Assembly (NCBI RefSeq): GCF_000375585.1
Contig: NZ_AQWP01000001.1
Span: 310,001 to 374,000 of the forward strand
DNA: 64,000 nucleotides
Direction of reading: 5' to 3'
From: Sinorhizobium meliloti 4H41
Lineage (GTDB): Bacteria > Pseudomonadota > Alphaproteobacteria > Rhizobiales > Rhizobiaceae
Below the pieces are notes generated by a model. The model searched no databases and was not told where the DNA came from. It worked only from the letters and a program-made list of their open reading frames with translations. Below are positions 1 through 64,000 of the stretch, piece after piece. Position 1 is the first letter of the stretch. Each line of letters begins with the position of its first letter. The position numbers and the translations under genes were made by a program.

Positions 1-566
1 CGCTCGGACCGCTGACGAATATCGCGCTGGCCTTGACGAAAGCTCCGGAAATCGCGCCTTCGATACGCGAGCTCGTGATGATGGGCGGCGGCTTCTTCGA
101 GGGCGGCAACATAACGCCTGCGGCGGAATTCAACATCTATGTCGATCCGGAGGCAGCCGAGATCGTCTTCCGCTCCGGCATCCCGATCGTGATGATGCCC
201 CTCGATGTCACCCATCGCGTTCTGACACGGAAGGTTCGCGTGGAGAAAATCCGCGCGATCGGCAACCCGGCGGCAGCGGCCCTTGCCGAGATGCTGGAAT
301 TTTTCGAGCGTTTCGACATCGAGAAATACGGCACCGACGGCGGGCCGCTGCACGATCCGACCGTGATCGCCTATATCCTGCGGCCGGAGCTATTCACAGG
401 GCGGGACTGCAACGTCGAGATCGAAACGGCGTCTCCGCTCACCACGGGCATGACCGTGGTCGACTGGTGGCAGGTCACCGGCCGGGCGCACAACGCCAAG
501 GTCATGCGGCACATCGACGACGAGGGCTTCTTCGAGCTCTTGATCGAGCGGTTGGCCCGTCTCTGA
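1..566 (+). CDS. Nucleoside hydrolase (inosine/uridine-preferring), 5' truncated
   Basis: C-terminal part of a nucleoside N-ribohydrolase, which splits ribonucleosides into base and ribose. The reading frame is already open at base 3, and the first readable residues (LGPLTNIALAL) are a conserved core segment of the IUNH family, so the true start lies outside the window. Later family features are the MGGG segment, the AEFNIYVDPEAA stretch, and HDPTVIAYIL, which carries a conserved active-site-region histidine and aspartate. The mcpX-like and rbsK genes follow on the opposite strand. Released ribose would be a substrate for ribokinase, so the three genes may form one nucleoside/ribose locus (inference). 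Family call is firm; substrate preference is not. Confidence 0.9.
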   Translation, partial: LGPLTNIALALTKAPEIAPSIRELVMMGGGFFEGGNITPAAEFNIYVDPEAAEIVFRSGIPIVMMPLDVTHRVLTRKVRVEKIRAIGNPAAAALAEMLEFFERFDIEKYGTDGGPLHDPTVIAYILRPELFTGRDCNVEIETASPLTTGMTVVDWWQVTGRAHNAKVMRHIDDEGFFELLIERLARL

Positions 567-593
567 GAGCCATGTACGCCTTGCCTGGAAAAG

Positions 594-627
594 AAGACGG
601 CGCCCGATGAGGATCGGACGCCGTCTT
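594..627. terminator. Rho-independent-type hairpin between convergent genes
   Basis: Arms AAGACGGCG (594-602) and CGCCGTCTT (619-627) enclose a second stem, CCGAT/ATCGG, with a GAGG loop. It sits between the convergent nucleoside hydrolase and chemoreceptor genes. On the minus strand it is followed by CTTTTCC, so it best serves the chemoreceptor, and it may act in both directions. Confidence 0.7.
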
Positions 628-647
628 GCAGCCGGTGCGGGCCGCGA

Positions 648-3014
648 TCAGAATTCTTCCCAGTTGTCCTGCGCGAGCGCATTGGCGCCGGATGTTTTGG
701 CAAGCACCTTTTGAGTCGAACTCGAGTAGGCGGCACTGCGCGGCGCCTGGGCGGGACGATTTTCCGCGGGGGCAGCCGCACGCATCCGCTCGGCCGTACC
801 GCGCAGCATTTCGGCCGGGGCCTGGGCCTGAACGCCCTGCGGGGCGATCTGGAAACGGGCGACCAGCGCGCTTAAGGCGCGAGCCTCGTCGTTCAGCGCC
901 ATGCTGGCGGCCGTCGTCTCTTCCACCATGGCAGCGTTTTGCTGTGTCACCTGGTCCATCTGATTGACGGCGGAATTGATCTCCTTGAGGCCCACCGCCT
1001 GTTCCGAGGCGGAGCTTGAGATCTGGCGGATAAGCCCGTTGATCTGCACCACCTGCTCGGCGATCTTCTCGAGCGCGCCGCCTGCCTTGCCCACGAGGTC
1101 GACGCCCTCGCGAACCTGGCCCGCCGATGTGTTGATCAGCGTCTTGATTTCCTTTGCGGCATTGGCAGAGCGCTGCGCGAGTTCGCGGACCTCCTGTGCG
1201 ACGACCGCGAAGCCCTTGCCGGCGTCGCCGGCGCGGGCGGCCTCGACCCCGGCATTGAGCGCCAGAAGGTTGGTCTGGAAGGCGATTTCATCGATGACGC
1301 CGATGATCCGGCTGACTTCATGCGACGACTGCTCGATGCCATTCATCGCGGCGATCGCCTTCTGCACCACCTCGCCGGACTGTTCCGCGTCGCTGCTTGC
1401 GACCTCGACGGATTTCGCGGCGACCTTGGCGTTTTCGGCGCTGGCGTTCACCTGCGAGGTCAGTTCGTCAAGCGCGGCCGCGGTCTCCTCGAGACTTGCT
1501 GCCTGCTGTTCCGTCCGATGCGACAGGTCGTTGGCGGCACCTGAGATCTCGCTGGTGCCGCTGCCGATATTGACGACCGAGTGGTTGACGGTGCGGATCG
1601 TCTCTTCGAGGCTCTCCATCGTCGCGTTGAAATCGCGTTTCAGCTGGGCGTATTCGCCGGGGAAGTCGCCGGTAAGGCGGAAGGCGAGGTCGCCGGCGGA
1701 GAGATGCGACAGGGCCTTGCCGAGACGTGCGACGATGTCGCGCTGCAGAGCGCTGGCCTCGCTGCGTTCGTTTTCCGAACGTCCGCGTTCGAGTTCGGCC
1801 TGCTCTCTCTCGTGACGTGCCTCGCTTTCGAGCCGCCTGTTGTCGGCGAGCTGGTGACGGAAGCCCTCGAGCGACCTGGCGACGGCGCCTGTCTCGTCGG
1901 AGCGTTCCTGACCGGAAATCGGCCGGGTATATTCTCCGTTGCTGAGCGTCTCGACGTCGCCCACGAGGCCGGCAAGCGGCTTCTGGACGAAGCGGCGAAC
2001 GGCGAAATAGAGGCCGGCGAGCACCGCGCCGAGGACTATCAGACCGCCGACGATCATCATATAGGTCTGATCGCGCACCGGCGCATTGATGGCTGAGCGC
2101 GGAACATCGACCAGAACCAGCCATTGCGCACTCACGTCGGGCAGGCTGAAAGGATAGACCACACGGTCGAAAGGCTCGTTACCGTCGTAAGTCAGGTTCT
2201 CGATCATGCGGGGCGTGCCGGCGGAAAGGGCGTCTTTCACCAACTCGGCGCCTTCGCCGTCATATTCCTTCATCAGCAGTTCGGGGATAGGTGCGGCGAG
2301 CCATTTGCCGCTCTGCGACAGCAAGTAGACCCGGCCGGATCCGAAAGGCTTGACCGCCGAGAGACGGTCCGCGAGTGCGGCGAGCGAAATATCGACACCC
2401 GAAACGCCGATCATTCTGCCGTTCGACATCACGGGATAGGCGATCGACGTCATCGTGGTCGGGACATCGGTGCCCTCGGCGAGATATGGCTGGGTGATGG
2501 CGCCCTTGCCGCTTTTCGCCGCGAGGCCGTACCACTCGGCCGCATAATCGGCCTTGAACGTCGAGAGCTGGATATTTCCGTTGCGGTCCTTGGACCAATA
2601 GGGCGTGAACGCACCGTCGGCATTGCCGCCAAGTTCCGTGTTGTCGATGACGTCCTTCCCGTCATAGGCCTTGGGCTCTTCGGCGAACCAGCTGCCGAAG
2701 GCAAAGCCATGCTGCTCCAGGTTGGCCTTCAGGAGATTGATTGCGCCTGCACGGTCGGTGGACTGCCCGGCATGGCCGCGCCCGAGAACGCCCGACATGG
2801 TCCGCGCGGCGGCGGCAAGTTCGCCGACGCTTCCCGCGATGTCGGCCGCGATCGCCCGCGCTTCCGTCTTCGCGCCGTCGAAGACCAGCGTTTCGACACG
2901 ATCCCGCGTCTGGGAGATAAGCACGTAATTCGACGCGAGCAGCACGAGGGCGATCGTGCCTCCCGTCACCGCGATCAATTTTGTCGCCAGCGATCTGGCT
3001 TGGAACTTGAACAT
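648..3014 (-). CDS. mcpX: Methyl-accepting chemotaxis protein, dCache type (McpX-like)
   Basis: Membrane chemoreceptor of 788 aa. TM1 is at about residues 12-33, a periplasmic double-Cache ligand domain at about 40-310, TM2 at about 319-339, then HAMP and a methyl-accepting signalling domain whose hairpin tip reads [20 protein letters not shown]. It ends in NWEEF, a C-terminal pentapeptide of the kind that tethers CheR/CheB. The ATG at 3014 is chosen because GAGG lies just upstream; a longer frame reaching 3119 would add 35 residues without membrane character. Order next to rbsK, rmuC and def matches my recollection of the Sinorhizobium meliloti mcpX locus, whose product senses quaternary ammonium compounds. 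That symbol and ligand rest on synteny and memory, not on a comparison made here. Confidence 0.85.
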
Positions 3015-3361
3015 GAAATCCTCACGCACTGAGAGGTCCGCAGGTGCTGAACCCGCGGCGCGACATATTCGGAACTGTGGGTGAAGCTCCCTCATGGAGC
3101 GCCAGATGCCGACCGGCATGGAGGAGCGGCCGAACCGGAGTTGGCCTTCTCGCTGACCTGATTAGACGATCAAAGATTAAAATACGGCCAACGCCGCACC
3201 TGATTCCGGGTTCAAGCGGCAGGATTTGCGCGTCGGCCTTGCCGGCGGGCGCTTATCTCACGGTATTTCAGCGCGTTTCAATGTTTCATGGAAACACTGA
3301 AACAGTCTGAACCTGTGCGCTTCCGGACGGAAAACGGTGGCACACTTTCCTGCAAGGTGCG
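3015..3361. other. Intergenic region upstream of the chemoreceptor gene
   Basis: 347 bases between the end of rbsK and the start of the chemoreceptor, both on the minus strand. It should contain the chemoreceptor promoter. I see an AT-rich stretch around 3155-3185 but no -35/-10 pair I would defend. A strong imperfect dyad at 3275-3303 is listed separately. No coding sequence is evident. Confidence 0.5.
3275..3303. promoter_or_regulatory. Imperfect 13-bp dyad, candidate operator
   Basis: Left arm GTTTCAATGTTTC (3275-3287), spacer ATG, right arm GAAACACTGAAAC (3291-3303). The arms pair with one mismatch. AT-rich arms and no following T-run argue against a terminator. TGAAAC/GTTTCA half-sites are typical of LacI-family operators such as RbsR sites, and rbsK is adjacent, but no such regulator is encoded in the window. 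It lies about 260 bp upstream of the chemoreceptor start. Confidence 0.4.
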
Positions 3362-4261
3362 CTAGAGCCGGGCGGCGACCTCGGCGGCAAGCGGTATCGA
3401 GGGCTGCGCGCCGGGCTTGAGGCAGGCCAGCGATCCCGCAACGGCGGCGCGGCGGAGCGCTTCTGAAAATGCGAGGCCGGCGTCGAGGCCGGCGGCGAGA
3501 TAGCCGCAGAAGGTATCTCCGGCACCGACCGTATCGACGGGCTCGATCGTGAGCCCCTTCGCGCGATGGAGTTCGCCTTCGTGAATCGCCACCACGCCCT
3601 CAGCGCCAAGCGTTACGATCACGGTCTGGCGGGTCTCGGCGTGCAGCCCCTTCATAGCCTCTTCCCGCTCGGCGCCGGCGATGCCCGCTTTGCCGGCGAG
3701 CAGCTCGAACTCGGTCTCGTTGGCAATGACGATATCGGCCATGCGGCCGAGGCGCGCCGCATCCGGCGTCAGCGGCGCGATGTTGATGATCGATCGGACG
3801 CCGCGCCGTTTTGCTTCGGAGAGTGCCTTTTCCACCGAGGCAGCTGGAATTTCGAGCTGGAGCATCAGCGTGTCGGCAGCAGACATTCTTGCAACAGCGT
3901 TCACGGCGTCGTCCTCGCTCACGCGTGCGTTGGCGCTGGCGACCACAACGATGACGTTTTCGCCGTCGCCGCCGACGATGATGTGTGCCGTGCCGGTCGG
4001 CTCGCCGACGGTCTTCGTCAGATCGAGATCGGTGCCGGCCTCCTTGAGCAGCGCCAGCGCGCCCTCGGCGAAGGCGTCGGAGCCGACGGCACCTGCCATG
4101 CGCACCGAGGCGCCGGCGCGGCGCGCCGCGAGCGCCTGGTTTGCGCCCTTGCCACCCGCCGCAGTGGAAAAGTCCATTCCGGCAACAGTTTCGCCGGGCT
4201 TCGGAAGGCGTGCGGTGGTGGCGATCAGATCCATGTTGATGGATCCAAAAACAGTGATCAT
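3362..4261 (-). CDS. rbsK: Ribokinase (PfkB family)
   Basis: Phosphorylates D-ribose to ribose 5-phosphate in the cytoplasm. The 299-aa product has the PfkB N-terminal signature (FGSINMDLI, then GGKGANQALAARRAGA) and the C-terminal ATP/anion-hole signature DTVGAGDTFCGYLAAGL with the catalytic Asp. Length matches bacterial RbsK. The ATG at 4261 starts exactly at the conserved MITVFGSINMD segment; the longer open frame to 4378 overlaps the end of rmuC and is rejected. No ribose transporter is adjacent. Position beside a nucleoside hydrolase suggests salvage of ribose from nucleosides (inference). A specificity for another sugar cannot be excluded from sequence. Confidence 0.9.
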   Translation of the reverse strand: MITVFGSINMDLIATTARLPKPGETVAGMDFSTAAGGKGANQALAARRAGASVRMAGAVGSDAFAEGALALLKEAGTDLDLTKTVGEPTGTAHIIVGGDGENVIVVVASANARVSEDDAVNAVARMSAADTLMLQLEIPAASVEKALSEAKRRGVRSIINIAPLTPDAARLGRMADIVIANETEFELLAGKAGIAGAEREEAMKGLHAETRQTVIVTLGAEGVVAIHEGELHRAKGLTIEPVDTVGAGDTFCGYLAAGLDAGLAFSEALRRAAVAGSLACLKPGAQPSIPLAAEVAARL

Positions 4262-4364
4262 GTGGAGGCGTCCCGTCGGCTTCTTTGTTTTTCGCCTGTC
4301 GTCATTCCAAACCGCTGCACGGTTTCGCGCGACACACGCATTTGCCGGAGAGTGCCCGACGCCG

Positions 4365-5570
4365 TCAGTCCTCGTCAACCACTCTCAGCTTCAATTGCCC
4401 CATGCGCCCGTCCATCGGGCGCCCGCTGCCGTCGCCCGGCTTTTCGCCCTGTCTCGGATCGCCCTCGGCCTGCAGCTCGAGCGCCTCGATCTTGGCGCCC
4501 CGACGGGTCAGCTTGTCCGAGGAGATCAGGATGTCCTCGACATCCTTCTGCGTCATGGCGAAATGGCCCTGGAGCTTGCGTACGCGCTCATCGAGACGCG
4601 AGAGGTCTTCCATCAGCCGTACGACTTCGCCCTGTATCAGGTGGGCCTGCTCCCGCATGCGGGCGTCTTTCAGGATCGCCTGGATGACCTGGATCGAGAG
4701 GAGCAGGAGCGACGGAGAGACGATGACGATCCGCTGGCGGTGCGCCTTCTGGACGATCGCCTCGAAATGCTCATGGATTTCGGCGAAGATCGATTCGGAG
4801 GGAACGAAGAGGAAGGCCGTATCCTGGGTCTCGCCCGGCAGGAGATATTTGCCGGAGATATCGCGGATATGCACCTCCATGTCGCGGCGGAAGGCCTGCG
4901 CGGCCTGTTGCCGCCGTTCGGCGCTCGCCGCGTCCCTCATGGAATTCCAGGCCTCGAGCGGAAACTTCGCGTCGATGACCAGTGGCGGCTGGCCGTTCGG
5001 CATGCGGATGGTGCAGTCCGGCCGCGCGCCGTTGGAAAGCGTCGCCTGGAAGGCGAAGGCGCCCATCGGCAGGCCGTCCGCGACGATCGCCTCCATGCGC
5101 GACTGTCCGAAGGCGCCGCGCGTCTGCTTGTTGGCGAGGATGCTCTGCAGCCCGGCCATATCCTTGGCGAGCGACTGGATGTTGTTCTGCGCGTTGTCGA
5201 TCACCGCGAGCCGCTCCTGGAGCCGCCGCAGATTTTCGTGCGTCGCCTTCGTCTGCTCGCTGATCGAGGCGCCGATGCGATGCGTCATCCCGTCGATGCG
5301 CTGGCTGAGCGACTGGTTCAGTTCCGCCTGCCGGGCGCCCAGCACCTCGGTCATGGCCGCGATCCGTCCCTGCATCTCCGTCTGCGCCGCGATGAGCGCC
5401 GACATTTGCTCTTCGCGGTCGATCGCGCGAGCCGAACGGGCGCGCCGCACCATAATGGCCGAGAACAGCACCACGAGAAGGGCGGCGGCTGTGACGAGGA
5501 GGCCGGCCGTGACGGGCAGGGCGCCGATGAGGAACAGCGGCCGATCGAAGGAAAAGGGGATGGGCTCCAT
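4365..5570 (-). CDS. rmuC: DNA recombination protein RmuC family
   Basis: 401-aa protein with one N-terminal membrane helix (about residues 15-37), a long coiled-coil region (about 50-125) rich in Gln/Glu, and the RmuC nuclease-like domain (about 140-370) including DCTIRMPNG and VIDAKFPLEAW, which resembles the PD-(D/E)XK fold. In E. coli RmuC limits recombination at short inverted repeats; its enzymatic activity is poorly defined. It lies 103 bp upstream of rbsK on the same strand and is divergent from def. The C-terminus is charged and acidic. Family assignment is firm, biochemical role is from the family only. Confidence 0.88.
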   Translation of the reverse strand: MEPIPFSFDRPLFLIGALPVTAGLLVTAAALLVVLFSAIMVRRARSARAIDREEQMSALIAAQTEMQGRIAAMTEVLGARQAELNQSLSQRIDGMTHRIGASISEQTKATHENLRRLQERLAVIDNAQNNIQSLAKDMAGLQSILANKQTRGAFGQSRMEAIVADGLPMGAFAFQATLSNGARPDCTIRMPNGQPPLVIDAKFPLEAWNSMRDAASAERRQQAAQAFRRDMEVHIRDISGKYLLPGETQDTAFLFVPSESIFAEIHEHFEAIVQKAHRQRIVIVSPSLLLLSIQVIQAILKDARMREQAHLIQGEVVRLMEDLSRLDERVRKLQGHFAMTQKDVEDILISSDKLTRRGAKIEALELQAEGDPRQGEKPGDGSGRPMDGRMGQLKLRVVDED

Positions 5571-5718
5571 GGCCGCAGACTAACAGATTCGCGTGCGAAA
5601 ACCAGATCAAAACGAGAACATACATTTTCGCGGCCGGTCGTTCCCCTTTGGAGCGCCACGGGTTTCGCAATGGCAATTTTCTTGCGCGTCGAGGGAAAGA
5701 TCGGCTATGGGGATCGAC

Positions 5719-6243
5719 ATGACGATCAAGCCGCTCATCATTCTTCCCGATCCGGTTCTGCGCCAGGTGTCGACACCGGTGGAGACCATTGACGCCGACA
5801 TTCGCCGGCTCGCCGACGATATGCTGGAAACCATGTACGACGCGCCGGGCATCGGTCTCGCCGCGATACAGATCGGCGTGCCGAAGCGCCTCCTGGTTCT
5901 GGATGTGACGAAGGAGGGAGAGGAGAAACAGCCGCTCGTCTTCATCAATCCGAAGGTCGTCCGCTCGTCCGAGGAGCGTTCGGTCTATGAGGAAGGCTGC
6001 CTTTCGATCCCCGACTATTACGCCGAGGTCGAGCGACCCGCCGCGATCACGGTCGAGTATGTCGATCGCGAGGGCAAGGAACAGGCGGTCGAGGCCGAGG
6101 GCCTGCTCGCCACCTGCCTGCAGCACGAGATCGACCATCTGAACGGCGTCCTGTTCATCGATTACATCTCCAAGCTCAAGCGAGATATGGTGATTCGCAG
6201 GTTCACCAAGGCGGCCAAGACGCGCGGCGCAAAGGCGATCTGA
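5719..6243 (+). CDS. def: Peptide deformylase
   Basis: Removes the N-formyl group from nascent proteins; metal-dependent. The 174-aa product shows all three family motifs: [18 protein letters not shown] (metal-ligand Cys) and QHEIDHLNG (HExxH, two His ligands plus catalytic Glu). The ATG at 5719 is preferred: GGGGA lies 6 nt upstream and [15 protein letters not shown] is the usual start of rhizobial Def. An ATG at 5707 and an open frame back to 5593 are not supported. It is followed by fmt and truA, the conserved rhizobial order, so it is co-oriented with the formyltransferase whose product it acts on. Confidence 0.97.
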
Positions 6244-6358
6244 TCCGTTCATGTCTTAGGTCGACCCGGCCCGAAACATCGTGATCTAGCGTCGCGGCCG
6301 CATTCAACCTGGAGCCGCCGCCCGCTCACGGGCAATCGAAAGAGACGGAGGCCGCCAC

Positions 6359-7294
6359 TTGCCGCTTCGCATCATCTTCATGGGCACGCCGGAATTTTCC
6401 GTACCGACGCTCCTGGCGCTCGCCGGGGCGGGTCACGAGATCGCCGCCGTCTATACGCAGCCGCCGCGGCCGGCCGGCCGGCGCGGCCTCGACCTCAAGA
6501 AATCCTCCGTGCATCAGGCTGCCGAGCACCTCGGCATTCCGGTGTTGACGCCCGTCAACTTCAAGGACGCCGCGGACCGTCAGACCTTCCGGGATTTCGG
6601 TGCGGACGTGGCGGTCGTCGTCGCCTACGGGCTGCTGCTGCCGGAGGAAATACTCTCCGGGACCCGCTACGGCTGCTATAACGGCCATGCCTCGCTCCTG
6701 CCGCGCTGGCGGGGGGCGGCGCCGATCCAGAGGGCGATCATGGCCGGCGACCGTGAGACCGGTATGATGGTGATGAAAATGGACAAGGGGCTCGATACCG
6801 GTCCCGTGGCTCTCGCGCAGTCGGTTCCGATCGACCAGACGATGACGGCCGGCGAATTGCACGACCGGCTGATGCAGGTCGGAGCGGTGCTGATGACGGA
6901 GGCCATGGCCAGGCTCGAGGCCGGCGAGCTTCCGCTCACGCCGCAGGCGCAAGAGGGCGTCGCCTATGCCGCCAAGATTTCGAAGGAAGAGACCCGGATC
7001 GATTTTTCCCGGCCGGCGACCGAGGTGCACAACCATATCCGCGGCCTCTCGCCTTTTCCCGGCGCCTGGTTCGAACTCGACATTGCCGGCCGCCAGGAAC
7101 GCGTCAAGGTGCTTGGCTCCGAAATGTCGGAAGGGAAAGGTGCTGCCGGAGAAGTGCTTGACAGTACTCTCAGCATCGCCTGCGGAGAAGGCGCGGTGCG
7201 GCTGACGAGATTGCAGCGTGCGGGCGGCAAGGCGCTCGCCTCGGCCGATTTCCTGCGCGGCACGCCCATCGCTGCCGGCGCGAGGATCGCCTGA
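6359..7294 (+). CDS. fmt: Methionyl-tRNA formyltransferase
   Basis: Formylates initiator Met-tRNA using 10-formyl-tetrahydrofolate. The 311-aa protein starts with the family segment [15 protein letters not shown], carries the catalytic block [16 protein letters not shown] (Asn, His) and the downstream Asp in [11 protein letters not shown], and has a C-terminal OB-like tRNA-binding domain. The start is TTG at 6359 with GGAGG 7 nt upstream; no ATG is available nearby in frame. The stop TGA overlaps the truA ATG by one base (TGATG), indicating translational coupling. Length fits the family. Confidence 0.96.
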
Positions 7295-8037
7295 TGCCCC
7301 GCTATCGCCTGACCGTCGAATATGACGGTTCCGATTATGTCGGCTGGCAGAGGCAGGACAACGGTCCCTCGATCCAGGGCGCCATCGAGAAGGCGGTCCT
7401 GTCGCTCACCCGCGAGACGGTCTCGATCCGCGGCGCCGGGCGCACCGATTCCGGCGTTCATGCCAGGGGGCAGGTGGCGCATCTCGATCTCACGCGCGAG
7501 TGGAAGTCGTACACGCTGCAAAACGCCCTCAACGCGCATCTGGCGCTCGCCGGCGAGCGGGTCTCGATCCTCGATGTCGCGGAAGCCCCCGGCGATTTCG
7601 ATGCGCGTTTCTCTGCAATCCGCCGGCATTATCTCTATCGGATCGTTTCCCGCCGGTCGCCACTGGCGCTGGAGGCGCGGCGCGCCTGGTGGGTGCCGAA
7701 GCCGCTGGATCACGACGCCATGCACGAGGCGGCGCAGCGCCTCGTCGGCCATCACGATTTCACCACCTTCCGCTCGGCCCACTGTCAGGCGACGAGCCCC
7801 TTGCGCACGCTCGACCGGCTGGACGTGACCCGTGCGGGCGAGCTCATCGAAATCCGCGCCACGGCACAAAGCTTTCTCCACAACCAGATCCGTTCCTTCG
7901 CGGGCTCCCTGAAGCTCGTGGGCGAGGGCAAGTGGACGCCGGATGACCTGCAGACCGCACTCGAAGCACGCGACCGCAAGGCGTGCGGCCCGGTCGCCCC
8001 GCCCGACGGGCTTTATTTCATGCGGGTGGATTACTAA
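7294..8037 (+). CDS. truA: tRNA pseudouridine(38-40) synthase
   Basis: Converts uridines 38-40 of the tRNA anticodon arm to pseudouridine. The 247-aa product contains the catalytic block [15 protein letters not shown] with the essential Asp and the typical N-terminal [18 protein letters not shown] start (split here by the first residues). FLHNQIRS near residue 190 is the second conserved motif. The ATG overlaps the stop of fmt, so the gene is the third member of a def-fmt-truA operon. Confidence 0.96.
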
Positions 8038-8059
8038 GCTGGAAACAGCAGCCGCTCAT

Positions 8060-8071
8060 CCGGCCTGCCGG
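8060..8071. repeat. Short palindrome between convergent genes
   Basis: CCGGC-CT-GCCGG inside a stretch (about 8050-8080) that resembles part of the common rhizobial intergenic repeat with CTCATCCGGC and CACCTTCTCC motifs. It lies just after truA and may be a decayed repeat copy or serve as a weak terminator. Confidence 0.3.
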
Positions 8072-8123
8072 CCACCTTCTCCACATCATCTGGCGGATGC
8101 GGGGCTTTCACGAACGCCGCCGC

Positions 8124-8720
8124 TCAACCCGGCATCAAGCCGAGCAGGCGCTGCAGGAACTGCATGATCATCAGCGGTGACAGCAGAAAGATCGCGGCAA
8201 GGGCGGCGGCGAGCAGGTTCTGCTTGGCGGTAACGGTCCGCAAGAGGCGGAAGAGCAGCGCCGAGCTGGCGACGAGCAGCAGAAGCCACAACAGGGCTGC
8301 CATACCGGCGCTGCCGGGTATGACCAGCAGCAACGCGGCCGGAACCGCCATGGCATAGGTCAACGGGACCTGGAGCCAATTGGTCGTGACGATTACCGGC
8401 ACCACCAGGACGGAAAAGCCGAGCGGGCGCGAGAGGACGGCAATCAGCACGATCGGCAGCAGCCAGCTCACCAGGTCGACGGCGAGAAGCTTCCCGAAGA
8501 AGCCGATGCCGACTGTCGTGCCGGTCGGCATCACCGAGAGATAATAGAGCCGCCATGAGGCCCAGCCGACGGCCAGCGCCGGCAGCGTCCAGAGGATCGC
8601 CGTGAAGGAGCGCCACAACCCGCTCTCGCTGATGTCCAGCCAGCGATAGCCTTCGTGGTTGCCCTGGATCAGCAGCCACAGCCCCTTGATATAGACAAGG
8701 ACTTCCTCAAGCAGCGGCAT
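8124..8720 (-). CDS. Small multi-pass membrane protein of unknown function
   Basis: 198 aa, very hydrophobic, with about five predicted membrane helices (roughly residues 35-55, 75-98, 103-125, 128-150, 165-185). The N-terminal 30 residues ([19 protein letters not shown] and a Trp-rich stretch) look like an amphipathic lead-in. No catalytic or transport motif is recognisable. Its start overlaps the last 14 bases of dapE on the same strand, so it is almost certainly translated from the dapE transcript. Overall shape resembles small conserved alphaproteobacterial membrane proteins near dapE; I cannot assign a function. Confidence 0.8.
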
Positions 8721-9900
8721 GGCCGAACCAGCGGGCGATGAAGGTTTCGTAGATCCCGGTCAGGGTTTCGAGATCGGCAAGGGCGACGCGTTCGTCGACC
8801 ATGTGCATGGTCTTGCCGACGAGGCCGAATTCGACGACCGGGCAATAGTCCTTGATGAAACGCGCGTCCGATGTGCCGCCGGTGGTCGACAGCTGCGGCT
8901 GCCGCCCGGTGACGGCCTCCACGGCACCTGAAAGCGAATCGATGAGCGCGTTGTTGCGCGTCAGGAAGACATGGCTCGGACGCTCGTTCCAGACGATCTC
9001 GTATCTGGCCGGAGCGCGGCCGGGCCTCAGCGCGCTGTCGGCTGCTGCGCGGTCGAGACGCGCGACGATCTCCGCCATCAGGCTTTCGGCCGTCCAGCGG
9101 TCGTTGAACCGGATGTTGAAGGCGGCGCTCGCCCTCGCGGGAATGACGTTGACCGCGGAATTGCCCACGTCGATGGTCGTGACTTCGAGGTTCGAAGGCT
9201 GGAAATTTTCCGTTCCGTCGTCGAAGGGCGGATCCATCAGGGCCTTTGCGAACTGCAGGATGCTGCGCACCGGATTGTCCGCAAGATGCGGATAGGCCGC
9301 GTGGCCCTGGACGCCGTGAACGGTGATCCGGCCGGAAAGCGATCCGCGCCGGCCGATCTTGATCATGTCGCCGATGCCGTCCGGATTGGTCGGCTCGCCG
9401 ACGAGACAGGCGTCCCAGCGCTCGCCCCTTGCCGCCGCCCATTCGAGGAGCTTAACCGTGCCGTTGATCGCCGGGCCTTCCTCGTCGCCGGTGATGAGGA
9501 AGGAGATCGAGCCCTTAGGCTCGCCATGCTTCTCGATATGGCGGGCGACGGCCGCCACGAAACAGGCAATGCCGCCCTTCATGTCGACTGCGCCGCGTCC
9601 GTACATTTCACCTTCGGCGATCGCGGCGGAGAAGGGCGGTCGACTCCAGGCGGCTTCGTCGCCGACCGGCACCACATCGGTGTGACCGGCAAACATCAGA
9701 TGCGGTCCGTCGCCCCCGATCCGGGCGTAAAGGTTTTCGATGTCGGGCGTTCCGGGTTCCTTCGCCACGATCCGGTCGACCTTGAAGCCGACCGGTGCCA
9801 GCATGGCTTCAAGAGTCGTCAGCGCGCCTCCCTCGGCGGGTGTGACGGAGGGGCAGCGAATGAGGGCAGCGAGATTGGAGACGGGATCGGTCGGGAACAT
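8707..9900 (-). CDS. dapE: Succinyl-diaminopimelate desuccinylase
   Basis: Zinc peptidase-family enzyme of lysine/meso-diaminopimelate synthesis; hydrolyses N-succinyl-LL-DAP. The 397-aa product shows the metal ligands and catalytic acids in order: AGHTDVVP (His, Asp), [11 protein letters not shown] (bridging Asp), [12 protein letters not shown] (Glu-Glu), GEPTN, and a late His in [18 protein letters not shown] is the DapE-specific C-terminal motif. Its pathway partner dapD lies about 10 kb away in the window on the same strand, separated by efflux and regulator genes. A small membrane protein gene overlaps its 3' end. Confidence 0.95.
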
Positions 9901-10032
9901 GGAAGGTATGCCTGCGAAGCCGGTGGGCCAGAAAAGGTAGTCCGAGAAACAGAGATTGCCGGTTTATCCGATCAGCCACCCGCTGTCACGTCCGATGAAC
10001 CCGGCGGGTTTCGCAGTGCGCTGAAAAGAGAA

Positions 10033-10056
10033 CGGGCCGGACAGATGTCCGGCCCG
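10033..10056 (-). terminator. Terminator of the RND efflux operon
   Basis: Perfect arms CGGGCCGGACA (10033-10043) and TGTCCGGCCCG (10046-10056), about 32 bp beyond the stop of the RND pump gene on the minus strand. In that direction the hairpin is followed by TTCTCTTTTC, a reasonable T-rich tail. Confidence 0.75.
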
Positions 10057-10087
10057 CCATCGACCCCTTTTGGGGGGGGCAGGAAGG

Positions 10088-13000
10088 CTACTCGCCGGGG
10101 GCGAGATGCGGGGCTTCGATATGCGCTCCGGTGTGCTTCAGAGGCCTTTCGCCGGAAAGCTTGCGGATGAGCACATAGAAGACGGGCGTCATGAAGATGC
10201 CGAAGGCCGTGACGCCGATCATTCCGGCAAACACCGCCACGCCCATGGCTGAGCGCATTTCCGCCCCGGCACCGGTGGAGGTGACGAGCGGCACGACGCC
10301 CATGATGAAGGCCATCGAGGTCATCAGGATCGGTCTGAGCCGGAGGCGGCTCGCCTCGATCGCGGCACTGACGGCATTGCTGCCGGACAGCTCCAGTTCG
10401 CGGGCGAATTCGACGATCAGGATCGCGTTCTTCGCCGATAGACCCACCAGAACGATGAGGCCGATCTGGGTGAAGACGTTGTTGTCGCCGCCGGTCAGCC
10501 AGACGCCCGTCAGCGCCGCCATGATGCCCATCGGCACGATCAGGATGATCGCGATCGGCAGCAGCAGGCTCTCATATTGGGCCGCAAGCACGAGATAGAC
10601 GAGCAGCAGCGCCAGCGGAAAGACGAGGATGCCCGAATTGCCGGCGAGGATCTGCTGATAGGTCAGGTCCGTCCACTCGTACGAAATGCCGGGCGGCAGC
10701 GTCTCGGCCGCAATCCGCTCGATGGCCGCCTGCGCCTGGCCGGAGGAGAAGCCGGGTGCCGGTCCGCCATTGATGTCTGCGGCGAGGAAGCCGTTGTAGC
10801 GGATCGCCCGCTCGGCGCCGACCGTCTGCTCCACGTTGAGCAGGGCCGACAGCGGAATCATCTCGCCCGTCTGCGAACGCACCTTCAGCTTGCCGATGTC
10901 GTCGGCGTGGCTGCGATAGCTCGCATCGGCCTGGATGCGCACGCTGTAGGTGCGGCCGAACGCGTTGAAGTCGTTGACGTAGAGCGAGCCCAGATAGATC
11001 TGCAGCGTCTCGAACACGTCCGTGACCGCGACGCCGAGCTGGCGCGCCTTGGTGCGGTCGAGGTCGGCATAGAGCTGCGGCACGTTGATCTGGTAGCTCG
11101 AATAGAGCCCGGCGAGTTCGGGTGCCGCCATCGCCTTGGCGAGGACGGCCTTGGTCGCATCGTCCAGCGTCCGGTAGCCGAGTCCGTTCCTGTCCTCGAT
11201 CTGCAGCTTGAAGCCGCCGGTCGTGCCGAGGCCCTGGACGGGCGGTGGCGGGAACATGGCGATGAAGGCATCCTGGATCGCACCGAACTCCTGGTTCAAT
11301 TGCATGGCGATGGCGCCGCCCGAAAGTTCGGGCGTCGTACGCTCCTCGAACGGCTTCAGCGACACGAAGACGATGCCGGAGTTGGACGAGTTGGTGAAGC
11401 CGTTTATCGACAGGCCCGGGAAGGCGATGGCGTGTTCGACGCCCGGGTGCTTGAGGGCGATCTCGCTCATGCGCCGGATGACGTCTTCCGAGCGATCGAG
11501 CGTCGCCGCGTCCGGAAGCTGCGCGAAACCGATGAGATATTGCTTGTCCTGGGCCGGCACGAAGCCGCCGGGCACCGCGCGGAAGAGCACGAAAGTGACC
11601 CCGAGGAGGACGACATAGACGCCCATGACCAGTGACTTGCGGGTAAGAATGCCGCCGACGCCGCGGCCATAAGCCTCCGAACTCGCTCCGAAGAAGCGGT
11701 TGAAGCCGCGGAAGAACCAGCCGAACAACCGATCCATGACCCGCGTCAGACGGTCCTTCGGGGCGTGGTGGTCCTTCAGGAGAAGGGCGGCGAGCGCCGG
11801 CGAGAGCGTCAGCGAGTTGAGGGCTGAAATCACCGTCGAGATCGCGATGGTCAGCGCGAACTGGCGGTAGAACTGGCCGGTGAGCCCGGTGATGAAGGCG
11901 AGCGGCACGAATACCGCTACGAGGACCAGCGCGATCGCGATGATCGGCCCAGACACCTCCTGCATGGCGCGATAGGTTGCCTGCACCGGCGAGAGACCCT
12001 GGGAGATATTTCGTTCGACGTTCTCGACGACGACGATGGCGTCGTCGACGACGATGCCGATCGCGAGCACCAGGCCGAAGAGGCTGAGCGCGTTGATCGA
12101 GAAGCCGAAGACATACATCACCGCGAAGGTACCGACGATCGAGACGGGCACGGCGACGAGCGGGATGATCGAGGCGCGCCAGGTCTGCAGGAAGACGATG
12201 ACGACGACGACCACGAGCGCGATGGCTTCGAGCAGCGTGTGGATGACCGATTCGATCGACGCCCGGACGAACTGCGTCGTGTCGTAGACGATCTCGTAAT
12301 CGACGCCATCCGGCATGGTCTGCTTCAGCTCGGCCATGACCTTGTGGACGTTTTCGGAGATCTGGATGGCGTTGGAGCCGGGCGCCTGGAACACGCCCAT
12401 GCCGACGGCGGCCTTGTTGTCGAGAAGCGAGCGCAGCGAATAGTCCGCCGCCCCCATTTCGACGCGGGCGACGTCGCCGAGGCGCGTGATCTCCCCGCTA
12501 TCGCCCGATTTGACGACGATGTCGGCAAAATCCTCGGGCGTCTTGAGGCGGCCCTGAGCGTTGACGGAGAGCTGCAGGTCGAGGCCGGGAACCGACGGCG
12601 AAGCGCCGATGACGCCGGCGGCTGCCTGGACGTTCTGTCCACGGACGGCGTTGGCGATGTCGCTCGCTGCAAGCCCGCGCTCTGCGGCCTTTTCGGGGTC
12701 GATCCAGACGCGCATGGAATAGTCGCCGCCGCCGAAGATCTGCACCTGGCCGACGCCGTCTACGCGCGCCAGCCGGTCCTTGACGTTAAGGACGCCGTAG
12801 TTGCGCAGATAGTTGATGTCGTATAGCCCGTTGGGCGAAATCAGGTGCACGACGAGCGTCAGGTCGGGCGAGCTCTTGACGGTGGTGACGCCGAGCCGGC
12901 GCACCTCTTCCGGCAGCCGCGGCTCGGCCTGGGAGACGCGGTTCTGGACCAGCTGCTGAGCCTGGTCCGGGTCGGTTCCGAGCTCGAAGGTGACGGTCAG

Positions 13001-13273
13001 CGTCATCAGACCGTCGGCGGTCGCCTGGCTCTGCATGTAAAGCATGCCCTCGACGCCGTTGATCTGCTCTTCGAGCGGCGTGGCGACGGTTTCGGCGATG
13101 ACGGCCGGGTTGGCGCCCGGATATTGCGCCCTGACCACGATCTGCGGCGGCACGACTTCCGGATATTCGGAAATCGGCAGGCCGGTCATGCCGATCAGGC
13201 CCGCGACGAAGATGATCACGGAGAGAACGCCCGCGAAGACCGGGCGGTCGACGAAGAAGCGTGAGAAATTCAT
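10088..13273 (-). CDS. RND multidrug efflux transporter, inner-membrane pump (HAE1/AcrB type)
   Basis: Proton-driven inner-membrane pump of 1061 aa, normal for AcrB-like proteins. It has twelve predicted membrane helices and two large periplasmic loops. The proton-relay Asp pair is visible in TM4 (IGIVVDDAIVVVENVER) and the conserved Lys in TM10 (GLSAKNAILIVEFA). The N-terminus MNFSRFFVDRPVFAGVLS is typical; the ATG at 13273 has GGGGGA upstream, whereas the open frame to 13339 adds an uncharacteristic leader. It is downstream of its periplasmic adaptor (131 bp) and followed by a strong terminator, so the operon is adaptor-pump with no outer-membrane factor. Substrates cannot be deduced. Confidence 0.93.
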   Translation of the reverse strand: MNFSRFFVDRPVFAGVLSVIIFVAGLIGMTGLPISEYPEVVPPQIVVRAQYPGANPAVIAETVATPLEEQINGVEGMLYMQSQATADGLMTLTVTFELGTDPDQAQQLVQNRVSQAEPRLPEEVRRLGVTTVKSSPDLTLVVHLISPNGLYDINYLRNYGVLNVKDRLARVDGVGQVQIFGGGDYSMRVWIDPEKAAERGLAASDIANAVRGQNVQAAAGVIGASPSVPGLDLQLSVNAQGRLKTPEDFADIVVKSGDSGEITRLGDVARVEMGAADYSLRSLLDNKAAVGMGVFQAPGSNAIQISENVHKVMAELKQTMPDGVDYEIVYDTTQFVRASIESVIHTLLEAIALVVVVVIVFLQTWRASIIPLVAVPVSIVGTFAVMYVFGFSINALSLFGLVLAIGIVVDDAIVVVENVERNISQGLSPVQATYRAMQEVSGPIIAIALVLVAVFVPLAFITGLTGQFYRQFALTIAISTVISALNSLTLSPALAALLLKDHHAPKDRLTRVMDRLFGWFFRGFNRFFGASSEAYGRGVGGILTRKSLVMGVYVVLLGVTFVLFRAVPGGFVPAQDKQYLIGFAQLPDAATLDRSEDVIRRMSEIALKHPGVEHAIAFPGLSINGFTNSSNSGIVFVSLKPFEERTTPELSGGAIAMQLNQEFGAIQDAFIAMFPPPPVQGLGTTGGFKLQIEDRNGLGYRTLDDATKAVLAKAMAAPELAGLYSSYQINVPQLYADLDRTKARQLGVAVTDVFETLQIYLGSLYVNDFNAFGRTYSVRIQADASYRSHADDIGKLKVRSQTGEMIPLSALLNVEQTVGAERAIRYNGFLAADINGGPAPGFSSGQAQAAIERIAAETLPPGISYEWTDLTYQQILAGNSGILVFPLALLLVYLVLAAQYESLLLPIAIILIVPMGIMAALTGVWLTGGDNNVFTQIGLIVLVGLSAKNAILIVEFARELELSGSNAVSAAIEASRLRLRPILMTSMAFIMGVVPLVTSTGAGAEMRSAMGVAVFAGMIGVTAFGIFMTPVFYVLIRKLSGERPLKHTGAHIEAPHLAPGE

Positions 13274-13404
13274 GGCATCCCCCTTGGGAACTTCAGACAA
13301 GCAGGGAGCGTCTGCGGCGAAAATGTTCGCTGCGAGCACCGGTGCATGCCGTAGGAATGTGTTTTGGGCGCCCTGCCTCTATGGTCCGGCAGGGCGCAGG
13401 CGCT

Positions 13405-14619
13405 TTATGGCTTGGCGATCGAGGCGGTCGCCTGTTCGGCCGGCTGCGGGGCAACCACGACTCCGGGGCGCACGCGCTGCAGGCCGTTGACCACGATGTT
13501 CTCACCTGGCTTCAGGCCGTTCTCCACGATCCGCAGACCGTCCGCGACGGGCCCGAGCGTGACCTGGCGGTACTCCACCTTGTTGTCGGCGCCGACGACC
13601 AGGACGAATTTCTTGTCCTGGTCCGAGCTGATGGCGCGGTCGCTGATCACCAGCTTTTCCTCGGGCTGCGGATCGCCGATCCGGATTCGCACGAACTGGC
13701 CCGGGATCAGGCGGCCATCGGCATTGGCGAGTTCCGCCCGAAGGCGAATCGTGCCGGTTGCCGCATCCACCTCGTTGTTGATGAGCTGGATATGGCCGGT
13801 GATCGGCGTTCCCTCGTCGGCGGACGTGCCGACCTCGACGGGGATGCGTTCGATCGCCTCGGTCCTTGCCGCCGAGGCGGAAAGCTTCGCCAGAGCTGCC
13901 GCCACGACCTCTTCGCTGGCATTGAAGCTGGCATAGATCGGGTCGACGGATACGAGCGTGGTGAGCACCGGCGAGGCGGAGCCGGCGGAGACCAGATTGC
14001 CCGCCGTCACGTTGAGCCTGCCGACGCGGCCGCTGATCGGCGCACGCACTTCGGTGTATTCCAGATCGAGTCTGGCGGTCTGGAGGGCGGCCTTCGCCGA
14101 GCGGAGGTTCGCCCGCGCCTCGTCGTAGACGCTGAGCCTCTGGTCGACCCCGCTCTGTGGGATAGCGTTGGTGGTCACCAGCTTGCGGCCGCGTTCGAGT
14201 TCGGTCTTGGCCAGCGCGACACGGGCCTCGGCTGCGGCGACCTGAGCCTCGGCGCGCTCGACTGCTGCGGCAAAGGGTTCGGGGTCGATCGTCACGAGCA
14301 GATCGCCCTTCCGGACCAGCGCGCCTTCACGGAAATGGGCGCTCAGGATGGCGCCCCCGACGCGGGGACGGATCTCGACGCGCTCGATCGCTTCGAGCCG
14401 GCCGGAGAAGCTCTCCCAGGTCGTGATGCGGCGCGATTCGGCCTTGGCGACGGAAACCGGAACGGCCGGCGGGGTCGCTGCTGCTGCGGGCGCTTCGGTC
14501 GCGGCATCCGCCTGGAAACGCTGAGGCAGCCCGAAGAAGACGGCTGCGCCGCCGCCGACGGACAAAAGAATGCTCAGGCCGGCGCCCCACAGGACCCGGC
14601 GGGTTACTGTCGATGTCAT
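13405..14619 (-). CDS. RND efflux periplasmic adaptor (membrane fusion protein)
   Basis: 404-aa AcrA/MexE-like adaptor that links the RND pump to an outer-membrane channel. It has an N-terminal membrane anchor/signal (about residues 10-30, no lipobox Cys), a first lipoyl half with RPRVGGAILSAHFREGALVRKGDLLVTID split around it, an alpha-helical hairpin (about 105-180), the second lipoyl half (EYTEVRAPISGRVGRLNVTAGNLV), then the beta-barrel and membrane-proximal domains. It precedes the pump gene on the same strand. The partner TolC-like gene must be elsewhere in the genome. Confidence 0.93.
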   Translation of the reverse strand: MTSTVTRRVLWGAGLSILLSVGGGAAVFFGLPQRFQADAATEAPAAAATPPAVPVSVAKAESRRITTWESFSGRLEAIERVEIRPRVGGAILSAHFREGALVRKGDLLVTIDPEPFAAAVERAEAQVAAAEARVALAKTELERGRKLVTTNAIPQSGVDQRLSVYDEARANLRSAKAALQTARLDLEYTEVRAPISGRVGRLNVTAGNLVSAGSASPVLTTLVSVDPIYASFNASEEVVAAALAKLSASAARTEAIERIPVEVGTSADEGTPITGHIQLINNEVDAATGTIRLRAELANADGRLIPGQFVRIRIGDPQPEEKLVISDRAISSDQDKKFVLVVGADNKVEYRQVTLGPVADGLRIVENGLKPGENIVVNGLQRVRPGVVVAPQPAEQATASIAKP

Positions 14620-14670
14620 GTTTTCTCCTCGCCGGTTGGGAGCCCGGCTCTGTGCTTACTGCCTTATTTG

Positions 14671-15486
14671 TTACTCTTTGGCCGGCTTCGCTCCCGCCTG
14701 CTTGAAAAAGCGGGAAAAGATGCCGGATAGGATTTCTTCATGCGATGGCAAGATTTCCTGCGCCGCACCGCCGACAGGCAGCCATGAGGCACGCCCCGGC
14801 AGCACATGCGTTTCCACCGGAACGCCGGCCTTGCGGAGACGCTCGGCATAGGCTTCGGCCTCGTCGCGCATCGGACACTCATCGCTGGTGACGACGAGGG
14901 CCGGAACGAGACCGCCGAGCCGGCTGCAATGGCCCGGCGCCGCATAGGGATGCGTGAGCCCGCTGCGCTCGCCGAGATATTGCTGCCAGCCTTCGGCGAT
15001 CGATTGCACCGAACTCTGCGGACAGAACTTGCGAAACGAAGCCGTTGCCAGGCATGGGTCGAGCAGCGGCGACAGCAGGATCTGGCCTTTGAGGTCGGTC
15101 AGAAACTGATCGCGCGCCATCAGCGCCAGGCCGGCCGCGAGATTGCCGCCCGCCTCTTCGCCGGCGACGAACAGCATCGACTTCTTGTGCGCGAACTGCG
15201 GACAGCGGCTGCGCATCGACGAAAGCATCGCATAGGCGCAGTCGAGTGCCGCCGGAAACGGGTTCATGCACGCCGAAGGATATTCCGGCGAGATGACGAC
15301 CGCGCCCGCGGCCGCCAGGGAATTGGCCACGTTTTCGCCCGCCGCGATCGAATCGTCGACGAAGCCGCCGCCATGGAGATGCAGTACGATCGGCGGCGGC
15401 GCGAGCAGCGATGCGCCGCGGTAGACACGGGCGCGGCACGAGCCTTTGCTCGTCTGCATCGTCTCTTCCGTAAATTGCGCGTTCAT
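14671..15486 (-). CDS. HSL-type alpha/beta-hydrolase fold protein, catalytic triad lost (pseudoenzyme)
   Basis: 271 aa (ATG at 15486 with GGAG 9 nt upstream; a GTG at 15504 is an alternative). The fold is clearly that of hormone-sensitive-lipase-type esterases: HLHGGGF oxyanion motif at 38-41, NPFPAALDCAYAML, AGGNLAAGLAL, and MRDEAEAYAERLRKAGV. However the nucleophile elbow reads GEEAGG instead of GDSAGG (Glu111 in place of Ser), the acid position before PMRDE is Cys204 instead of Asp, and the PGxxHGF histidine is Ser234. All three catalytic residues are therefore absent in an otherwise intact frame. A ligand-binding or regulatory role is more likely than hydrolysis (inference). It lies 52 bp upstream of the efflux adaptor gene on the same strand and is divergent from a LysR regulator. 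Confidence 0.85.
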   Translation of the reverse strand: MNAQFTEETMQTSKGSCRARVYRGASLLAPPPIVLHLHGGGFVDDSIAAGENVANSLAAAGAVVISPEYPSACMNPFPAALDCAYAMLSSMRSRCPQFAHKKSMLFVAGEEAGGNLAAGLALMARDQFLTDLKGQILLSPLLDPCLATASFRKFCPQSSVQSIAEGWQQYLGERSGLTHPYAAPGHCSRLGGLVPALVVTSDECPMRDEAEAYAERLRKAGVPVETHVLPGRASWLPVGGAAQEILPSHEEILSGIFSRFFKQAGAKPAKE

Positions 15487-15586
15487 CTCTCTTGTCTCCG
15501 CCACGGGTGAATCCCTAGATGAGGGACAACTCGCGATGTTTGCAGCATATCATTGTCTTTCGTCTGGAATAGTCCGCGGGTTGTGA

Positions 15587-16534
<948 letters not shown>

Positions 16535-16544
16535 CGACCCGTTC

Positions 16545-16949
16545 TCACCTGTTCGTCTGCGCGTCGTAGCGCTCGCGCGCGGCGTCGAGCTTTTCGAAAT
16601 GCGTCTCCGCCCAGCGATCGAGCACGACCAGCGCTTCGCTCAGCGAGCGGCCCACCTCGCTCAGCCGATATTCGACATGCGGCGGCACGGTCCCCTTGTC
16701 CTCGCGGATCACCAGCCCGTTTCGCTCCAGTTCCTTCAGCGTCTGCGTCAGCATCTTTTGCGAGACGTCGCCGAGCGTGCGCATGAGCGCGGCGTTGCGC
16801 ATCGGGCCGGACTCCAGCGCGGAGATGATCAGCATCGCCCATTTGCTGGCCACGAGCTCCAGCGCGTGACGCGAGGAACATGTCGGATCGAAAACACTGG
16901 GCGTCGATTGCATGGCGGTCGGGGGCGTGGAAGCCGGGTTCGCAGACAT
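16545..16949 (-). CDS. HxlR-family transcriptional regulator
   Basis: 134-aa winged-helix regulator with the family start DPTCSSRHALELVASKWAMLIISAL, a conserved early Cys, and GDVSQKMLTQTLKELERNGLV as the recognition region. MarR/HxlR proteins of this kind often sense electrophiles or oxidants through cysteine; here only one N-terminal Cys is visible in the conserved position. The ATG at 16949 gives MSANPAS; an upstream TTG would add five residues. It is divergent from an SMR transporter gene 88 bp away, and a candidate operator lies between them. It is convergent with the LysR gene, 10 bp apart. Confidence 0.92.
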   Translation of the reverse strand: MSANPASTPPTAMQSTPSVFDPTCSSRHALELVASKWAMLIISALESGPMRNAALMRTLGDVSQKMLTQTLKELERNGLVIREDKGTVPPHVEYRLSEVGRSLSEALVVLDRWAETHFEKLDAARERYDAQTNR

Positions 16950-16964
16950 TGTGACGGTTACCAA

Positions 16965-16983
16965 AAGGTGCGTAATTGCACTT
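16965..16983. promoter_or_regulatory. Candidate HxlR operator between divergent genes
   Basis: Dyad GTGC-N6-GCAC inside AAGGTGCGTAATTGCACTT, located in the 87-bp gap between the HxlR regulator and the SMR transporter. Size and placement suit control of both divergent promoters. No experimental consensus for this subfamily was available to compare. Confidence 0.45.
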
Positions 16984-17036
16984 CGGTGCCCATGCTACAA
17001 GATTGACGCCAGAGTTCAAATCATTGGAGAACAGGA

Positions 17037-17354
17037 ATGGCGTGGATCATGCTTGTGGCGGCAAGCGCCGTCGAGATCGTCATGGGGCTTGCGCTCAAAT
17101 ATGCAGACGGCTGGACCCGGCCGGTTCCCAGCATCATCGGCGTGGGCGCGGCATTGGGCAGTGTCTATCTGCTCACCATCGCGATGCGCGACCTGCCTGC
17201 CGGCACGGCCTATGCCGCATGGACCGGCATCGGCGCGGTGGGCATCACCGTGCTCGGCATGGTTCTCTTCGGCGATCCGGTGTCCTGGCTCAGGCTTGCC
17301 TGCATTGCCATGATCATCGTCGCCGTCGCAGGTTTGCGCTTCCTCGAGGCTTGA
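17037..17354 (+). CDS. Small multidrug resistance (SMR) transporter, SugE/Gdx-like
   Basis: 105-aa protein with four membrane helices and the essential Glu13 of the SMR family (ASAVEIVMGLALKYADG). AAWTGIGAVG carries the conserved Trp62 of SugE/Gdx proteins. SugE/Gdx members export guanidinium or quaternary ammonium ions as dual-topology dimers. Compared with E. coli Gdx, Trp16 is Met here, so the binding site differs and substrate should not be assumed. The gene stands alone, divergent from an HxlR regulator that probably controls it. No second SMR subunit gene follows, consistent with a homodimer. Confidence 0.9.
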   Translation: MAWIMLVAASAVEIVMGLALKYADGWTRPVPSIIGVGAALGSVYLLTIAMRDLPAGTAYAAWTGIGAVGITVLGMVLFGDPVSWLRLACIAMIIVAVAGLRFLEA

Positions 17355-17377
17355 TCCGCAGGGGGTTCATCTCAAGG

Positions 17378-17411
17378 TTTCCCGCCGCGGTGCCGATCAC
17401 CCGGCGGGAAA
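17378..17411. terminator. Bidirectional hairpin between SMR and helicase genes
   Basis: Arms TTTCCCGCCG (17378-17387) and CGGCGGGAAA (17402-17411) between convergent genes. The A/T ends give the outer stem a T-run in either direction. The element is flanked by a 10-bp direct repeat CATCTCAAGG (17368-17377 and 17415-17424). Confidence 0.65.
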
Positions 17412-17418
17412 TGCCATC

Positions 17419-19311
17419 TCAAGGCTGGCGCTTCTTGGCGTTGTTGCGCTTGGCACCAGGCTTGAAGTCGCCGGTTTTCTGCGCTTCGGGCTTGCCCTTC
17501 TTTTTGCTCCAGGGCTTCGCGCCCCGGCTGTCCGGATGCGCATCCTGCGCGACGGGAGGCTGCTTGTCGAACTTGCGCTTCGGCTTGAAGTCCTTGTGCT
17601 CGCGCTCCGATGCGGCCGCCGGCGGACGCTTCCTCTCGAAGTCCGGCTTGTCCTGCCGTGGCCTGGAGGTGTCCGGGGCACCGGGAAGAGTTTTGACGCG
17701 AATACCCTTTTCCAGCAGCCGGTTCGGGCCGATCGCGGCAAGAAGGCGTTCTGCGCCGTCGGCCGTCATCTCGACATAGGTTTCCTCGGGCTGCATGCGG
17801 ATCGCGCCGATATCGCGCTTGCTCAGCTTGCCGTAACGGCAAAGCATCGGGATCAGCCAGCGGGGCTCGGCGTTCTGCTTGCGCCCCACGGAGAGGGAAA
17901 ACCACTGGCCGTCGGCGAAGTCGGCTCGCGGAGCGGGTTCGCTGTCGGCCGTGAAAGCCGGGCCGTCGCGACGGGGTTTCCTGCGATCATCGTAGACGGC
18001 GACCTCAACGAGTTCCTCCGGAGCGGAACGGTTCGAGCGGAATTGCCGGACGAAGGCCGCGGCGATCTTTTCCGCCCCGTACCGGCTGATCAGCGTCTCG
18101 ACGATCGCCTGTTCATCCTCGCGCGGCGCTTCGGCAAGGGCCGGATCGGCGGCGATGCGCTCGTCGTCGCGGCGTGCCACCTCGTCGGCCGACGGGGGCT
18201 TTGCCCAGGCGGCGGTAATCCGTGCGTTTTCAAGCAGCCGCTCGGCCTTGCGGCGGGCATTCACGGGCACGATCAGCGCGCTCACGCCTTTTTGGCCGGC
18301 ACGACCGGTCCGGCCGCTGCGATGCAGCAGCGTGTCGGAATTGGTCGGCAGGTCGGCATGGATCACGAGCTCGAGGCCCGGAAGGTCGATCCCGCGCGCC
18401 GCAACGTCGGTCGCGATGCACACGCGGGCGCGGCCGTCGCGCATGGCCTGCAGTGCGTGGGTGCGTTCGTTCTGGCTGAGCTCGCCGGAGAGCGCCACGA
18501 CCGAGAAGCCGCGATTGTTGAAGCGGGCGGTCAGATGGTTGACCGCGGCGCGCGTCGAGCAGAAAACGATCGCATTCCTCGCTTCGTAAAAGCGCAGCAC
18601 GTTGATAATGGCATTCTCACGGTCGCTCGGCGCCACGAGCAGCGAGCGGTACTCGATGTCGCCATGCTGCTTCTGCTCGGAGGTGACGCCTATGCGGACG
18701 GCGTCGCGCTGGTAATTCTTGGCGAGCGTCGCGATCGAGCGCGGCACGGTGGCGGAGAACATCAGCGTGCGGCGATCCGCCGGCGACGCCTCGAGAATGA
18801 ACTCCAGGTCCTCGCGGAAACCGAGGTCCAGCATTTCGTCGGCCTCGTCGAGTACGACGGCCTTCAGTCCCGATATATCGAGCGATCCACGGCGGATATG
18901 GTCGCAAAGCCGCCCCGGCGTGCCGACGACGATATGGGCGCCGCGTTCCAGCGTGCGCCGTTCGCTGCGCATGTCCATGCCGCCGACGCAGGAGGCGATG
19001 GTGGCCCCCGCCATCTCGTAAAGCCAGTCGAGCTCGCGCATGACCTGCAGCGCCAATTCGCGCGTCGGCGCGATGACGAGTGCAAGCGGTGCGCCGGCCT
19101 GCGCGAATTTCCTCGCCGAACCGATGAGCGTCGGCGCCAGTGCGAGGCCGAAGGCCACGGTCTTGCCGGAGCCGGTCTGGGCGGAGACGAGCGCGTCGGC
19201 GGTGCCGAGCGACGGATCCAGCATGGCTTGCTGAACCGGCGTCAGCGTCTCGTAACCGCGTTTTGCCAACGCCTCGGCGATCGCCGGCGCGATCCCTGCG
19301 AATTCTGTCAT
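17419..19311 (-). CDS. deaD: DEAD-box RNA helicase with DbpA-type RNA-binding domain
   Basis: 630 aa. Core helicase motifs in order: Q motif (GYETLTPVQQAML), motif I AQTGSGKT, Ia PTRELALQV, motif II DEAD in VVLDEADEMLD, motif III FSATVP, motif V ATDVAARGIDLPG and motif VI HRSGRTGRAG. A DbpA/CsdA-type RNA-binding domain follows at about residues 470-545, and the tail (about 560-630) is Lys/Arg-rich and probably disordered. Such proteins unwind rRNA or mRNA structure in ribosome assembly and cold adaptation. The gene is monocistronic, with a hairpin 8 bp after its stop. The deaD symbol is by family resemblance; another DEAD-box paralogue name is possible. Confidence 0.92.
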   Translation of the reverse strand: MTEFAGIAPAIAEALAKRGYETLTPVQQAMLDPSLGTADALVSAQTGSGKTVAFGLALAPTLIGSARKFAQAGAPLALVIAPTRELALQVMRELDWLYEMAGATIASCVGGMDMRSERRTLERGAHIVVGTPGRLCDHIRRGSLDISGLKAVVLDEADEMLDLGFREDLEFILEASPADRRTLMFSATVPRSIATLAKNYQRDAVRIGVTSEQKQHGDIEYRSLLVAPSDRENAIINVLRFYEARNAIVFCSTRAAVNHLTARFNNRGFSVVALSGELSQNERTHALQAMRDGRARVCIATDVAARGIDLPGLELVIHADLPTNSDTLLHRSGRTGRAGQKGVSALIVPVNARRKAERLLENARITAAWAKPPSADEVARRDDERIAADPALAEAPREDEQAIVETLISRYGAEKIAAAFVRQFRSNRSAPEELVEVAVYDDRRKPRRDGPAFTADSEPAPRADFADGQWFSLSVGRKQNAEPRWLIPMLCRYGKLSKRDIGAIRMQPEETYVEMTADGAERLLAAIGPNRLLEKGIRVKTLPGAPDTSRPRQDKPDFERKRPPAAASEREHKDFKPKRKFDKQPPVAQDAHPDSRGAKPWSKKKGKPEAQKTGDFKPGAKRNNAKKRQP

Positions 19312-19463
19312 GTCTCTTCTTTCGGATTTCGGTTGTCGTCGGCGGAAGAGCGGACCTCGGTGCAGGCCGTCATCAGGCGTCGATTGCCGCGGCCAACGTG
19401 GTCGCGGCCCTATTCAGTTGCCGCGCTACATACTTGGTGAGCGTTGAAATGTACAGGGCGGAA

Positions 19464-19850
19464 TCAATCTCCGGCCGGCGCGTTGCGGCGGCTGCCATAC
19501 TCGTTTGCCCTGTTTGCGCCCGGCCAGAGGCAGAGACCGATGAAAACGATCGGGCTCAGAACCGGGATGAAGAGGCAGAGCGCCAGCGGACCGGGATAGC
19601 CGATATCGTGCAGGCGCTTGATCGCCAGCATGGCGATGGAGACGGTCGAAAGCACGCCGGAGACGATCAGAGCCAGCGTCGAAAGCGCGAGCGCCGCGTC
19701 GTCCACCTCGTTCTTCATCATCTGCGCCAGAAAGATGGAGCCGACGGCGAACCAGAAGAGCCAGGCGAGGAGAAAGGGCAGGCGGCCTATACGGCCGGAG
19801 GGGCTGAAGAACAGCCACATCATGCTCGGCTGCCGCCCCTCCTTGGCCAT
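19464..19850 (-). CDS. DUF805 family membrane protein
   Basis: 128 aa with the DUF805 hallmarks: FSPSGRIGRLPF near the N-terminus, then three to four membrane helices and the conserved KRLHDIGYPG loop and WPGANRANEYG tail. Function of the family is unknown. The ATG at 19850 lies only 2 bp beyond the dapD stop on the same strand, so it is a dapD operon member. The frame is open much further upstream, through dapD, but that part is not coding. It also contains an acidic stretch (MMKNEVDD) in the first periplasmic loop. Confidence 0.85.
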   Translation of the reverse strand: MAKEGRQPSMMWLFFSPSGRIGRLPFLLAWLFWFAVGSIFLAQMMKNEVDDAALALSTLALIVSGVLSTVSIAMLAIKRLHDIGYPGPLALCLFIPVLSPIVFIGLCLWPGANRANEYGSRRNAPAGD

Positions 19851-19852
19851 CG

Positions 19853-20710
19853 TCAGTCCCGGAGCAGTTCGTTGATGCCGGTCTTGGAGCGGGTCTTCTC
19901 GTCGACCCGCTTGACGATCACGGCGCAATAGAGGTTCGGCGCCGGCTGCCCATTGGCCATGGTGGAGCCGGAGGCCATGGAGCCGGCGACGACGACGGAG
20001 TAGGGCGGCACTTCGCCATACATCACCTCGCCCGTCGCACGGTCGACGATTTTCGTCGACTTGCCGATGAAGACGCCCATGCCGAGCACCGAACCCTCGC
20101 GGACGATGCAGCCTTCGACCACCTCGGAGCGGGCGCCGATGAAGCAATTGTCCTCGATGATGGTCGGCCCGGCCTGCATCGGCTCCAACACGCCGCCGAT
20201 GCCGACGCCGCCGGAAAGATGCACGTTCTTGCCGATCTGCGCGCAGGAGCCGACGGTCGCCCAGGTGTCGACCATCGTACCCTCGCCGACATAGGCGCCG
20301 AGATTGACGAAGGAGGGCATCAGCACCGCATTCGGTGCGATATAGGCGGAGCGGCGGACCACGCAGTTCGGAACGGCGCGGAACCCGGCCTTCTCGAATT
20401 CGTTGACGCTCCAGCCGTCGAATTTGGAGGGGACCTTGTCCCACCAGACGGCTTCACCCGGGCCGCCCTTGACGAGTTCCATCGGATTGAGGCGGAAGGA
20501 GAGGAGCACCGCCTTCTTGAGCCACTGGTTGACCGTCCAGGTGCCGTCCTCACCCCGTTGCGCGACGCGTACCTTGCCGCTGTCGAGCAGGTTCAGCGCC
20601 GTTTCCACGGCGTCGCGAACCGCACCGCGGGTGCCGGTGTTGACCGCGTCGCGTCCTTCGAAAGCGGTCTCGATCGTCTGCGACAGGGAGGCGAGGTCGT
20701 GGTTCGTCAT
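19853..20710 (-). CDS. dapD: Tetrahydrodipicolinate N-succinyltransferase
   Basis: Transfers succinyl from succinyl-CoA to tetrahydrodipicolinate in the DAP/lysine pathway, supplying the route that DapE completes. The 285-aa product has an N-terminal helical domain and a left-handed beta-helix of hexapeptide repeats ([40 protein letters not shown]). The ATG at 20710 has AGGA 8 nt upstream, and [11 protein letters not shown] is a typical rhizobial DapD start; the frame to 20743 lacks such support. It is followed by a DUF805 gene 2 bp downstream. Confidence 0.96.
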
Positions 20711-20749
20711 CGGAATTCCTTCGAGTTCGGCGTTGTGCTGCAAGCTCTA

Positions 20750-20793
20750 CTGCATAATTCCCCGAATCGGAACCAGCTTCACGGATTATGCAG
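20750..20793. repeat. Palindromic intergenic element upstream of dapD
   Basis: Arms CTGCATAAT (20750-20758) and ATTATGCAG (20785-20793) around CCCCGAATCGG. The sequence resembles dispersed rhizobial intergenic palindromes. It lies 40 bp upstream of dapD in the 294-bp divergent region, so it may overlap the dapD promoter. The rest of 20711-21004 shows no gene. Confidence 0.6.
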
Positions 20794-21004
20794 CGATTCA
20801 AGATGTCGCGCGGCCTCGCCGAAACCTGGCGCCCATGGAGCGTGATCCTCAAAAAGTTGAAGGCCTTTTCGGCTCGCGCTCCTCAACGGGACTTGGCAAG
20901 TCTCGACTAATCCGGCAGTAGGGACGCCTCTATGACCGAGAAAGACCCGAAGGGACGCGTCCGGACGAGGTCTCGGGTGTTCGAAACGCGACGGGAAACG
21001 AAAC

Positions 21005-21904
21005 ATGGCACGCATGAAGAAGCGGACTCTGCGCCGCAAGGATGGGGTCTGGGATCCGCTGGCAGACAGCTCCCAGAGCAGGCAACGTGCATCGAGCGTG
21101 CCTTTGACGCCGCAATCGGCTTCGCCCACCTATCGTCTCGCCTATATCGACGACGATTTCCTGTGTCGTGAGGAACTGAGGCCCGTCCGCCTGCAGCTCG
21201 AGCTCCTGAAGACCGAGATGATGCTCGAGGAGCGCGGTATCAACTCCACCGTGGTGATGTTCGGCGGGGCGCGCATTCCGGAGCCCGGCGGCGAGGCCTG
21301 GGCCGCCAAGAACGACATCCAGCGCAAGAATCTCGAGGCTGCGTCGGTCTATTATGACGAGGCGCGCAAGTTCGCGCGATTGTGCTCGGAGCAGTCGGCA
21401 AAGCTCGATTACAAGGAATATGTGGTGGTCACGGGCGGCGGTCCCGGCGTCATGGAGGCGGGGAACCGCGGCGCAGCCGACGTCGGCGCACCTTCGATCG
21501 GCCTGAACATCGTGCTTCCGCACGAGCAGGCGCCGAACCAGTTCGTCACGCCGGACCTGTCCTTCAATTTCCACTATTTCGCCATCCGCAAGATGCATTT
21601 CCTGCTGCGCGCCAAGGCGGTCACGGTCTTCCCGGGCGGCTTCGGCACGCTCGACGAGTTGTTCGAAACCATGACGCTGATGCAGACCGGCCGGCTTGCC
21701 CTGGTGCCGCTCATCCTCTTCGGCGAGAAGTTCTGGCGCAGCATCATCAATTTCGAGGCGCTGGCCGAGTTCGGAACCATCGCGCCCAACGACATCGACC
21801 TGTTGCACTTCGTGGAGACGGCCGAAGAGGCATGGGAGATCATTGCCGGGTTCTACGAGAAGATCGACCCCCGCTCGGTCCCGATGGCGTCCGGACGGCG
21901 GTAG
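21005..21904 (+). CDS. LOG-family (TIGR00730-like) nucleotide phosphoribohydrolase-type protein
   Basis: 299 aa. Carries the two LOG motifs: GGGPGVMEAGNRGA and PGGFGTLDELFETMTLMQT, the latter with the catalytic Glu and nearby Arg of nucleoside 5'-monophosphate phosphoribohydrolases. An N-terminal extension of about 75 residues, rich in basic residues then Arg/Glu-rich, marks the larger LOG subfamily rather than the 190-aa cytokinin-activating type. Possible activity is release of a base from AMP-like nucleotides; older annotations call such proteins lysine decarboxylases, which is wrong for this motif. An ATG at 21014 is an alternative start. It ends 1 bp from the convergent HAD gene. Confidence 0.87.
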   Translation: MARMKKRTLRRKDGVWDPLADSSQSRQRASSVPLTPQSASPTYRLAYIDDDFLCREELRPVRLQLELLKTEMMLEERGINSTVVMFGGARIPEPGGEAWAAKNDIQRKNLEAASVYYDEARKFARLCSEQSAKLDYKEYVVVTGGGPGVMEAGNRGAADVGAPSIGLNIVLPHEQAPNQFVTPDLSFNFHYFAIRKMHFLLRAKAVTVFPGGFGTLDELFETMTLMQTGRLALVPLILFGEKFWRSIINFEALAEFGTIAPNDIDLLHFVETAEEAWEIIAGFYEKIDPRSVPMASGRR

Positions 21905-22618
21905 TTACGCCGCCGAAACCACCCTGCGCAGGAAAGCCGCGAGATCTTCCGTGACGTAGTCGATCTGATCGTCCGCGTCGCTCGACGTTTCCCAGGCCTC
22001 GGCAAATTCGTATTCGAGATTGCGCGGCACGAGCAGCACCGTCTTCATGCCGAGCGCCTTCGGGACGACCAGGTTGCGCGGCAGATCCTCGAACATGACC
22101 GCATTCGCCGTGTCGATGCGGTGAAGGCCCATGAACTTGTCGTAGGTGTCGCCGGCGGGCTTCGGTATGAAGCCGGCGGCGACGATGTCGAAGATATCGT
22201 TGAAATGGTCGAGGATGCCGAGCGCCCGCGCGGTCATCTCCGCATGGGCGACGCTGCCGTTGGTGAAGATGAACTTGCGTCCGGGCAGCGCCTTGATCGC
22301 CTCGCCGAGCGCCGGGTCGGCCGGCACCACGCTGTAGTCGATGGCGTGGGCTCTTTCGAGGAAATCGTTGGGGTCGATGCCGTGATGAAGCATCAGGCCC
22401 TGAAGCGTGGTGCCGTGGTCGCGGTAGTATTCCTTCTGCAGCTTCTTCGCCTCCGCAGGCTCCAGCGACAAGAGTTCGGCAACATAGGCCGTCATGTTGC
22501 GGTCGATCTGTGAGAACAGATTGACGTGATGCGGATAGAGCGTGTTGTCGAGGTCGAAGACCCAGTCGGTGACATGGGCGAATTCGGCGTGGGTCGGCAG
22601 GCGGTCGAGCTTCTTCAT
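21905..22618 (-). CDS. HAD-superfamily pyrimidine 5'-nucleotidase-like hydrolase
   Basis: 237 aa. HAD motif I is FDLDNTLYP (nucleophile and acid/base Asp), motif II FTNGS, motif III Lys in KPAGDTYDKF, and motif IV FEDLPRNL. The spacing and the LYPHH segment match the TIGR01993 pyrimidine 5'-nucleotidase group related to yeast SDT1. Substrate is probably a pyrimidine nucleoside monophosphate or another small phosphate ester. In related genomes this gene commonly lies in the argB-dapD stretch, as here. It is convergent with the LOG gene with a single base between stops. Confidence 0.88.
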   Translation of the reverse strand: MKKLDRLPTHAEFAHVTDWVFDLDNTLYPHHVNLFSQIDRNMTAYVAELLSLEPAEAKKLQKEYYRDHGTTLQGLMLHHGIDPNDFLERAHAIDYSVVPADPALGEAIKALPGRKFIFTNGSVAHAEMTARALGILDHFNDIFDIVAAGFIPKPAGDTYDKFMGLHRIDTANAVMFEDLPRNLVVPKALGMKTVLLVPRNLEYEFAEAWETSSDADDQIDYVTEDLAAFLRRVVSAA

Positions 22619-22720
22619 GGCGGGTTTATGACACGGGCGGCCTTGCGAAGCAAAACGGTTTGTTCACCTGTGCCCCGATTGGCCATGGATTGTTTTCGGC
22701 CTGCGTGCTAGCGGGCAAAT

Positions 22721-23635
22721 ATGGAAACCTGGGTTCTCATCACCGTCGCCGCGGCCTTCCTTCAGAATGTCCGCTCCGCCATGCAGAAGCACCTCAAGGG
22801 CGTCATGGGCACCACCGGCGCGACCTTCGTGCGCTTCGGCTTCGGACTGCCTTTCGCGCTTCTCTACCTCGTCCTGCTTTGGCGCGCCGGCGGGCATCAG
22901 CTGCCGGTGCCGAACGGCACTTTCTATCTCTGGGCGGTGGTCGGCGGATTGGCGCAGATCGCCGCGACCTTCCTGCTCGTCCATCTCTTCTCCTTCCGCA
23001 ATTTCGCGGTCGGCACGGCCTATTCCCGCACCGAGCCGGCACAGGCGGCGCTCTTCGGGCTGATCTTCCTCGGCGAAAAGGCGAGCCAGGGAGCGTTGGT
23101 TGCGATCGCCATTTCGGTGGTGGGCGTCATGCTGATCTCCGTCGCCCGAACGACGCTCAGCGCGCGCTCGCTGCTTGCATCGGTCTTCAGCCGCACGGCG
23201 GGCATGGGGCTGCTTTCCGGTACCTTCTTCGGTCTCTCGGCGGTGTCCTACCGCTCGGCCTCGCTGGCGCTGGAGCCGAGTCTGCCTCAGCCGGACTATG
23301 TGATCCAGGCGAGCTTCACGCTCGGCTTCGTCATCCTGCTTCAGACGATCGTCATGCTTTTGTGGATCGTCGCGCGTGAACGCGACGAACTGAAACGCAT
23401 AGGCGCCGCCTGGAAGCCCGCTTTCGTCGTGGGCTTCGTCGGCGCCTCGGCCTCCTTCGGCTGGTTCGCGGCGATGACGCTGCAGCAGGCGGCGATCGTC
23501 AAGGTGGTCGCTCAGGTGGAGATGCTGTTCACCTTCGCCTCTTCCTTCTTCATCTTCCGGGAGTGGATCAACCGGCTCGAACTGCTCGGCTGCCTGCTCA
23601 TCGTGCTCGGCGTGGTCATGCTGCTCGTCTTGTGA
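22721..23635 (+). CDS. EamA-family (DMT superfamily) transporter
   Basis: 304 aa with about ten membrane helices in two homologous EamA halves (residues about 5-140 and 165-300). Charged residues are confined to short loops, and the second half contains the pattern FSWFAAMTLQQAAIVK-like segment typical of drug/metabolite exporters (here FGWFAAMTLQQAAIVKVV). Direction is probably export, but substrate is unknown. The ATG at 22721 begins directly at the first helix. Upstream is the divergent HAD gene; ada follows 58 bp downstream on the same strand, perhaps co-transcribed. Confidence 0.88.
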   Translation: METWVLITVAAAFLQNVRSAMQKHLKGVMGTTGATFVRFGFGLPFALLYLVLLWRAGGHQLPVPNGTFYLWAVVGGLAQIAATFLLVHLFSFRNFAVGTAYSRTEPAQAALFGLIFLGEKASQGALVAIAISVVGVMLISVARTTLSARSLLASVFSRTAGMGLLSGTFFGLSAVSYRSASLALEPSLPQPDYVIQASFTLGFVILLQTIVMLLWIVARERDELKRIGAAWKPAFVVGFVGASASFGWFAAMTLQQAAIVKVVAQVEMLFTFASSFFIFREWINRLELLGCLLIVLGVVMLLVL

Positions 23636-23693
23636 GGGCTCGGCAAGCGGCACGAATAGATGCCCGAATTTCGGCGGACGGCGCGTCTGGCTG

Positions 23694-24821
23694 ATGCTAC
23701 AAAGCAATATGCTTTTCGATCTGCCGAACGACGATATCCTTTACGATGCGCTGCTGGCCCGCAGTTCCGATTATGAGGGCCAGGCCTTCGTCTGCGTCAA
23801 GAGCACCGGCATCTTCTGCCGGCTCTCATGTCCCGCCCGCAAGCCGAAGCGGGAGAACACTTTGTTCTTCGACAGCATTTCCGCCTGCATCAATTCCGGC
23901 TTCCGGCCGTGCCGACGTTGCCGCCCGCTGGAAGATGCATCCGGGAAAGATCCGCTCGTCAAGGAGCTTGTCGAGCTGCTCGACCGCCGGCCGGAGCATC
24001 GCTGGACGGAGGGCGATCTCGTGCGGCGCGGCTTCGATCCGTCGACAGTGCGGCGCGCCTTCAAGCGATCCCTCGGCGTCACCTTTCTCGATCTCGCCCG
24101 CCAGCGGCGAATGGGCGAGGCCGCACGCCAGCTCTCCGGCGGCGCCAGTGTCATCGAGGCGCAGATCGATGCAGGCTATGAGTCGCCGAGCGGTTTTCGC
24201 GCCGCCTTCGGGCGGCTGATCGGACAGGCTCCCGCGAAATCGCAGGGGCGCGTGCTGCTCTTTGCCGATTGGATAGAGACGCCGCTGGGCCCCATGGTGG
24301 CGGTTGCCGACCAGACGCATCTTCACCTCATCGAGTTCCATGATCGCAAGGCCCTCCCGGCCGAAATGGAGAGCCTCAAGCGAAAGACGCACTCTGCGGT
24401 GGTGCCCGGCAGAACGCCGCCCATCGATCAGGTGGAGCGCGAGCTCAACGACTATTTCGCCGGGCGCTCGGCCGATTTTCGGACACCGCTCGCCCTCGAC
24501 GGCAGTGCCTTCGAGCGTCAGGTATGGGCAGAACTCGTTGCGATACCCGTGGGCGAGACACGCTCCTACAGCGACATCGCGCGGAAGGTCGCCACCCCGC
24601 AGGCGGTGCGTGCCGTGGCCAGGGCCAACGGCACCAACTGCCTCGCAATCGTGGTGCCATGCCACCGTTGCATCGGCGCTGACGGATCGCTGACGGGCTA
24701 TGGGGGCGGGCTCCGGCGCAAGCAATGGCTGCTTCGCCACGAGGGCAGAATGCGTCCTGTGGGGCTTTTCGGAGAATGGGACCGGGAGATGCCTGCGCGG
24801 GCCGCCGCTCCAACGATGTAA
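23694..24821 (+). CDS. ada: Ada: bifunctional transcriptional activator / O6-methylguanine-DNA methyltransferase
   Basis: 375 aa. The N-terminal Ada zinc domain has the four Cys of the methylphosphotriester acceptor (GIFCRLSC and FRPCRRC), an AraC-type helix-turn-helix follows (about 95-180), and the C-terminal methyltransferase domain carries the PCHRC active-site motif (VVPCHRCIGADGSLTGYGGG). It repairs O6-methylguanine and methylphosphotriesters irreversibly, and self-methylation turns it into an activator of the adaptive response. An ATG at 23709 is an equally plausible start. No alkB or alkA homologue is adjacent. Confidence 0.94.
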   Translation: MLQSNMLFDLPNDDILYDALLARSSDYEGQAFVCVKSTGIFCRLSCPARKPKRENTLFFDSISACINSGFRPCRRCRPLEDASGKDPLVKELVELLDRRPEHRWTEGDLVRRGFDPSTVRRAFKRSLGVTFLDLARQRRMGEAARQLSGGASVIEAQIDAGYESPSGFRAAFGRLIGQAPAKSQGRVLLFADWIETPLGPMVAVADQTHLHLIEFHDRKALPAEMESLKRKTHSAVVPGRTPPIDQVERELNDYFAGRSADFRTPLALDGSAFERQVWAELVAIPVGETRSYSDIARKVATPQAVRAVARANGTNCLAIVVPCHRCIGADGSLTGYGGGLRRKQWLLRHEGRMRPVGLFGEWDREMPARAAAPTM

Positions 24822-24858
24822 CGGATACGATCAACCTGACGGACTGGGAGAAGATACG

Positions 24859-25629
24859 ATGAGCCAGGAAGAAAGAGCGCTCGCCTTCGGGGCACTGCAC
24901 CGGAAAGGCGATCCGGTGGTTCTGTACAACATCTGGGATGCAGGCAGCGCCCGGTGCGTGGCCGAGGCCGGCGCCAAGGCGCTCGCCACCGGGAGCTGGT
25001 CGGTCGCGGCGGCACATGGATACGGGGACGGGCAGAAGCTGCCGCTGCCTCTGCTGCTCGAGACCGTGCGCGAGATCGTCGCGGCAACGGACCTGCCGCT
25101 CTCGGTGGACTTCGAGGGCGCCTATTCGGAGGACCCGGCCCAGGCCGCGGCCAATGTCGCGCAAGTCATCGATGCGGGCGGGATCGGCATCAATTTCGAG
25201 GACCAGATGGTTGGCAGGGGCGGCGTCCATCCGATCGACAAGCAGGCGGCTCGCATCCGCGCGATCCGCGAGATGGCGGAGCGACAGGGCATCGCACTGT
25301 TCGTCAACGCCCGCACCGACCTCTTCCTGCAGGAAAGCGATGCGGCGCGCCACGCGGCCCTGATGGAGGAGGCGATCGCCCGCGCCGAGGCCTATGCGGA
25401 TGCGGGCGCGAGCGGCTTCTTCGCACCGGGCCTCGCCGATCGGGACCTCATCGCCAGGCTCTGTGCGGCATCACCTTTGCCGGTCAATGTGATGATGAAG
25501 CCGGGGGCGCCGGACATTGCCACGCTTGCGGCCGCCGGCGTCGGGCGGGTGAGCTATGGGCCGTTCCCATACCGGGAGATGATCGCCCGGCTGCGCGGCG
25601 AGGCGGAGAATGTTTACGGGACGAGGTAA
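24859..25629 (+). CDS. Isocitrate lyase / PEP mutase family protein
   Basis: 256-aa single-domain member of the ICL/PEPM superfamily. Metal and phosphate-site motifs are visible: YNIWDAGSARCVAEAGA, LSVDFEGAYSEDP (Asp/Glu for Mg), GGIGINFEDQM and ALFVNARTDLFL. It lacks the KKCGH active-site loop of true isocitrate and methylisocitrate lyases, so it more likely acts as an oxaloacetate decarboxylase-like, carboxy-PEP or 2,3-dimethylmalate-type lyase. ATG at 24859 follows GGGAGAAG; the frame upstream overlaps ada and is rejected. It is 37 bp after ada on the same strand. Confidence 0.85.
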   Translation: MSQEERALAFGALHRKGDPVVLYNIWDAGSARCVAEAGAKALATGSWSVAAAHGYGDGQKLPLPLLLETVREIVAATDLPLSVDFEGAYSEDPAQAAANVAQVIDAGGIGINFEDQMVGRGGVHPIDKQAARIRAIREMAERQGIALFVNARTDLFLQESDAARHAALMEEAIARAEAYADAGASGFFAPGLADRDLIARLCAASPLPVNVMMKPGAPDIATLAAAGVGRVSYGPFPYREMIARLRGEAENVYGTR

Positions 25630-25638
25630 GAGATTGGT

Positions 25639-25712
25639 CCCTCATCCCCGCTGCCGGGACCCTCTCCCCGTCATGACGCGTCAAGACGGGGAGAAAGGTT
25701 AGGGTAAGGGGC
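25639..25712. repeat. Rhizobial palindromic repeat between convergent genes
   Basis: Core stem TCTCCCCGT (25663-25671) and ACGGGGAGA (25686-25694), framed by CCCTCATCCC on the left and AGGGTAAGGGG on the right that also pair. This is the common rhizobial intergenic hairpin type. It separates the ICL/PEPM gene and argB, which are convergent, and may act as a bidirectional terminator. Confidence 0.7.
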
Positions 25713-25730
25713 ACGCCAACAAGGCGCGCC

Positions 25731-26618
25731 TCACGGCACGATCAGCGTGCCTGCGCCGTGCTCGGTGAAGATTTCGAGCAGCACCGAATGTGCCGTTTTG
25801 CCGTTGAGGATGACGACGCCCTGGACGCCGGCCTTGATCGCCTCGATGCAGGTCTCCACCTTCGGGATCATGCCGCCCGAGATGGTGCCGTCGGCGATCA
25901 GCGCCCGCGCCTCGGCGACCGAGAGCTGCTTGATGAGTTCGCCCTTCTTGTTGAGAACGCCCGGAACGTCGGTCAGGAAGAGAAGGCGCGTCGCATTGAG
26001 GGCGCCGGCGATGGCGCCGGCAAAAGTGTCCGCGTTGATGTTGTAGGTGTGGCCGTCCCGTCCCGGCGCCACCGGCGCGATCACCGGTATCATCTCGGAG
26101 CGGGCGAGCAGATCGAGAAGGGTGCGGTCGACTTCGACGACATCGCCAACGAAGCCGAGGTCGAGCACGCGCTCGATGTTGGAATCCGGGTCGCGGAAGG
26201 TCTTCTTCGCCTTTTCCGCAAAGACCATGTTGCCGTCCTTGCCGCAAAGGCCGATCGCCCATTCGCCCGTCTGGTTTATGAGCGCGACGATCTCTTTGTT
26301 GATCGACCCGGCAAGCACCATTTCGACGATCTCGACGGTCTTTTCGTCTGTGACGCGGAGACCGCCCTCGAATTTGGACTCGATGCCCATCCGGTTGAGC
26401 ATGGCGCCGATCTGAGGGCCGCCGCCGTGAACGACGATCGGGTTGACGCCGGACTGCTTCAGAAGCGCGATATCGCTGGCAAAGGCGCGTCCGAGGTCGG
26501 CATTGCCCATGGCGTGGCCGCCGTATTTGACGACGATCGTCTTGTTCTCGTAGCGCTGCATGTAGGGCAGGGCCTGGGCGAGCAGGCGGGCCTGAATTTC
26601 ACTTTCTGATGCGGACAT
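25731..26618 (-). CDS. argB: Acetylglutamate kinase
   Basis: Second enzyme of arginine biosynthesis; phosphorylates N-acetyl-L-glutamate. The 295-aa product shows the amino-acid-kinase motifs [12 protein letters not shown] (Lys and Gly-rich ATP loop), [13 protein letters not shown] (substrate binding) and [15 protein letters not shown] (Asn/Asp). Its N-terminal helix of about 25 residues ([14 protein letters not shown]) is of the type found in arginine-inhibited hexameric enzymes, so feedback inhibition is likely (from family knowledge). In related genomes argB lies next to engB; here four other genes intervene. Confidence 0.96.
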
Positions 26619-26700
26619 GGCGGATCCTCGAAAAATACCGGCTGCTGTTTAGCGCAACTCTCTGACGGATGGAATGATCCGGGCGCAACATAAAGCCATT

Positions 26701-26911
26701 GTGACGGCGGTCGCCTGGCTGAGCCGAAGTGCTCGCCGCGTGCGCGGCATGGCCGAGAAGCCGATTGACGGCGCTGGCGATTTGACTGATCCTGCTTTGA
26801 TCCGGAAAGGACCGCCGCAGTTCCGAGAATAGGCGCATCGACGCCTGCCTGGAAGAGATCGAAGGGAATCGTGCCGGCCCTCTAAAGCTGAGAGAGTGCA
26901 GGAAGCCATGA
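26701..26911 (+). pseudogene. Remnant of an ECF (SigK/RpoE-like) sigma factor gene
   Basis: Not a single open frame. From 26701 one frame reads VTAVAWLSRSARR then EKPIDGAGDLTDPAL, which matches the region 2.4 to linker of SigK-type ECF factors (usual form TWL..IARNRAIDR..., PIDEA.D..DP). It meets a stop at 26830. In the next frame from 26831 it continues RRIDACLEEIEGNRAG, the usual start of region 4, then jumps directly to LKLREC, the usual end of region 4, so about 40 codons of the DNA-binding helix are missing. The frame ends in TGA at 26909-26911, overlapping the anti-sigma ATG as ATGA, the standard sigma/anti-sigma junction. Region 2.1-2.3 is not recognisable. The gene is frameshifted and internally deleted. 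Confidence 0.7.
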
Positions 26912-27621
26912 CGACGCAGAAGCCCGAAAGCGGAGATTCCCGCCGCGACGAGGTGATCGCGGGAGAGTACGTGCTCGGCGCGCTGTCTGCCGAGGACCGT
27001 CGCAAGGCCGAGGCGCGCATGGCAACGGACCGAAACTTCGCCGCCATGGTCATCCGCTGGCAGAACAATCTTGCGGCCTTCGGCGACGCCTATGAATCGG
27101 TCGCGCCGCGCCGCAGGTTTCGCTCCTCCGAGCACGCGGTCTTCGAAGCGGGCCGGGGCGCAGACGACCCCCGCGGTATCTGGGGCTCGCTTCCCCTTTG
27201 GCGCAGCGTCGCGCTGGTATCGCTTTCGGCTGTCGTCGTAATGGCAGGCGCGGTGGCCGGACTTTTCAGCGATCGCCGAGGCGGTACACAACTCGTTGCG
27301 AGCCTCGAAGCGCAAGGCAGCGCCGTCAACCTCGTCACGCACTTCGAACCGGCTACGGGGCGCCTCAGACTGTCGCCGGCCGCCGCCGGACAGATGGAGG
27401 AGAAATCGCTCGAACTCTGGCTGATCAAAGGTGACGATCCGCCGGTCTCGCTCGGCGTGCTGCCGCCGTCCGGCGAGGGGGAAATCGTGCTTGAGCCGGG
27501 AATGCGAAGCCGGATTGCCAGCGGCTCCAGGCTCTCCGTCAGTGTCGAGCCCCTGGGCGGCTCGGCGACCGGCTCGCCCACCGGTGAGGTCATCGCGCAA
27601 GGCACCGCGCGCGCTTTCTAA
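26908..27621 (+). CDS. RskA-type anti-sigma factor, apparently without a local sigma partner
   Basis: 237 aa. The N-terminal cytoplasmic anti-sigma domain (about 10-60) has VIAGEYVLGALSAEDRRKAEARMA, one membrane helix follows (about 98-121), and the periplasmic C-terminal RskA domain (about 130-237) contains ELWLIKGDDPPVSLGVL and GSRLSVSVEPLGGS. Such proteins hold an ECF sigma factor inactive until the periplasmic part is cleaved. The ATG at 26908 has AGGA upstream and overlaps the stop of the decayed sigma gene; an ATG at 26896 is less likely. The frame is intact. Either it now binds another sigma factor or it is on the way to decay (inference). Confidence 0.85.
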   Translation: MTTQKPESGDSRRDEVIAGEYVLGALSAEDRRKAEARMATDRNFAAMVIRWQNNLAAFGDAYESVAPRRRFRSSEHAVFEAGRGADDPRGIWGSLPLWRSVALVSLSAVVVMAGAVAGLFSDRRGGTQLVASLEAQGSAVNLVTHFEPATGRLRLSPAAAGQMEEKSLELWLIKGDDPPVSLGVLPPSGEGEIVLEPGMRSRIASGSRLSVSVEPLGGSATGSPTGEVIAQGTARAF

Positions 27622-28038
27622 GTCTCTTCCATACGGGCCACGCAGTCACGGCAGGAGTGCCGCGGCCGCTTTGAGCGCCGTGCGCCCGCGTGGACGCACA
27701 AAGTTTGAGTTCATGTCGGCTGCTGCAACTCTGGTCGGTTTGTCGGCACAGCGGCGCTGTGGGAAACTTTCGGAGGACTGCAATCTCCCCTCTTCCTCAT
27801 CCTGTGACGAGCACAGGAATGAGGAATCCAACCGGCCGTGGCGGGTATCCCGAATCTCAACAAGCCTTAATTCAATTTGTCGTATCGACGCATCGTGCTT
27901 TCCGGAAATTGATACCGATTTTCGGGCCGATGCGGTAAATTACGATATCAGGCCGGACCGGCTGCGGGAGGACGAAGCACTTGCGCCTCTCGCTCCAGAT
28001 TCGGCCAATGCCAGTTGCATCGCCCCATGGAGGTTCCG
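27622..28038. other. Intergenic region between anti-sigma and msrB genes
   Basis: 417 bases without a convincing gene; short open frames here have no recognisable content. It holds a nested palindrome at 27795-27824 (listed separately), preceded by TTTCGGAGGACTGC, a stretch that recurs at about 57103. The msrB promoter must lie here but no clear -35/-10 pair was found. Confidence 0.5.
27795..27824. repeat. Collapsed copy of a palindromic mobile-type repeat
   Basis: CCTCAT-CCTGTG-ACGAG-CACAGG-A-ATGAGG, two nested stems. It corresponds to a single outer arm of the longer elements at 57129-57247 and 57376-57492 and shares their left flank TTTCGGAGGACTGC-ATCTC. Confidence 0.7.
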
Positions 28039-28533
28039 ATGATCAGCCGGCGCGACTTGCTGATGGCGGGCGCGGCCCTGGCCGCGGTGATCACCCTGCG
28101 CGGTCTGGTATGGCCCATGCGCGCCGTCGCCGGCGAAGCCTTCGAAATCACCAGGACCGACGCGGAGTGGCGGGCGCTGCTCGGCGAGGACCGCTATCGC
28201 ATTTTGCGGGAGGAGGGCACGGAGCCGCCGTTCAGCAGCCCGCTCGACGATGAAAAGCGAAACGGCGTCTTTCACTGCGCGGGATGCGCGTTGCCGGTCT
28301 ATTCCTCCGATGCGAAATATGACAGCGGTACCGGCTGGCCGAGCTTCTGGCAGGCGCTTCCCGGCGCGATCGGCACACGCGAGGACGATACCCTGTTCAT
28401 GACGAGGACCGAATGCCACTGCCGCCGCTGCGGCGGTCATCTCGGCCACATCTTCGACGACGGTCCGCCGCCGACCGGCAAGCGGCACTGCATCAACGGG
28501 CTCTCCCTGTCATTCGTACCGGAAACTGCCTGA
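28039..28533 (+). CDS. msrB: Peptide-methionine (R)-S-oxide reductase with Tat-type signal
   Basis: 164 aa. Reduces methionine-R-sulfoxide in proteins. The zinc-binding pairs CAGC and CRRC and the catalytic Cys in RHCINGLSLSF are present, as are the SGTGWPSFW and GGHLGHIFDDGP motifs. The usual RYCIN is RHCIN here. The N-terminus MISRRDLLMAGAALAAVITL is a twin-arginine signal, and AVAGEA offers a cleavage site, so the enzyme should act in the periplasm, unlike the usual cytosolic MsrB. The ATG at 28039 follows GGAGG by 5 nt; an ATG at 28027 is less well placed. Confidence 0.92.
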   Translation: MISRRDLLMAGAALAAVITLRGLVWPMRAVAGEAFEITRTDAEWRALLGEDRYRILREEGTEPPFSSPLDDEKRNGVFHCAGCALPVYSSDAKYDSGTGWPSFWQALPGAIGTREDDTLFMTRTECHCRRCGGHLGHIFDDGPPPTGKRHCINGLSLSFVPETA

Positions 28534-28543
28534 GTGCGGCGAT

Positions 28544-28567
28544 CTTCCCGCCGGCTCCGGCGAGAAG
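28544..28567. terminator. Hairpin between msrB and DUF1269 genes
   Basis: CTTCCCGCCGG-CT-CCGGCGAGAAG with one mismatch, starting 11 bp after the msrB stop and between convergent genes. No long T-run follows. Confidence 0.55.
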
Positions 28568-28606
28568 GTCGTTGTGCGACGAGGGCCGATCGCCTCCAGC
28601 AACCGA

Positions 28607-29146
28607 TCAGAATGTTCCCGCCTGCGGCGACGGCGTCTGCGCCTCGGAAAGGGCTGCCTGAAGCTTCTGTTCCTGCTCCGGCGAGAGCGACGTCTTCAGT
28701 ACGCGGCCGCGCAGGCCGGAGAATTCGGCCAGCACCTTTTCCGGCTGCACCTTGCGCACCAGGACGAAGAGCGCCGAGGAATTGTTCGGGATGGTGTTGC
28801 CGAGCGACTTGATGAAGTCGTCGTCGATCCCGTAATCGACAAGCGAGCCGGAAAGCGCACCGGCACCCGCGCCGATAGCGCCGCCGAGGGCGAAACCCGC
28901 GAGCGGATTGAGGAAGAGCAGCCCGACGAGCCCGCCCCAGAGGGAGCCGGAAAGGAGGCCGGAGGTGGCTCCAACGGTGGTCAGATTCATGCTCTGCTTC
29001 AGATGCACCTTGCCTTCGGCGTCGCGCACGACGACGACCGCATCTTCCAGATCGATCAGATACTCCTTCCTCAGGCTGTTGAGCTTCAAGAGGACCTTGT
29101 CGGCCTCATCCGTCGAATCGAATCCCACGACAATCAAATCGGACAT
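28607..29146 (-). CDS. DUF1269 family protein
   Basis: 179 aa. An N-terminal alpha/beta segment (SDLIVVGFDSTDEADKVLLKLNSL, EDAVVVVRDAEGKVHLKQ) leads into a Gly/Ala-rich hydrophobic middle (about 60-105, GLLSGSLWGGLVGLLFLNPLAGFALGG, read in parts) and a second alpha/beta segment (NNSSALFVLVRKVQPEKVL). This is the usual DUF1269 layout, whose function is unknown though it is often linked to stress or membrane proteins. The middle may insert in the membrane or pack as a glycine-zipper. It is monocistronic as far as can be seen and convergent with msrB. Confidence 0.85.
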   Translation of the reverse strand: MSDLIVVGFDSTDEADKVLLKLNSLRKEYLIDLEDAVVVVRDAEGKVHLKQSMNLTTVGATSGLLSGSLWGGLVGLLFLNPLAGFALGGAIGAGAGALSGSLVDYGIDDDFIKSLGNTIPNNSSALFVLVRKVQPEKVLAEFSGLRGRVLKTSLSPEQEQKLQAALSEAQTPSPQAGTF

Positions 29147-29272
29147 GTCTCTCTCCTGATCCTTCGGGCAGACAATCTGTCGCCGCGAAGCAGAGATAGA
29201 GCGCTTTTTATGTCAGGGTAGTGACGGAGGTCGAAGACGAGGGGATCGCCCTTCGGCGGCGCGTTCCGCGCC

Positions 29273-29926
29273 TCAGCGCGTTACGGCAAGCTCGATCGCC
29301 GCGCGGAGGTCCTCGATGCCTTCGCCCTTTTCCGACGATGTCGACAGCACTTCCGGAAAGGCCGCCGGCCGCTTCTTGATCTTTTCGAGCGTTTCCCCGA
29401 CGAGGCGCGGCACGCCGGCCGCCTTGATCTTGTCCGTCTTGGTCAGCACGATCTGATAGGAAACCGCAGCCTTGTCGAGGAGTGCCAGCACGTCCTCGTC
29501 ATTTTTCTTGATGCCGTGGCGCGCGTCGATCAGCACGTAGACGCGCTTCAGCGTCGAGCGGCCGCGCAGATAGTCGAACACCAGCTTCGTCCAGGCGTCG
29601 ACCTGTTCCTTGGGAGCCTGCGCGTAGCCGTAGCCCGGCATGTCGACGAGGGCCATCGGCGGCAGGTCGTCGGCTTCGCCGGAATAGCCGTCCGGCACGA
29701 AATAGTTGAGTTCCTGGGTGCGGCCGGGCGTGTTCGATGTGCGCGCAAGGCCCTTATGGCCCACGAGCGCGTTGATCAGCGACGACTTGCCGACATTGGA
29801 GCGGCCGGCAAAGGCGATCTCCGTCGGTCCCTCCGGCGGCAGGAACTTCATCGACGGCACGCCGCGGATGAAGATCCACGGCCGGCCGAAGACGCTTGCG
29901 GCATTCTGCTTGTTCGTCCCGGACAT
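29273..29926 (-). CDS. engB: Ribosome biogenesis GTPase EngB/YsxC/YihA
   Basis: 217-aa GTPase needed for 50S subunit assembly. G motifs: [11 protein letters not shown] (G1), DMPGYGYA (G3), TKTDK (G4), [10 protein letters not shown] (G5). Long and well conserved, with the standard N-terminal [16 protein letters not shown]-like entry ([17 protein letters not shown]). It follows yidC on the same strand after a gap with a terminator, in the conserved rpmH-rnpA-yidC-engB order. Confidence 0.96.
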
Positions 29927-30029
29927 GTTCTGGCGTTCCTCTTTGGCCTCGGCATCAGGCTTTTGCAGAGGCTTGTCAAGCTTGAGAGCGCCCGGGCGGC
30001 GCCGGCGGCGCTCTGGAAATCGAAAGGAA

Positions 30030-30058
30030 AAGCCCCGGAACGCGTCGCACCGGGGCTT
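30030..30058 (-). terminator. Terminator after yidC
   Basis: Arms AAGCCCCGG (30030-30038) and CCGGGGCTT (30050-30058), 32 bp beyond the yidC stop on the minus strand, followed in that direction by CTTTTCCTTTCG. Some read-through into engB is possible. Confidence 0.75.
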
Positions 30059-30090
30059 CCAACTCTTTCACTGCGCTTCCTGGAAGTGCT

Positions 30091-31869
30091 CTATTCCGCC
30101 GGTTTCGGTTTCTTCGAGAAGAGCGACTTCAGATTGTCGAAGAGTTCGACCTTGACGCCCTGACGCTTCATGATGATGCCCTGCTGCAGGATCGACAGCG
30201 TGTTGTTCCAGGCCCAGTAGATCACGAGACCGGCGGGGAACGATGCCAGCATGAAGGTGAAGACCACCGGCATCCACGTGAAGAGCATCGCCTGGGTCGG
30301 GTCCGGCGGCGTCGGGTTCATGCGCATCTGCAGGAACATGGTGACGCCCATGATGATCGGCCAGACGCCGAGATGCAGGAAGGACGGAGCATCGAAGGGC
30401 AGGAGGCCGAAGAGATTGAAGATCGTCGTCGGATCGGGCGCGGAGAGATCCTGGATCCATCCGAAGAAGGGCGCATGCCGCATCTCGATGGTGACGTAGA
30501 TCACCTTGTACAGCGCGAAGAACACAGGGATCTGGATGAGGATCGGCCAGCAGCCCGCCAGCGGGTTGATCTTCTCTTCCTTGTAGAGCTGCATCATCGC
30601 CTGCTGCAGCCCCATCCTGTCGTCGCCGAATTTCTTCTTCAACTCCTCCATCTTCGGTTGAACCTTCTTCATGTTCGCCATCGATGCGTATTGCTTGTTG
30701 GCGAGCGGGAAGAAGATGAGCTTGACGACGATCGTGGTGATCAGGATCGCGATGCCGAAATTGCCGAAGAGACGGAAGAAGAAATCCATCATTTTGAACA
30801 TCGGCTTGGTGATGAAGTAGAACCAGCCCCAGTCGATCAGCTTGTCGAAGTTGGGGATCGAATAGGCCACTTCGTAATTGTCGACGACCGGGACTTCCTT
30901 GGCACCGGCGAAGACGAGGTTCTTCAGCTCCACGGACTGGCCGGGGGCAACCGTCACCGCATCGCTCTTGTAGTCGCTCTGGTAACGGGGGCGCCCGTCG
31001 GCGAAATGCGAGAACCGGATGTCGAAGGGCGTCGCCTGCGGCGGCACGATCGTCGCGGCCCAGTATTTATCGGTGATGCCTAACCATCCGCCGGTCGACT
31101 TACCCGGTTCGACGGGCTCGTCGTCTTCGACCTTGGAATAGCCGACTTCCTGGAGGCCATGCTCTCCCGCAACGCCGACGAAGCCCTCGTGGAGCACGTA
31201 GATGCTCGGAGTCGTCGGCTTGTTGAAGCGCGTGACGCGGCCGTAGGAAGACAGGGAAACCGGCGCGGCGGTCTCGTTCTTGATGCTGTCGACCACCTGG
31301 AACATGTAGCGGTCGTCGACCGAGATGGTCCGGGAAAAGGTGATGCCCTTGTCGTTCGTATAGCTCAGCGTCACCGGCGTCGAAGGGGTGAGCTTGTCGC
31401 CGCCCGAAAGCGTCCATGTGGTCTGCGGCCCCGGAACCGATCCGGTCGCGTCCGATCCGATATAGCCGATTTCCGTGAAATAGCCGTCGGCGGTCTCCGC
31501 CGGGCTGAAGAGCGTGATGACCGGGCTCTTCGGGTCGACGGTTTCGTGGTAGCCCTTGAGCTTCAGGTCGTCGAAGCGTGCGCCGGTCAGGTTGATGGAG
31601 CCGGAAAGCGCCGGCGTGTCGATCGCCACGCGGGCCGATTTGCCGATTGCCTGATCGCGGCTTTCGCCTGCGCTCGGGATCGCACCGCCGGGCAGCGCCT
31701 GTCCAGGTGCAGCCGGCTGAGCGCCTGGCTGTTCCTGGGTCTGTTGCGCCTGTTCCGCGGCAATGCGGTCCTTTTCCATCTTCGGGCTGACATAGAAGAA
31801 CTGCCAGGCGATAAGGATCAGCACGGAAAGGGCGATCGCCACGAAATAATTGCGGTTGTTTTCCATCAT
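30091..31869 (-). CDS. yidC: Membrane protein insertase YidC
   Basis: 592-aa insertase of the inner membrane. TM1 at about residues 8-26 ([21 protein letters not shown], read in parts), a Gln/Ala/Pro-rich linker (about 38-70), the large periplasmic beta-sandwich domain (about 75-350), and the conserved C-terminal Oxa1 core of five helices (about 360-575) with the positively charged groove residue region [15 protein letters not shown]. The first two codons are both ATG; the upstream one (31869) overlaps the rnpA stop as ATGA, the second (31866) has slightly better Shine-Dalgarno spacing from AGGA. Third gene of the rpmH operon. Confidence 0.96.
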
Positions 31870-32264
31870 GATTTCCTGGAACCGGCCGGTGGCCGCTTCT
31901 GTTTCGGCTTGTTTTCGATGCGATCCCGAAGCGCCCGAGTCAATGCGTCGAAAGGGGCATTCAGGAGATCGCGCCGGGCGACAATCACATAGTCGTGTCC
32001 GGGTTTCATTGCAAACCCGGCCGAAAGCCGCACGGCTTCCTTGAGGCGTCGGCGCATTCGGTTTCGCTCGACGGCATTGCCGTGTTTCTTGGTAACGGTG
32101 AAGCCGACGCGGGCTTCTCCCTCCGGATCGTTCCGGTCGAGAACTTCGAGGAGAAATAGCGGGCCTCTGCGGCTTTCTCCAGCCCGGACCGCCAAAAACT
32201 GCGGACGGCTTTTCAGCCGCCCGACAGCCGTCTTGTCTTTATCTGTCGTCATTTGCCCGGACAT
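31866..32264 (-). CDS. rnpA: Ribonuclease P protein component
   Basis: 132-aa basic protein that assists RNase P RNA in tRNA 5' maturation. It contains the signature region with [21 protein letters not shown] (positions about 58-78, seen in parts), [13 protein letters not shown] at the N-terminal side and VIVARRDLL. The stop TGA overlaps the first yidC ATG. rpmH ends 21 bp upstream, giving the universal rpmH-rnpA pair. An ATG at 32252 could be the start instead. Confidence 0.95.
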
Positions 32265-32285
32265 AAGGTTTCGGGCAGATTCGGC

Positions 32286-32420
32286 TTACGCCGAAAGACG
32301 CTTGCGGCCACGAGCCCGGCGGGCTGTGAGGACCTTGCGCCCACCCTTGGTGGACATACGTGCACGGAAGCCGTGACGGCGCTTGCGAACAAGCTTGGAC
32401 GGTTGGTAGGTACGCTTCAT
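32286..32420 (-). CDS. rpmH: 50S ribosomal protein L34
   Basis: 44-aa ribosomal protein of the large subunit: starts [20 protein letters not shown], continues with [18 protein letters not shown] and ends RKRLSA before TAA at 32286-32288. This is the complete, highly conserved L34. It leads the rpmH-rnpA-yidC operon; a good sigma-70 promoter lies about 108 bp upstream. Confidence 0.98.
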
Positions 32421-32726
32421 TTATTTAAATACCGCGGTGTGCGGTCCTTCTTGGGTTTGCATGATGCAAGAGCGTTTACGCGCCGGGCATGGCTCCGCCA
32501 ACGGGCGGCTCCACCGGACGTGCGCGGCTTATAGGGACAAAAACCCGATAAAGTCAATTCCCAGACGCCGGTGGCGTGCTCATGATCGCCGCATGACATC
32601 CTAAAATGAGTGGGCCCGATGGGTGCTTTGTTAACCACGCGCATTTTAGCATTTACTTAGTAGCGTGTAAGCCGTGAGTTACTTTCCCGTTTTAGGCGAG
32701 TATGCGGCTGGGGACAGGGACAGGAC
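32421..32726. other. Divergent intergenic region between rpmH and a chemoreceptor gene
   Basis: 306 bases with the rpmH promoter (32528-32557, listed separately). The AT-rich part at about 32635-32690 probably contains the chemoreceptor promoter, but no defined box was identified. No gene seen. Confidence 0.5.
32528..32557 (-). promoter_or_regulatory. Sigma-70 promoter of rpmH-rnpA-yidC
   Basis: On the minus strand, -35 TTGACT (32552-32557), an 18-nt spacer, and -10 TATAAG (32528-32533). It points toward rpmH and leaves a leader of about 100 nt. Confidence 0.75.
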
Positions 32727-34724
32727 ATGAAAATTCGTGGAAAGATAAACCTTATCGTCGGCATCATGAGTCTGCTGGCGATAGCGATCACCGGCATGTC
32801 GTTGCTGATCGTGAGCGAGTACAACCAACGGCTCGGTGAATACCAGAACGCATCCGACCGGGCCTTCAAGGGCGAGAGGCTCAATCGCCTGGTAACGGCG
32901 GTGGTGATGGAGGCGCGGGGTATTTATGCAGCGCCGACGGTCGAGAAGGCAAAGCCTTTCGCCGAGGGAATTCTCAAGAACCTCGACAAGATCGACGCGC
33001 TGCTCACCGAGTGGCGGCCGCTGGTGCCCGCCGACGTCCTGCCCGCCTTCGATACCCTCGTCCGGCGCGCGGAGGAATTCAAGACGTTCCGAAGCGAGAC
33101 GGCTCGCCTCGGCACGCAGGTCGCGCCGCAAGCGGCCAACGAGCAGGGCAACAACGAGGCGAACCGGGCCAACCGCAAGGCGTTCCAGGCGGAAATCGAC
33201 GTGGTCGTCGACGAGAACCTTGCCTCGCTTCACACGATCACCGCGGATCTTGCCGACTACAAGCGCTCGATCGTGCTGATCGTCCTTGCAACGGCAGCAC
33301 TCGGCATGCTGGCCGGGATCGGCGCCGCCTTCTATATTGCGACCAATCACCTCAGCCGCCCGATTCTCGATCTGACGGGCAAGATGAAGCTGCTTGCCGG
33401 CGGCGATCTCTCGGTTGATGTGCCCTTCGCCGGGCGCAAGGACGAGATCGGCGACATGGCGGCGGCGGTCGAAGTCTTCAAGCAGAACAGCCTCGCCGTG
33501 CGAGAGCTCAACGCCCAGGAAGAGGTCCTGCGCGAAAAGAGCGCGGACCTGCAGTCGAGCATCGCCACGGTCGTTGCGGCGGCTGCGGCAGGGGATTTCA
33601 CCAGGCGCATCGGCAAGGACTACGACAACGACGACCTCAACCGTTTTGCGGCGAGCGTCAACGAACTGGTCAACAGCGTCGATACGGGCATCGCCGAGAC
33701 CCGGAGGGTCATTGCGAGCCTGGCGACGGGCGACCTCACGCAAAGCATGAAGGGCCAGTTCCAGGGCGCCTTCGCCGAGTTGCAGACGAACGTCAACGAT
33801 ACCTTGCAGACCCTGCAGAAGACCCTGCGCGAGGTCCGTATGACGACGGACTCGATCAACGGGAACTCTACGGAGTTGCGCAGTGCCGCCGACGACCTGT
33901 CCAAGCGGACTGAACAGCAGGCCGCCGCCCTGGAGGAAACTTCGGCGGCGCTCGACGAGATAACCGCCGCGGTTCGCAATTCTACGGAGCGGGCCCAGGA
34001 AGCGACCGTCATGGTCACGGAGGCGAAGGACAGCGCAGCGGAGTCGGCATCGGTCGTCCGCAACGCCATCGATGCCATGGGCCGCATCGAACAGGCTTCG
34101 AGCGAGATCGGCCAGATTACCAACGTCATCGACGAGATCGCCTTCCAGACGAACCTGCTGGCCCTCAATGCCGGCGTCGAGGCGGCGCGCGCAGGGGATG
34201 CCGGCAAGGGTTTCGCCGTCGTTGCCCAGGAGGTCCGCGAACTCGCCCAGCGTGCAGCCAGCGCCGCCAAGGATATCAAGTCGCTGATTTCCAAATCGGG
34301 CGGCGAAGTGGCCACCGGCGTCAAGCTCGTCCAGGCGACGGGAGCCGCACTCGGTCAGATCGAGACGCGCGTCCTCAAGATCAACGATCACATCCATTCG
34401 ATCGCGACGGCCGCACGCGAGCAGGCCACGGGTCTCGGCGAGGTCAGCACCGCGGTCAACCAGATGGATCAGGTCACCCAGCGCAACGCCGCCATGGTGG
34501 AGGAGGCGAACGCCGCCACGCATAAGCTGTCCGCCGAGGCCGACAATCTCGCCAACCTCATCGCCTACTTCAAGGTCGAGCGCGAGGCGGTGCGTACGGT
34601 CGCGCCGGCAAGGGAAGCGAGCCGCCCGGTGGCCTCGCCCGCCCGCCGCATGATGGGCACGGTTGCGCGCGCATTCGGCAACGGCTCCGCTGCGGTCGCT
34701 CGCGACGACTGGGAAGAGTTCTGA
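32727..34724 (+). CDS. Methyl-accepting chemotaxis protein, helical-bundle sensor type
   Basis: 665 aa. TM1 at about 9-29, a short all-alpha periplasmic region (about 30-180) resembling a four-helix bundle, TM2 at about 181-205, HAMP (about 206-258) followed by a second HAMP-like segment (about 285-340), and the signalling domain with [20 protein letters not shown]. It ends in DWEEF, a CheR/CheB tether pentapeptide like that of the first chemoreceptor. Ligand is unknown. It stands alone, divergent from rpmH, with a perfect 13-bp hairpin after the gene. A specific Mcp letter cannot be assigned from sequence alone. Confidence 0.9.
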   Translation: MKIRGKINLIVGIMSLLAIAITGMSLLIVSEYNQRLGEYQNASDRAFKGERLNRLVTAVVMEARGIYAAPTVEKAKPFAEGILKNLDKIDALLTEWRPLVPADVLPAFDTLVRRAEEFKTFRSETARLGTQVAPQAANEQGNNEANRANRKAFQAEIDVVVDENLASLHTITADLADYKRSIVLIVLATAALGMLAGIGAAFYIATNHLSRPILDLTGKMKLLAGGDLSVDVPFAGRKDEIGDMAAAVEVFKQNSLAVRELNAQEEVLREKSADLQSSIATVVAAAAAGDFTRRIGKDYDNDDLNRFAASVNELVNSVDTGIAETRRVIASLATGDLTQSMKGQFQGAFAELQTNVNDTLQTLQKTLREVRMTTDSINGNSTELRSAADDLSKRTEQQAAALEETSAALDEITAAVRNSTERAQEATVMVTEAKDSAAESASVVRNAIDAMGRIEQASSEIGQITNVIDEIAFQTNLLALNAGVEAARAGDAGKGFAVVAQEVRELAQRAASAAKDIKSLISKSGGEVATGVKLVQATGAALGQIETRVLKINDHIHSIATAAREQATGLGEVSTAVNQMDQVTQRNAAMVEEANAATHKLSAEADNLANLIAYFKVEREAVRTVAPAREASRPVASPARRMMGTVARAFGNGSAAVARDDWEEF

Positions 34725-34767
34725 GTCCGCCTGACGCGGCGCGCTCGAGTTGCGTAACAGGAGCTAT

Positions 34768-34796
34768 GCTCGCGGCGATCGGCGATCGCCGCGAGC
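34768..34796 (+). terminator. Strong hairpin after the chemoreceptor gene
   Basis: Perfect 13-bp arms GCTCGCGGCGATC (34768-34780) and GATCGCCGCGAGC (34784-34796) with a 3-nt loop. Only GGAAATT follows, so it is a terminator without a good T-run, or an mRNA 3' stabiliser. Confidence 0.55.
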
Positions 34797-34967
34797 GGAA
34801 ATTCGCCGTGCGGGCCGCACTGTGAGAAGCTGCAGGCGCTTTCACGCGGGCGTGACTTGCCGCTGCGGCTCGGTCACGGCGTCGTTTGCCGGCGCGACCA
34901 TTCGTTATTGGTTTCGGGGGTGAAATCCTTCTAACTCGAGGGCAGAATCGCACCGAAGGCAAATCGC

Positions 34968-35768
34968 ATGACCCATAGTATCGGCAACGGGGCAAAAGAA
35001 GGTCCGGCTCTCGAACACGCATCGAGCAGGGGAGAGCTGGAGCCCGTTCGTCGCCGCTCTCCTTGGCGCTTCGTACCGATCACGCTTCTCCTTGCCGGCG
35101 GTGCCCTCGGTTATGTCTACGGTCTGCAGGACTATGTCTCGCTGTCTGCGCTCGCCGACCAGCATGAGACGCTCGCCGCCCATGTCGGCGCTCATCCGCT
35201 CCGGTCCGGTCTCATCTTCTTCGCTATCTATGTCGCGGCCGTGGTCTTCTCCATTCCGGCGGCATCGGTGCTGACGGTTTCGGCCGGCTTCCTGTTCGGG
35301 TGGCTTGCCGGCGCAGCCGTGGCGGTTCTCGCCGCAACCCTTGGAGCCTGCCTTCTTTTCGTCGCCGCCCGCGGCGCCTTCAGCGACCTTCTCAGGCGCC
35401 GCGCCGGCGGATTCCTGGAGCGCTTTGCCGAGGGGTTCCAGGCCAATGCCTTCCTCTATCTGCTCGTCCTGCGGCTGGCGCCGGTCTTCCCGTTCTTCGT
35501 GATTAATATCGCGCCCGCCTTTTTCGAGGTGAAGCTTCGCACCTATGCGATGGCAACGCTGGTCGGCATCGTGCCGGGAACTCTGGCCTATAGTTGGCTC
35601 GGCTGCGGCCTCGGCGACGTGATCGCCTTGGCATCCGAGAGCGGCCGCGAGCTCGCCCTTTCCGATTTCGTCACTACCGACGTTTCGCTGGCGCTGGTCG
35701 CTCTTGCGTTCATTGCGGCGTTGCCTCTGGCGTTCAGGCTAATACAGTCGCGCCGCAAGCAGGCGTGA
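34968..35768 (+). CDS. TVP38/TMEM64 (VTT domain) family membrane protein
   Basis: 266 aa. A cytoplasmic N-terminal tail of about 30 residues precedes TM1 (about 33-53), followed by the VTT/DedA-like domain (about 85-240) with the Gly-rich motif SAGFLFGWLAGAAVAVLAA and the conserved VLRLAPVFPFFVINIAPAFF re-entrant region (read in parts). DedA/VTT proteins act as lipid scramblases or flippases. It begins a same-strand run with a flavin disulfide reductase gene 22 bp downstream and a histidine kinase after that. The VTT plus mercuric-reductase-like pair is a recurrent arrangement in proteobacteria; its joint function is not established. Confidence 0.88.
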   Translation: MTHSIGNGAKEGPALEHASSRGELEPVRRRSPWRFVPITLLLAGGALGYVYGLQDYVSLSALADQHETLAAHVGAHPLRSGLIFFAIYVAAVVFSIPAASVLTVSAGFLFGWLAGAAVAVLAATLGACLLFVAARGAFSDLLRRRAGGFLERFAEGFQANAFLYLLVLRLAPVFPFFVINIAPAFFEVKLRTYAMATLVGIVPGTLAYSWLGCGLGDVIALASESGRELALSDFVTTDVSLALVALAFIAALPLAFRLIQSRRKQA

Positions 35769-35790
35769 CGCAATCGAGGGGCAGGCAAGC

Positions 35791-37212
35791 GTGGGCAGGA
35801 TACTGACACCCGATATATGTGTGATAGGCGGCGGTGCCGCCGGGCTCTCCGTGGCCGCCGGGGCGGCCGCTTTCGGCGTGCCCGTCGTTCTGGTCGAGCA
35901 CGGCCGGATGGGCGGGGATTGCCTCAATTACGGCTGCGTGCCGTCAAAGGCCCTGATCGCAGCAGCCAAGCATGCGGAAGCGATCCGCAAGGCTGCGGAA
36001 TTCGGCATTGCCGCGGCGGGACCGGTCGTCGATCACGAGCGGCTGACGGCGCGCATACAGTCCGTCATCGAAGGCATCGCGCCGCATGATTCCGTAGAGC
36101 GCTTCACCAGCCTCGGCGTCGAGGTGATCAAGGAAACGGCCCGCTTCATAGACGACCGCACGGTCGCTGCCGGCGACCATCTGATCCGCGCCCGCCGCTT
36201 TGTGATCGCCGCCGGCTCCTCCCCCGCCATTCCCCCGATTCCTGGACTTGCGGAGACGCCGTTTCTCACCAACGAAACGCTCTTCGGCCTGAACCGCCTG
36301 CCGCGACATCTCGTCGTCATCGGCGCGGGCGCGGTCGGCCTGGAGATGGCCGCGGCTCACCGCCGGTTGGGCGCCGATGTCACGGTCGTGGACAGGGCCG
36401 CGGCTCTATCCGGCCAGGATCCCGAGCTGGCGGCGATCGTGCTCGACGGGCTGCGTGCGGAAGGCATGCTCCTGCACGAGCGCACGGAGATCCGCTCGGC
36501 AGAGCAAACGGAGACGGGCGTCCGGCTTTTCTGCGAAAACGAGAGCGGCCCTTTCGAGATCGAAGGGAGCGACCTGCTGGTGGCTGCCGGTCGTGCCCCC
36601 AATCACGGACCGCTCGATCTCGATGCGGCCGGCATCCGCCACGGCCCGAAGCACATAGAGGTCGGGGCGGACCTGCGGACGAGCAACCGCCGGGTCTATG
36701 CGGTCGGCGATGCGGCGGGCGGCCTCTTCACGCATCAGGCGAGCTATCACGCCCGGCTGGTGCTGCAGCAGATCCTTTTCCGCCTGCCGGGACGCGAGAG
36801 GGCGGCCATCGTTCCGCAGGTGATCTTCACCGCGCCCGAACTGGCGCAGGTGGGGCTGACGGAGGAGCGCGCGCGGGAGACCGCCCCGGGGGGCAGAACC
36901 GTTCGCCTGGACTTTTCCGCGAATGATCGCGCCCGCACCGACGGATTGGATCGAGGGCTGATAAAGATCGTCGTCGGCAGGCGCGGGCGAATACTCGGCG
37001 CCGGCATTGCAGGCCCTGGAGCGGGGGAGATGATCGGTCTCTGGGCCTTCGCCGTCGCCAACCGCCTGACCCTCAGACATTTCCAGACTTATGTCGCACC
37101 CTATCCGACTCTCTCGGAGATTGGAAAACAGGCGGCTATCTCCTATTATTCCCCCATGGCGCGAAATCGCCTTCTGCGGACCGCGATCCGGTTTCTGCGG
37201 AATTTCGGCTGA
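35791..37212 (+). CDS. FAD-dependent pyridine nucleotide-disulfide oxidoreductase (MerA/Lpd-like)
   Basis: 473 aa. FAD-binding GGGAAGLSVAAGAA, the redox-active disulfide in GGDCLNYGCVPSKALI, NAD(P)-binding VIGAGAVGLEMAAAHRRLGA, the second FAD motif VYAVGDAAG, and a C-terminal interface domain. The start is GTG at 35791 with GAGGGGCAGG upstream. At the C-terminus the catalytic His-Glu pair of dihydrolipoamide dehydrogenases (HxHPTxxE) is replaced by APYPTLSEIGKQ, so it is not a classical Lpd or glutathione reductase. It probably reduces a small disulfide or quinone. The C-terminal 25 residues are basic and hydrophobic and might contact membrane, fitting its VTT membrane neighbour. Confidence 0.88.
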   Translation: MGRILTPDICVIGGGAAGLSVAAGAAAFGVPVVLVEHGRMGGDCLNYGCVPSKALIAAAKHAEAIRKAAEFGIAAAGPVVDHERLTARIQSVIEGIAPHDSVERFTSLGVEVIKETARFIDDRTVAAGDHLIRARRFVIAAGSSPAIPPIPGLAETPFLTNETLFGLNRLPRHLVVIGAGAVGLEMAAAHRRLGADVTVVDRAAALSGQDPELAAIVLDGLRAEGMLLHERTEIRSAEQTETGVRLFCENESGPFEIEGSDLLVAAGRAPNHGPLDLDAAGIRHGPKHIEVGADLRTSNRRVYAVGDAAGGLFTHQASYHARLVLQQILFRLPGRERAAIVPQVIFTAPELAQVGLTEERARETAPGGRTVRLDFSANDRARTDGLDRGLIKIVVGRRGRILGAGIAGPGAGEMIGLWAFAVANRLTLRHFQTYVAPYPTLSEIGKQAAISYYSPMARNRLLRTAIRFLRNFG

Positions 37213-37233
37213 TCCAGGGAATCTTTTGGGCTT

Positions 37234-38715
37234 ATGGTAGAAGACGCACGTCCGGCCAATGCGAGTGCGGCACCTCGAGGGGCGGTCGGCTTTCTTGGCG
37301 GGCTTTCCGGCAAATTGCTGCTGCTTACGGTCGCCTTCGTGATGCTGGCCGAGGTACTGATCTTCGTGCCTTCCGTCGCCAATATGCGCATACGCTGGCT
37401 TCAGGACCGCCTGAACACCGTGGCGGCGGCCGCCGTCGTGGTCGACGGGCTTCAGAATGTCGAGCTGCCCCGCGCCGTGCAGCGCGAAACCCTGATGGCG
37501 ACCGGGACGAAGGCCATCGTCATCCGCCGCAAGGACGCCTCCCGGATGATCGCCAGCGTCGACATGCCCCCCGCGATCGACGGCGAATACGACATAGCCA
37601 ACTTCACGGCTCTCGGCGCGATCCGGGACGCCTTCGACACGCTCATCTTCGGCGGCAACCGGGTGGTGCGCGTCTATGGCCCGCTGGGCGAAGGCGATGC
37701 GACGATCGAGCTGGTGATGAAGGACGCCAAGCTGCGCACGGCCATGCTCGTCTATTCACGCAACGTCTTCCTCCTGTCGATCGTCATCTCGCTGATCACC
37801 GCGGCGCTGATCTTCCTGGCCATCAATCGCATGCTGATTCTCCCGATCAGGCGGCTGACCAAGAGCATGCAGGAGTTTTCGGACGAGCCGTCGAGTCCCG
37901 AGCGCGTGCTGGTCCCGCCGAAGGGCAAGGACGAACTGGCGGTCGCCGGTCAGCACCTGGCGAGCATGCAGCGCGAATTGCAGAGAACCCTGAAGCAGCA
38001 GAAGAGCCTTGCGGAGCTCGGCCTTGCCGTTTCCAAGATCAACCACGACATGCGCAACATCCTGTCCTCCGCGCAACTCATTTCCGATCGCCTGGCCGAT
38101 GTCGACGATCCCGTGGTCAAGCGCTTCGCGCCGACATTGCTCCGGACCATCGACCGCGCTGTCGGCTATACGCGCGAAGTGCTCTCCTACGGCCGCACGA
38201 CGGAGGCCGAGCCGCATCGCCGTTTCCTGGCGCTGCGGCCGCTGGTCGAGGACGTAGCCGAACTGCTCGCCGTCGATCGCCAGGACGGTATCGAGTTCGA
38301 GATACAGATCCGCGACGACATCGAGGTCGACGCGGACAGCGAGCAGCTGTTCCGCATCGTCCACAATATCTGTCGCAACGCGGTCGAGGCGCTGGCCAAT
38401 TACAAGCCGGAGGATGGCTCCGAGCGGCGGATCTCGGTTTCGGCGTTGCGTACCGGCAGCGTAGTGACCATTTCGATCGACGACACGGGCCCCGGCATGC
38501 CTGCCAAGGCACGCGAAAATCTCTTCGCCGCCTTCCGCGGCTCGGCGCGCTCCGGCGGAACGGGCCTGGGTCTGGCAATCGCCCGCGAACTGGTGCTCGC
38601 CCATGGCGGAACGATCGCGCTCGTCGAAAAGCCCACTCCCGGCACGCTGTTTCGCATAGAACTGCCGGACCGCCCGGTGCGGCTCGATGCCTTCCGCGCC
38701 AAGGGACGTTCCTGA
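37234..38715 (+). CDS. Sensor histidine kinase, orphan
   Basis: 493 aa. TM1 at about 27-47, a periplasmic domain of about 125 residues, TM2 at about 178-200, HAMP (about 200-250), a phosphoacceptor helix SKINHDMRNILSSA with His271, then HATPase_c with NICRNAVEAL (N box), DDTGPGMP (G1) and GGTGLGLAIARELVLAHGG (G2). The H-box HDMRN resembles that of kinases with non-standard DHp domains. No response regulator gene is adjacent. The ATG lies 21 bp after the flavin reductase gene, so co-transcription with it and the VTT gene is likely, suggesting it senses the state they influence (inference). Confidence 0.92.
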   Translation: MVEDARPANASAAPRGAVGFLGGLSGKLLLLTVAFVMLAEVLIFVPSVANMRIRWLQDRLNTVAAAAVVVDGLQNVELPRAVQRETLMATGTKAIVIRRKDASRMIASVDMPPAIDGEYDIANFTALGAIRDAFDTLIFGGNRVVRVYGPLGEGDATIELVMKDAKLRTAMLVYSRNVFLLSIVISLITAALIFLAINRMLILPIRRLTKSMQEFSDEPSSPERVLVPPKGKDELAVAGQHLASMQRELQRTLKQQKSLAELGLAVSKINHDMRNILSSAQLISDRLADVDDPVVKRFAPTLLRTIDRAVGYTREVLSYGRTTEAEPHRRFLALRPLVEDVAELLAVDRQDGIEFEIQIRDDIEVDADSEQLFRIVHNICRNAVEALANYKPEDGSERRISVSALRTGSVVTISIDDTGPGMPAKARENLFAAFRGSARSGGTGLGLAIARELVLAHGGTIALVEKPTPGTLFRIELPDRPVRLDAFRAKGRS

Positions 38716-38768
38716 GATTCCGTTCCTTCCCTGCATCGTCGTAAAAATGAAATTTTTTCCCGAAGGCG

Positions 38769-38796
38769 CTTGCAATCGCCGAAAGGACGCTTTAGA
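38769..38796 (+). promoter_or_regulatory. Putative promoter of tRNA-Arg
   Basis: CTTGCA (38769-38774), 16-nt spacer, TTTAGA (38791-38796), 38 bp upstream of the tRNA. It is near the rhizobial sigma-70 form CTTGAC-N17-CTATAT but not a perfect match. Confidence 0.45.
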
Positions 38797-38834
38797 GGAT
38801 CGCCACGCAAGCGGTGGTCACCGCTTCCAGGCAC

Positions 38835-38911
38835 GCACCCGTAGCTCAGCTGGATAGAGCACCAGACTACGAATCTGGGGGTCAGGAGTTCGAATCTCTT
38901 CGGGTGCGCCA
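38835..38911 (+). tRNA. tRNA-Arg(ACG)
   Basis: 77 nt. Acceptor arms GCACCCG (38835-38841) and CGGGTGC pair perfectly, the D-loop follows TAGCTCAGCTGGATAGAGC, the anticodon stem CCAGA/TCTGG holds ACG in CTACGAA, the T-arm contains GTTCGAATC, and CCA is encoded at 38909-38911. The ACG wobble adenosine would be edited to inosine to read CGU/CGC/CGA. Confidence 0.97.
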
Positions 38912-38970
38912 TTCTTTCCACATTATCTCCGCCCTCTTCACTCTCCGAATAGGTCTGTGGGGAAAGTGCC

Positions 38971-39339
38971 ATGAAATTCGTGAATCCTCTGCCTTTTGTG
39001 GCTGATATCGGCCGTGCGAAAAGGTTCTACTCTGAAGTGTTACAGCTTCGGATACTGGAAGATCATGGCGACTTTGTCCGTTTCGACGATGGGTTTGCCA
39101 TTCACGAAGGCACCTCATTGCACCAAACAGTTTTTGGAGAGTGCCGGGACGAAGATGCTCCCTATGGGCGGCGGAATCTCGTTCTCTATTTTGAGGACGA
39201 AGATCTCGACGCGGCGTTCAAGCGTATCGCTGAGCATGTCGAACTCATTCACGAGGTCAGGCGACAATTTTGGGGGCAACGCGTGTTCAGGTTCTTCGAC
39301 CCGGATGGGCACATAATCGAGATCGGAGAGCCGATGTGA
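38971..39339 (+). CDS. Glyoxalase/bleomycin-resistance fold (VOC) protein
   Basis: 122 aa, one VOC domain of two beta-alpha-beta-beta-beta modules: FVADIGRAKRFYSEVLQLRI at the start and FRFFDPDGHIIEIGEPM at the end, with a metal-ligand His/Glu pair (HIIEIGE) typical of the family. Function within VOC (glyoxalase, dioxygenase, antibiotic-binding) cannot be set. Base composition is clearly lower in GC than neighbouring core genes, and it is the first gene after the tRNA, so acquisition by transfer is plausible. Confidence 0.87.
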   Translation: MKFVNPLPFVADIGRAKRFYSEVLQLRILEDHGDFVRFDDGFAIHEGTSLHQTVFGECRDEDAPYGRRNLVLYFEDEDLDAAFKRIAEHVELIHEVRRQFWGQRVFRFFDPDGHIIEIGEPM

Positions 39340-39432
39340 CGATCGTAACGGCCGAAATCCAAATGGCCGTTACCGTCCGCATCTTGCCCGTTCACGTCCA
39401 ACGGCGTCGACGCGAATTTCCACCCGAAACGG

Positions 39433-39978
39433 TCACTCAGGCCGCCCGCGGAACTCTCTGTCCAGCACCCCCATGATTATGTCGTCTTCCCATCGGCCGT
39501 TGATGAAGGCCGACTCCCGCTCACGCCCTTCCTCAAGGAACCCGCACTTGCGATAGCAGGCGATCGCGCGGGTATTGCTTGCCAGCACCCTCAGGGAGAT
39601 GCGGTGGAGGCCGGTCGAGAATGCATAAGCCAGAGCGAGCATGATCGCTTCTGTGCCGTATCCTCGGCCGAGATAGGCAGGGTCATCGATGCCGATCGCG
39701 AGGGCGGCGCGCTTGTCGCGCCTGTCCATGCTGTGAAAGCGGACATGACCGATGAAGCGACCAGCATCGATTACCCACGCATATTCCTGCTCCTCGATGT
39801 GGCGCATGGCGGCTTCCGCGTGCCGCCTCGTAAAGGGCGCGTCAGGATCGAAGGCGCCACCATATGCCTCGATGATTTCCTTGTGGCGTCCGAGCGCGAG
39901 GCGCACGTCTACGTCTTCGCGGGTAGGACTGCGGAGGATGAGACGGGCACTTCGCAGTTCGGGAAGGTTCGTTGTCAT
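39433..39978 (-). CDS. GNAT-family N-acetyltransferase (RimJ/RimL-like)
   Basis: 181 aa. SARLILRSPTREDVDVRLAL at the start, AYVWVIDAG-like beta strands (EYAWVIDAGRFIGHV), then the acetyl-CoA-binding region AYLGRGYGTEAIMLALAYAF (motif A, R/Q-x-x-G-x-G/A form) and NTRAIACYRKCGFLEEGRERE (motif B). Side-chain and spacing are those of RimJ/RimL or aminoglycoside-type GNATs, so the acceptor may be a protein N-terminus or a small amine. The ATG at 39978 follows GAGGA; upstream in-frame codons to 40026 look non-coding. Confidence 0.88.
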   Translation of the reverse strand: MTTNLPELRSARLILRSPTREDVDVRLALGRHKEIIEAYGGAFDPDAPFTRRHAEAAMRHIEEQEYAWVIDAGRFIGHVRFHSMDRRDKRAALAIGIDDPAYLGRGYGTEAIMLALAYAFSTGLHRISLRVLASNTRAIACYRKCGFLEEGRERESAFINGRWEDDIIMGVLDREFRGRPE

Positions 39979-40071
39979 CTGCAAATCCTCGAAATGTCGA
40001 ACGGCTCTGCGTTGGCTGAGCGGCATCCATTCACATGATCATGCCGCAACGGCCTCAGCAAACCCGAACGC

Positions 40072-40770
40072 TCATTGTCTCGGCGCGAGGCCGTCTAGCA
40101 GGAAGTCGAGGCCCTTCCGGAAGGCGCCGTCCCAATCATTGTCCAGCAGCAGACGGGAGCGTCCGATCGTCGCGTAGTGTTCGTTGAGGCATGTAAGGCG
40201 CTGCTGTGCCGCGGCCCTGTCATCGTCCGAGACGTCGAAGCTCGCCCGGGTGACGGTGGCGCCCATCACATAGTTCCAGAGCGACCATATCGCGACGTTC
40301 AGATCTGCGTCGGCTACACCGGCTCCGGACAAGGTTCTGCCCAGCAGTTCCAGGCGGCTGAGGATGTTCGGGCCGAGCGCCCGGCGCGGCAGCAGAGATG
40401 CCGACCAGGGATGGCGCAGCATGCTGGCGCGCCAGTCCTCGAGCATGTGAACGACTTCTCCGCGCCAGTCCTGAGACCCGACCGTTTGTGGCGGTCTCCG
40501 GTATTCGAGCACTGAGTCCAGTGCCAGATCGAAGACATCCTCCTTGTTGTCGACGTGCCAGTACAGGCTCATCACGCCCGAGCCGAGGCGATCGGCCAGC
40601 CGACGCATCGTCAATCCGTCTATTCCCTGAGCGTCCAGCAGTTCTACCGCGGTCGCCACGATACGCTGCCGGGAGAGAGAGGGTTCACTGCGCGCCTCCT
40701 GCGCGGGCGGTGGCGATACGCCTGTCCGCTGAGGCCGTTTGCTCCGGGCGCCGCTGCGTTTGGCCGTCAT
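40072..40770 (-). CDS. TetR-family regulator (TetR_C type)
   Basis: 232 aa. A Pro/Arg-rich disordered lead of about 30 residues precedes the DNA-binding domain RIVATAVELLDAQGIDGLTMRRLADRLG and SLYWHVDNKEDVFDLALD (about 35-85). The rest is an all-helical ligand domain matching the TetR_C subgroup (WRASMLRHPWSASLLPRRALGPN). Such regulators are usually repressors of a divergent gene. Two near-identical palindromes lie 72-111 bp upstream, between it and the exported RidA gene, which makes that gene and itself the probable targets. Confidence 0.9.
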   Translation of the reverse strand: MTAKRSGARSKRPQRTGVSPPPAQEARSEPSLSRQRIVATAVELLDAQGIDGLTMRRLADRLGSGVMSLYWHVDNKEDVFDLALDSVLEYRRPPQTVGSQDWRGEVVHMLEDWRASMLRHPWSASLLPRRALGPNILSRLELLGRTLSGAGVADADLNVAIWSLWNYVMGATVTRASFDVSDDDRAAAQQRLTCLNEHYATIGRSRLLLDNDWDGAFRKGLDFLLDGLAPRQ

Positions 40771-40841
40771 CCGTCTTCCTTGCTGATCAGAATGCCGATT
40801 TAAGCCGACAAGGCGACGAAAGTCGATCCTGAACGGTTGAC

Positions 40842-40856
40842 TCGTACTATGTACGA
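40842..40856. promoter_or_regulatory. Candidate TetR operator 1
   Basis: Perfect palindrome TCGTAC-TAT-GTACGA between the divergent tetR-type and ridA-type genes. A second copy with one change begins 11 bp later. Confidence 0.65.
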
Positions 40857-40866
40857 TGCGAGTGAA

Positions 40867-40881
40867 TGGTACACCGTACGA
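40867..40881. promoter_or_regulatory. Candidate TetR operator 2
   Basis: TGGTAC-ACC-GTACGA, the same 6-3-6 form as operator 1 with one mismatch in the left arm. The centres of the two sites are 25 bp apart, i.e. about two and a half helical turns. Confidence 0.6.
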
Positions 40882-40966
40882 GTCATCAGATCATGCGGCA
40901 GCAAAAGTTCAAATCCCGAAGGCGGCGAGGCCCATTGCGCGCAGCCCCGGACCCGAGAGAAAAAAC

Positions 40967-41455
40967 ATGTCACGCGCAATCACGCATCTGCTTATCGGAG
41001 GGCTGATCATCATGACCACGGGCGTCCCCACTGCCACGACAGCGAATGAGAATGACCTCAAGCTGACCATCGTCAATCCGCAAAACCTCTACGACCCGAC
41101 GCCGAACGGCTACAGCACGGCAGTGATCGTGCCCAGCGAGGGCCGGTTGGCCTATATCTCCGGGCAGGGCGGCCAGGACAGCAGCGGAGCCTTGTCGCCG
41201 GACTTCGCTGTCCAGGTCGAGCAGGCCTATGCAAATCTGCGCACGGCCCTCGATGCGCTCGGTGCCAAGCCGGATCAGGTCGCCAAGCTCACGGTCTTCG
41301 TCGTCGATCACGACATGTCCAAGCTTGAGGTGCTGACCAGCAACGTCAAGAAAATGTTCGGCGCCGCGCTGCCGGCGCAGACTTTGGTTCCCGTTCCCAA
41401 GCTTGCAATCGACCCCATGCTCTTCGAAGTCGAAGCCGTTGTCGTTCTGAAATAG
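40967..41455 (+). CDS. Exported RidA/YjgF-family protein
   Basis: 162 aa. The N-terminus MSRAITHLLIGGLIIMTTG followed by VPTATTANE is a probable Sec signal, after which comes a complete RidA domain (about 40-162): LAYISGQGGQDSSGALSPDF, QAYANLRTALDALGAKPDQV and LFEVEAVVVLK. RidA enzymes hydrolyse reactive enamines/imines, usually in the cytosol and using an Arg near the C-terminus (here the C-terminal region reads LVPVPKLAIDPMLFEVEA, without the usual RxAV-type arginine), so deaminase activity is doubtful. The ATG at 40967 has GAGAGA upstream. It is divergent from a TetR gene with tandem operators between. Confidence 0.85.
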   Translation: MSRAITHLLIGGLIIMTTGVPTATTANENDLKLTIVNPQNLYDPTPNGYSTAVIVPSEGRLAYISGQGGQDSSGALSPDFAVQVEQAYANLRTALDALGAKPDQVAKLTVFVVDHDMSKLEVLTSNVKKMFGAALPAQTLVPVPKLAIDPMLFEVEAVVVLK

Positions 41456-41596
41456 TCGCGACGAGATATCAGGCGCATACCAACGGGGGCGGGTGCCATG
41501 GGTAGAAATGGCGAACGCCGCCGGCCTGCACGGATCGGCAGCGTCTCGAAAGTCCCCATCGATGTCCTCCGCTTGATAGGCATCTTCTGCTGGTAT

Positions 41597-41612
41597 ATAT
41601 CATGATAGATAT
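41597..41612. promoter_or_regulatory. Candidate VapB autoregulatory operator
   Basis: ATATC-ATGATA-GATAT, 18 bp upstream of the antitoxin start and inside an AT-rich promoter-like stretch. VapB-VapC complexes typically bind such dyads in their own promoter. Confidence 0.5.
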
Positions 41613-41629
41613 CGAAAGCGGAGGTTACC

Positions 41630-41893
41630 ATGGCAACCAAAACAGCCAAGATATTTGCCAGCGGCCGCAGCCAGGCCGTCAGGCTCCCTGCAGAGTTCCG
41701 CTTCGAGGGCAGTGAGGTGTTCGTTCGTCGTGATCCGAAGACCGGTGATGTCATTCTGTCACGCAAGCCGGATTCATGGGACGGTCTTTTTGAACTCTAT
41801 GGCAAGGATCAGGTCGGGGACGACTTCCTGGGGCCGGCCGACCGCAAGCAGCCTTCGCAGGATAGAGATCCGTTCGAGGGCTGGAAGGAATGA
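41630..41893 (+). CDS. vapB: VapB-family antitoxin (AbrB/MazE-like)
   Basis: 87 aa. The N-terminal swapped-hairpin DNA-binding domain is [28 protein letters not shown] (about 3-30), typical of VagC/VapB antitoxins, with a C-terminal tail (about 45-87, [29 protein letters not shown]) that would wrap the toxin. GGAGG lies 7 nt upstream of the ATG. The stop overlaps the vapC start as ATGA, so the two are translated together. It should neutralise VapC and repress the operon. Confidence 0.93.
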
Positions 41894-42306
41894 GCCTGTG
41901 GATGCTCGATACCAACATTGCCAGTCATGTCATCAAGGGTGACCGCCCCGAGATCCTCGATCGGTTGGTTTCGCTTCCCATCTCGGACATTGTCGTATCA
42001 TCCGTCACCGAGGGGGAGTTGCTCTACGGTCTCGCCAAGCGAGGCGATCCCAGGACGCTATCTGAACGGGTCAGGCAATTCCTTCTTCGTGTAGACGTGT
42101 TGCCCTGGGATCGCGCTGCCGCCCGAAGCTATGGCGACCTGCGCGCTGCCTGTGAAGCCAAGGGCGCGGCTCTCGCGCCCCTCGACATGATGATTGCTGC
42201 CCATGCGATCGCCTTCGAAGCGGTCCTTGTGACCCGCGACAGAGCTTTTACCCGGGTTGCGGAGTCCCTGAAGACGGACGACTGGACGGACCAAAAACTG
42301 AAATGA
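41890..42306 (+). CDS. vapC: VapC-family PIN-domain ribonuclease toxin
   Basis: 138 aa PIN domain. Acidic active-site residues: Asp in [11 protein letters not shown], Glu in [12 protein letters not shown], Asp in [13 protein letters not shown] and Asp in [12 protein letters not shown], the full quartet. VapC toxins cleave tRNA or rRNA to stop growth. The start overlaps the end of vapB (ATGA) and its stop overlaps the start of the next gene in the same way, so the unit has three coupled genes. All catalytic residues are intact, so it is likely active. Confidence 0.93.
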
Positions 42307-42920
42307 ACCGGATCGAGAAGCTGCCGCCTGCCTTTGAACGCTTCGATAAGATGCTGGGCGTGCTCGATTTCGCGGTCTTCGAGAACGCAGGCGGTACGGA
42401 GGAGGAGGTGCTTTCGGCAGTTCCGCAGGCGTTGCGCCACTTCCATAGGTTCGATGCCGGGAAGCTGCGCGCTCTGGGAAGCCGGCGCATCACCGAAAAG
42501 GCATTCTTCGGCGACTGGTACGACCCGGACAGCGGCAACCTGCTGAGGCTCGGCCGTTATAAGACCGCCGACGGATCGCAGCTGACGGATCCGGTCTTGA
42601 GCTCGCTTGACGGTGTGAAGATCATCTCGGGTGCAAGCGCCTGCCCCGAAACCGGCGGGCAGTTCGCCTACGCTTTCTCCAGTCCGCCCTATCCGCTCGA
42701 CGCCAGGCCCGGCGAGGTGCAGGCGGTGTTCGAGGAGATCAGGGACTTCATATTGCCGCCGCACCGCGCGAGCGAAATTCTCGACTGGTCCGACATGCGG
42801 CTGCCGGAGGTTTCGGACTATTTCGATGACGGCGCCGAATGGTGGGGCGTCTTCCTCTTCAGTGTCCACATACCATCCATGCGGCGCCTCACCATCATTG
42901 CCGGCTCGACGACGGACTGA
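42303..42920 (+). CDS. Protein of unknown function, translationally coupled to vapBC
   Basis: 205 aa, soluble, acidic, with no signal peptide or membrane helix. Recognisable content: KLPPAFERFDKMLGVLDFAVFENAGG, FFGDWYDPDSGNLLRLGRY, ILPPHRASEILDWSDMRLPEVSDYFDDGAEWWGVFLFSVHIP (seen in parts), with several Trp/Asp-rich short motifs. I do not recognise a family. Its ATG overlaps the vapC stop (ATGA), so it is expressed with the toxin-antitoxin pair. It could be a third regulator, or unrelated cargo using the same transcript. Confidence 0.75.
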   Translation: MNRIEKLPPAFERFDKMLGVLDFAVFENAGGTEEEVLSAVPQALRHFHRFDAGKLRALGSRRITEKAFFGDWYDPDSGNLLRLGRYKTADGSQLTDPVLSSLDGVKIISGASACPETGGQFAYAFSSPPYPLDARPGEVQAVFEEIRDFILPPHRASEILDWSDMRLPEVSDYFDDGAEWWGVFLFSVHIPSMRRLTIIAGSTTD

Positions 42921-43011
42921 GCGCCGGATTCCCGCCGGGGCTCGTTTGATTTCCTCATTCCGCTCTATCGAAAAAGTGCTATTGATTCCGCCGTTCGGGT
43001 CCGAGGGGCAG

Positions 43012-44157
43012 ATGCGTCTGAAAGATTGTTATAATTTCCACGATTTCCGTCGGATGGCAAAGCAGCGCCTGCCGTCGCCGATCTTCAACTACATCGATGG
43101 CGCGGCCGATGACGAGGTCACCTACCGGCGCAATACGACTGCGTTCGAGGGCTGCGATCTGGTTCCGAATGTCCTGCGCGGCGTCGGCGATATCGACATG
43201 TCGGTGACGGTGATGGGCCAAAGGCTGGCGATGCCCGTCTATTGCTCGCCGACCGCGCTTCAGCGTCTGTTCCACCATCAGGGCGAACGTGCGGTGGCGG
43301 CAGCGGCGGCGAAGTTCGGCACGATGTTCGGCGTCTCCTCGCTCGGCACCGTCAGTCTGGAAGAGGCCCGGCGGATCTGCGACGGCCCGCAGGTCTACCA
43401 GTTCTACTTCCACAAGGATCGTGGGTTGAACCGCGAGATGATGGGGCGCGCCAAGCAGGCCGGCATCGAAGTGATGATGCTGACGGTGGACAGCATCACC
43501 GGGGGCAATCGCGAGCGCGACAAGCGCACCGGGTTTGCCATTCCTTTCAAGCTCAATCTCGCCGGCATCACGCAATTTGCGATCAAGCCCTCCTGGGCGG
43601 TCAATTACGTTCGCCATGAGCCTTTCAGGCTGCCGCAGCTGGAAAACCATGTCGATATGGGCCGCGGCGCGATGTCGATAAGCCGCTACTTCACCGAGAT
43701 GCTCGATCCGTCGATGTCCTGGGACGACGTCGCCGAGATGGTGCAGCACTGGGGCGGCCAGTTTTGTCTGAAAGGCGTGATTTCGGTCGAGGATGCCAAG
43801 CGCGCTGTCGAGATCGGCTGCACCGGAATCGTGCTCTCCAATCACGGCGGGCGCCAGCTTGACGGTTCACGCACCGCATTCGACCAGCTTGACGAGATCG
43901 TTCAGGCCGTTGGAGACAGGATAGATGTGATGATGGACGGCGGCGTGCAGCGCGGCACCCATGTGCTCAAGGCGCTCTCGCTGGGAGCGAAGGCGGTCGG
44001 GCTTGGCCGCTACTATCTCTTCCCGCTCGCTGCGGCAGGACAGGCCGGCGTCGAACGGGCGCTGGAACTGATGCGCATCGAGATCGAACGCGGCATGAAG
44101 CTGATGGGCTGCTCGTCGGTCGACGAGCTTACAAAGGAAAACCTGCGTTTCCGGTGA
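43012..44157 (+). CDS. lldD: FMN-dependent alpha-hydroxy acid dehydrogenase (L-lactate dehydrogenase type)
   Basis: 381 aa. Oxidises an L-2-hydroxy acid such as lactate to the keto acid, passing electrons to the membrane chain. The active-site signature SNHGGRQLDG (catalytic His, Arg) is present, as are the FMN-binding segments FNYIDGAADDEVTYRRN at the start and MMDGGVQRGTHVLKALSLGAKAVGLGRYYL near the end. The ATG at 43012 follows GAGGGG; the frame is open further upstream but overlaps the preceding gene. Glycolate or mandelate specificity cannot be excluded. No lactate permease or regulator is adjacent. Confidence 0.88.
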   Translation: MRLKDCYNFHDFRRMAKQRLPSPIFNYIDGAADDEVTYRRNTTAFEGCDLVPNVLRGVGDIDMSVTVMGQRLAMPVYCSPTALQRLFHHQGERAVAAAAAKFGTMFGVSSLGTVSLEEARRICDGPQVYQFYFHKDRGLNREMMGRAKQAGIEVMMLTVDSITGGNRERDKRTGFAIPFKLNLAGITQFAIKPSWAVNYVRHEPFRLPQLENHVDMGRGAMSISRYFTEMLDPSMSWDDVAEMVQHWGGQFCLKGVISVEDAKRAVEIGCTGIVLSNHGGRQLDGSRTAFDQLDEIVQAVGDRIDVMMDGGVQRGTHVLKALSLGAKAVGLGRYYLFPLAAAGQAGVERALELMRIEIERGMKLMGCSSVDELTKENLRFR

Positions 44158-44738
44158 GAATGAACCTTGCATTGCCGCGGCGCATGCGGGTGACGCAGGC
44201 GGACTGAAGCCTGCCTCGTAAAAATTTTCCGAATCATCTCACACCTTCGAGGGCAAGCGGCTTTTGGGGATGCTCACTCCCGCGGGAAGCGCGTCCCGCA
44301 TCGCCATATCCATGACGGCAATCGCCCTCTGAGCGCCACTGCCAGGCAGGACCGACGGCCTCACGAGCGGAAACCGGCGTTCCGGCGGCAACGCCGGGCA
44401 CGCTCCATATGTCCGCCTATGACCCAGGCCCGTGGAACGCCGCTCGATGTCTTGCGGATCACGAAACCTTCAGGAGGAAGCGGTTACTCCGTCATTTTCT
44501 AGAACGATTCCAAGGTTGTACCGGCGCACGAAGACGGCTCGTGACTGCGCGCCTGTTCTTCCTTAGGTTGAATGAAGGTTCACTGATTTGCGCTTCGGCG
44601 GAGCCGGCAAAGGCGCCGAGTTCTGGCGACGGTGACGAACTATCCCGCAATCAAACCCCATAAAATGTTCTGGTTATTTGCATATAAGCGGCGATTCCCG
44701 CCATTCCCGTTCGAAATCGGTCAGGGGAAGGCGACTGC
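44158..44738. other. Long intergenic region before the DUF11 cluster
   Basis: 581 bases. A short open frame at 44409-44663 has no recognisable content and no convincing ribosome site. The last 90 bases are AT-richer (TAAAATGTTCTGG, TTGCATATAAGCGG) and probably carry the promoter of the surface-protein cluster. No repeat or RNA gene was recognised. Confidence 0.5.
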
Positions 44739-47519
44739 ATGCGAGCAAATTCTAGAGTCTTGGAAATGGGCGACCGGCGCGCGAACCGGTGGGGCAGGAT
44801 ATTATCGACGCATCTTTTGGTTGCGGCCGCAGGTCTGCTGGCGATGGCGCCGTCGGCATCCGCCGCGCCGCCTGCGGCCGGTACGGTCATCGGCAATCAG
44901 GCGGTTGCGACTTATCAGTCGGCCGGACAGACCTTCTCGGTCACCTCGAACCGTGTCGAGACGACGATCAAAACGATCGCCGGAGTCCAGATCGAGAACG
45001 ATACGAGCAAGGACGTCATTGCCGGCGGCAATGCGTTCTTCCCGCATACCGTCACCAACGTCGGTAATGCCGCCGACAGATACGATCTGACGACCTCCGA
45101 TCTCGGGTCCGGTCTTTCCGTGGCCGGCATCTATGCCGACGACGACTGTGACGGCGTCCCGAACACGCTGACGGCGATCACCCGGACGGGGTCGCTTAAC
45201 CCGGGCGAAAGCGCCTGCGTGGTCATCGAGGTCAATGTCGCGGCGGGGGCGACCGGCAGTCCCACGCTCAAGATCACCGCCGCCAGCACGCTCGAAACGG
45301 CTGGCAATTTCGTTTCCGGCACGCCGAACCAGCCGAACGACTCCGATACGGACACCGTAAATGTCGTGGACGGCGCCGTTCTGCAGTTCACCAAGAACAT
45401 GAGCCTCGCCGCCGATACGGACGGCTCAGGCTCTCTCACACCCGGCGACAGGGTACGCGTTCGTTTCAACTACTCCAATACCGGCGGAGCCGATGCCACC
45501 GACGTGGAAATCTCGGACGTCCTGCCTGACGAGCTCGTCTACGTGGCGGGAACGGGCAAATGGTCGGACGGCGGCACGATGAACGATGCGGGTGGAGCGA
45601 CAGACCACACGAACGGCCAGGGCCACACGATATCCTATTCCTTTGACGAGGCCCTGGGCCTCAAGGCGGTTATCTCCGCCCTCCCGGTCGGCAAAACGAG
45701 CTACATCGAATTCGAAGCGAGCGTCGCGGACGGTGCGGCCGGCACGATTGCGAACACCGGTACGATCGTTTCGAAACAAACCGGTCAGCAAAGCTCGAAC
45801 GAGGCGCGGATTACGGTCGACAACGGCGACGCAATCGCCGTCACGCTGGCCGATCGTTCGGCAACCGACCCGGCCTATGCCGGCCGCTCGACAAGCGACC
45901 TCCCGGACAACAATCTCGGCGGCAGCGTGATATCCGAAAACGACGGGGACGGGGAGGCAAACGACACCGTCGCCTATGTGACGGGCTATCTGCCCTCGAG
46001 CACACCGGTGCCCTTCGAAGTGATCATCACGAACCATTCGAATACGGCGCAGCGTTTCAACCTTTCCGCCGCGCCGGGCAATTATCCCTCCGGGACGACC
46101 TTCACTTTCGTCGCGGACGGTGCGCCGATCCTGGATACGAACGGTGACGGCCAGCCGGACATACAGGTGGCTGCGAACACTGTGTCGAAAGTCTCCGTGC
46201 GCGCAAACCTTCCTTCCGGCTCCGCCCGGTCGGCGGACGCGGAGGCATGGGAGGCCACGGTGACGGCCACCGCGATCGCCAACCCGGCCGTGTCGAACCG
46301 GACAAGGCTGCAGATCAAGTCCGCCGTCGGCGGCGGCACCGTCGATCTGCAGAACGGCGGCGATAAGGCAATCGGAGCCGCCGTTGACAATGGGGGCGAG
46401 CCCTGGACGACCGTCGAAACAGACCCGGGGGAGGCTGCAGAATTCACCCTCGTCGTGGTCAACAAGCGTTCGGTACCCGACAGCTTCAACCTGTCCTTCA
46501 GCGAAACGAACTTCGCACCCGGCGCTATGCCCGCCGGGTGGCAGGTCGTGTTCACAAACGGCAGCGAAACGGTGACCAATACCGGTGTGATCGGTCCCGG
46601 CGCCTCGGCGACGTTCACGGCGCGGGTCACGCCTCCGGCGTCTGCTCCGCCCAGTTCACTCGGCGAAACGAATATCTACTTCCGTGCCGCTTCGACGAGC
46701 AGCCCTTCGGTTGTCGATACGAAACTGGACCGGGTCACGGTCAGGCAGCGGGTCGATCTCGCGATCAGCACCGACCAGATCGCACAGGCGGCGCCGGGCG
46801 GCGTGGTGGTGATCACCCACGTGCTGGAGAACCGCGGTAACGTGTCAATCAAAAACGGCGCGATCGGCTATGATCCGGCATTTCCGAGTTTCGCCGAGTC
46901 CCTTTGGCACGACATCAACGGCAACGGAGTATGGGATTCGAGCGATAAGCTCGTAAACAGCCTGGCCGATATCGTCGGTGAGGGGAGTCTCACTCCGGGA
47001 GATACCGCGCTTCTGTTCTCGCGGGTCCAGGTGCCTTCCACCGGGGCGAGCGGACTTTCCGAGAGCGCGAAGATCGTCGTCGGAACCAATCTTACCGGGC
47101 CTGGCGGCGCATCGGTAACCGATCAGAACACGGGCAACAACGCGGTCACTGAAACCGTCACCGTTGTGTCCGGCAATGTCGCCGTCGCCAAGGTTCAGGC
47201 GCTCGATGCCGAATGCAACGGCGAGGCCGACGTCGACTTCAGCCCACACCCGCAGGCTGCCTCTCCCGGCGAATGCATCGTCTACCGGGTCACGGCAGTC
47301 AATGTGGGGACCGCAAACGCCGATGGATTGAGGATCGACGACGCGGTTCCCGCATACACCACCTATGTCGGCTCGTCGGCGGCGGCCGCAGGCGGTTCCG
47401 AGGCGTCCATATCGCAGCAGCCGGGCGACGGCGCGACCGGCGCCATTCAATCGAAGCACGGCACATTAAGCCCCGGCCAGGAAGCGACGCTCACGTTCCG
47501 AGTCCGGATCGATCAATAG
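44739..47519 (+). CDS. Exported DUF11-repeat protein, surface-associated (cluster gene 1)
   Basis: 926 aa. Long signal peptide (about 1-42, cleavage near SASA/APP). Residues about 43-90 form a module shared with the next gene (APPAAGTVIGNQAVATY), then several DUF11/conserved-repeat beta-sandwich units (for example LTPGDRVRVRFNYSNTGGAD and GVVVITHVLENRGNVSIKNG). Four Asp-rich loops (DDDCDGVPN, DTDGSGSLTPGD, DTNGDGQPD, DINGNGVWDSSD) look like calcium-binding sites. It ends in a DUF11-like strand TLTFRVRIDQ. No barrel, LPXTG or membrane anchor is present, so it is secreted or held by another protein. It is 54 bp upstream of the barrel gene on the same strand. A start at 44766 is an alternative. 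Confidence 0.82.
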   Translation: MRANSRVLEMGDRRANRWGRILSTHLLVAAAGLLAMAPSASAAPPAAGTVIGNQAVATYQSAGQTFSVTSNRVETTIKTIAGVQIENDTSKDVIAGGNAFFPHTVTNVGNAADRYDLTTSDLGSGLSVAGIYADDDCDGVPNTLTAITRTGSLNPGESACVVIEVNVAAGATGSPTLKITAASTLETAGNFVSGTPNQPNDSDTDTVNVVDGAVLQFTKNMSLAADTDGSGSLTPGDRVRVRFNYSNTGGADATDVEISDVLPDELVYVAGTGKWSDGGTMNDAGGATDHTNGQGHTISYSFDEALGLKAVISALPVGKTSYIEFEASVADGAAGTIANTGTIVSKQTGQQSSNEARITVDNGDAIAVTLADRSATDPAYAGRSTSDLPDNNLGGSVISENDGDGEANDTVAYVTGYLPSSTPVPFEVIITNHSNTAQRFNLSAAPGNYPSGTTFTFVADGAPILDTNGDGQPDIQVAANTVSKVSVRANLPSGSARSADAEAWEATVTATAIANPAVSNRTRLQIKSAVGGGTVDLQNGGDKAIGAAVDNGGEPWTTVETDPGEAAEFTLVVVNKRSVPDSFNLSFSETNFAPGAMPAGWQVVFTNGSETVTNTGVIGPGASATFTARVTPPASAPPSSLGETNIYFRAASTSSPSVVDTKLDRVTVRQRVDLAISTDQIAQAAPGGVVVITHVLENRGNVSIKNGAIGYDPAFPSFAESLWHDINGNGVWDSSDKLVNSLADIVGEGSLTPGDTALLFSRVQVPSTGASGLSESAKIVVGTNLTGPGGASVTDQNTGNNAVTETVTVVSGNVAVAKVQALDAECNGEADVDFSPHPQAASPGECIVYRVTAVNVGTANADGLRIDDAVPAYTTYVGSSAAAAGGSEASISQQPGDGATGAIQSKHGTLSPGQEATLTFRVRIDQ

Positions 47520-47573
47520 CTTCGCCGAAGATCGAGCGGGCGGGTCCCGTCCCGTCCGCTCGAAGGTCGCTGC

Positions 47574-50500
47574 ATGAGGATAATCGGAAAGACAATGCCG
47601 GTAATGTATCGGGCACTTGGCAGATTTATCGTCGTCCTGGCGGCGCTTGCCTCGATGTTCCCGGCTGCCGCTATCTCCGCCCCTCCGCCCGCCGGGGCCA
47701 GGATCGAGGCGCGGGCGACCGTTACGTATTTCAACGCCAAGCTGGGCATTCAGGAGTCCGTATCGACCAATATCGTGGTCACCAACGTCAAAGAGGTGAA
47801 GAGCATCGACACGGTCTACGATCAGACCGTCTATCTGGCGCCCGGTTCGACCGGTCAGTTCGCTTTCTACGTTCGCAACGTCGGAAACGCGATGGCCCGC
47901 CCGTCGGCCGTTACCGAACAGCTTTCCGGCGACGATGCCGACTTCTCCGACCTCGTCGCCATCATAGACCAGAACCGCAACGGCGCCGCCGACCCGGGCG
48001 AATGGGAACTCACGCCCGACATGGCGATCGAGCTCGCAGCCGGCACCGAGCTGCCCGTGATCGTGCAGTTCGAAACGCCGGCTGCCGGGAAGGAGGGCGA
48101 CAGGGCAGGCATGCGGCTGAGCGCCAGAGACGGCGATGCTGCCGGTGCGGCCAACGGCGTGGTGGTGATTTCCTCCGCCGGCCTCGTTCTCGAAAAATCG
48201 GCCAACCGGGACGAAGTTCCCGCGGGCGGCCCGCTTCGCTACAGCCTGCGTCTGCGAAACAACGGCGTCACTGCCGCCCCCGGCTACTCGCAGATCGAGG
48301 GAAACGCCGTGCGGGTGGACGGGTCGCCGGTGTCGGGCGTTCTGGTGCGCGATCCGCGGCCGCTCAACACCCGCGTCACCGCGGTGTCGGCGACGGGCGG
48401 CTTCAACGAACTCTATCATATCGAAGGGCAGCCGCAGCACAGCTATGTGACGGCGCCTCCCGCGGATATGTCGAGGGTGGATGCGGTCGCCTTCTTCAGG
48501 GCGGGCGATTATCCGGCCGGTTTCTCCGCCAATCTCGAATTCGAGGTCGCCGTCGCCGGGAACATGCAGTCGGGCGCGATCCTCAATACGGCATCCACCT
48601 GGCAGAAGGTCGGTGGCGACTGGGTCGAAATAAGCTCCAACCTCGTCAAGACACCCGTCAAGGGCGGCAGCGCCGCGCTGACCTACACGGCACCCGACGG
48701 AACCCCGATCACCAGCGCGGCGCTCGACAGCAACGTGCGGCTGAAGCTGGATGCGGCTGCGTGCAACACCACCGACGGTGTGGACCGAATTCCCATCAGA
48801 ATTGCCACCGATCCGGAGGCCGATCTCGAGACGGTGCTGGCGACGGAAACGGGGGCGAATACCGGCCTTTTCACCACCACGCTCATCCCCCTCCAGCGGG
48901 TGCTGCCGGCGGTGGAGGGCGACAACATCCTGTCCGGGGACCGGAGCACGAAAGCTTCCGCAAGCGCAACGTGCGGCGGGCAAAACGTATCCGCCGTACT
49001 CACCGTCAATCCCGGCGGCTTCGTCTTTCACTCCGCCAGCAACGCCGCGGTCTCCGGCGCAATCGTCATAGTCCGCAACGCCTCCGGCGCCGAGATAGAG
49101 CGTACCGTGTCCGATGTGAGCGGCTTCTACGTCGTAAGCGCTGCCGAGACTGCAGGCACGTACCGGATCGAGGTGCTGCCGCCCGAGGGACTGTCCTTCC
49201 CCTCGACGCGAACGACCTTTCCCGCCTGGGGCCGCAACCTGGACCCCGATGCCTCCTACGGGCGGCTGTTCAAGACGACAGGCCCCTTCACCGGTGTCGA
49301 TATTCCGGTCGATCCCGACGGTGCCGCGGCGCTGCGGCTGGAACAGTCGGTCGACCAGGCCATCGCAGCGCCCGGCGACATTCTGGTCTATACGCTCACC
49401 CTGACCAATACCGCCGGCATAGGGCTTTTGGACGCCTTCATCCATACGGGCTTGCCGAAGGGCATCACCTACCTGGAAGGCACGCTCCGTCTCGACGGCA
49501 AACCCGTCAAGGTCTCGGGATTTCCGGGCCGGAACCTCGTCTTCGACGTCGGATTCGTCGGACCCAACGGTACGGTGACCCTGACCTACATGGCGGTCGT
49601 CGACCCGACTGCCAGCGGTCAGCTCGCCAATATCGCCCATGCGTCGGGTCATCTGGCCGGCAGGGGGGCCGTGCGTTCCAACGATGCGCGCGCCGTGGTG
49701 CGCATCGAAAGGGACGGCGGCGTCTTCAGCGATGAGGGCGTCGTCCTCGGCAAGGTCTACATCGATTTCAACGAGAACGGGCGGCAGGACCGTTATCTGC
49801 CGACCGGGCGGGATGCGGCGAAAGGCGCTCTCGAGCGTGCGGAGCCCGGAATTCCCGGCGTCAAGCTTCAATTCTCGACCGGGGCGAGCGTGGTGACCGA
49901 CATCGAAGGGAAATATTCGATGCCGGGATTGCCCCCCGGGGCGCATGTCGTCGCCATTTCGACGGCTACGCTGCCGGCGACCGTCGAATCCCGCTCGACG
50001 TCGGCGCGCGACGCGCTGAGCCCCCGCAGCCGCTATCTGCGCATGCTGCCGGGGCAGGTGGCGAGCGAATATTTCGCGGTCACGCCCCGAAAGGGTGTCA
50101 GCCGCGACGACGTTCTCGCCGAACTCGAATCCCGCAGGCGGGCCTATGCCGAAAATGTGGACCCGGACCGGAATGGTCCGGTTCCGGAACGGCTGGAACT
50201 CGGGGGCGAGGAGTGGGTCGACTACTTCGGGCGCCTGTCGTCGTCCCACGGCGAAGCGACGAAGAACACCGAAACGCAGATCGTCGCGCGGGACCGGCCC
50301 GAGAACGGAAAGCCCGCGGCCGCGGACACCGACACCGGCGCGCCGAAAGCGCTGGCTCTCGAACGCACGCGAGATCTGGAGGCCGAGATCAAGGGGCTGT
50401 CCGCCGAGCTCGGCTTTCTCGACCTGGAATCCGACAGCCTGCTCAACAGCGACATCGTTTCCATCCGCGTGAAGGGGCCGGCCGACGGCAAGCTCGGGCT

Positions 50501-53486
50501 CAACCTCAACGGCGAGCCGGTTTCCGAAGGGCAGGTCGGTCAGCGTGTCGTCTATTCCGCAGGAGGCGTTCAGGCGGCGGAATATGTCGCGGTCCGTCTC
50601 GAAGGCGGCCGCAACACGCTCGAGGCCACGTTCTCGGACCCTTTCGGCAATGTCCGCGGGCGCAGGGAAATCACGGTCCTTGCGGCGGGCCGTCCGGCGA
50701 GGATCGAACTCGTCGCGCCGCCCGCCGCCTTCGCCGATCCGGCCTCGCCCATCCCGGTCCTGATCCGATTCGTCGATGCCGAGGGCGTGGCCACCGAGGC
50801 CTCCATGGACGTGACGCTCGAGGCGTCCGGTCAGGGCCGGTGGGGAGCCGACGACATCCGCAGCACCGAGCCGGGGGTTCAGATCTTCGTCGACAAGGGG
50901 GAGGCACTCGTCGACTACTATCCGCCGGCGCTCTCCGGCACGCACAGGATCGCCGTGCGCAACGGCCTCGGCCGTTTCGAGACCGAGGTCAAGCTTCTGG
51001 CCGACGACAGCAGGAGGATCATCGCCGGTGTCGTCGAGGGCGTGGTCCGGCTGCCCGGCAGCGTCGAGCCCGCCACGGGACTGGAGGGCTTCGACGCCTC
51101 CACGACGGGTGTCGACGGCGAGCTCTATCTGCAGGGCAAGATCAAGGGCGATGCTCTGCTGACGCTGCGTTACGACGGTGATCTCGACACCGAGGAGCGG
51201 CTGTTCCGCGACATCGATCCGGAGCGCTACTATCCCGTTTACGGCGATGCGTCGGAGCGCGGCTATGACGCCCAGTCCCGGTCCCGGCTCTACGTGAAAG
51301 TCGAGAAGGGTCTCAACTACGTTCTCTACGGCGATATAGACATTTCTCCGCAGGCGAGCGAGTTTCAGCTCGGCTCCCATAGCAGGCTGCTGACCGGTGC
51401 CCGGGCCCATGTCGAAGCCGGTCCCGTCACCATCGATCTCTTCGCCGGGCGAACGGACCAGAGCCAGGTCATACGCGAGTTCCGTGCCGAGGGGTTGTCG
51501 GGCCCTTACGATCTGGACCTGGCGGGTTATGCGGAAGGCTCGGAACAGGTCGAGGTGATCACGCGCGACCGGCGCCAGCCCTCGCTCGTCGTCGATACCG
51601 TGCTCCTCAAGCGCTTCGACGACTATCGGCTGGACTATTTCGGCAACGCGATCATCTTCAATGCGCCGGTCCCGGCTTTCGACGGCGACGGCAACCCGAA
51701 CTTCATCCGCGTCACCTACGAGCTCGAGACGGACGGCGACGCCTACTGGGTCTATGCCGGAGAGGCGCGCTACCGGGTGAACGACCGCATCGCCGTCGGT
51801 TACCGCGAAATACGCTCCGAAGCGGAGCGCAGCTTCGACGATCGCCGCACCGTGCGCGCGGGATATGTGTCGGCCGATCTCGGCGCCTATGGAAAAGCCG
51901 AGGTCGAAGTAGCGCAGACCGTCGACAAGGATGGCGAGACCGGCCTTGCTTCGCGTCTCGGCTACGAGGTCAAGAGAGAGCGTGTCACGCTCCGCGTCGG
52001 CGCCGCCCGGGCCGACGAGGATTTCGCCGAGGGCTCGTCTCTCTCCCCCGGCAGTGCCGAGGTGAACGTGTCGGCCGACTGGAACGTCTCGCCCCGCCTC
52101 AAGATCACGACTTCGGCGCTCTACGACCAGCAGATGCCTTCGGGCAACGAACGCTTCGGCGTCGAAGTGCTGCCGAGCTGGATGATCAATCCCGAGCTTA
52201 CCGTCTCGGCCGGCATGCGCTTCGTCCGCCTCGAACCGGGCGACGGCGAGGAGCCGCGGTCCGTGCCCTCGGGCGTTCTCGGCGCCGAGTGGAGCCCGGC
52301 CGCCCTGCCCAGCCTGGCCCTCAAAGGCGAGGTCGAGGCAGACCTCACTGACTTCTCGCATCTGCGTGCTCTCCTGGAGGCATCCTATCAGGTGAACGAG
52401 CGCGTGAAGGTCTATACGGGCGTCGATTGGGCTACGAGCGGATCGGAATTTCTCGATTTCTCCAGCGCCGACGGTGCGACCGGAACGATGAAGACCGGCG
52501 TCGAATACCGTTTCAGCGACGACGTGAAGACTTTCGGGGAGATGCGTGGCGGTTCGCAGACCGGCTTCGCGGGCGGTGTCGCCGGCGACTGGGAGATCGG
52601 CCATTGGGATCTGCCGGGCTGGATCGCTGGCGAGGACACGCGCGTCTATGCGAGCATCGAGCGCTTCCAGCCCTACGATCTCGACGAGCTGATCGGGCTG
52701 CCTTTCGGCGTGGACGACGACGAGGACACGCCGCAGACCACGCTTGCGGCCGGCTACCTCGCAACGCTCCGCGACGGAAACGCGCGGCTTGGCCTCGGTG
52801 CCGAACTGTCCTTCAAGGACGGTGGATATACGGCCTACGGCCAGCAATATTGGAGCCAGCGGGCCGGCGAGTGGACCTGGGCCATCGAAAACCGCCTGGC
52901 CACGGCGGACACCGACACGCAACAGCGCCTGCGCGATCACCTGCGCATCGGCGCCGCGCTCAGGCCCGACGAGGAGAGCATCGACGCCCTTTTCCTCGGC
53001 GGCATCAGGGTAGAGCGCGACTTCGCCACCGATATCGATGCCGACACGGCCTACTGGTCGGCCGCCGGTTCCTGGGCGCTCGGCCCGGATATGCGCATCA
53101 CCGCCAAGCAGGCCGGGCAGTACCAGGCGAAGTCGGTCGGCGACGTGACCGGTGACACTTTCGTCCTTCTCGCGCAAACGGGCATCGAGCGGGACATCGA
53201 ACTGGAGGATGAACTGCGCCTGCGGCTGGGCTTCAACGGCACGCTCTTCTACGATCCGCTCACCGGCCAGAGCCATAGCGGCTTCGGGGCGGAGATCGGC
53301 TTCGTGCCGACGAAGAACGTGCTCCTCGCCGCAGGCTATAACCTTACCAAGGTCAATGCCTCGAGCGTCTCCGAAATTTATACGGCCGGCCCCTATGTCC
53401 GGCTGTCGATCAAGCTCGACGATTCGCTCTGGGGCTTTTTCGACCGTGCGGGTTTGACGGTGCCGGTCGAAGGGGAGAGCAGGTGA
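47574..53486 (+). CDS. Giant outer-membrane protein: DUF11/Cna-B ectodomain with C-terminal beta-barrel (cluster gene 2)
   Basis: 1970 aa. Signal peptide about 1-36; the APPPAGARIEARATVTYF module shared with gene 1; beta-sandwich repeats (about 60-470); a Cna-B-like unit (about 478-560); a DUF11 unit starting LEQSVDQAIAAPGDILVYTL (about 585-700); an SdrD-B-like unit GKVYIDFNENGRQD ... VTDIEGKYSMPGLPPGAH (about 720-820); an Arg/Glu-rich linker (about 830-950); further sandwich domains; then from about 1165 a long run of amphipathic strands (VDGELYLQGKIKGDALLTLRY, LLTGARAHVEAGPVTIDLFAG, TYGQQYWSQ-like) ending in YVRLSIKLDD...LTVPVEGESR. The last 800 residues look like a large outer-membrane beta-barrel. 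Function unknown: display scaffold or adhesin is the best inference. Confidence 0.85.
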   Translation: MRIIGKTMPVMYRALGRFIVVLAALASMFPAAAISAPPPAGARIEARATVTYFNAKLGIQESVSTNIVVTNVKEVKSIDTVYDQTVYLAPGSTGQFAFYVRNVGNAMARPSAVTEQLSGDDADFSDLVAIIDQNRNGAADPGEWELTPDMAIELAAGTELPVIVQFETPAAGKEGDRAGMRLSARDGDAAGAANGVVVISSAGLVLEKSANRDEVPAGGPLRYSLRLRNNGVTAAPGYSQIEGNAVRVDGSPVSGVLVRDPRPLNTRVTAVSATGGFNELYHIEGQPQHSYVTAPPADMSRVDAVAFFRAGDYPAGFSANLEFEVAVAGNMQSGAILNTASTWQKVGGDWVEISSNLVKTPVKGGSAALTYTAPDGTPITSAALDSNVRLKLDAAACNTTDGVDRIPIRIATDPEADLETVLATETGANTGLFTTTLIPLQRVLPAVEGDNILSGDRSTKASASATCGGQNVSAVLTVNPGGFVFHSASNAAVSGAIVIVRNASGAEIERTVSDVSGFYVVSAAETAGTYRIEVLPPEGLSFPSTRTTFPAWGRNLDPDASYGRLFKTTGPFTGVDIPVDPDGAAALRLEQSVDQAIAAPGDILVYTLTLTNTAGIGLLDAFIHTGLPKGITYLEGTLRLDGKPVKVSGFPGRNLVFDVGFVGPNGTVTLTYMAVVDPTASGQLANIAHASGHLAGRGAVRSNDARAVVRIERDGGVFSDEGVVLGKVYIDFNENGRQDRYLPTGRDAAKGALERAEPGIPGVKLQFSTGASVVTDIEGKYSMPGLPPGAHVVAISTATLPATVESRSTSARDALSPRSRYLRMLPGQVASEYFAVTPRKGVSRDDVLAELESRRRAYAENVDPDRNGPVPERLELGGEEWVDYFGRLSSSHGEATKNTETQIVARDRPENGKPAAADTDTGAPKALALERTRDLEAEIKGLSAELGFLDLESDSLLNSDIVSIRVKGPADGKLGLNLNGEPVSEGQVGQRVVYSAGGVQAAEYVAVRLEGGRNTLEATFSDPFGNVRGRREITVLAAGRPARIELVAPPAAFADPASPIPVLIRFVDAEGVATEASMDVTLEASGQGRWGADDIRSTEPGVQIFVDKGEALVDYYPPALSGTHRIAVRNGLGRFETEVKLLADDSRRIIAGVVEGVVRLPGSVEPATGLEGFDASTTGVDGELYLQGKIKGDALLTLRYDGDLDTEERLFRDIDPERYYPVYGDASERGYDAQSRSRLYVKVEKGLNYVLYGDIDISPQASEFQLGSHSRLLTGARAHVEAGPVTIDLFAGRTDQSQVIREFRAEGLSGPYDLDLAGYAEGSEQVEVITRDRRQPSLVVDTVLLKRFDDYRLDYFGNAIIFNAPVPAFDGDGNPNFIRVTYELETDGDAYWVYAGEARYRVNDRIAVGYREIRSEAERSFDDRRTVRAGYVSADLGAYGKAEVEVAQTVDKDGETGLASRLGYEVKRERVTLRVGAARADEDFAEGSSLSPGSAEVNVSADWNVSPRLKITTSALYDQQMPSGNERFGVEVLPSWMINPELTVSAGMRFVRLEPGDGEEPRSVPSGVLGAEWSPAALPSLALKGEVEADLTDFSHLRALLEASYQVNERVKVYTGVDWATSGSEFLDFSSADGATGTMKTGVEYRFSDDVKTFGEMRGGSQTGFAGGVAGDWEIGHWDLPGWIAGEDTRVYASIERFQPYDLDELIGLPFGVDDDEDTPQTTLAAGYLATLRDGNARLGLGAELSFKDGGYTAYGQQYWSQRAGEWTWAIENRLATADTDTQQRLRDHLRIGAALRPDEESIDALFLGGIRVERDFATDIDADTAYWSAAGSWALGPDMRITAKQAGQYQAKSVGDVTGDTFVLLAQTGIERDIELEDELRLRLGFNGTLFYDPLTGQSHSGFGAEIGFVPTKNVLLAAGYNLTKVNASSVSEIYTAGPYVRLSIKLDDSLWGFFDRAGLTVPVEGESR

Positions 53487-53794
53487 TGCACCGGGCACTC
53501 GGAAACGTCTTCCGGCCAGGAGCCTCCGCCCTCCCGCTGCAGACGGATACCATACGGGGCAACGATGTGGGCGATTGCCGCCTCGGCGCAAGCTTCTTGC
53601 GCTCGGTGGACCGGCGACGCCGGATTTGAGATCAGGATCGCGAACCAGATGAACCATGCGGAAGGAAAGCAATTTTTGATGATCTCTCTGCCCCGTTTTG
53701 CCAAAAGCGCAACCGTCTCCCTCGTCAATGACGGCCACCGGGTATATTTCGCCTGCTTCCGTGAGACGTTGCCGGGCAGCGGGCCGGTCCTGAT
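53487..53794. other. Intergenic region within the surface cluster
   Basis: 308 bases between the barrel gene and the glycine-rich gene. A 77-codon open frame at 53565-53798 lacks a signal, domain or good ribosome site and is not called. No terminator hairpin with a T-run was found, so read-through from the barrel gene is possible. Confidence 0.45.
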
Positions 53795-56700
53795 ATGATC
53801 GCGGGGTCCGCAGCCGTCTCCCGGTTGGCGCGCTTTGCCGCAAGGGGGGCCCGTGCGCCGGGCTCCTGGTTCGGGGGCACGGCGCGGGTGGTCTCTTCAT
53901 GTGCGCTCGCGGCACTGGCCGTCATCGACCTTCTGGCGCTCGTGACGTCGGCGCAGGCAGAGACCTTCGGTCCCGGATCGTACACCTACACGGTCCCGCC
54001 CGGCGTGACCCGCGTGAAGGTACGGGTGGTCGGCGGTGTCGGCGGCGCCGGTAACGAGTTTATCGATACCGGCTACAGCAGAGGCGGCGCCGCCCATATC
54101 ATCGATGCGATCGTGAACGTTGTCTTCGGCGACACGATCAGCGGTACTGTTGCGCGCGGTGGCGAAGGCGGCTTTCTGCCGGGCGATTATGCGGAAGGAG
54201 GCACCGGCGTGGGCCGCGGCGGCGATGGCGGCGGAAGGGCGGTCATAACCGGGGGCACCTTTGTTGGCGGCGGCGGCGGCGGCACCTCGCTCGCGCTAAA
54301 TGGGACAAGCATACTGAAGGCGGCCGGCGGCGGCGGCGGCGGCGGCGGCGCTGGAGACTCGAACTTTATCTACCGCTCTCCCGAACACGGTGGAAACGCC
54401 AGCGGGTTCGTATCGAGATCCAACTGCAACACCTCAGGCAATGGCGCGTCAGCGGCTAAAGTTAACAGCGGCGGCAGCGGCGGCGGCGGCGGAGGTGGGT
54501 ATGCTGGAGGCGTAGCCGGCTCGGGATATGCGTACAATGCCTCCGACAACGGAACTCCCTCGACGGGCGGAAGCTCATGCAGAAGCAATCAAAGCAGCCT
54601 GTTCGCGACGGGTCCTTCCACCTCGTCGACCGCGACCAATTCCTCTAATGGCCGCAACGGTGCCGACGGCTATGTGCAAATCCTCGAGCTGAAACCGTCC
54701 CTTTCCAAGAGTTTCGCGGCAGGTTCGGTGAAGAAAGGCGAAAACGTTGCGTTGACCCTCACGATCACCAATCCGGCAGGTGCGGCCGCGCAAAACGGGC
54801 TCTCTTTCACCGATACGCTGCCGAGCGGTCTCGTAGTGGCCGGCGTGCCGGCGGCATTCCAGTGCGGGGGCGAGGTATCGAGAAGCGCCGACGGCAGCAC
54901 GATCGGCCTCAGCGGTGGCAGTCTGGCAGCGGGGCCGAGCAGCTGCACGGTGACGTTGCAGGTCACGGCGGCGGCGTCGCAGGGCTCGGCATCGTGCCCC
55001 AATCCGAGCACCACCAACGGTCCGGGCAATATTTCCGGGCTTTCGTCCAACCTGGCGAACGGCGTAACGGATCAGTGTGTCAGCATCCGGCTGACACCCT
55101 CCCTGACCAAAGCGTTCGGCGCCGCTTCGATCAAGAAAGGCGAGGCGACGACGCTGACCTTCACGCTGTCCAACCCGAGCGGTTCGGGCGCGCAGACCGG
55201 GCTCTCCTTCACCGACACGCTGCCGAATGGATTGACGCTCGCCAGTGCACCGGCTGCCTCGCAATGCGGCGGCACGGTCACCGGCAGCGCCGACGGCAAA
55301 ACGGTCACCTTGAGCGGTGGCAGTCTGGGAGCGGGACCGAGCAGCTGCACGGTGACGGCGCAGGTCACGACGGCGACATCGCAGGACCCGGCCTCCTGCG
55401 CCAATCCGAGCACGACCAATGGTGCGGCCAATATCACCGCGATCTCGGCCAATCTCGCAAACACGGTGACCGACCAGTGCCTCGGTGTCACGCCCGTCAC
55501 GCCGGTCGTGACGATCGCGAAGATCTCCGATGGCGGTACGGGGACCTTCACCTTCAAAGGCACGGCGGCGAACCACAACGGCTTTCCGACCGACGGCAGC
55601 TACAGCCTTGCGACGTCGGCGCCGGGGACCGCGGTGACCGGAAATCCGGTCACGCTCGCCGCGGCGGATGTGCCGACCGCGATCGAGGAGTCCCTGCCGC
55701 CCGGGTGGCGGCTGGGCTCGGCGCGCTGCGAGGATCAGAACTGGCAGCAAACCGGCAATCCCCGGGGAGAAGTGATAGGCTCGGTTGCCGACGGCAGAAC
55801 GCTGGTGATCCCGGCGGCGAACGCCAGGGCCGGCGCCAAGCTCGTCTGCAGCTTCACCAACCGCTTTGTCGGCTTCACTCTCTCCGGACAGGTGATCCGC
55901 GACGACGGCACCGGCGGCGGCACCGCCCACAACGCCGCACTGGACGGCGGCGAGGCAGGCCTTGGCGGCGTTCCTGTCCGCTTCACCGATTGCGGGGCCA
56001 CCACCTATGCCAGCACGGTTACGGCCGGCGACGGCACGTTCTCGCTGCCGCTTGCCGGGCCTGCCGGCGGGGCCAGCGTCTGCGTCGTGCGCGATCCGGT
56101 GACCGAGCTTGCCGGGGTCAGCGGCGGAGCCGGCAATACCGGCGGCACGGTCGCGACGCCCGGATACGATGCCGTCGCCTTCACTTACAATACGACGACC
56201 GATTATCATTCCGTCCGTTTCGGCGTCATCGAGAGGCCGAGACTTGCTGATGACGGCGCGGCGACGGTGGCGCCGGGGGGCACGGTGTTTCTGGCGCATC
56301 GCTACACGGCCACGACCGCGGCGACGGCCAGCTTCTCCATCGCCAATGCCATCGGCCGGCCCGCTCTGTCCGCCTTCACCTACACGCTCTTTCGGGATGA
56401 AGACTGCTCGGGAACGCTCGATAGCGGCGAAACCGCGGCGGCCGGAGCGGTCAGTGTCGCTGCGGGCGAGGAGGTGTGCCTGATCGTGCGGGTGCAGGCG
56501 TCGGCCGGTGCGGCCGGGGGCGCCGCCCTCGAATATGACGTGACCGCCGACACGGCGCTTTCGGGCACGCTGGCGTCGCTGGCCCCGCTCACCGATCACG
56601 ACGTGCTGACGGTGCCGGCAGCCGGCACGATCAGCCTGGTCAAGCGGGTGCGCAACGTGACGTCGGGCAGCGGCTTCGCGGTCTCCTCGGCCGGCGCGCC

Positions 56701-56971
56701 CGGCGACATCCTCGAATACCGGATCGCCTTCACCAACCCGTCGGCAGAGGCGGTGTCCGAGCTCTCGATCCAGGACGAGACGCCGGCCTATACCAGGCTC
56801 TCCGGTCCCCCCGCTGCCGCCGTCGCACCCTCGGGCATGAGCTGCACCCTGACCGTTCCGGCCGCCGGAGGTGTGAGCGGCTATGCCGGCCCCCTGCGCT
56901 GGGACTGCACCGGAACCATGAGCCCCGGCGCCACGGGCAACGTCGCATTCCAGGTCAGGATCGCGAACTAA
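53795..56971 (+). CDS. Exported glycine-rich DUF11 protein (cluster gene 3)
   Basis: 1058 aa. Unusually long signal peptide (about 1-55, cleavage after AQA). A glycine-rich domain follows (about 57-300) starting VPPGVTRVKVRVVGGVGGAG and containing an eight-Gly run, comparable to poly-Gly surface domains. Then two near-identical DUF11-like repeats of 134 aa (about 299-432 and 433-566: PSLSKSF..GSVKKGE and PSLTKAFG..SIKKGE), a SpaA/prealbumin-like stretch (VVTIAKISDGGTGTFTFKG, IEESLPPGWRL, CSFTNRFVGF), and a last DUF11 unit ending GNVAFQVRIAN. Free cysteines in each repeat could form disulfides. No anchor is seen. It may be a secreted partner of the barrel protein. Confidence 0.82.
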   Translation: MIAGSAAVSRLARFAARGARAPGSWFGGTARVVSSCALAALAVIDLLALVTSAQAETFGPGSYTYTVPPGVTRVKVRVVGGVGGAGNEFIDTGYSRGGAAHIIDAIVNVVFGDTISGTVARGGEGGFLPGDYAEGGTGVGRGGDGGGRAVITGGTFVGGGGGGTSLALNGTSILKAAGGGGGGGGAGDSNFIYRSPEHGGNASGFVSRSNCNTSGNGASAAKVNSGGSGGGGGGGYAGGVAGSGYAYNASDNGTPSTGGSSCRSNQSSLFATGPSTSSTATNSSNGRNGADGYVQILELKPSLSKSFAAGSVKKGENVALTLTITNPAGAAAQNGLSFTDTLPSGLVVAGVPAAFQCGGEVSRSADGSTIGLSGGSLAAGPSSCTVTLQVTAAASQGSASCPNPSTTNGPGNISGLSSNLANGVTDQCVSIRLTPSLTKAFGAASIKKGEATTLTFTLSNPSGSGAQTGLSFTDTLPNGLTLASAPAASQCGGTVTGSADGKTVTLSGGSLGAGPSSCTVTAQVTTATSQDPASCANPSTTNGAANITAISANLANTVTDQCLGVTPVTPVVTIAKISDGGTGTFTFKGTAANHNGFPTDGSYSLATSAPGTAVTGNPVTLAAADVPTAIEESLPPGWRLGSARCEDQNWQQTGNPRGEVIGSVADGRTLVIPAANARAGAKLVCSFTNRFVGFTLSGQVIRDDGTGGGTAHNAALDGGEAGLGGVPVRFTDCGATTYASTVTAGDGTFSLPLAGPAGGASVCVVRDPVTELAGVSGGAGNTGGTVATPGYDAVAFTYNTTTDYHSVRFGVIERPRLADDGAATVAPGGTVFLAHRYTATTAATASFSIANAIGRPALSAFTYTLFRDEDCSGTLDSGETAAAGAVSVAAGEEVCLIVRVQASAGAAGGAALEYDVTADTALSGTLASLAPLTDHDVLTVPAAGTISLVKRVRNVTSGSGFAVSSAGAPGDILEYRIAFTNPSAEAVSELSIQDETPAYTRLSGPPAAAVAPSGMSCTLTVPAAGGVSGYAGPLRWDCTGTMSPGATGNVAFQVRIAN
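54326..54349 (+). repeat. (GGC)8 trinucleotide repeat inside the glycine-rich gene
   Basis: Eight uninterrupted GGC codons giving an eight-glycine run. A second shorter run lies around 54268-54282. Length changes would stay in frame and alter only the poly-Gly tract. Confidence 0.9.
54689..55492 (+). repeat. Tandem duplication of a 402-bp DUF11 module
   Basis: Unit 1 is 54689-55090, unit 2 is 55091-55492, both within the glycine-rich gene. DNA identity is high in places, e.g. AGCGGTGGCAGTCTGG and CCGAGCAGCTGCACGGTGAC occur in both, so the duplication is recent or kept alike by recombination. Confidence 0.85.
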
Positions 56972-57082
56972 GGGCTGTTGAGCGGTTTTGTCGGCACGCA
57001 TGGCGATGCGTTTGAATTCCTTGAGTACCGACGGTGCGCCACTGCATGTGTCCCTGATCGTAGCCGATCAAAGGACAAAAAC

Positions 57083-57102
57083 ATGCAGCAGCTCAAAGTG
57101 CT
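57083..57102. repeat. Short dispersed repeat, copy of the 58748 type
   Basis: ATGCAGCAGCTCAAAGTGCT; matches the element at 58748-58772 with small changes. The pattern is characteristic of rhizobial RIME-like intergenic repeats (from general knowledge, not compared here). Confidence 0.55.
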
Positions 57103-57128
57103 TTTCGGAGGACTGCGATCTCTCCTCA

Positions 57129-57247
57129 CCTCATCCCTGTGCTCGTCACAGGGATGAGAGCAGCGCCGCGTCTGCGGCGCGGGAAGCGTTCTTTCAGCCC
57201 AAGGACTTGGTCTGGGCTGGATTCCTGTGACGAGCACAGGAATGAGG
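57129..57247. repeat. Nested palindromic element (MITE/RIME-like), copy A
   Basis: 119 bp with 27-bp terminal inverted arms (57129-57155 and 57221-57247) that match with three differences. Each arm is itself a hairpin, CCTGTG-CTCGT-CACAGG. The centre has CGCCGCG-TCT-GCGGCGCG and AGCCCAAGGACTTGGTCTGG. Copy B follows 128 bp later in the same orientation. Confidence 0.8.
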
Positions 57248-57375
57248 AACTGGGATGTGCGGCTACTACATCGAAGCGAAGCGGGACGCTGTATACGGGC
57301 GTGACCCGGGACCCGTCGTGTCGCCTCACTATCTTCACGGTTTATGAAGCGCGCCGAGGGACCGCACCCTCTCCA

Positions 57376-57492
57376 CCTCATCCCCTGTGCTCGTCACAGG
57401 GATCCAGCAGCGCCGCGTCTGCGGCGCGGGAGAGTTTCTCCAGCCCAAGGACTTGGTCTGCCTGGATTCCTGTAACGAGCACAGGAATGAGG
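57376..57492. repeat. Nested palindromic element (MITE/RIME-like), copy B
   Basis: 117 bp, same arms and centre as copy A with a few changes (one extra C in the left arm, GTAACG for GTGACG in the right arm). Direct orientation relative to copy A. Confidence 0.8.
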
Positions 57493-57673
57493 AAATCAAA
57501 CAAGTGGCGGCGCGAGGGGCAGTCTTATTTGCTCATAAGCGGGCATTCGTGGCCTAAGCGGGTGTGAAATTCACGCTGGCCGGGAGCGATCGGCGCCCCG
57601 GCCGTGCGGCAAATCGTGCGTCGTATTGCCATTCTGCAGCCGGCAGATGGACGGCGTTTCGGACGGAGGCACT

Positions 57674-58171
57674 GTGAGGCACTGGATCATATCATCGCTC
57701 TTGGCGGCCGGGCTTGCCTTGGCCTCGTGGAACGTGGCCGCGCAGGAACAGGCGGCGCCGTTGTCGGTCAGCCTTGCAGCGCAAAGCGTCGAGACCGGGG
57801 AGGACGGCAAGGAGACCTTCTCGTCGGCCGATGCGGCTGCTCCGGGTGCTCTCCTGCAATATACGGGACGTTACAGCAACGTGTCGAAAGAACCGCTTTC
57901 CGGCTTGATCATCAATGGGCCGATCCCGGCCAACACCTCGTTCATAGATGCGGGGCTGGCGGTTTCGCAGAAGGCGGCCTTCGAGGTGCTGATCGAGGGT
58001 GAATCCTGGCAGAGTATCCCGGCCTATAAGACGGTCGTTCTGGCAGACGGGACGAAGAGCCGCGTCGTGGCCGAGGCATCGGATTACCGCCAGATCCGCT
58101 GGCGGCTTGCGGAAGCTCTCGCGCCGGGCGCAACCCTGGTCACCGTCTACCGCGTGCAGGTCGGGCAGTAG
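57674..58171 (+). CDS. Small exported DUF11-like protein (cluster gene 4)
   Basis: 165 aa from a GTG at 57674, with GGAGG 4 nt upstream. This start gives a standard signal peptide (MRHWIISSLLAAGLALASWN, cleavage near VAAQE). The mature part is one beta-sandwich domain: PGALLQYTGRYSNVSKEPLSG, IPANTSFIDAG, then ASDYRQIRWRLAEALAPGATL and the final strand VYRVQVGQ. This is the minimal, single-domain version of the repeats in the larger neighbours. It could be a subunit, cap or periplasmic chaperone-like partner (inference). Starts at 57626 or 57647 would place non-signal sequence in front. Confidence 0.78.
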   Translation: MRHWIISSLLAAGLALASWNVAAQEQAAPLSVSLAAQSVETGEDGKETFSSADAAAPGALLQYTGRYSNVSKEPLSGLIINGPIPANTSFIDAGLAVSQKAAFEVLIEGESWQSIPAYKTVVLADGTKSRVVAEASDYRQIRWRLAEALAPGATLVTVYRVQVGQ

Positions 58172-58217
58172 CAAAGAAGGCTGAGCGGCATCGGGCCTGC
58201 CTGTGCCGCTGTCCCGA

Positions 58218-58688
58218 TCATGACGGGTGGCTGAACCGGGCGACCCGCGCGTCCTTCGTGAGGTTGCGAAAATTGGTGCCGCTCATATGCACGAGCGTCC
58301 TGTGGTCGCCGCCCTCGAAATAGACGTCGTTTGCCCTGTCGAGGCTCTCGTCGAGAATGACCGGCACGCCATAGGCCTCCCCGATTGGCGGGACGGCTCC
58401 GGTCTCGCAATCGTTGAAGAGCTCGCTGACCTCTTCCTCCGAGGCGAGGCCGAGACGGCGGTTCATGACGTCCTGCAGGGTGGAGAGCTCGACCCGATGC
58501 GTGGCCGGGACGACGGCGAGCGCATAGCCCATCTCGTGGTGAACGACCACGGACTTGGCGAGCCTGTTGCCCGGCACATGGGCGGCTTCGGCGGTCTGAC
58601 TGGTGGTTGCGGTACGGTGATGCGCGAGGGTGTCGTAGGTGATCCCTTCGCTGTCGATATAGTCCTGAAGTCTCCTGGCGATCGTCAT
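58218..58688 (-). CDS. YbaK/EbsC-type aminoacyl-tRNA deacylase domain protein
   Basis: 156 aa, single YbaK domain. The conserved Lys region GNRLAKSVVVHHEMGYALAVVPATHRVEL, Gly-containing loop GAVPPIGEAYGVPVILDESL and GGDHRTLVHMSG correspond to the substrate pocket. Members trim mischarged Cys-tRNA-Pro or Ala-tRNA-Pro in trans. Which mischarged tRNA is used cannot be told from sequence. It is convergent with the last surface-cluster gene, 46 bp apart, and unrelated to it in function. Confidence 0.88.
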   Translation of the reverse strand: MTIARRLQDYIDSEGITYDTLAHHRTATTSQTAEAAHVPGNRLAKSVVVHHEMGYALAVVPATHRVELSTLQDVMNRRLGLASEEEVSELFNDCETGAVPPIGEAYGVPVILDESLDRANDVYFEGGDHRTLVHMSGTNFRNLTKDARVARFSHPS

Positions 58689-58747
58689 CGTAGGCGCCTC
58701 TCCTATCCTGCTGCAGTCTCCCCAAGCCGTTTGGACTCAAGAAAAAA

Positions 58748-58772
58748 ATGCAGCGCTTCAAAGTGCTACAGC
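58748..58772. repeat. Short dispersed palindromic repeat
   Basis: ATGCAGCGCTTCAAAGTGC followed by TACAGC; the inverted core is GCGCTT/AAGTGC. A close relative lies at 57083 and a decayed one at 59811. It lies just upstream of the ybaK-type gene (start 58688). Confidence 0.6.
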
Positions 58773-58872
58773 AGCTTTCGGGCGTCCGGCGGGACGCGGG
58801 GCACTGTAGTGACGCGGAAGATGACATTCTCCTCTCATCATCGGAGGAGTCAACGGCCAACGGCCGGGTCTG

Positions 58873-59550
58873 CTACCACACGTAGGGCACGAGCCGGTAG
58901 CGCACGCGTTCCGCATAGGCAGCGTAGCCGGCGAGGCCTGTACGCAGCGCCTTTTCCTCTATGCCGACCCGGATCGCGAGCAATGCCGCCAGTCCGAGTG
59001 CCACGAGCAGGCCCCACCAGGAGCCCAGGAACAAAGAGGTTGCGGCGACGAAGAGAAGACTGCCCGTATAGAAGGGATGACGGACGTAACGATAGGGTCC
59101 CGTGGTGATCACGCTTTGCGCACGCTCCGTCTGCACCTTGACGACCGGCGATGCGAAGCTGTTTTCGCGCAACGTCCGATAGCTGAATCCGATGGAGAGG
59201 ACGAGGAGCAGCGCACCCAGAGCCTGCACCCAGACCGGCATGGAAGACCATTTGAATCTCGCTGCATCGAGCGCCATGAAGGCGAAGCCGGCGACAAGGA
59301 ACAGGAGAATCACCGAAAGGAGCACCTTGTCGGCGAGCGGCTGACCCTCCTGGATTGGGGCAGCCAGTCTTTCCTTGAGCAGGGCGGGATCGTGCCGGGC
59401 AAGGAGCAGCCCGACGAGGAACGAAAGCGCAAGCGTGAGGAACAGGTAGGCCCACGCCGCGGGCCAGGCGAGCGTTCCGGCCGACAGAAAGAGGACGCCT
59501 CCGATGAACCCGAACCAGACGATCGTCTGTACGGTCAGCCTGACAAGCAT
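58873..59550 (-). CDS. ICMT/PEMT-like membrane methyltransferase family protein
   Basis: 225 aa with about five membrane helices. The C-terminal part has the isoprenylcysteine carboxyl methyltransferase-like signature TTGPYRYVRHPFYTGSLLF followed by LAIRVGIEEKALR, which forms the AdoMet pocket in this fold. Bacterial members methylate small lipids or unknown acceptors; true protein prenylation is absent from bacteria. The ATG at 59550 opens directly at the first helix with GGAG upstream; the frame to 59712 adds a charged, non-homologous leader. Confidence 0.85.
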   Translation of the reverse strand: MLVRLTVQTIVWFGFIGGVLFLSAGTLAWPAAWAYLFLTLALSFLVGLLLARHDPALLKERLAAPIQEGQPLADKVLLSVILLFLVAGFAFMALDAARFKWSSMPVWVQALGALLLVLSIGFSYRTLRENSFASPVVKVQTERAQSVITTGPYRYVRHPFYTGSLLFVAATSLFLGSWWGLLVALGLAALLAIRVGIEEKALRTGLAGYAAYAERVRYRLVPYVW

Positions 59551-59901
59551 GAGCAAGCTCCTGCATAGTTTGTGCGATGAAGGGCGCTTTAGAGCGATGG
59601 ACTCCTGGAGATAGTGTTCCGGCCAGCGCTCGCAACTCTCATCTGAGGCGGGTGAAGTGGTATTGAACGGGGCGCGCCCGCGACGTTCCATCGGGTGCTC
59701 GCCGGCGTTCACACACTTGTGCTTCGCGCGGAACTTAAAGTCGCATAACGGATTCCCATATTAGATCCGCTGCACCTTCGCTTGAGCCTTGACCGGCTCA
59801 GGATCAAGGCATGCGGCAATGCGAAGCACTACAGCCCCTTGCACGTCGAACCGGACGTGCGGTGCTGGAGCAGCACTCGCCGTCCGCAAAGGAGGGACGC
59901 G
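59551..59901. other. Divergent intergenic region with a decayed repeat
   Basis: 351 bases between the ICMT-like gene and a 35-codon gene. A degenerate short repeat lies at 59811-59835 (ATGCGGCAATGCGAAGCACT then ACAGC), related to the elements at 57083 and 58748. A GC-skewed stretch near 59640-59710 shows no gene. Confidence 0.45.
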
Positions 59902-60009
59902 ATGTATCGCTATATGATGAAGGAACTGATGCTCATCATCGCCGGCCTGACGGTCTGTGCGGTGCTGTTCCTGCTCGTCCTGTCGCAGGGAGCGGCCGCA
60001 TCCTTTTAA
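59902..60009 (+). CDS. Small single-span membrane protein, 35 aa
   Basis: 35 aa. It begins MYRYMMKELM and then forms one clear membrane helix (about 8-30, LIIAGLTVCAVLFLLVLSQG), ending GAAASF. A strong Shine-Dalgarno GGAGGG lies 7 nt upstream of the ATG, better than for most genes here, which is the main reason to call it. A longer in-frame start at 59782 would run through the repeat region and is not supported. Function unknown; small hydrophobic peptides of this kind often modulate membrane complexes or act as toxins. Convergent with the DUF1810 gene. Confidence 0.65.
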   Translation: MYRYMMKELMLIIAGLTVCAVLFLLVLSQGAAASF

Positions 60010-60016
60010 GCGCGGT

Positions 60017-60451
60017 TCAGCTCTTCCCGAGAATCTCGATCGTCCTCGGGTCCCGGACGCCGTCGAAGTAAAGGTCGAGCGCCCGGGTGAAGGCGCCGAC
60101 ATCAGGCGCCGCCGCTTCGAAGAGCGTCATCGATGAGCAAAACTTCAGATCGTCCGGCCGGCCGAAGATCTCAAGAGCGTTGCGCCCCCTGACCCCATTG
60201 ACCGCTTCCGTGCATTCGAGAATACGTCGGCCGAGAAGCGGATGTTCGACATAGGCGCGCGCCTCGCCGAGGCCCGACAGCGCATAAAAACGGGCCGTCG
60301 GCGAATGGCCGAGGCCCGCGATCTGCGGAAAGATGAACCACATCCAGTGGGTCCGCTTGGCCCCGGCACGAAGCTCCGCAAGCGCAGCCGGATAGGTGCC
60401 TTCCTGCGCCGCGACGAAGCGTTCGAGATCGAATGCCTCCCTCGTCATCAC
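60017..60451 (-). CDS. DUF1810 family protein
   Basis: 144 aa with the DUF1810 pattern: FDLERFVAAQEGTYPAALAELRAG, WMWFIFPQIAGLGHSPTARFYAL and GRPDDLKFCSSMTLFEA. The family (YfaZ-like calpastatin name in some annotations) has no proven function. The first two codons are both ATG. It ends 8 bp from the 35-aa gene on the opposite strand and follows the aldo-keto reductase gene 20 bp downstream on the same strand, so it is probably in one transcript with it. Confidence 0.85.
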   Translation of the reverse strand: MMTREAFDLERFVAAQEGTYPAALAELRAGAKRTHWMWFIFPQIAGLGHSPTARFYALSGLGEARAYVEHPLLGRRILECTEAVNGVRGRNALEIFGRPDDLKFCSSMTLFEAAAPDVGAFTRALDLYFDGVRDPRTIEILGKS

Positions 60452-60470
60452 CCTCTCACCACTTCATCCA

Positions 60471-61457
60471 TCACCAGCGCTGATGAACATGAACCTTGAC
60501 GAGCCGCTCGTAAAGCGCCGCGATTGCCGCGAGCGTCGCGCCGTCGATCGGCGCAAGGGCGCTGGCGGCGGCGTTCGATTGCGCCTGCGCGGCATTGCGG
60601 GCTCCGGGGATAACGACGGAAACGGCGTCTTGCGCGAGGATCCAGCGCAAGGCGAATTGCGCCATCGGCACATTCGCGGGCACCAGCGTACGAAGCTCGT
60701 CGACCGCCTGCAGCGCCACGTCGAAGGGCACGCCGGCAAAGGTCTCCCCGACGTCGAAGGCTTCGCCGTCACGATTGAAGTTGCGGTGGTCGTCTGGAGC
60801 AAAGACCGTATCTTTGCCGATCTTGCCCGAAAGCAAGCCGGACGCCAGCGGCACGCGCACGATGACGCCGACATTCTTTTTTTTCGCCTCGGCGAAGAAT
60901 AGGTCCTGCGGCCGCTGGCGAAAGATGTTGTAGATGATCTGGACCGTGGCGACGCCCGGATATTCGATAGCCTTCAGGGCCTCTTCGACCTTCTCGACCG
61001 AGACGCCGTAATGGCGGATCTTGCCCTTGGTCACCAGCCCATCGAGCGCGCCGAAGACCTCGGGCCGGTAGTAGACCTCCGGCGGTGGGCAGTGGAGCTG
61101 GACGAGATCAAGCGTTTCGACGCCGAGATTTGCGAGGCTGCGGTCGATGAAGGCCTCGATATTGCCGCCTGTATAGCCCTCCACCACGTGCGGATTGAGC
61201 CGGCGCCCCGCCTTCGTGGCGACGAATGGTTTCTCCCCGCCCCGTTCCCGCAGCACCGCGGCGATGATTTTTTCGGAACGCCCGTCGCCATAGACGTCCG
61301 CCGTGTCGATGAAGGTGACGCCGCTGTCGAGGGCGGCATTGAGCGCGCGCTTGCCATCCTCCTCGCTGACGTCGCCCCAGGAGCCGCCGATTTGCCAGGC
61401 GCCGAAACCGATCTCCGAAATCGTGGCGCCCGTTCGTCCCAAGATCCTTGTTTTCAT
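60471..61457 (-). CDS. Aldo-keto reductase
   Basis: 328 aa NADPH-dependent reductase of the AKR superfamily. The catalytic tetrad is visible: Asp and Tyr in FIDTADVYGDGRSE, Lys in FVATKAGRRLNP, His in LVQLHCPPPE. The N-terminus MKTRILGRTGATISEIGFGAWQ and C-terminal cofactor region VVIPGARNAAQAQSN are typical of AKR11-13-type bacterial enzymes. The ATG at 61457 follows GAGAGG; one at 61475 would add six residues. Substrate unknown, probably small aldehydes or ketones. Confidence 0.9.
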   Translation of the reverse strand: MKTRILGRTGATISEIGFGAWQIGGSWGDVSEEDGKRALNAALDSGVTFIDTADVYGDGRSEKIIAAVLRERGGEKPFVATKAGRRLNPHVVEGYTGGNIEAFIDRSLANLGVETLDLVQLHCPPPEVYYRPEVFGALDGLVTKGKIRHYGVSVEKVEEALKAIEYPGVATVQIIYNIFRQRPQDLFFAEAKKKNVGVIVRVPLASGLLSGKIGKDTVFAPDDHRNFNRDGEAFDVGETFAGVPFDVALQAVDELRTLVPANVPMAQFALRWILAQDAVSVVIPGARNAAQAQSNAAASALAPIDGATLAAIAALYERLVKVHVHQRW

Positions 61458-61541
61458 CGAATGTATCCTCTCCATCTTGCTGCCGGAACTTCAGCTCCGG
61501 GTGGTTGGCATAACTATGACGAGAGTGGCGCAGATGAAAGC

Positions 61542-62126
61542 TCAGTCGCAGAGTGTCACGAGCGCCTTGCCGCGACTGAGATCGCTCACCAGAGCGAGCA
61601 CGTCGTCTAATGCGTCTTGCCGTATCTCGACCGACAGCACCGCACCGGTGCCGGTGAAACTCTCGGAGGCGATCGACACGCCGCGCGTTGCCAGCCGCGC
61701 CTTGATGAGCGCGAGATCGGCGAAGTCGCAGGCGATCTCGGCGCGCTGGCGCTCGATGAGCTCGATCTTCTCCGCCGCCCGCAGGCAGAGCGCCGCCGTG
61801 CCGCCATAGGCACGGACCAGTCCGCCGCTGCCGAGCAGAATGCCGCCGAACCAGCGCGTCACGACGACGGCGACGCGATCCAGCGACTGACCGTCGATCG
61901 CCGCAAGGATCGGCTTGCCCGCCGTCCCGCTCGGCTCGCCGTCGTCGCTGAAGCGATAGCTCTGGCCGGCCCGCCAAGCCCAGCAATTGTGATTGGCCGC
62001 AGTGTCCGAGTGGGCGGCAATGAAGGTCTTGGCCGACGATTCGTCCTCGATCGGCCCGGCAATCGCCAGGAAGCGGCTCTTCTTGATTTCCTGTGTCGAG
62101 GTCTCGATGCGTTGGAGCGTGAACAT
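61542..62126 (-). CDS. YigZ/IMPACT family protein
   Basis: 194 aa. The N-terminal UPF0029 domain has EIKKSRFLAIAGP, HNCWAWRAG, YRFSDDGEPSGTAGKPIL and VVTRWFGGILLGSGGLVRAYG, the core signature of this translation-linked family, followed by a C-terminal ferredoxin-like part (DUF1949-type). The eukaryotic member IMPACT regulates the Gcn2 kinase; bacterial YigZ function is unclear, perhaps RNA binding. ATG at 62126 starts at the usual MFTLQRIET; the frame to 62336 runs over the upstream repeat. It is 84 bp upstream of the aldo-keto reductase gene. Confidence 0.9.
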   Translation of the reverse strand: MFTLQRIETSTQEIKKSRFLAIAGPIEDESSAKTFIAAHSDTAANHNCWAWRAGQSYRFSDDGEPSGTAGKPILAAIDGQSLDRVAVVVTRWFGGILLGSGGLVRAYGGTAALCLRAAEKIELIERQRAEIACDFADLALIKARLATRGVSIASESFTGTGAVLSVEIRQDALDDVLALVSDLSRGKALVTLCD

Positions 62127-62191
62127 CCGCTTTGTCCCGATTCTTCCAGCGGTCATAGCGGACGGATGGCGCACCGTCATCGTCAAGGTCA

Positions 62192-62235
62192 CCCCTCCCC
62201 AACCCCTCTCCACAAGGGGGAGGGATGGGGAGGGG
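62192..62235. repeat. G/C-run palindromic repeat after putA
   Basis: CCCCTCCCCAACCCC on the left pairs with GGGATGGGGAGGGG on the right around CACAAGG. It lies 14 bp beyond the putA stop on the minus strand and resembles common rhizobial intergenic hairpins. It may stabilise or end the putA transcript. Confidence 0.6.
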
Positions 62236-62248
62236 CAAATCGGAGCGC

Positions 62249-64000
62249 TCAGCCGATCGCCATCAGGCTGGCATTGCCGCCGGCTGCCGCCGTGTTGATC
62301 GAGGCGGAAACCTCTTCCACGAGCCAGTTCAGGCAATAGGCGTCCGGGTTGCGGGCGATCTCCTCGCTCGATGCGGCCTGGACGAGCAGGAGCGGGCCGG
62401 GCAGGGCGGCGATGGCCTTGTTGACGGCGCGGACGCGCTCGGTGTCACCTTCGACCAGCGCGCCGGCGAAGGGCCCGTCGGCGGCCCAGTCCTTTGACCA
62501 GGAGACGCGCAGGCCAACCGTTTGCGGCACGTTCTTCAGCGAAGCCTGCAGACCGGAGGCGGCATCGATCGCGACGCTGTTGCCGGTCGCGAGCGCTGCG
62601 GCGAGCTGGTGGTATAGCCCGCTCTCCGTCGCCGGGACGAGGAGGATGCGGCCGCGCGCATGGAGGGTATAGAGATTGCGTTCGCCGACCGGGCCGGGCA
62701 GTTCCAGATCCAGGCCAAGGGCCGAGCTGCTGCCGGCGTTGCGGGCCGCTTCGGCCTCCGCGCGCGCACCTTTGCCGTCGAGCCACTTGGCGAAGTCGAG
62801 AAGGACCGGATCCGTGTGCACCGAGCTGTGCTGCGGCGGAACCGGTGCGGTCGTAACCAGGCGGCCGAGATAAAGCGGACCGCCGGCCTTGGGACCGGTA
62901 CCGGAAAGACCGCGCCCGCCGAAGGGCTGAACGCCCACCACCGCGCCGATGATGTTGCGGTTGATGTAGAGGTTGCCGGCCTTGATGCGGCTCGTCACAT
63001 GCGCGATCGTCTCGTCGAGGCGCGTGTGGAGCCCGAAGGTGAGGCCATAGCCGGTGGCGTTGATGTCGTCCACCAGCCGGTCGAGATCGTCGCGCCGGTA
63101 GCGGATGACGTGCAACACCGGCCCGAAAACCTCGCGTTGAAGATCGGAAAGCTTCTCGAGTTCGATGATCGTCGGCGGCACGAAGGTGCCCACTCCGGTC
63201 TCCGAGGCAAGCCCGATCTGCTCGACCTTGCGGCCGAGCCCGCGCATCCGCTCTATGTGCTTCTCGATGTTGTCCTTCGCCTCTGACGTGATGACCGGCC
63301 CGACATCCACGGAAAGCCGATCGGTGCGGCCGATATCCAATTCGTGCAACGCGCCCTTCAGCATCGTCAGGATGCGGTCGGCCACATCCTCCTGCAGGCA
63401 CAGCACACGCAGCGCCGAGCAGCGCTGGCCGGCACTGTCGAAGGCGGATGTGATCACGTCGCCGACCACCTGCTCGGCAAGCGCCGAGGAGTCGACGATC
63501 ATCGCATTCTGGCCTCCGGTTTCGGCGATCAGCGGGATCGGCCGGCCGTCGGGCGAAAGGCGGTCGGCAAGCTGTGCCTGGATCAGCCGCGCGACTTCCG
63601 TCGATCCGGTGAACATCACACCTGCGGTCTCGGCTGCGGCGACCAGCGCCGCACCCACGCGTCCGTCGCCCGGAAGAAGCTGCAGCGCGCTTGCCGGGAT
63701 GCCGGCCTCATGCAGGATGCGCACACCCTCGGCGGCGATCAGCGGCGTCTCTTCCGCGGGTTTGGCGAGCACCGGATTGCCGGCCACGAGCGCGGCGGCG
63801 ATCTGCCCGGTGAAGATCGCCAGCGGGAAGTTCCACGGGCTGATGCAGACAATCGGCCCGAGCGGCTCGTGGCTGGGGCCGAGCGTGCGGCGCGTCTGTT
63901 CGGCATAGTAGCGCAGGAAATCGATCGCCTCTCGCACCTCGGCAATGGCGTTCAGTGCCGATTTGCCCGCCTCGCGGATGATCAGTCCGAGAAGCGTTGG
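62249..64000 (-). CDS. putA: PutA, proline dehydrogenase / P5C dehydrogenase, C-terminal part
   Basis: 583 residues of the dehydrogenase half are inside the window; the frame continues past base 64000, so the N-terminal proline dehydrogenase part lies outside. The aldehyde dehydrogenase core is clear: IVCISPWNFPLAIFTGQIAAAL, PVLAKPAEETPLIA, FTGSTEVARLIQ, ETGGQNAMIVDSSA with the catalytic Glu, and SAFDSAGQRCSALRVLCLQ with the nucleophilic Cys. A C-terminal region of about 160 residues typical of type-B PutA follows. In rhizobia PutA oxidises proline to glutamate and is proline-induced. Within this stretch no defect is seen. Confidence 0.93.
   Translation of the reverse strand, partial: PTLLGLIIREAGKSALNAIAEVREAIDFLRYYAEQTRRTLGPSHEPLGPIVCISPWNFPLAIFTGQIAAALVAGNPVLAKPAEETPLIAAEGVRILHEAGIPASALQLLPGDGRVGAALVAAAETAGVMFTGSTEVARLIQAQLADRLSPDGRPIPLIAETGGQNAMIVDSSALAEQVVGDVITSAFDSAGQRCSALRVLCLQEDVADRILTMLKGALHELDIGRTDRLSVDVGPVITSEAKDNIEKHIERMRGLGRKVEQIGLASETGVGTFVPPTIIELEKLSDLQREVFGPVLHVIRYRRDDLDRLVDDINATGYGLTFGLHTRLDETIAHVTSRIKAGNLYINRNIIGAVVGVQPFGGRGLSGTGPKAGGPLYLGRLVTTAPVPPQHSSVHTDPVLLDFAKWLDGKGARAEAEAARNAGSSSALGLDLELPGPVGERNLYTLHARGRILLVPATESGLYHQLAAALATGNSVAIDAASGLQASLKNVPQTVGLRVSWSKDWAADGPFAGALVEGDTERVRAVNKAIAALPGPLLLVQAASSEEIARNPDAYCLNWLVEEVSASINTAAAGGNASLMAIG

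Follow-up and report, generated by a model that had tools for sequence, protein, structure and literature searches.

Divided DUF11 (CLIPPER) domains and a predicted giant barrel in a Sinorhizobium meliloti gene cassette suggest an outer-membrane-anchored surface fiber

A four-gene locus of Sinorhizobium meliloti 4H41 is proposed to encode a surface fiber whose subunits are joined through split CLIPPER (DUF11) domains, with gene 2 as the anchor, gene 1 as the shaft, and gene 3 as the tip, a reading to which we assign a probability of about 0.6. From the sequences, we suggest that the N-terminal hairpin of one subunit fills the C-terminal domain of the next by donor-strand complementation. The locus lies in a stretch of 64,000 nucleotides that was analyzed as a whole (the window; contig NZ_AQWP01000001.1, positions 310,001 to 374,000), within which the following features were placed.

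44739-47519, forward strand: gene 1, 926 aa; proposed shaft subunit with an N-terminal donor hairpin and a C-terminal acceptor domain
47574-53486, forward strand: gene 2, 1970 aa; proposed outer-membrane anchor with a donor hairpin, Ig-like/DUF11/SdrD_B domains, and a barrel
53795-56971, forward strand: gene 3, 1058 aa; proposed tip with a glycine-rich N-terminal part, a DUF7933/SpaA_4 stalk, and a C-terminal acceptor
57674-58171, forward strand: gene 4, 165 aa, GTG start; signal peptide, then a single truncated DUF11-like domain that lacks the Lys/Asp pair
44328..58217, no strand: presence/absence block without a counterpart in Sinorhizobium sp. C101, which has 41 bp instead

The four same-strand open reading frames were confirmed at the lengths given in the initial annotation, and GC content by codon position favored the frames of genes 1 to 4 over long antisense open reading frames. 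Each gene was also judged by eye to begin with a Sec-type signal peptide, as had been stated, without a lipobox cysteine. The DUF11-like repeats ascribed to all four products were found in genes 1, 2, and 3, which matched DUF11 (PF01345) above the Pfam gathering score, and not in gene 4, which has one truncated domain, no convincing Pfam match, and a match to DUF11 in profile-profile comparison (E value of 1.3e-10). Further Pfam matches were to SdrD_B in gene 2 and to DUF7933 and SpaA_4 in gene 3; an NCBIfam match to B_ant_repeat was below the cutoff. The poly-glycine domain described for gene 3 corresponds to a glycine-rich N-terminal part that is evident in its sequence. The GC content is 0.62 to 0.67 across the locus, with no clear island in base composition, and neither promoter-like sites (3 versus 1.6 expected) nor terminator-like sites (4 versus 8.8) were usefully above shuffles. 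The sole match in an Rfam scan of the window was a tRNA at 38835. Block 44328..58217 is replaced by 41 bp in Sinorhizobium sp. C101, so the four genes are present or absent as one unit.

The four genes belong to a conserved cassette. In neighborhood counts based on the best 80 of 389 gene 2 relatives, gene 1 was directly upstream of gene 2 in all 74 loci whose flank was long enough, and gene 4 preceded gene 1 in 68 of 71 usable loci, giving the conserved order gene 4, gene 1, gene 2. Gene-3-type neighbors were less regular (40 of 87 loci when any phmmer match is counted, several of these matches being weak or to other DUF11 proteins), so that the expected co-occurrence of the families held for genes 1 and 4 and only in part for gene 3. 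Further copies of the cassette occur in Acidobacteriota, in Acinetobacter, and in Thermus thermophilus HB8 (TTH_RS10905 to TTH_RS10925). The locus is not confined to rhizobia: the system spans several phyla, and an order-level sample of 397 genomes had the locus in 3, its own genome counted. Scanning genome contigs with a single protein found no relative. Three Acinetobacter loci (L032, L077, and L106) have a protein that is gene 1 by best match, yet tip-like in appearance.

By profile alignment, genes 1, 3, and 4 end in a DUF11/CLIPPER domain without its last hairpin. For genes 1 and 3 of the window, these acceptor domains are as follows.

47181..47516, forward strand: gene 1 acceptor domain, residues 815-926, with Lys818 and Asp868; profile positions 7-96 of 155
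56633..56968, forward strand: gene 3 acceptor domain, residues 947-1058, with Lys950 and Asp994

The reference profile was built from 142 internal DUF11 domains, each more than 60 aa from the chain ends, and has 155 positions. Against it, the C-terminal domain stopped at a median position of 96 in gene 1 (94/94 sequences), 95 in gene 3 (29/29), and 96 in gene 4 (73/73). In profile-profile comparison the C-terminal domain ended at column 93, and gene 4 at column 94, of 152 internal-DUF11 columns, and the acceptors of Thermus, which lay outside the training set, covered positions 3-95 (gene 1) and 16-95 (gene 3). The gene 1 domain of the window runs to the stop codon and matches positions 10-84 of the 114 in Pfam DUF11. 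The chains of genes 1, 3, and 4 were seen directly to finish at a beta strand, FxVxI, and their C termini carry no LPXTG-type sorting signal with a membrane anchor. The gene 4 fold gave no match at an E value of ≤0.001 in the PDB or a viral library; among its Foldseek matches was 9IFR, a CLIPPER crystal structure (probability of 1.00, E value of 0.023). A PDB sequence match of gene 4 to an adaptor protein (E value of 0.028) was taken as chance, and PDB sequence searches with single DUF11 proteins gave nothing useful.

Genes 1 and 2 would supply the missing part: in both, the signal peptide is directly followed by a hairpin that by profile matching corresponds to the part of DUF11 absent from the acceptors. 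The N-terminal module common to these genes had been recorded in the initial annotation and proved to be real and the key feature of the locus.

44868..44984, forward strand: gene 1 donor hairpin, residues 44-82, AGTVIGNQAVATY...VTSNRVETTI, with Asn53 at the isopeptide position
47682..47801, forward strand: gene 2 donor hairpin, residues 37-76, AGARIEARATVTYF...VSTNIVVTNV, with Ala46 at the Asn position

A match from about position 96 to 140-145 of the profile was obtained for 60/94 gene 1 N termini (shuffled, 74/470) and 53/78 gene 2 N termini (shuffled, 29/390). For the same range, the counts were 5/29 in gene 3 (shuffled, 10/145) and 0/73 in gene 4 (shuffled, 10/365), and 30/516 random internal windows passed the donor position filter. 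Individual donor matches are weak. In the window, residues 44-82 of gene 1 matched positions 95-147 with a score of 3.1, and the gene 1 N terminus scanned alone reached a weak 7.1 bits. The gene 2 hairpin of the window was assigned by sequence and comparison with relatives; its N terminus alone gave no donor score against the profile and matched in another register. With hhalign, the gene 1 donor profile exceeded all 60 column shuffles, and 4/60 shuffles outscored the gene 2 donor profile, the same figure as for the pooled profile. An [IVL]xNxA motif near the N terminus was present in 88/94 gene 1 and 66/78 gene 2 sequences, compared with 18-19% when shuffled. The Thermus gene 1 donor, outside the training set, matched positions 99-142. 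The gene-1-type protein of Deinococcus radiodurans had no profile match at either end, and its motif was found by eye only.

The two halves were then joined without preselecting donors, the criterion being a gain of more than 5 bits on joining. Such a gain was obtained in 68/74 loci with the gene 2 N terminus and likewise in 68/74 with that of gene 1, compared with 8/74 and 12/74 for shuffled controls and 9/74 and 13/74 for other parts of gene 2; the gene 4 N terminus gave 0/70. When donors were preselected with the same profile, which biases the test, the result was 45/53 versus 5/265. In that version one control piece, the gene 2 segment 701-755, reached a higher score, 61.5 bits, since it is itself a genuine DUF11 tail.

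The residues of the isopeptide triad are divided in the same way, Lys and Asp lying in the C-terminal half and Asn in the N-terminal half. By direct alignment of the C-terminal domains, Lys was conserved in 105/107 gene 1 and 32/32 gene 3 sequences and Asp in 107/107 and 32/32. In genes 1 and 3 the domain at the C terminus thus has Lys and Asp, and the Asn strand is absent from the chain end; internal DUF11 domains have the full Lys-Asp-Asn triad in 96/118 cases. The two gene 1 sequences that miss Lys (L036 and L076) appear by eye to be out of register, and the gene 1 C-terminal domain has an insertion in its first loop. The donor Asn is missing from gene 2 in 12/78 sequences, including that of the window strain.

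The C terminus of gene 2 is predicted to be a large, amphipathic, beta-barrel-like region of at least 32 strands, with putative closure.

51114..53417, forward strand: predicted large beta-barrel region, gene 2 residues 1181-1948, with a YYPVYGD core

A single-chain AlphaFold2 model of gene 2 residues 926-1970, computed with 60 relatives, had a mean pLDDT of 84 and a pTM of 0.75 and showed 43 predicted strands in the region from residue 1181 to residue 1948, including 32 long ones from residue 1375 on. The barrel on which the initial annotation had made its reading depend was therefore predicted. The best PDB matches of the model in Foldseek were the outer-membrane barrels SlpA, LptD, and Mtr, at low TM-scores of 0.15-0.21; SprA was also among the matches (E value of 1.3e-05, TM-scores of 0.16 and 0.10). 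The gene 2 sequence gave nothing useful against the PDB, the barrel profile found there one chance-level porin (E value of 0.082), and gene 2 matched no usher and no autotransporter or two-partner barrel domain in Pfam at an E value of ≤0.1.

A giant outer-membrane barrel together with Ig-like C-terminal domains on cargo also recalls type IX secretion with its SprA/Sov translocon, as far as the available part of the sources describes it. The barrel might accordingly recognize the C-terminal domain as a signal for export or sorting, in which case the domain would not be a joint and the N-terminal motif would be only a structural relic. The domain is strictly C-terminal behind variable N-terminal parts: in a set of 39 complete proteins that had been selected by the shared domain and that includes one contig twice and one gene-1-type protein, 617/741 pairs were similar over the C-terminal 110 aa versus 107/741 over residues 41-390. 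In some genomes unlinked proteins bear the domain, and its presence tracks the barrel: matches at an E value of ≤1e-12 occurred in 3 of 327 class genomes, each of which was one of the 7 that have a gene-2-type barrel. However, a sorting signal gives no account of why the missing half starts genes 1 and 2 but not genes 3 and 4, and it leaves the split triad unexplained; genes 1 to 4 had no Pfam or NCBIfam match to SprA/Por components or the T9SS C-terminal domain. Sorting as the sole role was set aside and is kept as an unlikely rival, although the two roles, sorting and polymerization joint, are compatible with each other.

It is also quite unlikely that the division is an artifact of phase, the true unit being a hairpin and the core that follows it, with complete chains that exchange nothing and act as separate adhesins. 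DUF11 arrays can be divided in either phase, and many DUF11 proteins are plain stalks according to the accessible parts of PMC9210967 and PMC12617251. The phase is indicated, however, by 9IFR, from Acinetobacter silvestris B9T28_05395, which was the best PDB match of the internal DUF11 domains here (E value of 3.4e-05). As given in the part of PMC12617251 at hand, its triad of Lys715, Asp748, and Asn806 lies within one domain, so that the DUF11 core and the Asn strand make up the structural unit; and since its isopeptide links a Lys near the domain start to an Asn near the end, the Asn hairpin belongs to the preceding core. Genes 3 and 4, moreover, have the cut core yet no N-terminal hairpin.

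In the proposed fiber, gene 2, with a donor only and the barrel at its other end, would anchor the fiber in the outer membrane and probably serve as its exit. Gene 1, with donor and acceptor, would form a shaft able to repeat, and gene 3, with an acceptor only and a variable N-terminal part, would be the tip adhesin. Gene 4, an acceptor only and without Lys/Asp, may be a noncovalent cap, chaperone, or periplasmic guard that binds donors reversibly. It is very improbable that gene 1, which has both halves and is merely 329-371 aa long in divergent loci, fills its own C-terminal domain with its own hairpin to form a ring or clamp that surrounds the barrel or sits on it, given that gene 2 is a donor only and genes 3 and 4 are acceptors only and that these three consequently need partners in trans. 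A gene 1 donor joined to an acceptor of gene 1 or gene 3 would complete the triad, and subunits so joined would be expected to form an intermolecular Lys-Asn isopeptide bond spontaneously, without a sortase; the residues for it are in place in most sequences. The Ala at the Asn position of the gene 2 hairpin in this strain means that the gene 2 joint would be noncovalent. The initial interpretation is thus partly supported: it is fair to read the locus as a barrel-anchored surface assembly, as the barrel is predicted and the families co-occur, and we infer the anchoring and export of the other three products. It had missed that the module at the start of genes 1 and 2 is the half lacking from the domain that closes genes 1, 3, and 4, a relation that offers a specific way of assembly.

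The components and the split isopeptide joint would be new here, by sequence and model, and the principle of donor-strand complementation is already known. In chaperone-usher pili, as the portions of the literature at hand describe them, Ig-like subunits without their last strand are filled by a neighbor's N-terminal part, and there is an outer-membrane barrel and a tip, shaft, and anchor. Here, in contrast, the barrel is much larger, a hairpin is missing rather than one strand, and the joints are possibly covalent; genes 1 to 4 had no Pfam match at an E value of ≤0.1 to usher, pilin, or PapD-like chaperone families. For the threads of Sulfolobus acidocaldarius, the available part of PMC9715654 describes donor-strand complementation and proposes isopeptide bonds between subunits, with no sortase known, that run from the N-terminal Asp24 to Asn57 two subunits away, and it reports no Pfam domain in Saci_0406. 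The proposed fiber would share both features, but the threads have no outer membrane and no barrel. The 9IFR protein has the same family, fold, and Lys-Asp-Asn triad, the latter inside one chain and not divided between two chain ends as in this locus, and the main text of PMC12617251 as available uses neither "barrel" nor "outer membrane". A T11SS paper linked via DUF11 was rejected, as the part of it at hand deals with DUF1194 and mentions DUF11 once. A search of the open-access literature, with most subscription papers outside its reach, found no description of the cassette or of a split DUF11 domain.

SpyTag/SpyCatcher and other engineered split isopeptide domains likewise consist, in the source portions at hand, of a spontaneous-isopeptide domain in two parts that rejoin covalently; they were engineered from Gram-positive adhesins, whereas the split here would be natural and in a CnaA-like CLIPPER domain. 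We therefore put forward tentatively, at slightly less than even odds, that the cassette is a natural counterpart, with covalent fibers made from a divided CLIPPER domain by sortase-free head-to-tail welding and a new family of giant outer-membrane barrels in several phyla. If true, the locus would represent another class of outer-membrane-anchored fiber, one whose parts match none of the known pilus families examined here and whose host genera range from Sinorhizobium and Acinetobacter to Thermus. It would give a widely distributed domain of unknown function a role at chain ends, would account for the retention on the cell of DUF11 proteins that lack a sorting signal, and would offer protein engineers naturally evolved split isopeptide pairs.

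The four same-strand open reading frames called in the initial annotation (genes 1 to 4, encoding 926, 1970, 1058 and 165 aa; window positions 44739 to 58171) were confirmed at their positions, with the codon-position GC content of real genes. Gaps of 54, 308 and 702 bp separate gene 1 from gene 2, gene 2 from gene 3 and gene 3 from gene 4, respectively. In Sinorhizobium sp. C101, flanks that are 98% identical are separated by 41 bp in place of window positions 44328 to 58217, and the four genes are therefore gained or lost as a single block. In the syntenic slot of S. meliloti Ak57 (pSymB, L033 9066 to 13719), gene 1 is split across three frames and gene 2 is reduced to residues 4 to 576, followed by unrelated repetitive adhesin-like sequence; in this slot tblastn did not find gene 4, and its only trace of gene 3 was a resemblance to the gene 1 C terminus. 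Near the locus, two small overlapping-stop genes (41630 to 42306) resemble by eye a VapB/VapC-type antitoxin-toxin pair.

When the chain ends were compared, genes 1 and 3 proved to terminate at the same beta strand. A further hairpin (GxxTNxAxV...), missing from both ends, follows in internal DUF11 domains, and complete C-terminal matches covered Pfam DUF11 only to position 84 to 92 of 114. A profile of gene 1 C termini found those of gene-3-type proteins, and vice versa. On a 155-position profile built from 142 internal DUF11 domains, all lying over 60 residues away from both chain ends, the C-terminal domain (the acceptor) ended at a median position of 96 for gene 1 (match in 94/94), 95 for gene 3 (29/29) and 96 for gene 4 (73/73). 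The remaining part of the profile (the donor) was matched by the N termini of gene 1 in 60 of 94 cases (shuffled, 74/470) and of gene 2 in 53 of 78 (shuffled, 29/390), starting at 96 or 97 and ending at 145 or 140. Matches at the donor position were found in 5/29 gene 3 N termini (shuffled, 10/145), in none of the 73 gene 4 N termini (shuffled, 10/365) and in 30/516 random windows.

The two parts were also joined without preselection: within each locus, the gene 1 C-terminal domain was extended by an N terminus, and a gain of more than 5 bits was scored. Gains were obtained in 68 of 74 loci with the gene 2 N terminus and likewise in 68 of 74 with that of gene 1, compared with 8 and 12 of 74 for shuffled sequences, 9 and 13 of 74 for other parts of gene 2, and 0 of 70 for the gene 4 N terminus. 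In profile-profile alignments, the C-terminal domain ended at column 93 of 152 and gene 4 at column 94. The gene 1 donor profile outscored all 60 column shuffles; this test was only partly clean, because 4 of 60 shuffles scored higher than the gene 2 profile and the pooled profile.

A passage in PMC12617251 describes a CLIPPER crystal structure with a Lys715-Asn806 isopeptide bond and Asp748 close by. The full Lys-Asp-Asn triad was present in 96 of the 118 internal DUF11 domains that span all three positions. The C-terminal domains retain the Lys (gene 1, 105/107; gene 3, 32/32) and the Asp (107/107 and 32/32), and no Asn strand remains in the chain of either. An [IVL]xNxA motif occurs near the N terminus in 88/94 gene 1 and 66/78 gene 2 proteins (18 to 19% in shuffles). 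In gene 4, the Asp was absent from the triad position in 73/73. The window residues are Lys818, Asp868 and Asn53 in gene 1 and Lys950 and Asp994 in gene 3; gene 2 has Ala46 at the Asn position.

The C terminus of gene 2 is, by prediction, a large barrel. AlphaFold2 modeling of residues 926 to 1970 with 60 relatives gave a mean pLDDT of 84 and a pTM of 0.75, with 43 strands predicted between residues 1181 and 1948 (32 long ones from 1375 on), many of alternating hydrophobicity. Foldseek matched the model to the large outer-membrane barrels SlpA, LptD and Mtr, with SprA lower, at TM-scores of about 0.1 to 0.3, and searches of Pfam and of PDB sequences returned no family or solved structure for the barrel. 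Its most conserved core (YYPVYGD; residues 1184 to 1400) is shared with a second gene of the same genome, which lies behind a giant tandem-DUF11 protein. This second barrel gene encodes 1281 aa with 36% identity to gene 2 residues 1184 to 1426, the DUF11 protein directly before it has an open frame of 3488 aa, and C-terminal-domain matches in the locus that holds both (contig C3, L003 68 to 9720) are weak (E value of 8.6e-05 or worse).

An alignment-based scan of named genomes gave 389 gene 2 relatives, of which the best 80 were kept; locus counts cover these 80 plus at most 7 others. These 80 come from Rhodobacterales, Neomegalonema, many Acinetobacter, Lysobacter, Burkholderiales, Acidobacteriota, one Opitutia and one Balneolales bin. 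A gene-1-type frame lay upstream of gene 2 on the same strand in all 74 of the best 80 loci with a usable flank (more than 1.5 kb before gene 2), and a gene-4-type frame preceded gene 1 in 68 of the 71 with enough room (absent from L035, L036 and L075). The commonest order is gene 4, gene 1, gene 2; gene 4 lies behind gene 3 instead in the window and in G025, the closest relative. Gene-3-type proteins adjoin less regularly than genes 1 and 4. All of ten hand-picked genomes had the gene 1 C-terminal domain and at least one other large frame (at least 1293 aa) bearing it; in three of the genomes, such frames also occurred on other contigs. An OmpA-type gene related to the one directly behind Acinetobacter haemolyticus gene 2 was found in 23/87 loci, and a Lysobacter gene 2 (L088 9854 to 17278; 2474 aa) ends in an OmpA-like domain after the barrel, which together suggest that the barrel C terminus faces the periplasm. 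Several Acinetobacter loci (L032, L071 to L108) carry additional gene-1-type genes near the main copy and an OmpA-type gene directly 3' of gene 2. Proteins of about 970 aa in L032 (16543 to 19479), L077 (17040 to 19940) and L106 (17046 to 19955) have the acceptor end and a differing N terminus (IQRSF.N..F...GW.TT); they are probably alternative tips that were scored as gene 1 through their best hit.

Within the order, gene 2 matched in 11/120 relatives at an E value of ≤1e-10, only four of the 120 exceeded 800 bits (the genome of the window, G025, G109 and G087), and an order-wide draw gave 3/397 at ≤1e-60, the window genome included. Strong relatives of gene 2, full-length or nearly so, are few in the order. 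Among 327 genomes of the class, the C-terminal domain was found at ≤1e-12 in three (the window genome, G616 and G521). Seven of the 327 have a gene-2-type barrel at ≤1e-60, and these include all three; G680, one of the other four, has short gene-1-type proteins that do not reach the 1e-12 cutoff. Distant alphaproteobacterial gene-1-type proteins are only 329 to 371 aa long and contain both halves.

The Thermus and Deinococcus loci, obtained once the profile was complete, repeat the pattern. The cassette is present on pTT27 of Thermus thermophilus HB8, a laboratory model (L169 5363 to 19719), annotated as hypothetical or DUF11. Its gene 1 (888 aa) has donor 99 to 142 and acceptor 3 to 95, gene 3 (996 aa) has acceptor 16 to 95, and in the gene-4-type protein (164 aa) the profile match is limited to 11 to 66. 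Gene 2 seems to be divided into two genes, an 897-aa protein with donor 96 to 132 and a 1795-aa protein that may be the barrel half, given its weak similarity to gene 2 (E value of 7.5e-05). Deinococcus aquaticus gene 1 has donor 94 to 146 and acceptor 15 to 96. In Deinococcus radiodurans R1, the gene-2-type protein has donor 97 to 141, and the motif in the 691-aa gene-1-type protein was seen by eye only; on pMP1 (L171 4082 to 12291) these two and a 1086-aa protein with a barrel-like end form a reduced version.

In the model that we propose, genes 1 and 2 would be donors and genes 1, 3 and 4 acceptors. Gene 2 would anchor the fiber, gene 1 would form the shaft, gene 3 the tip, and gene 4 would be a small noncovalent acceptor, with the subunit C termini pointing towards the cell; we infer export via the barrel, the direction of growth and the gene 4 role. 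Gene 3 fits the tip, since its N-terminal parts vary and its end is constant: 107/741 protein pairs were similar in the N-terminal part and 617/741 at the C-terminal end, by which the set was picked. Among the titles listed in searches of open-access PMC, none describes this cassette. The nearest precedent is an archaeal thread (PMC9715654), for which donor-strand complementation is described and isopeptide bonds between subunits, of another kind than the bond proposed here, have been proposed. The split-domain fiber model agrees with a remark in PMC9210967 that some fibrillar adhesins, in which the stalk reaches the C terminus, may attach to other surface proteins.
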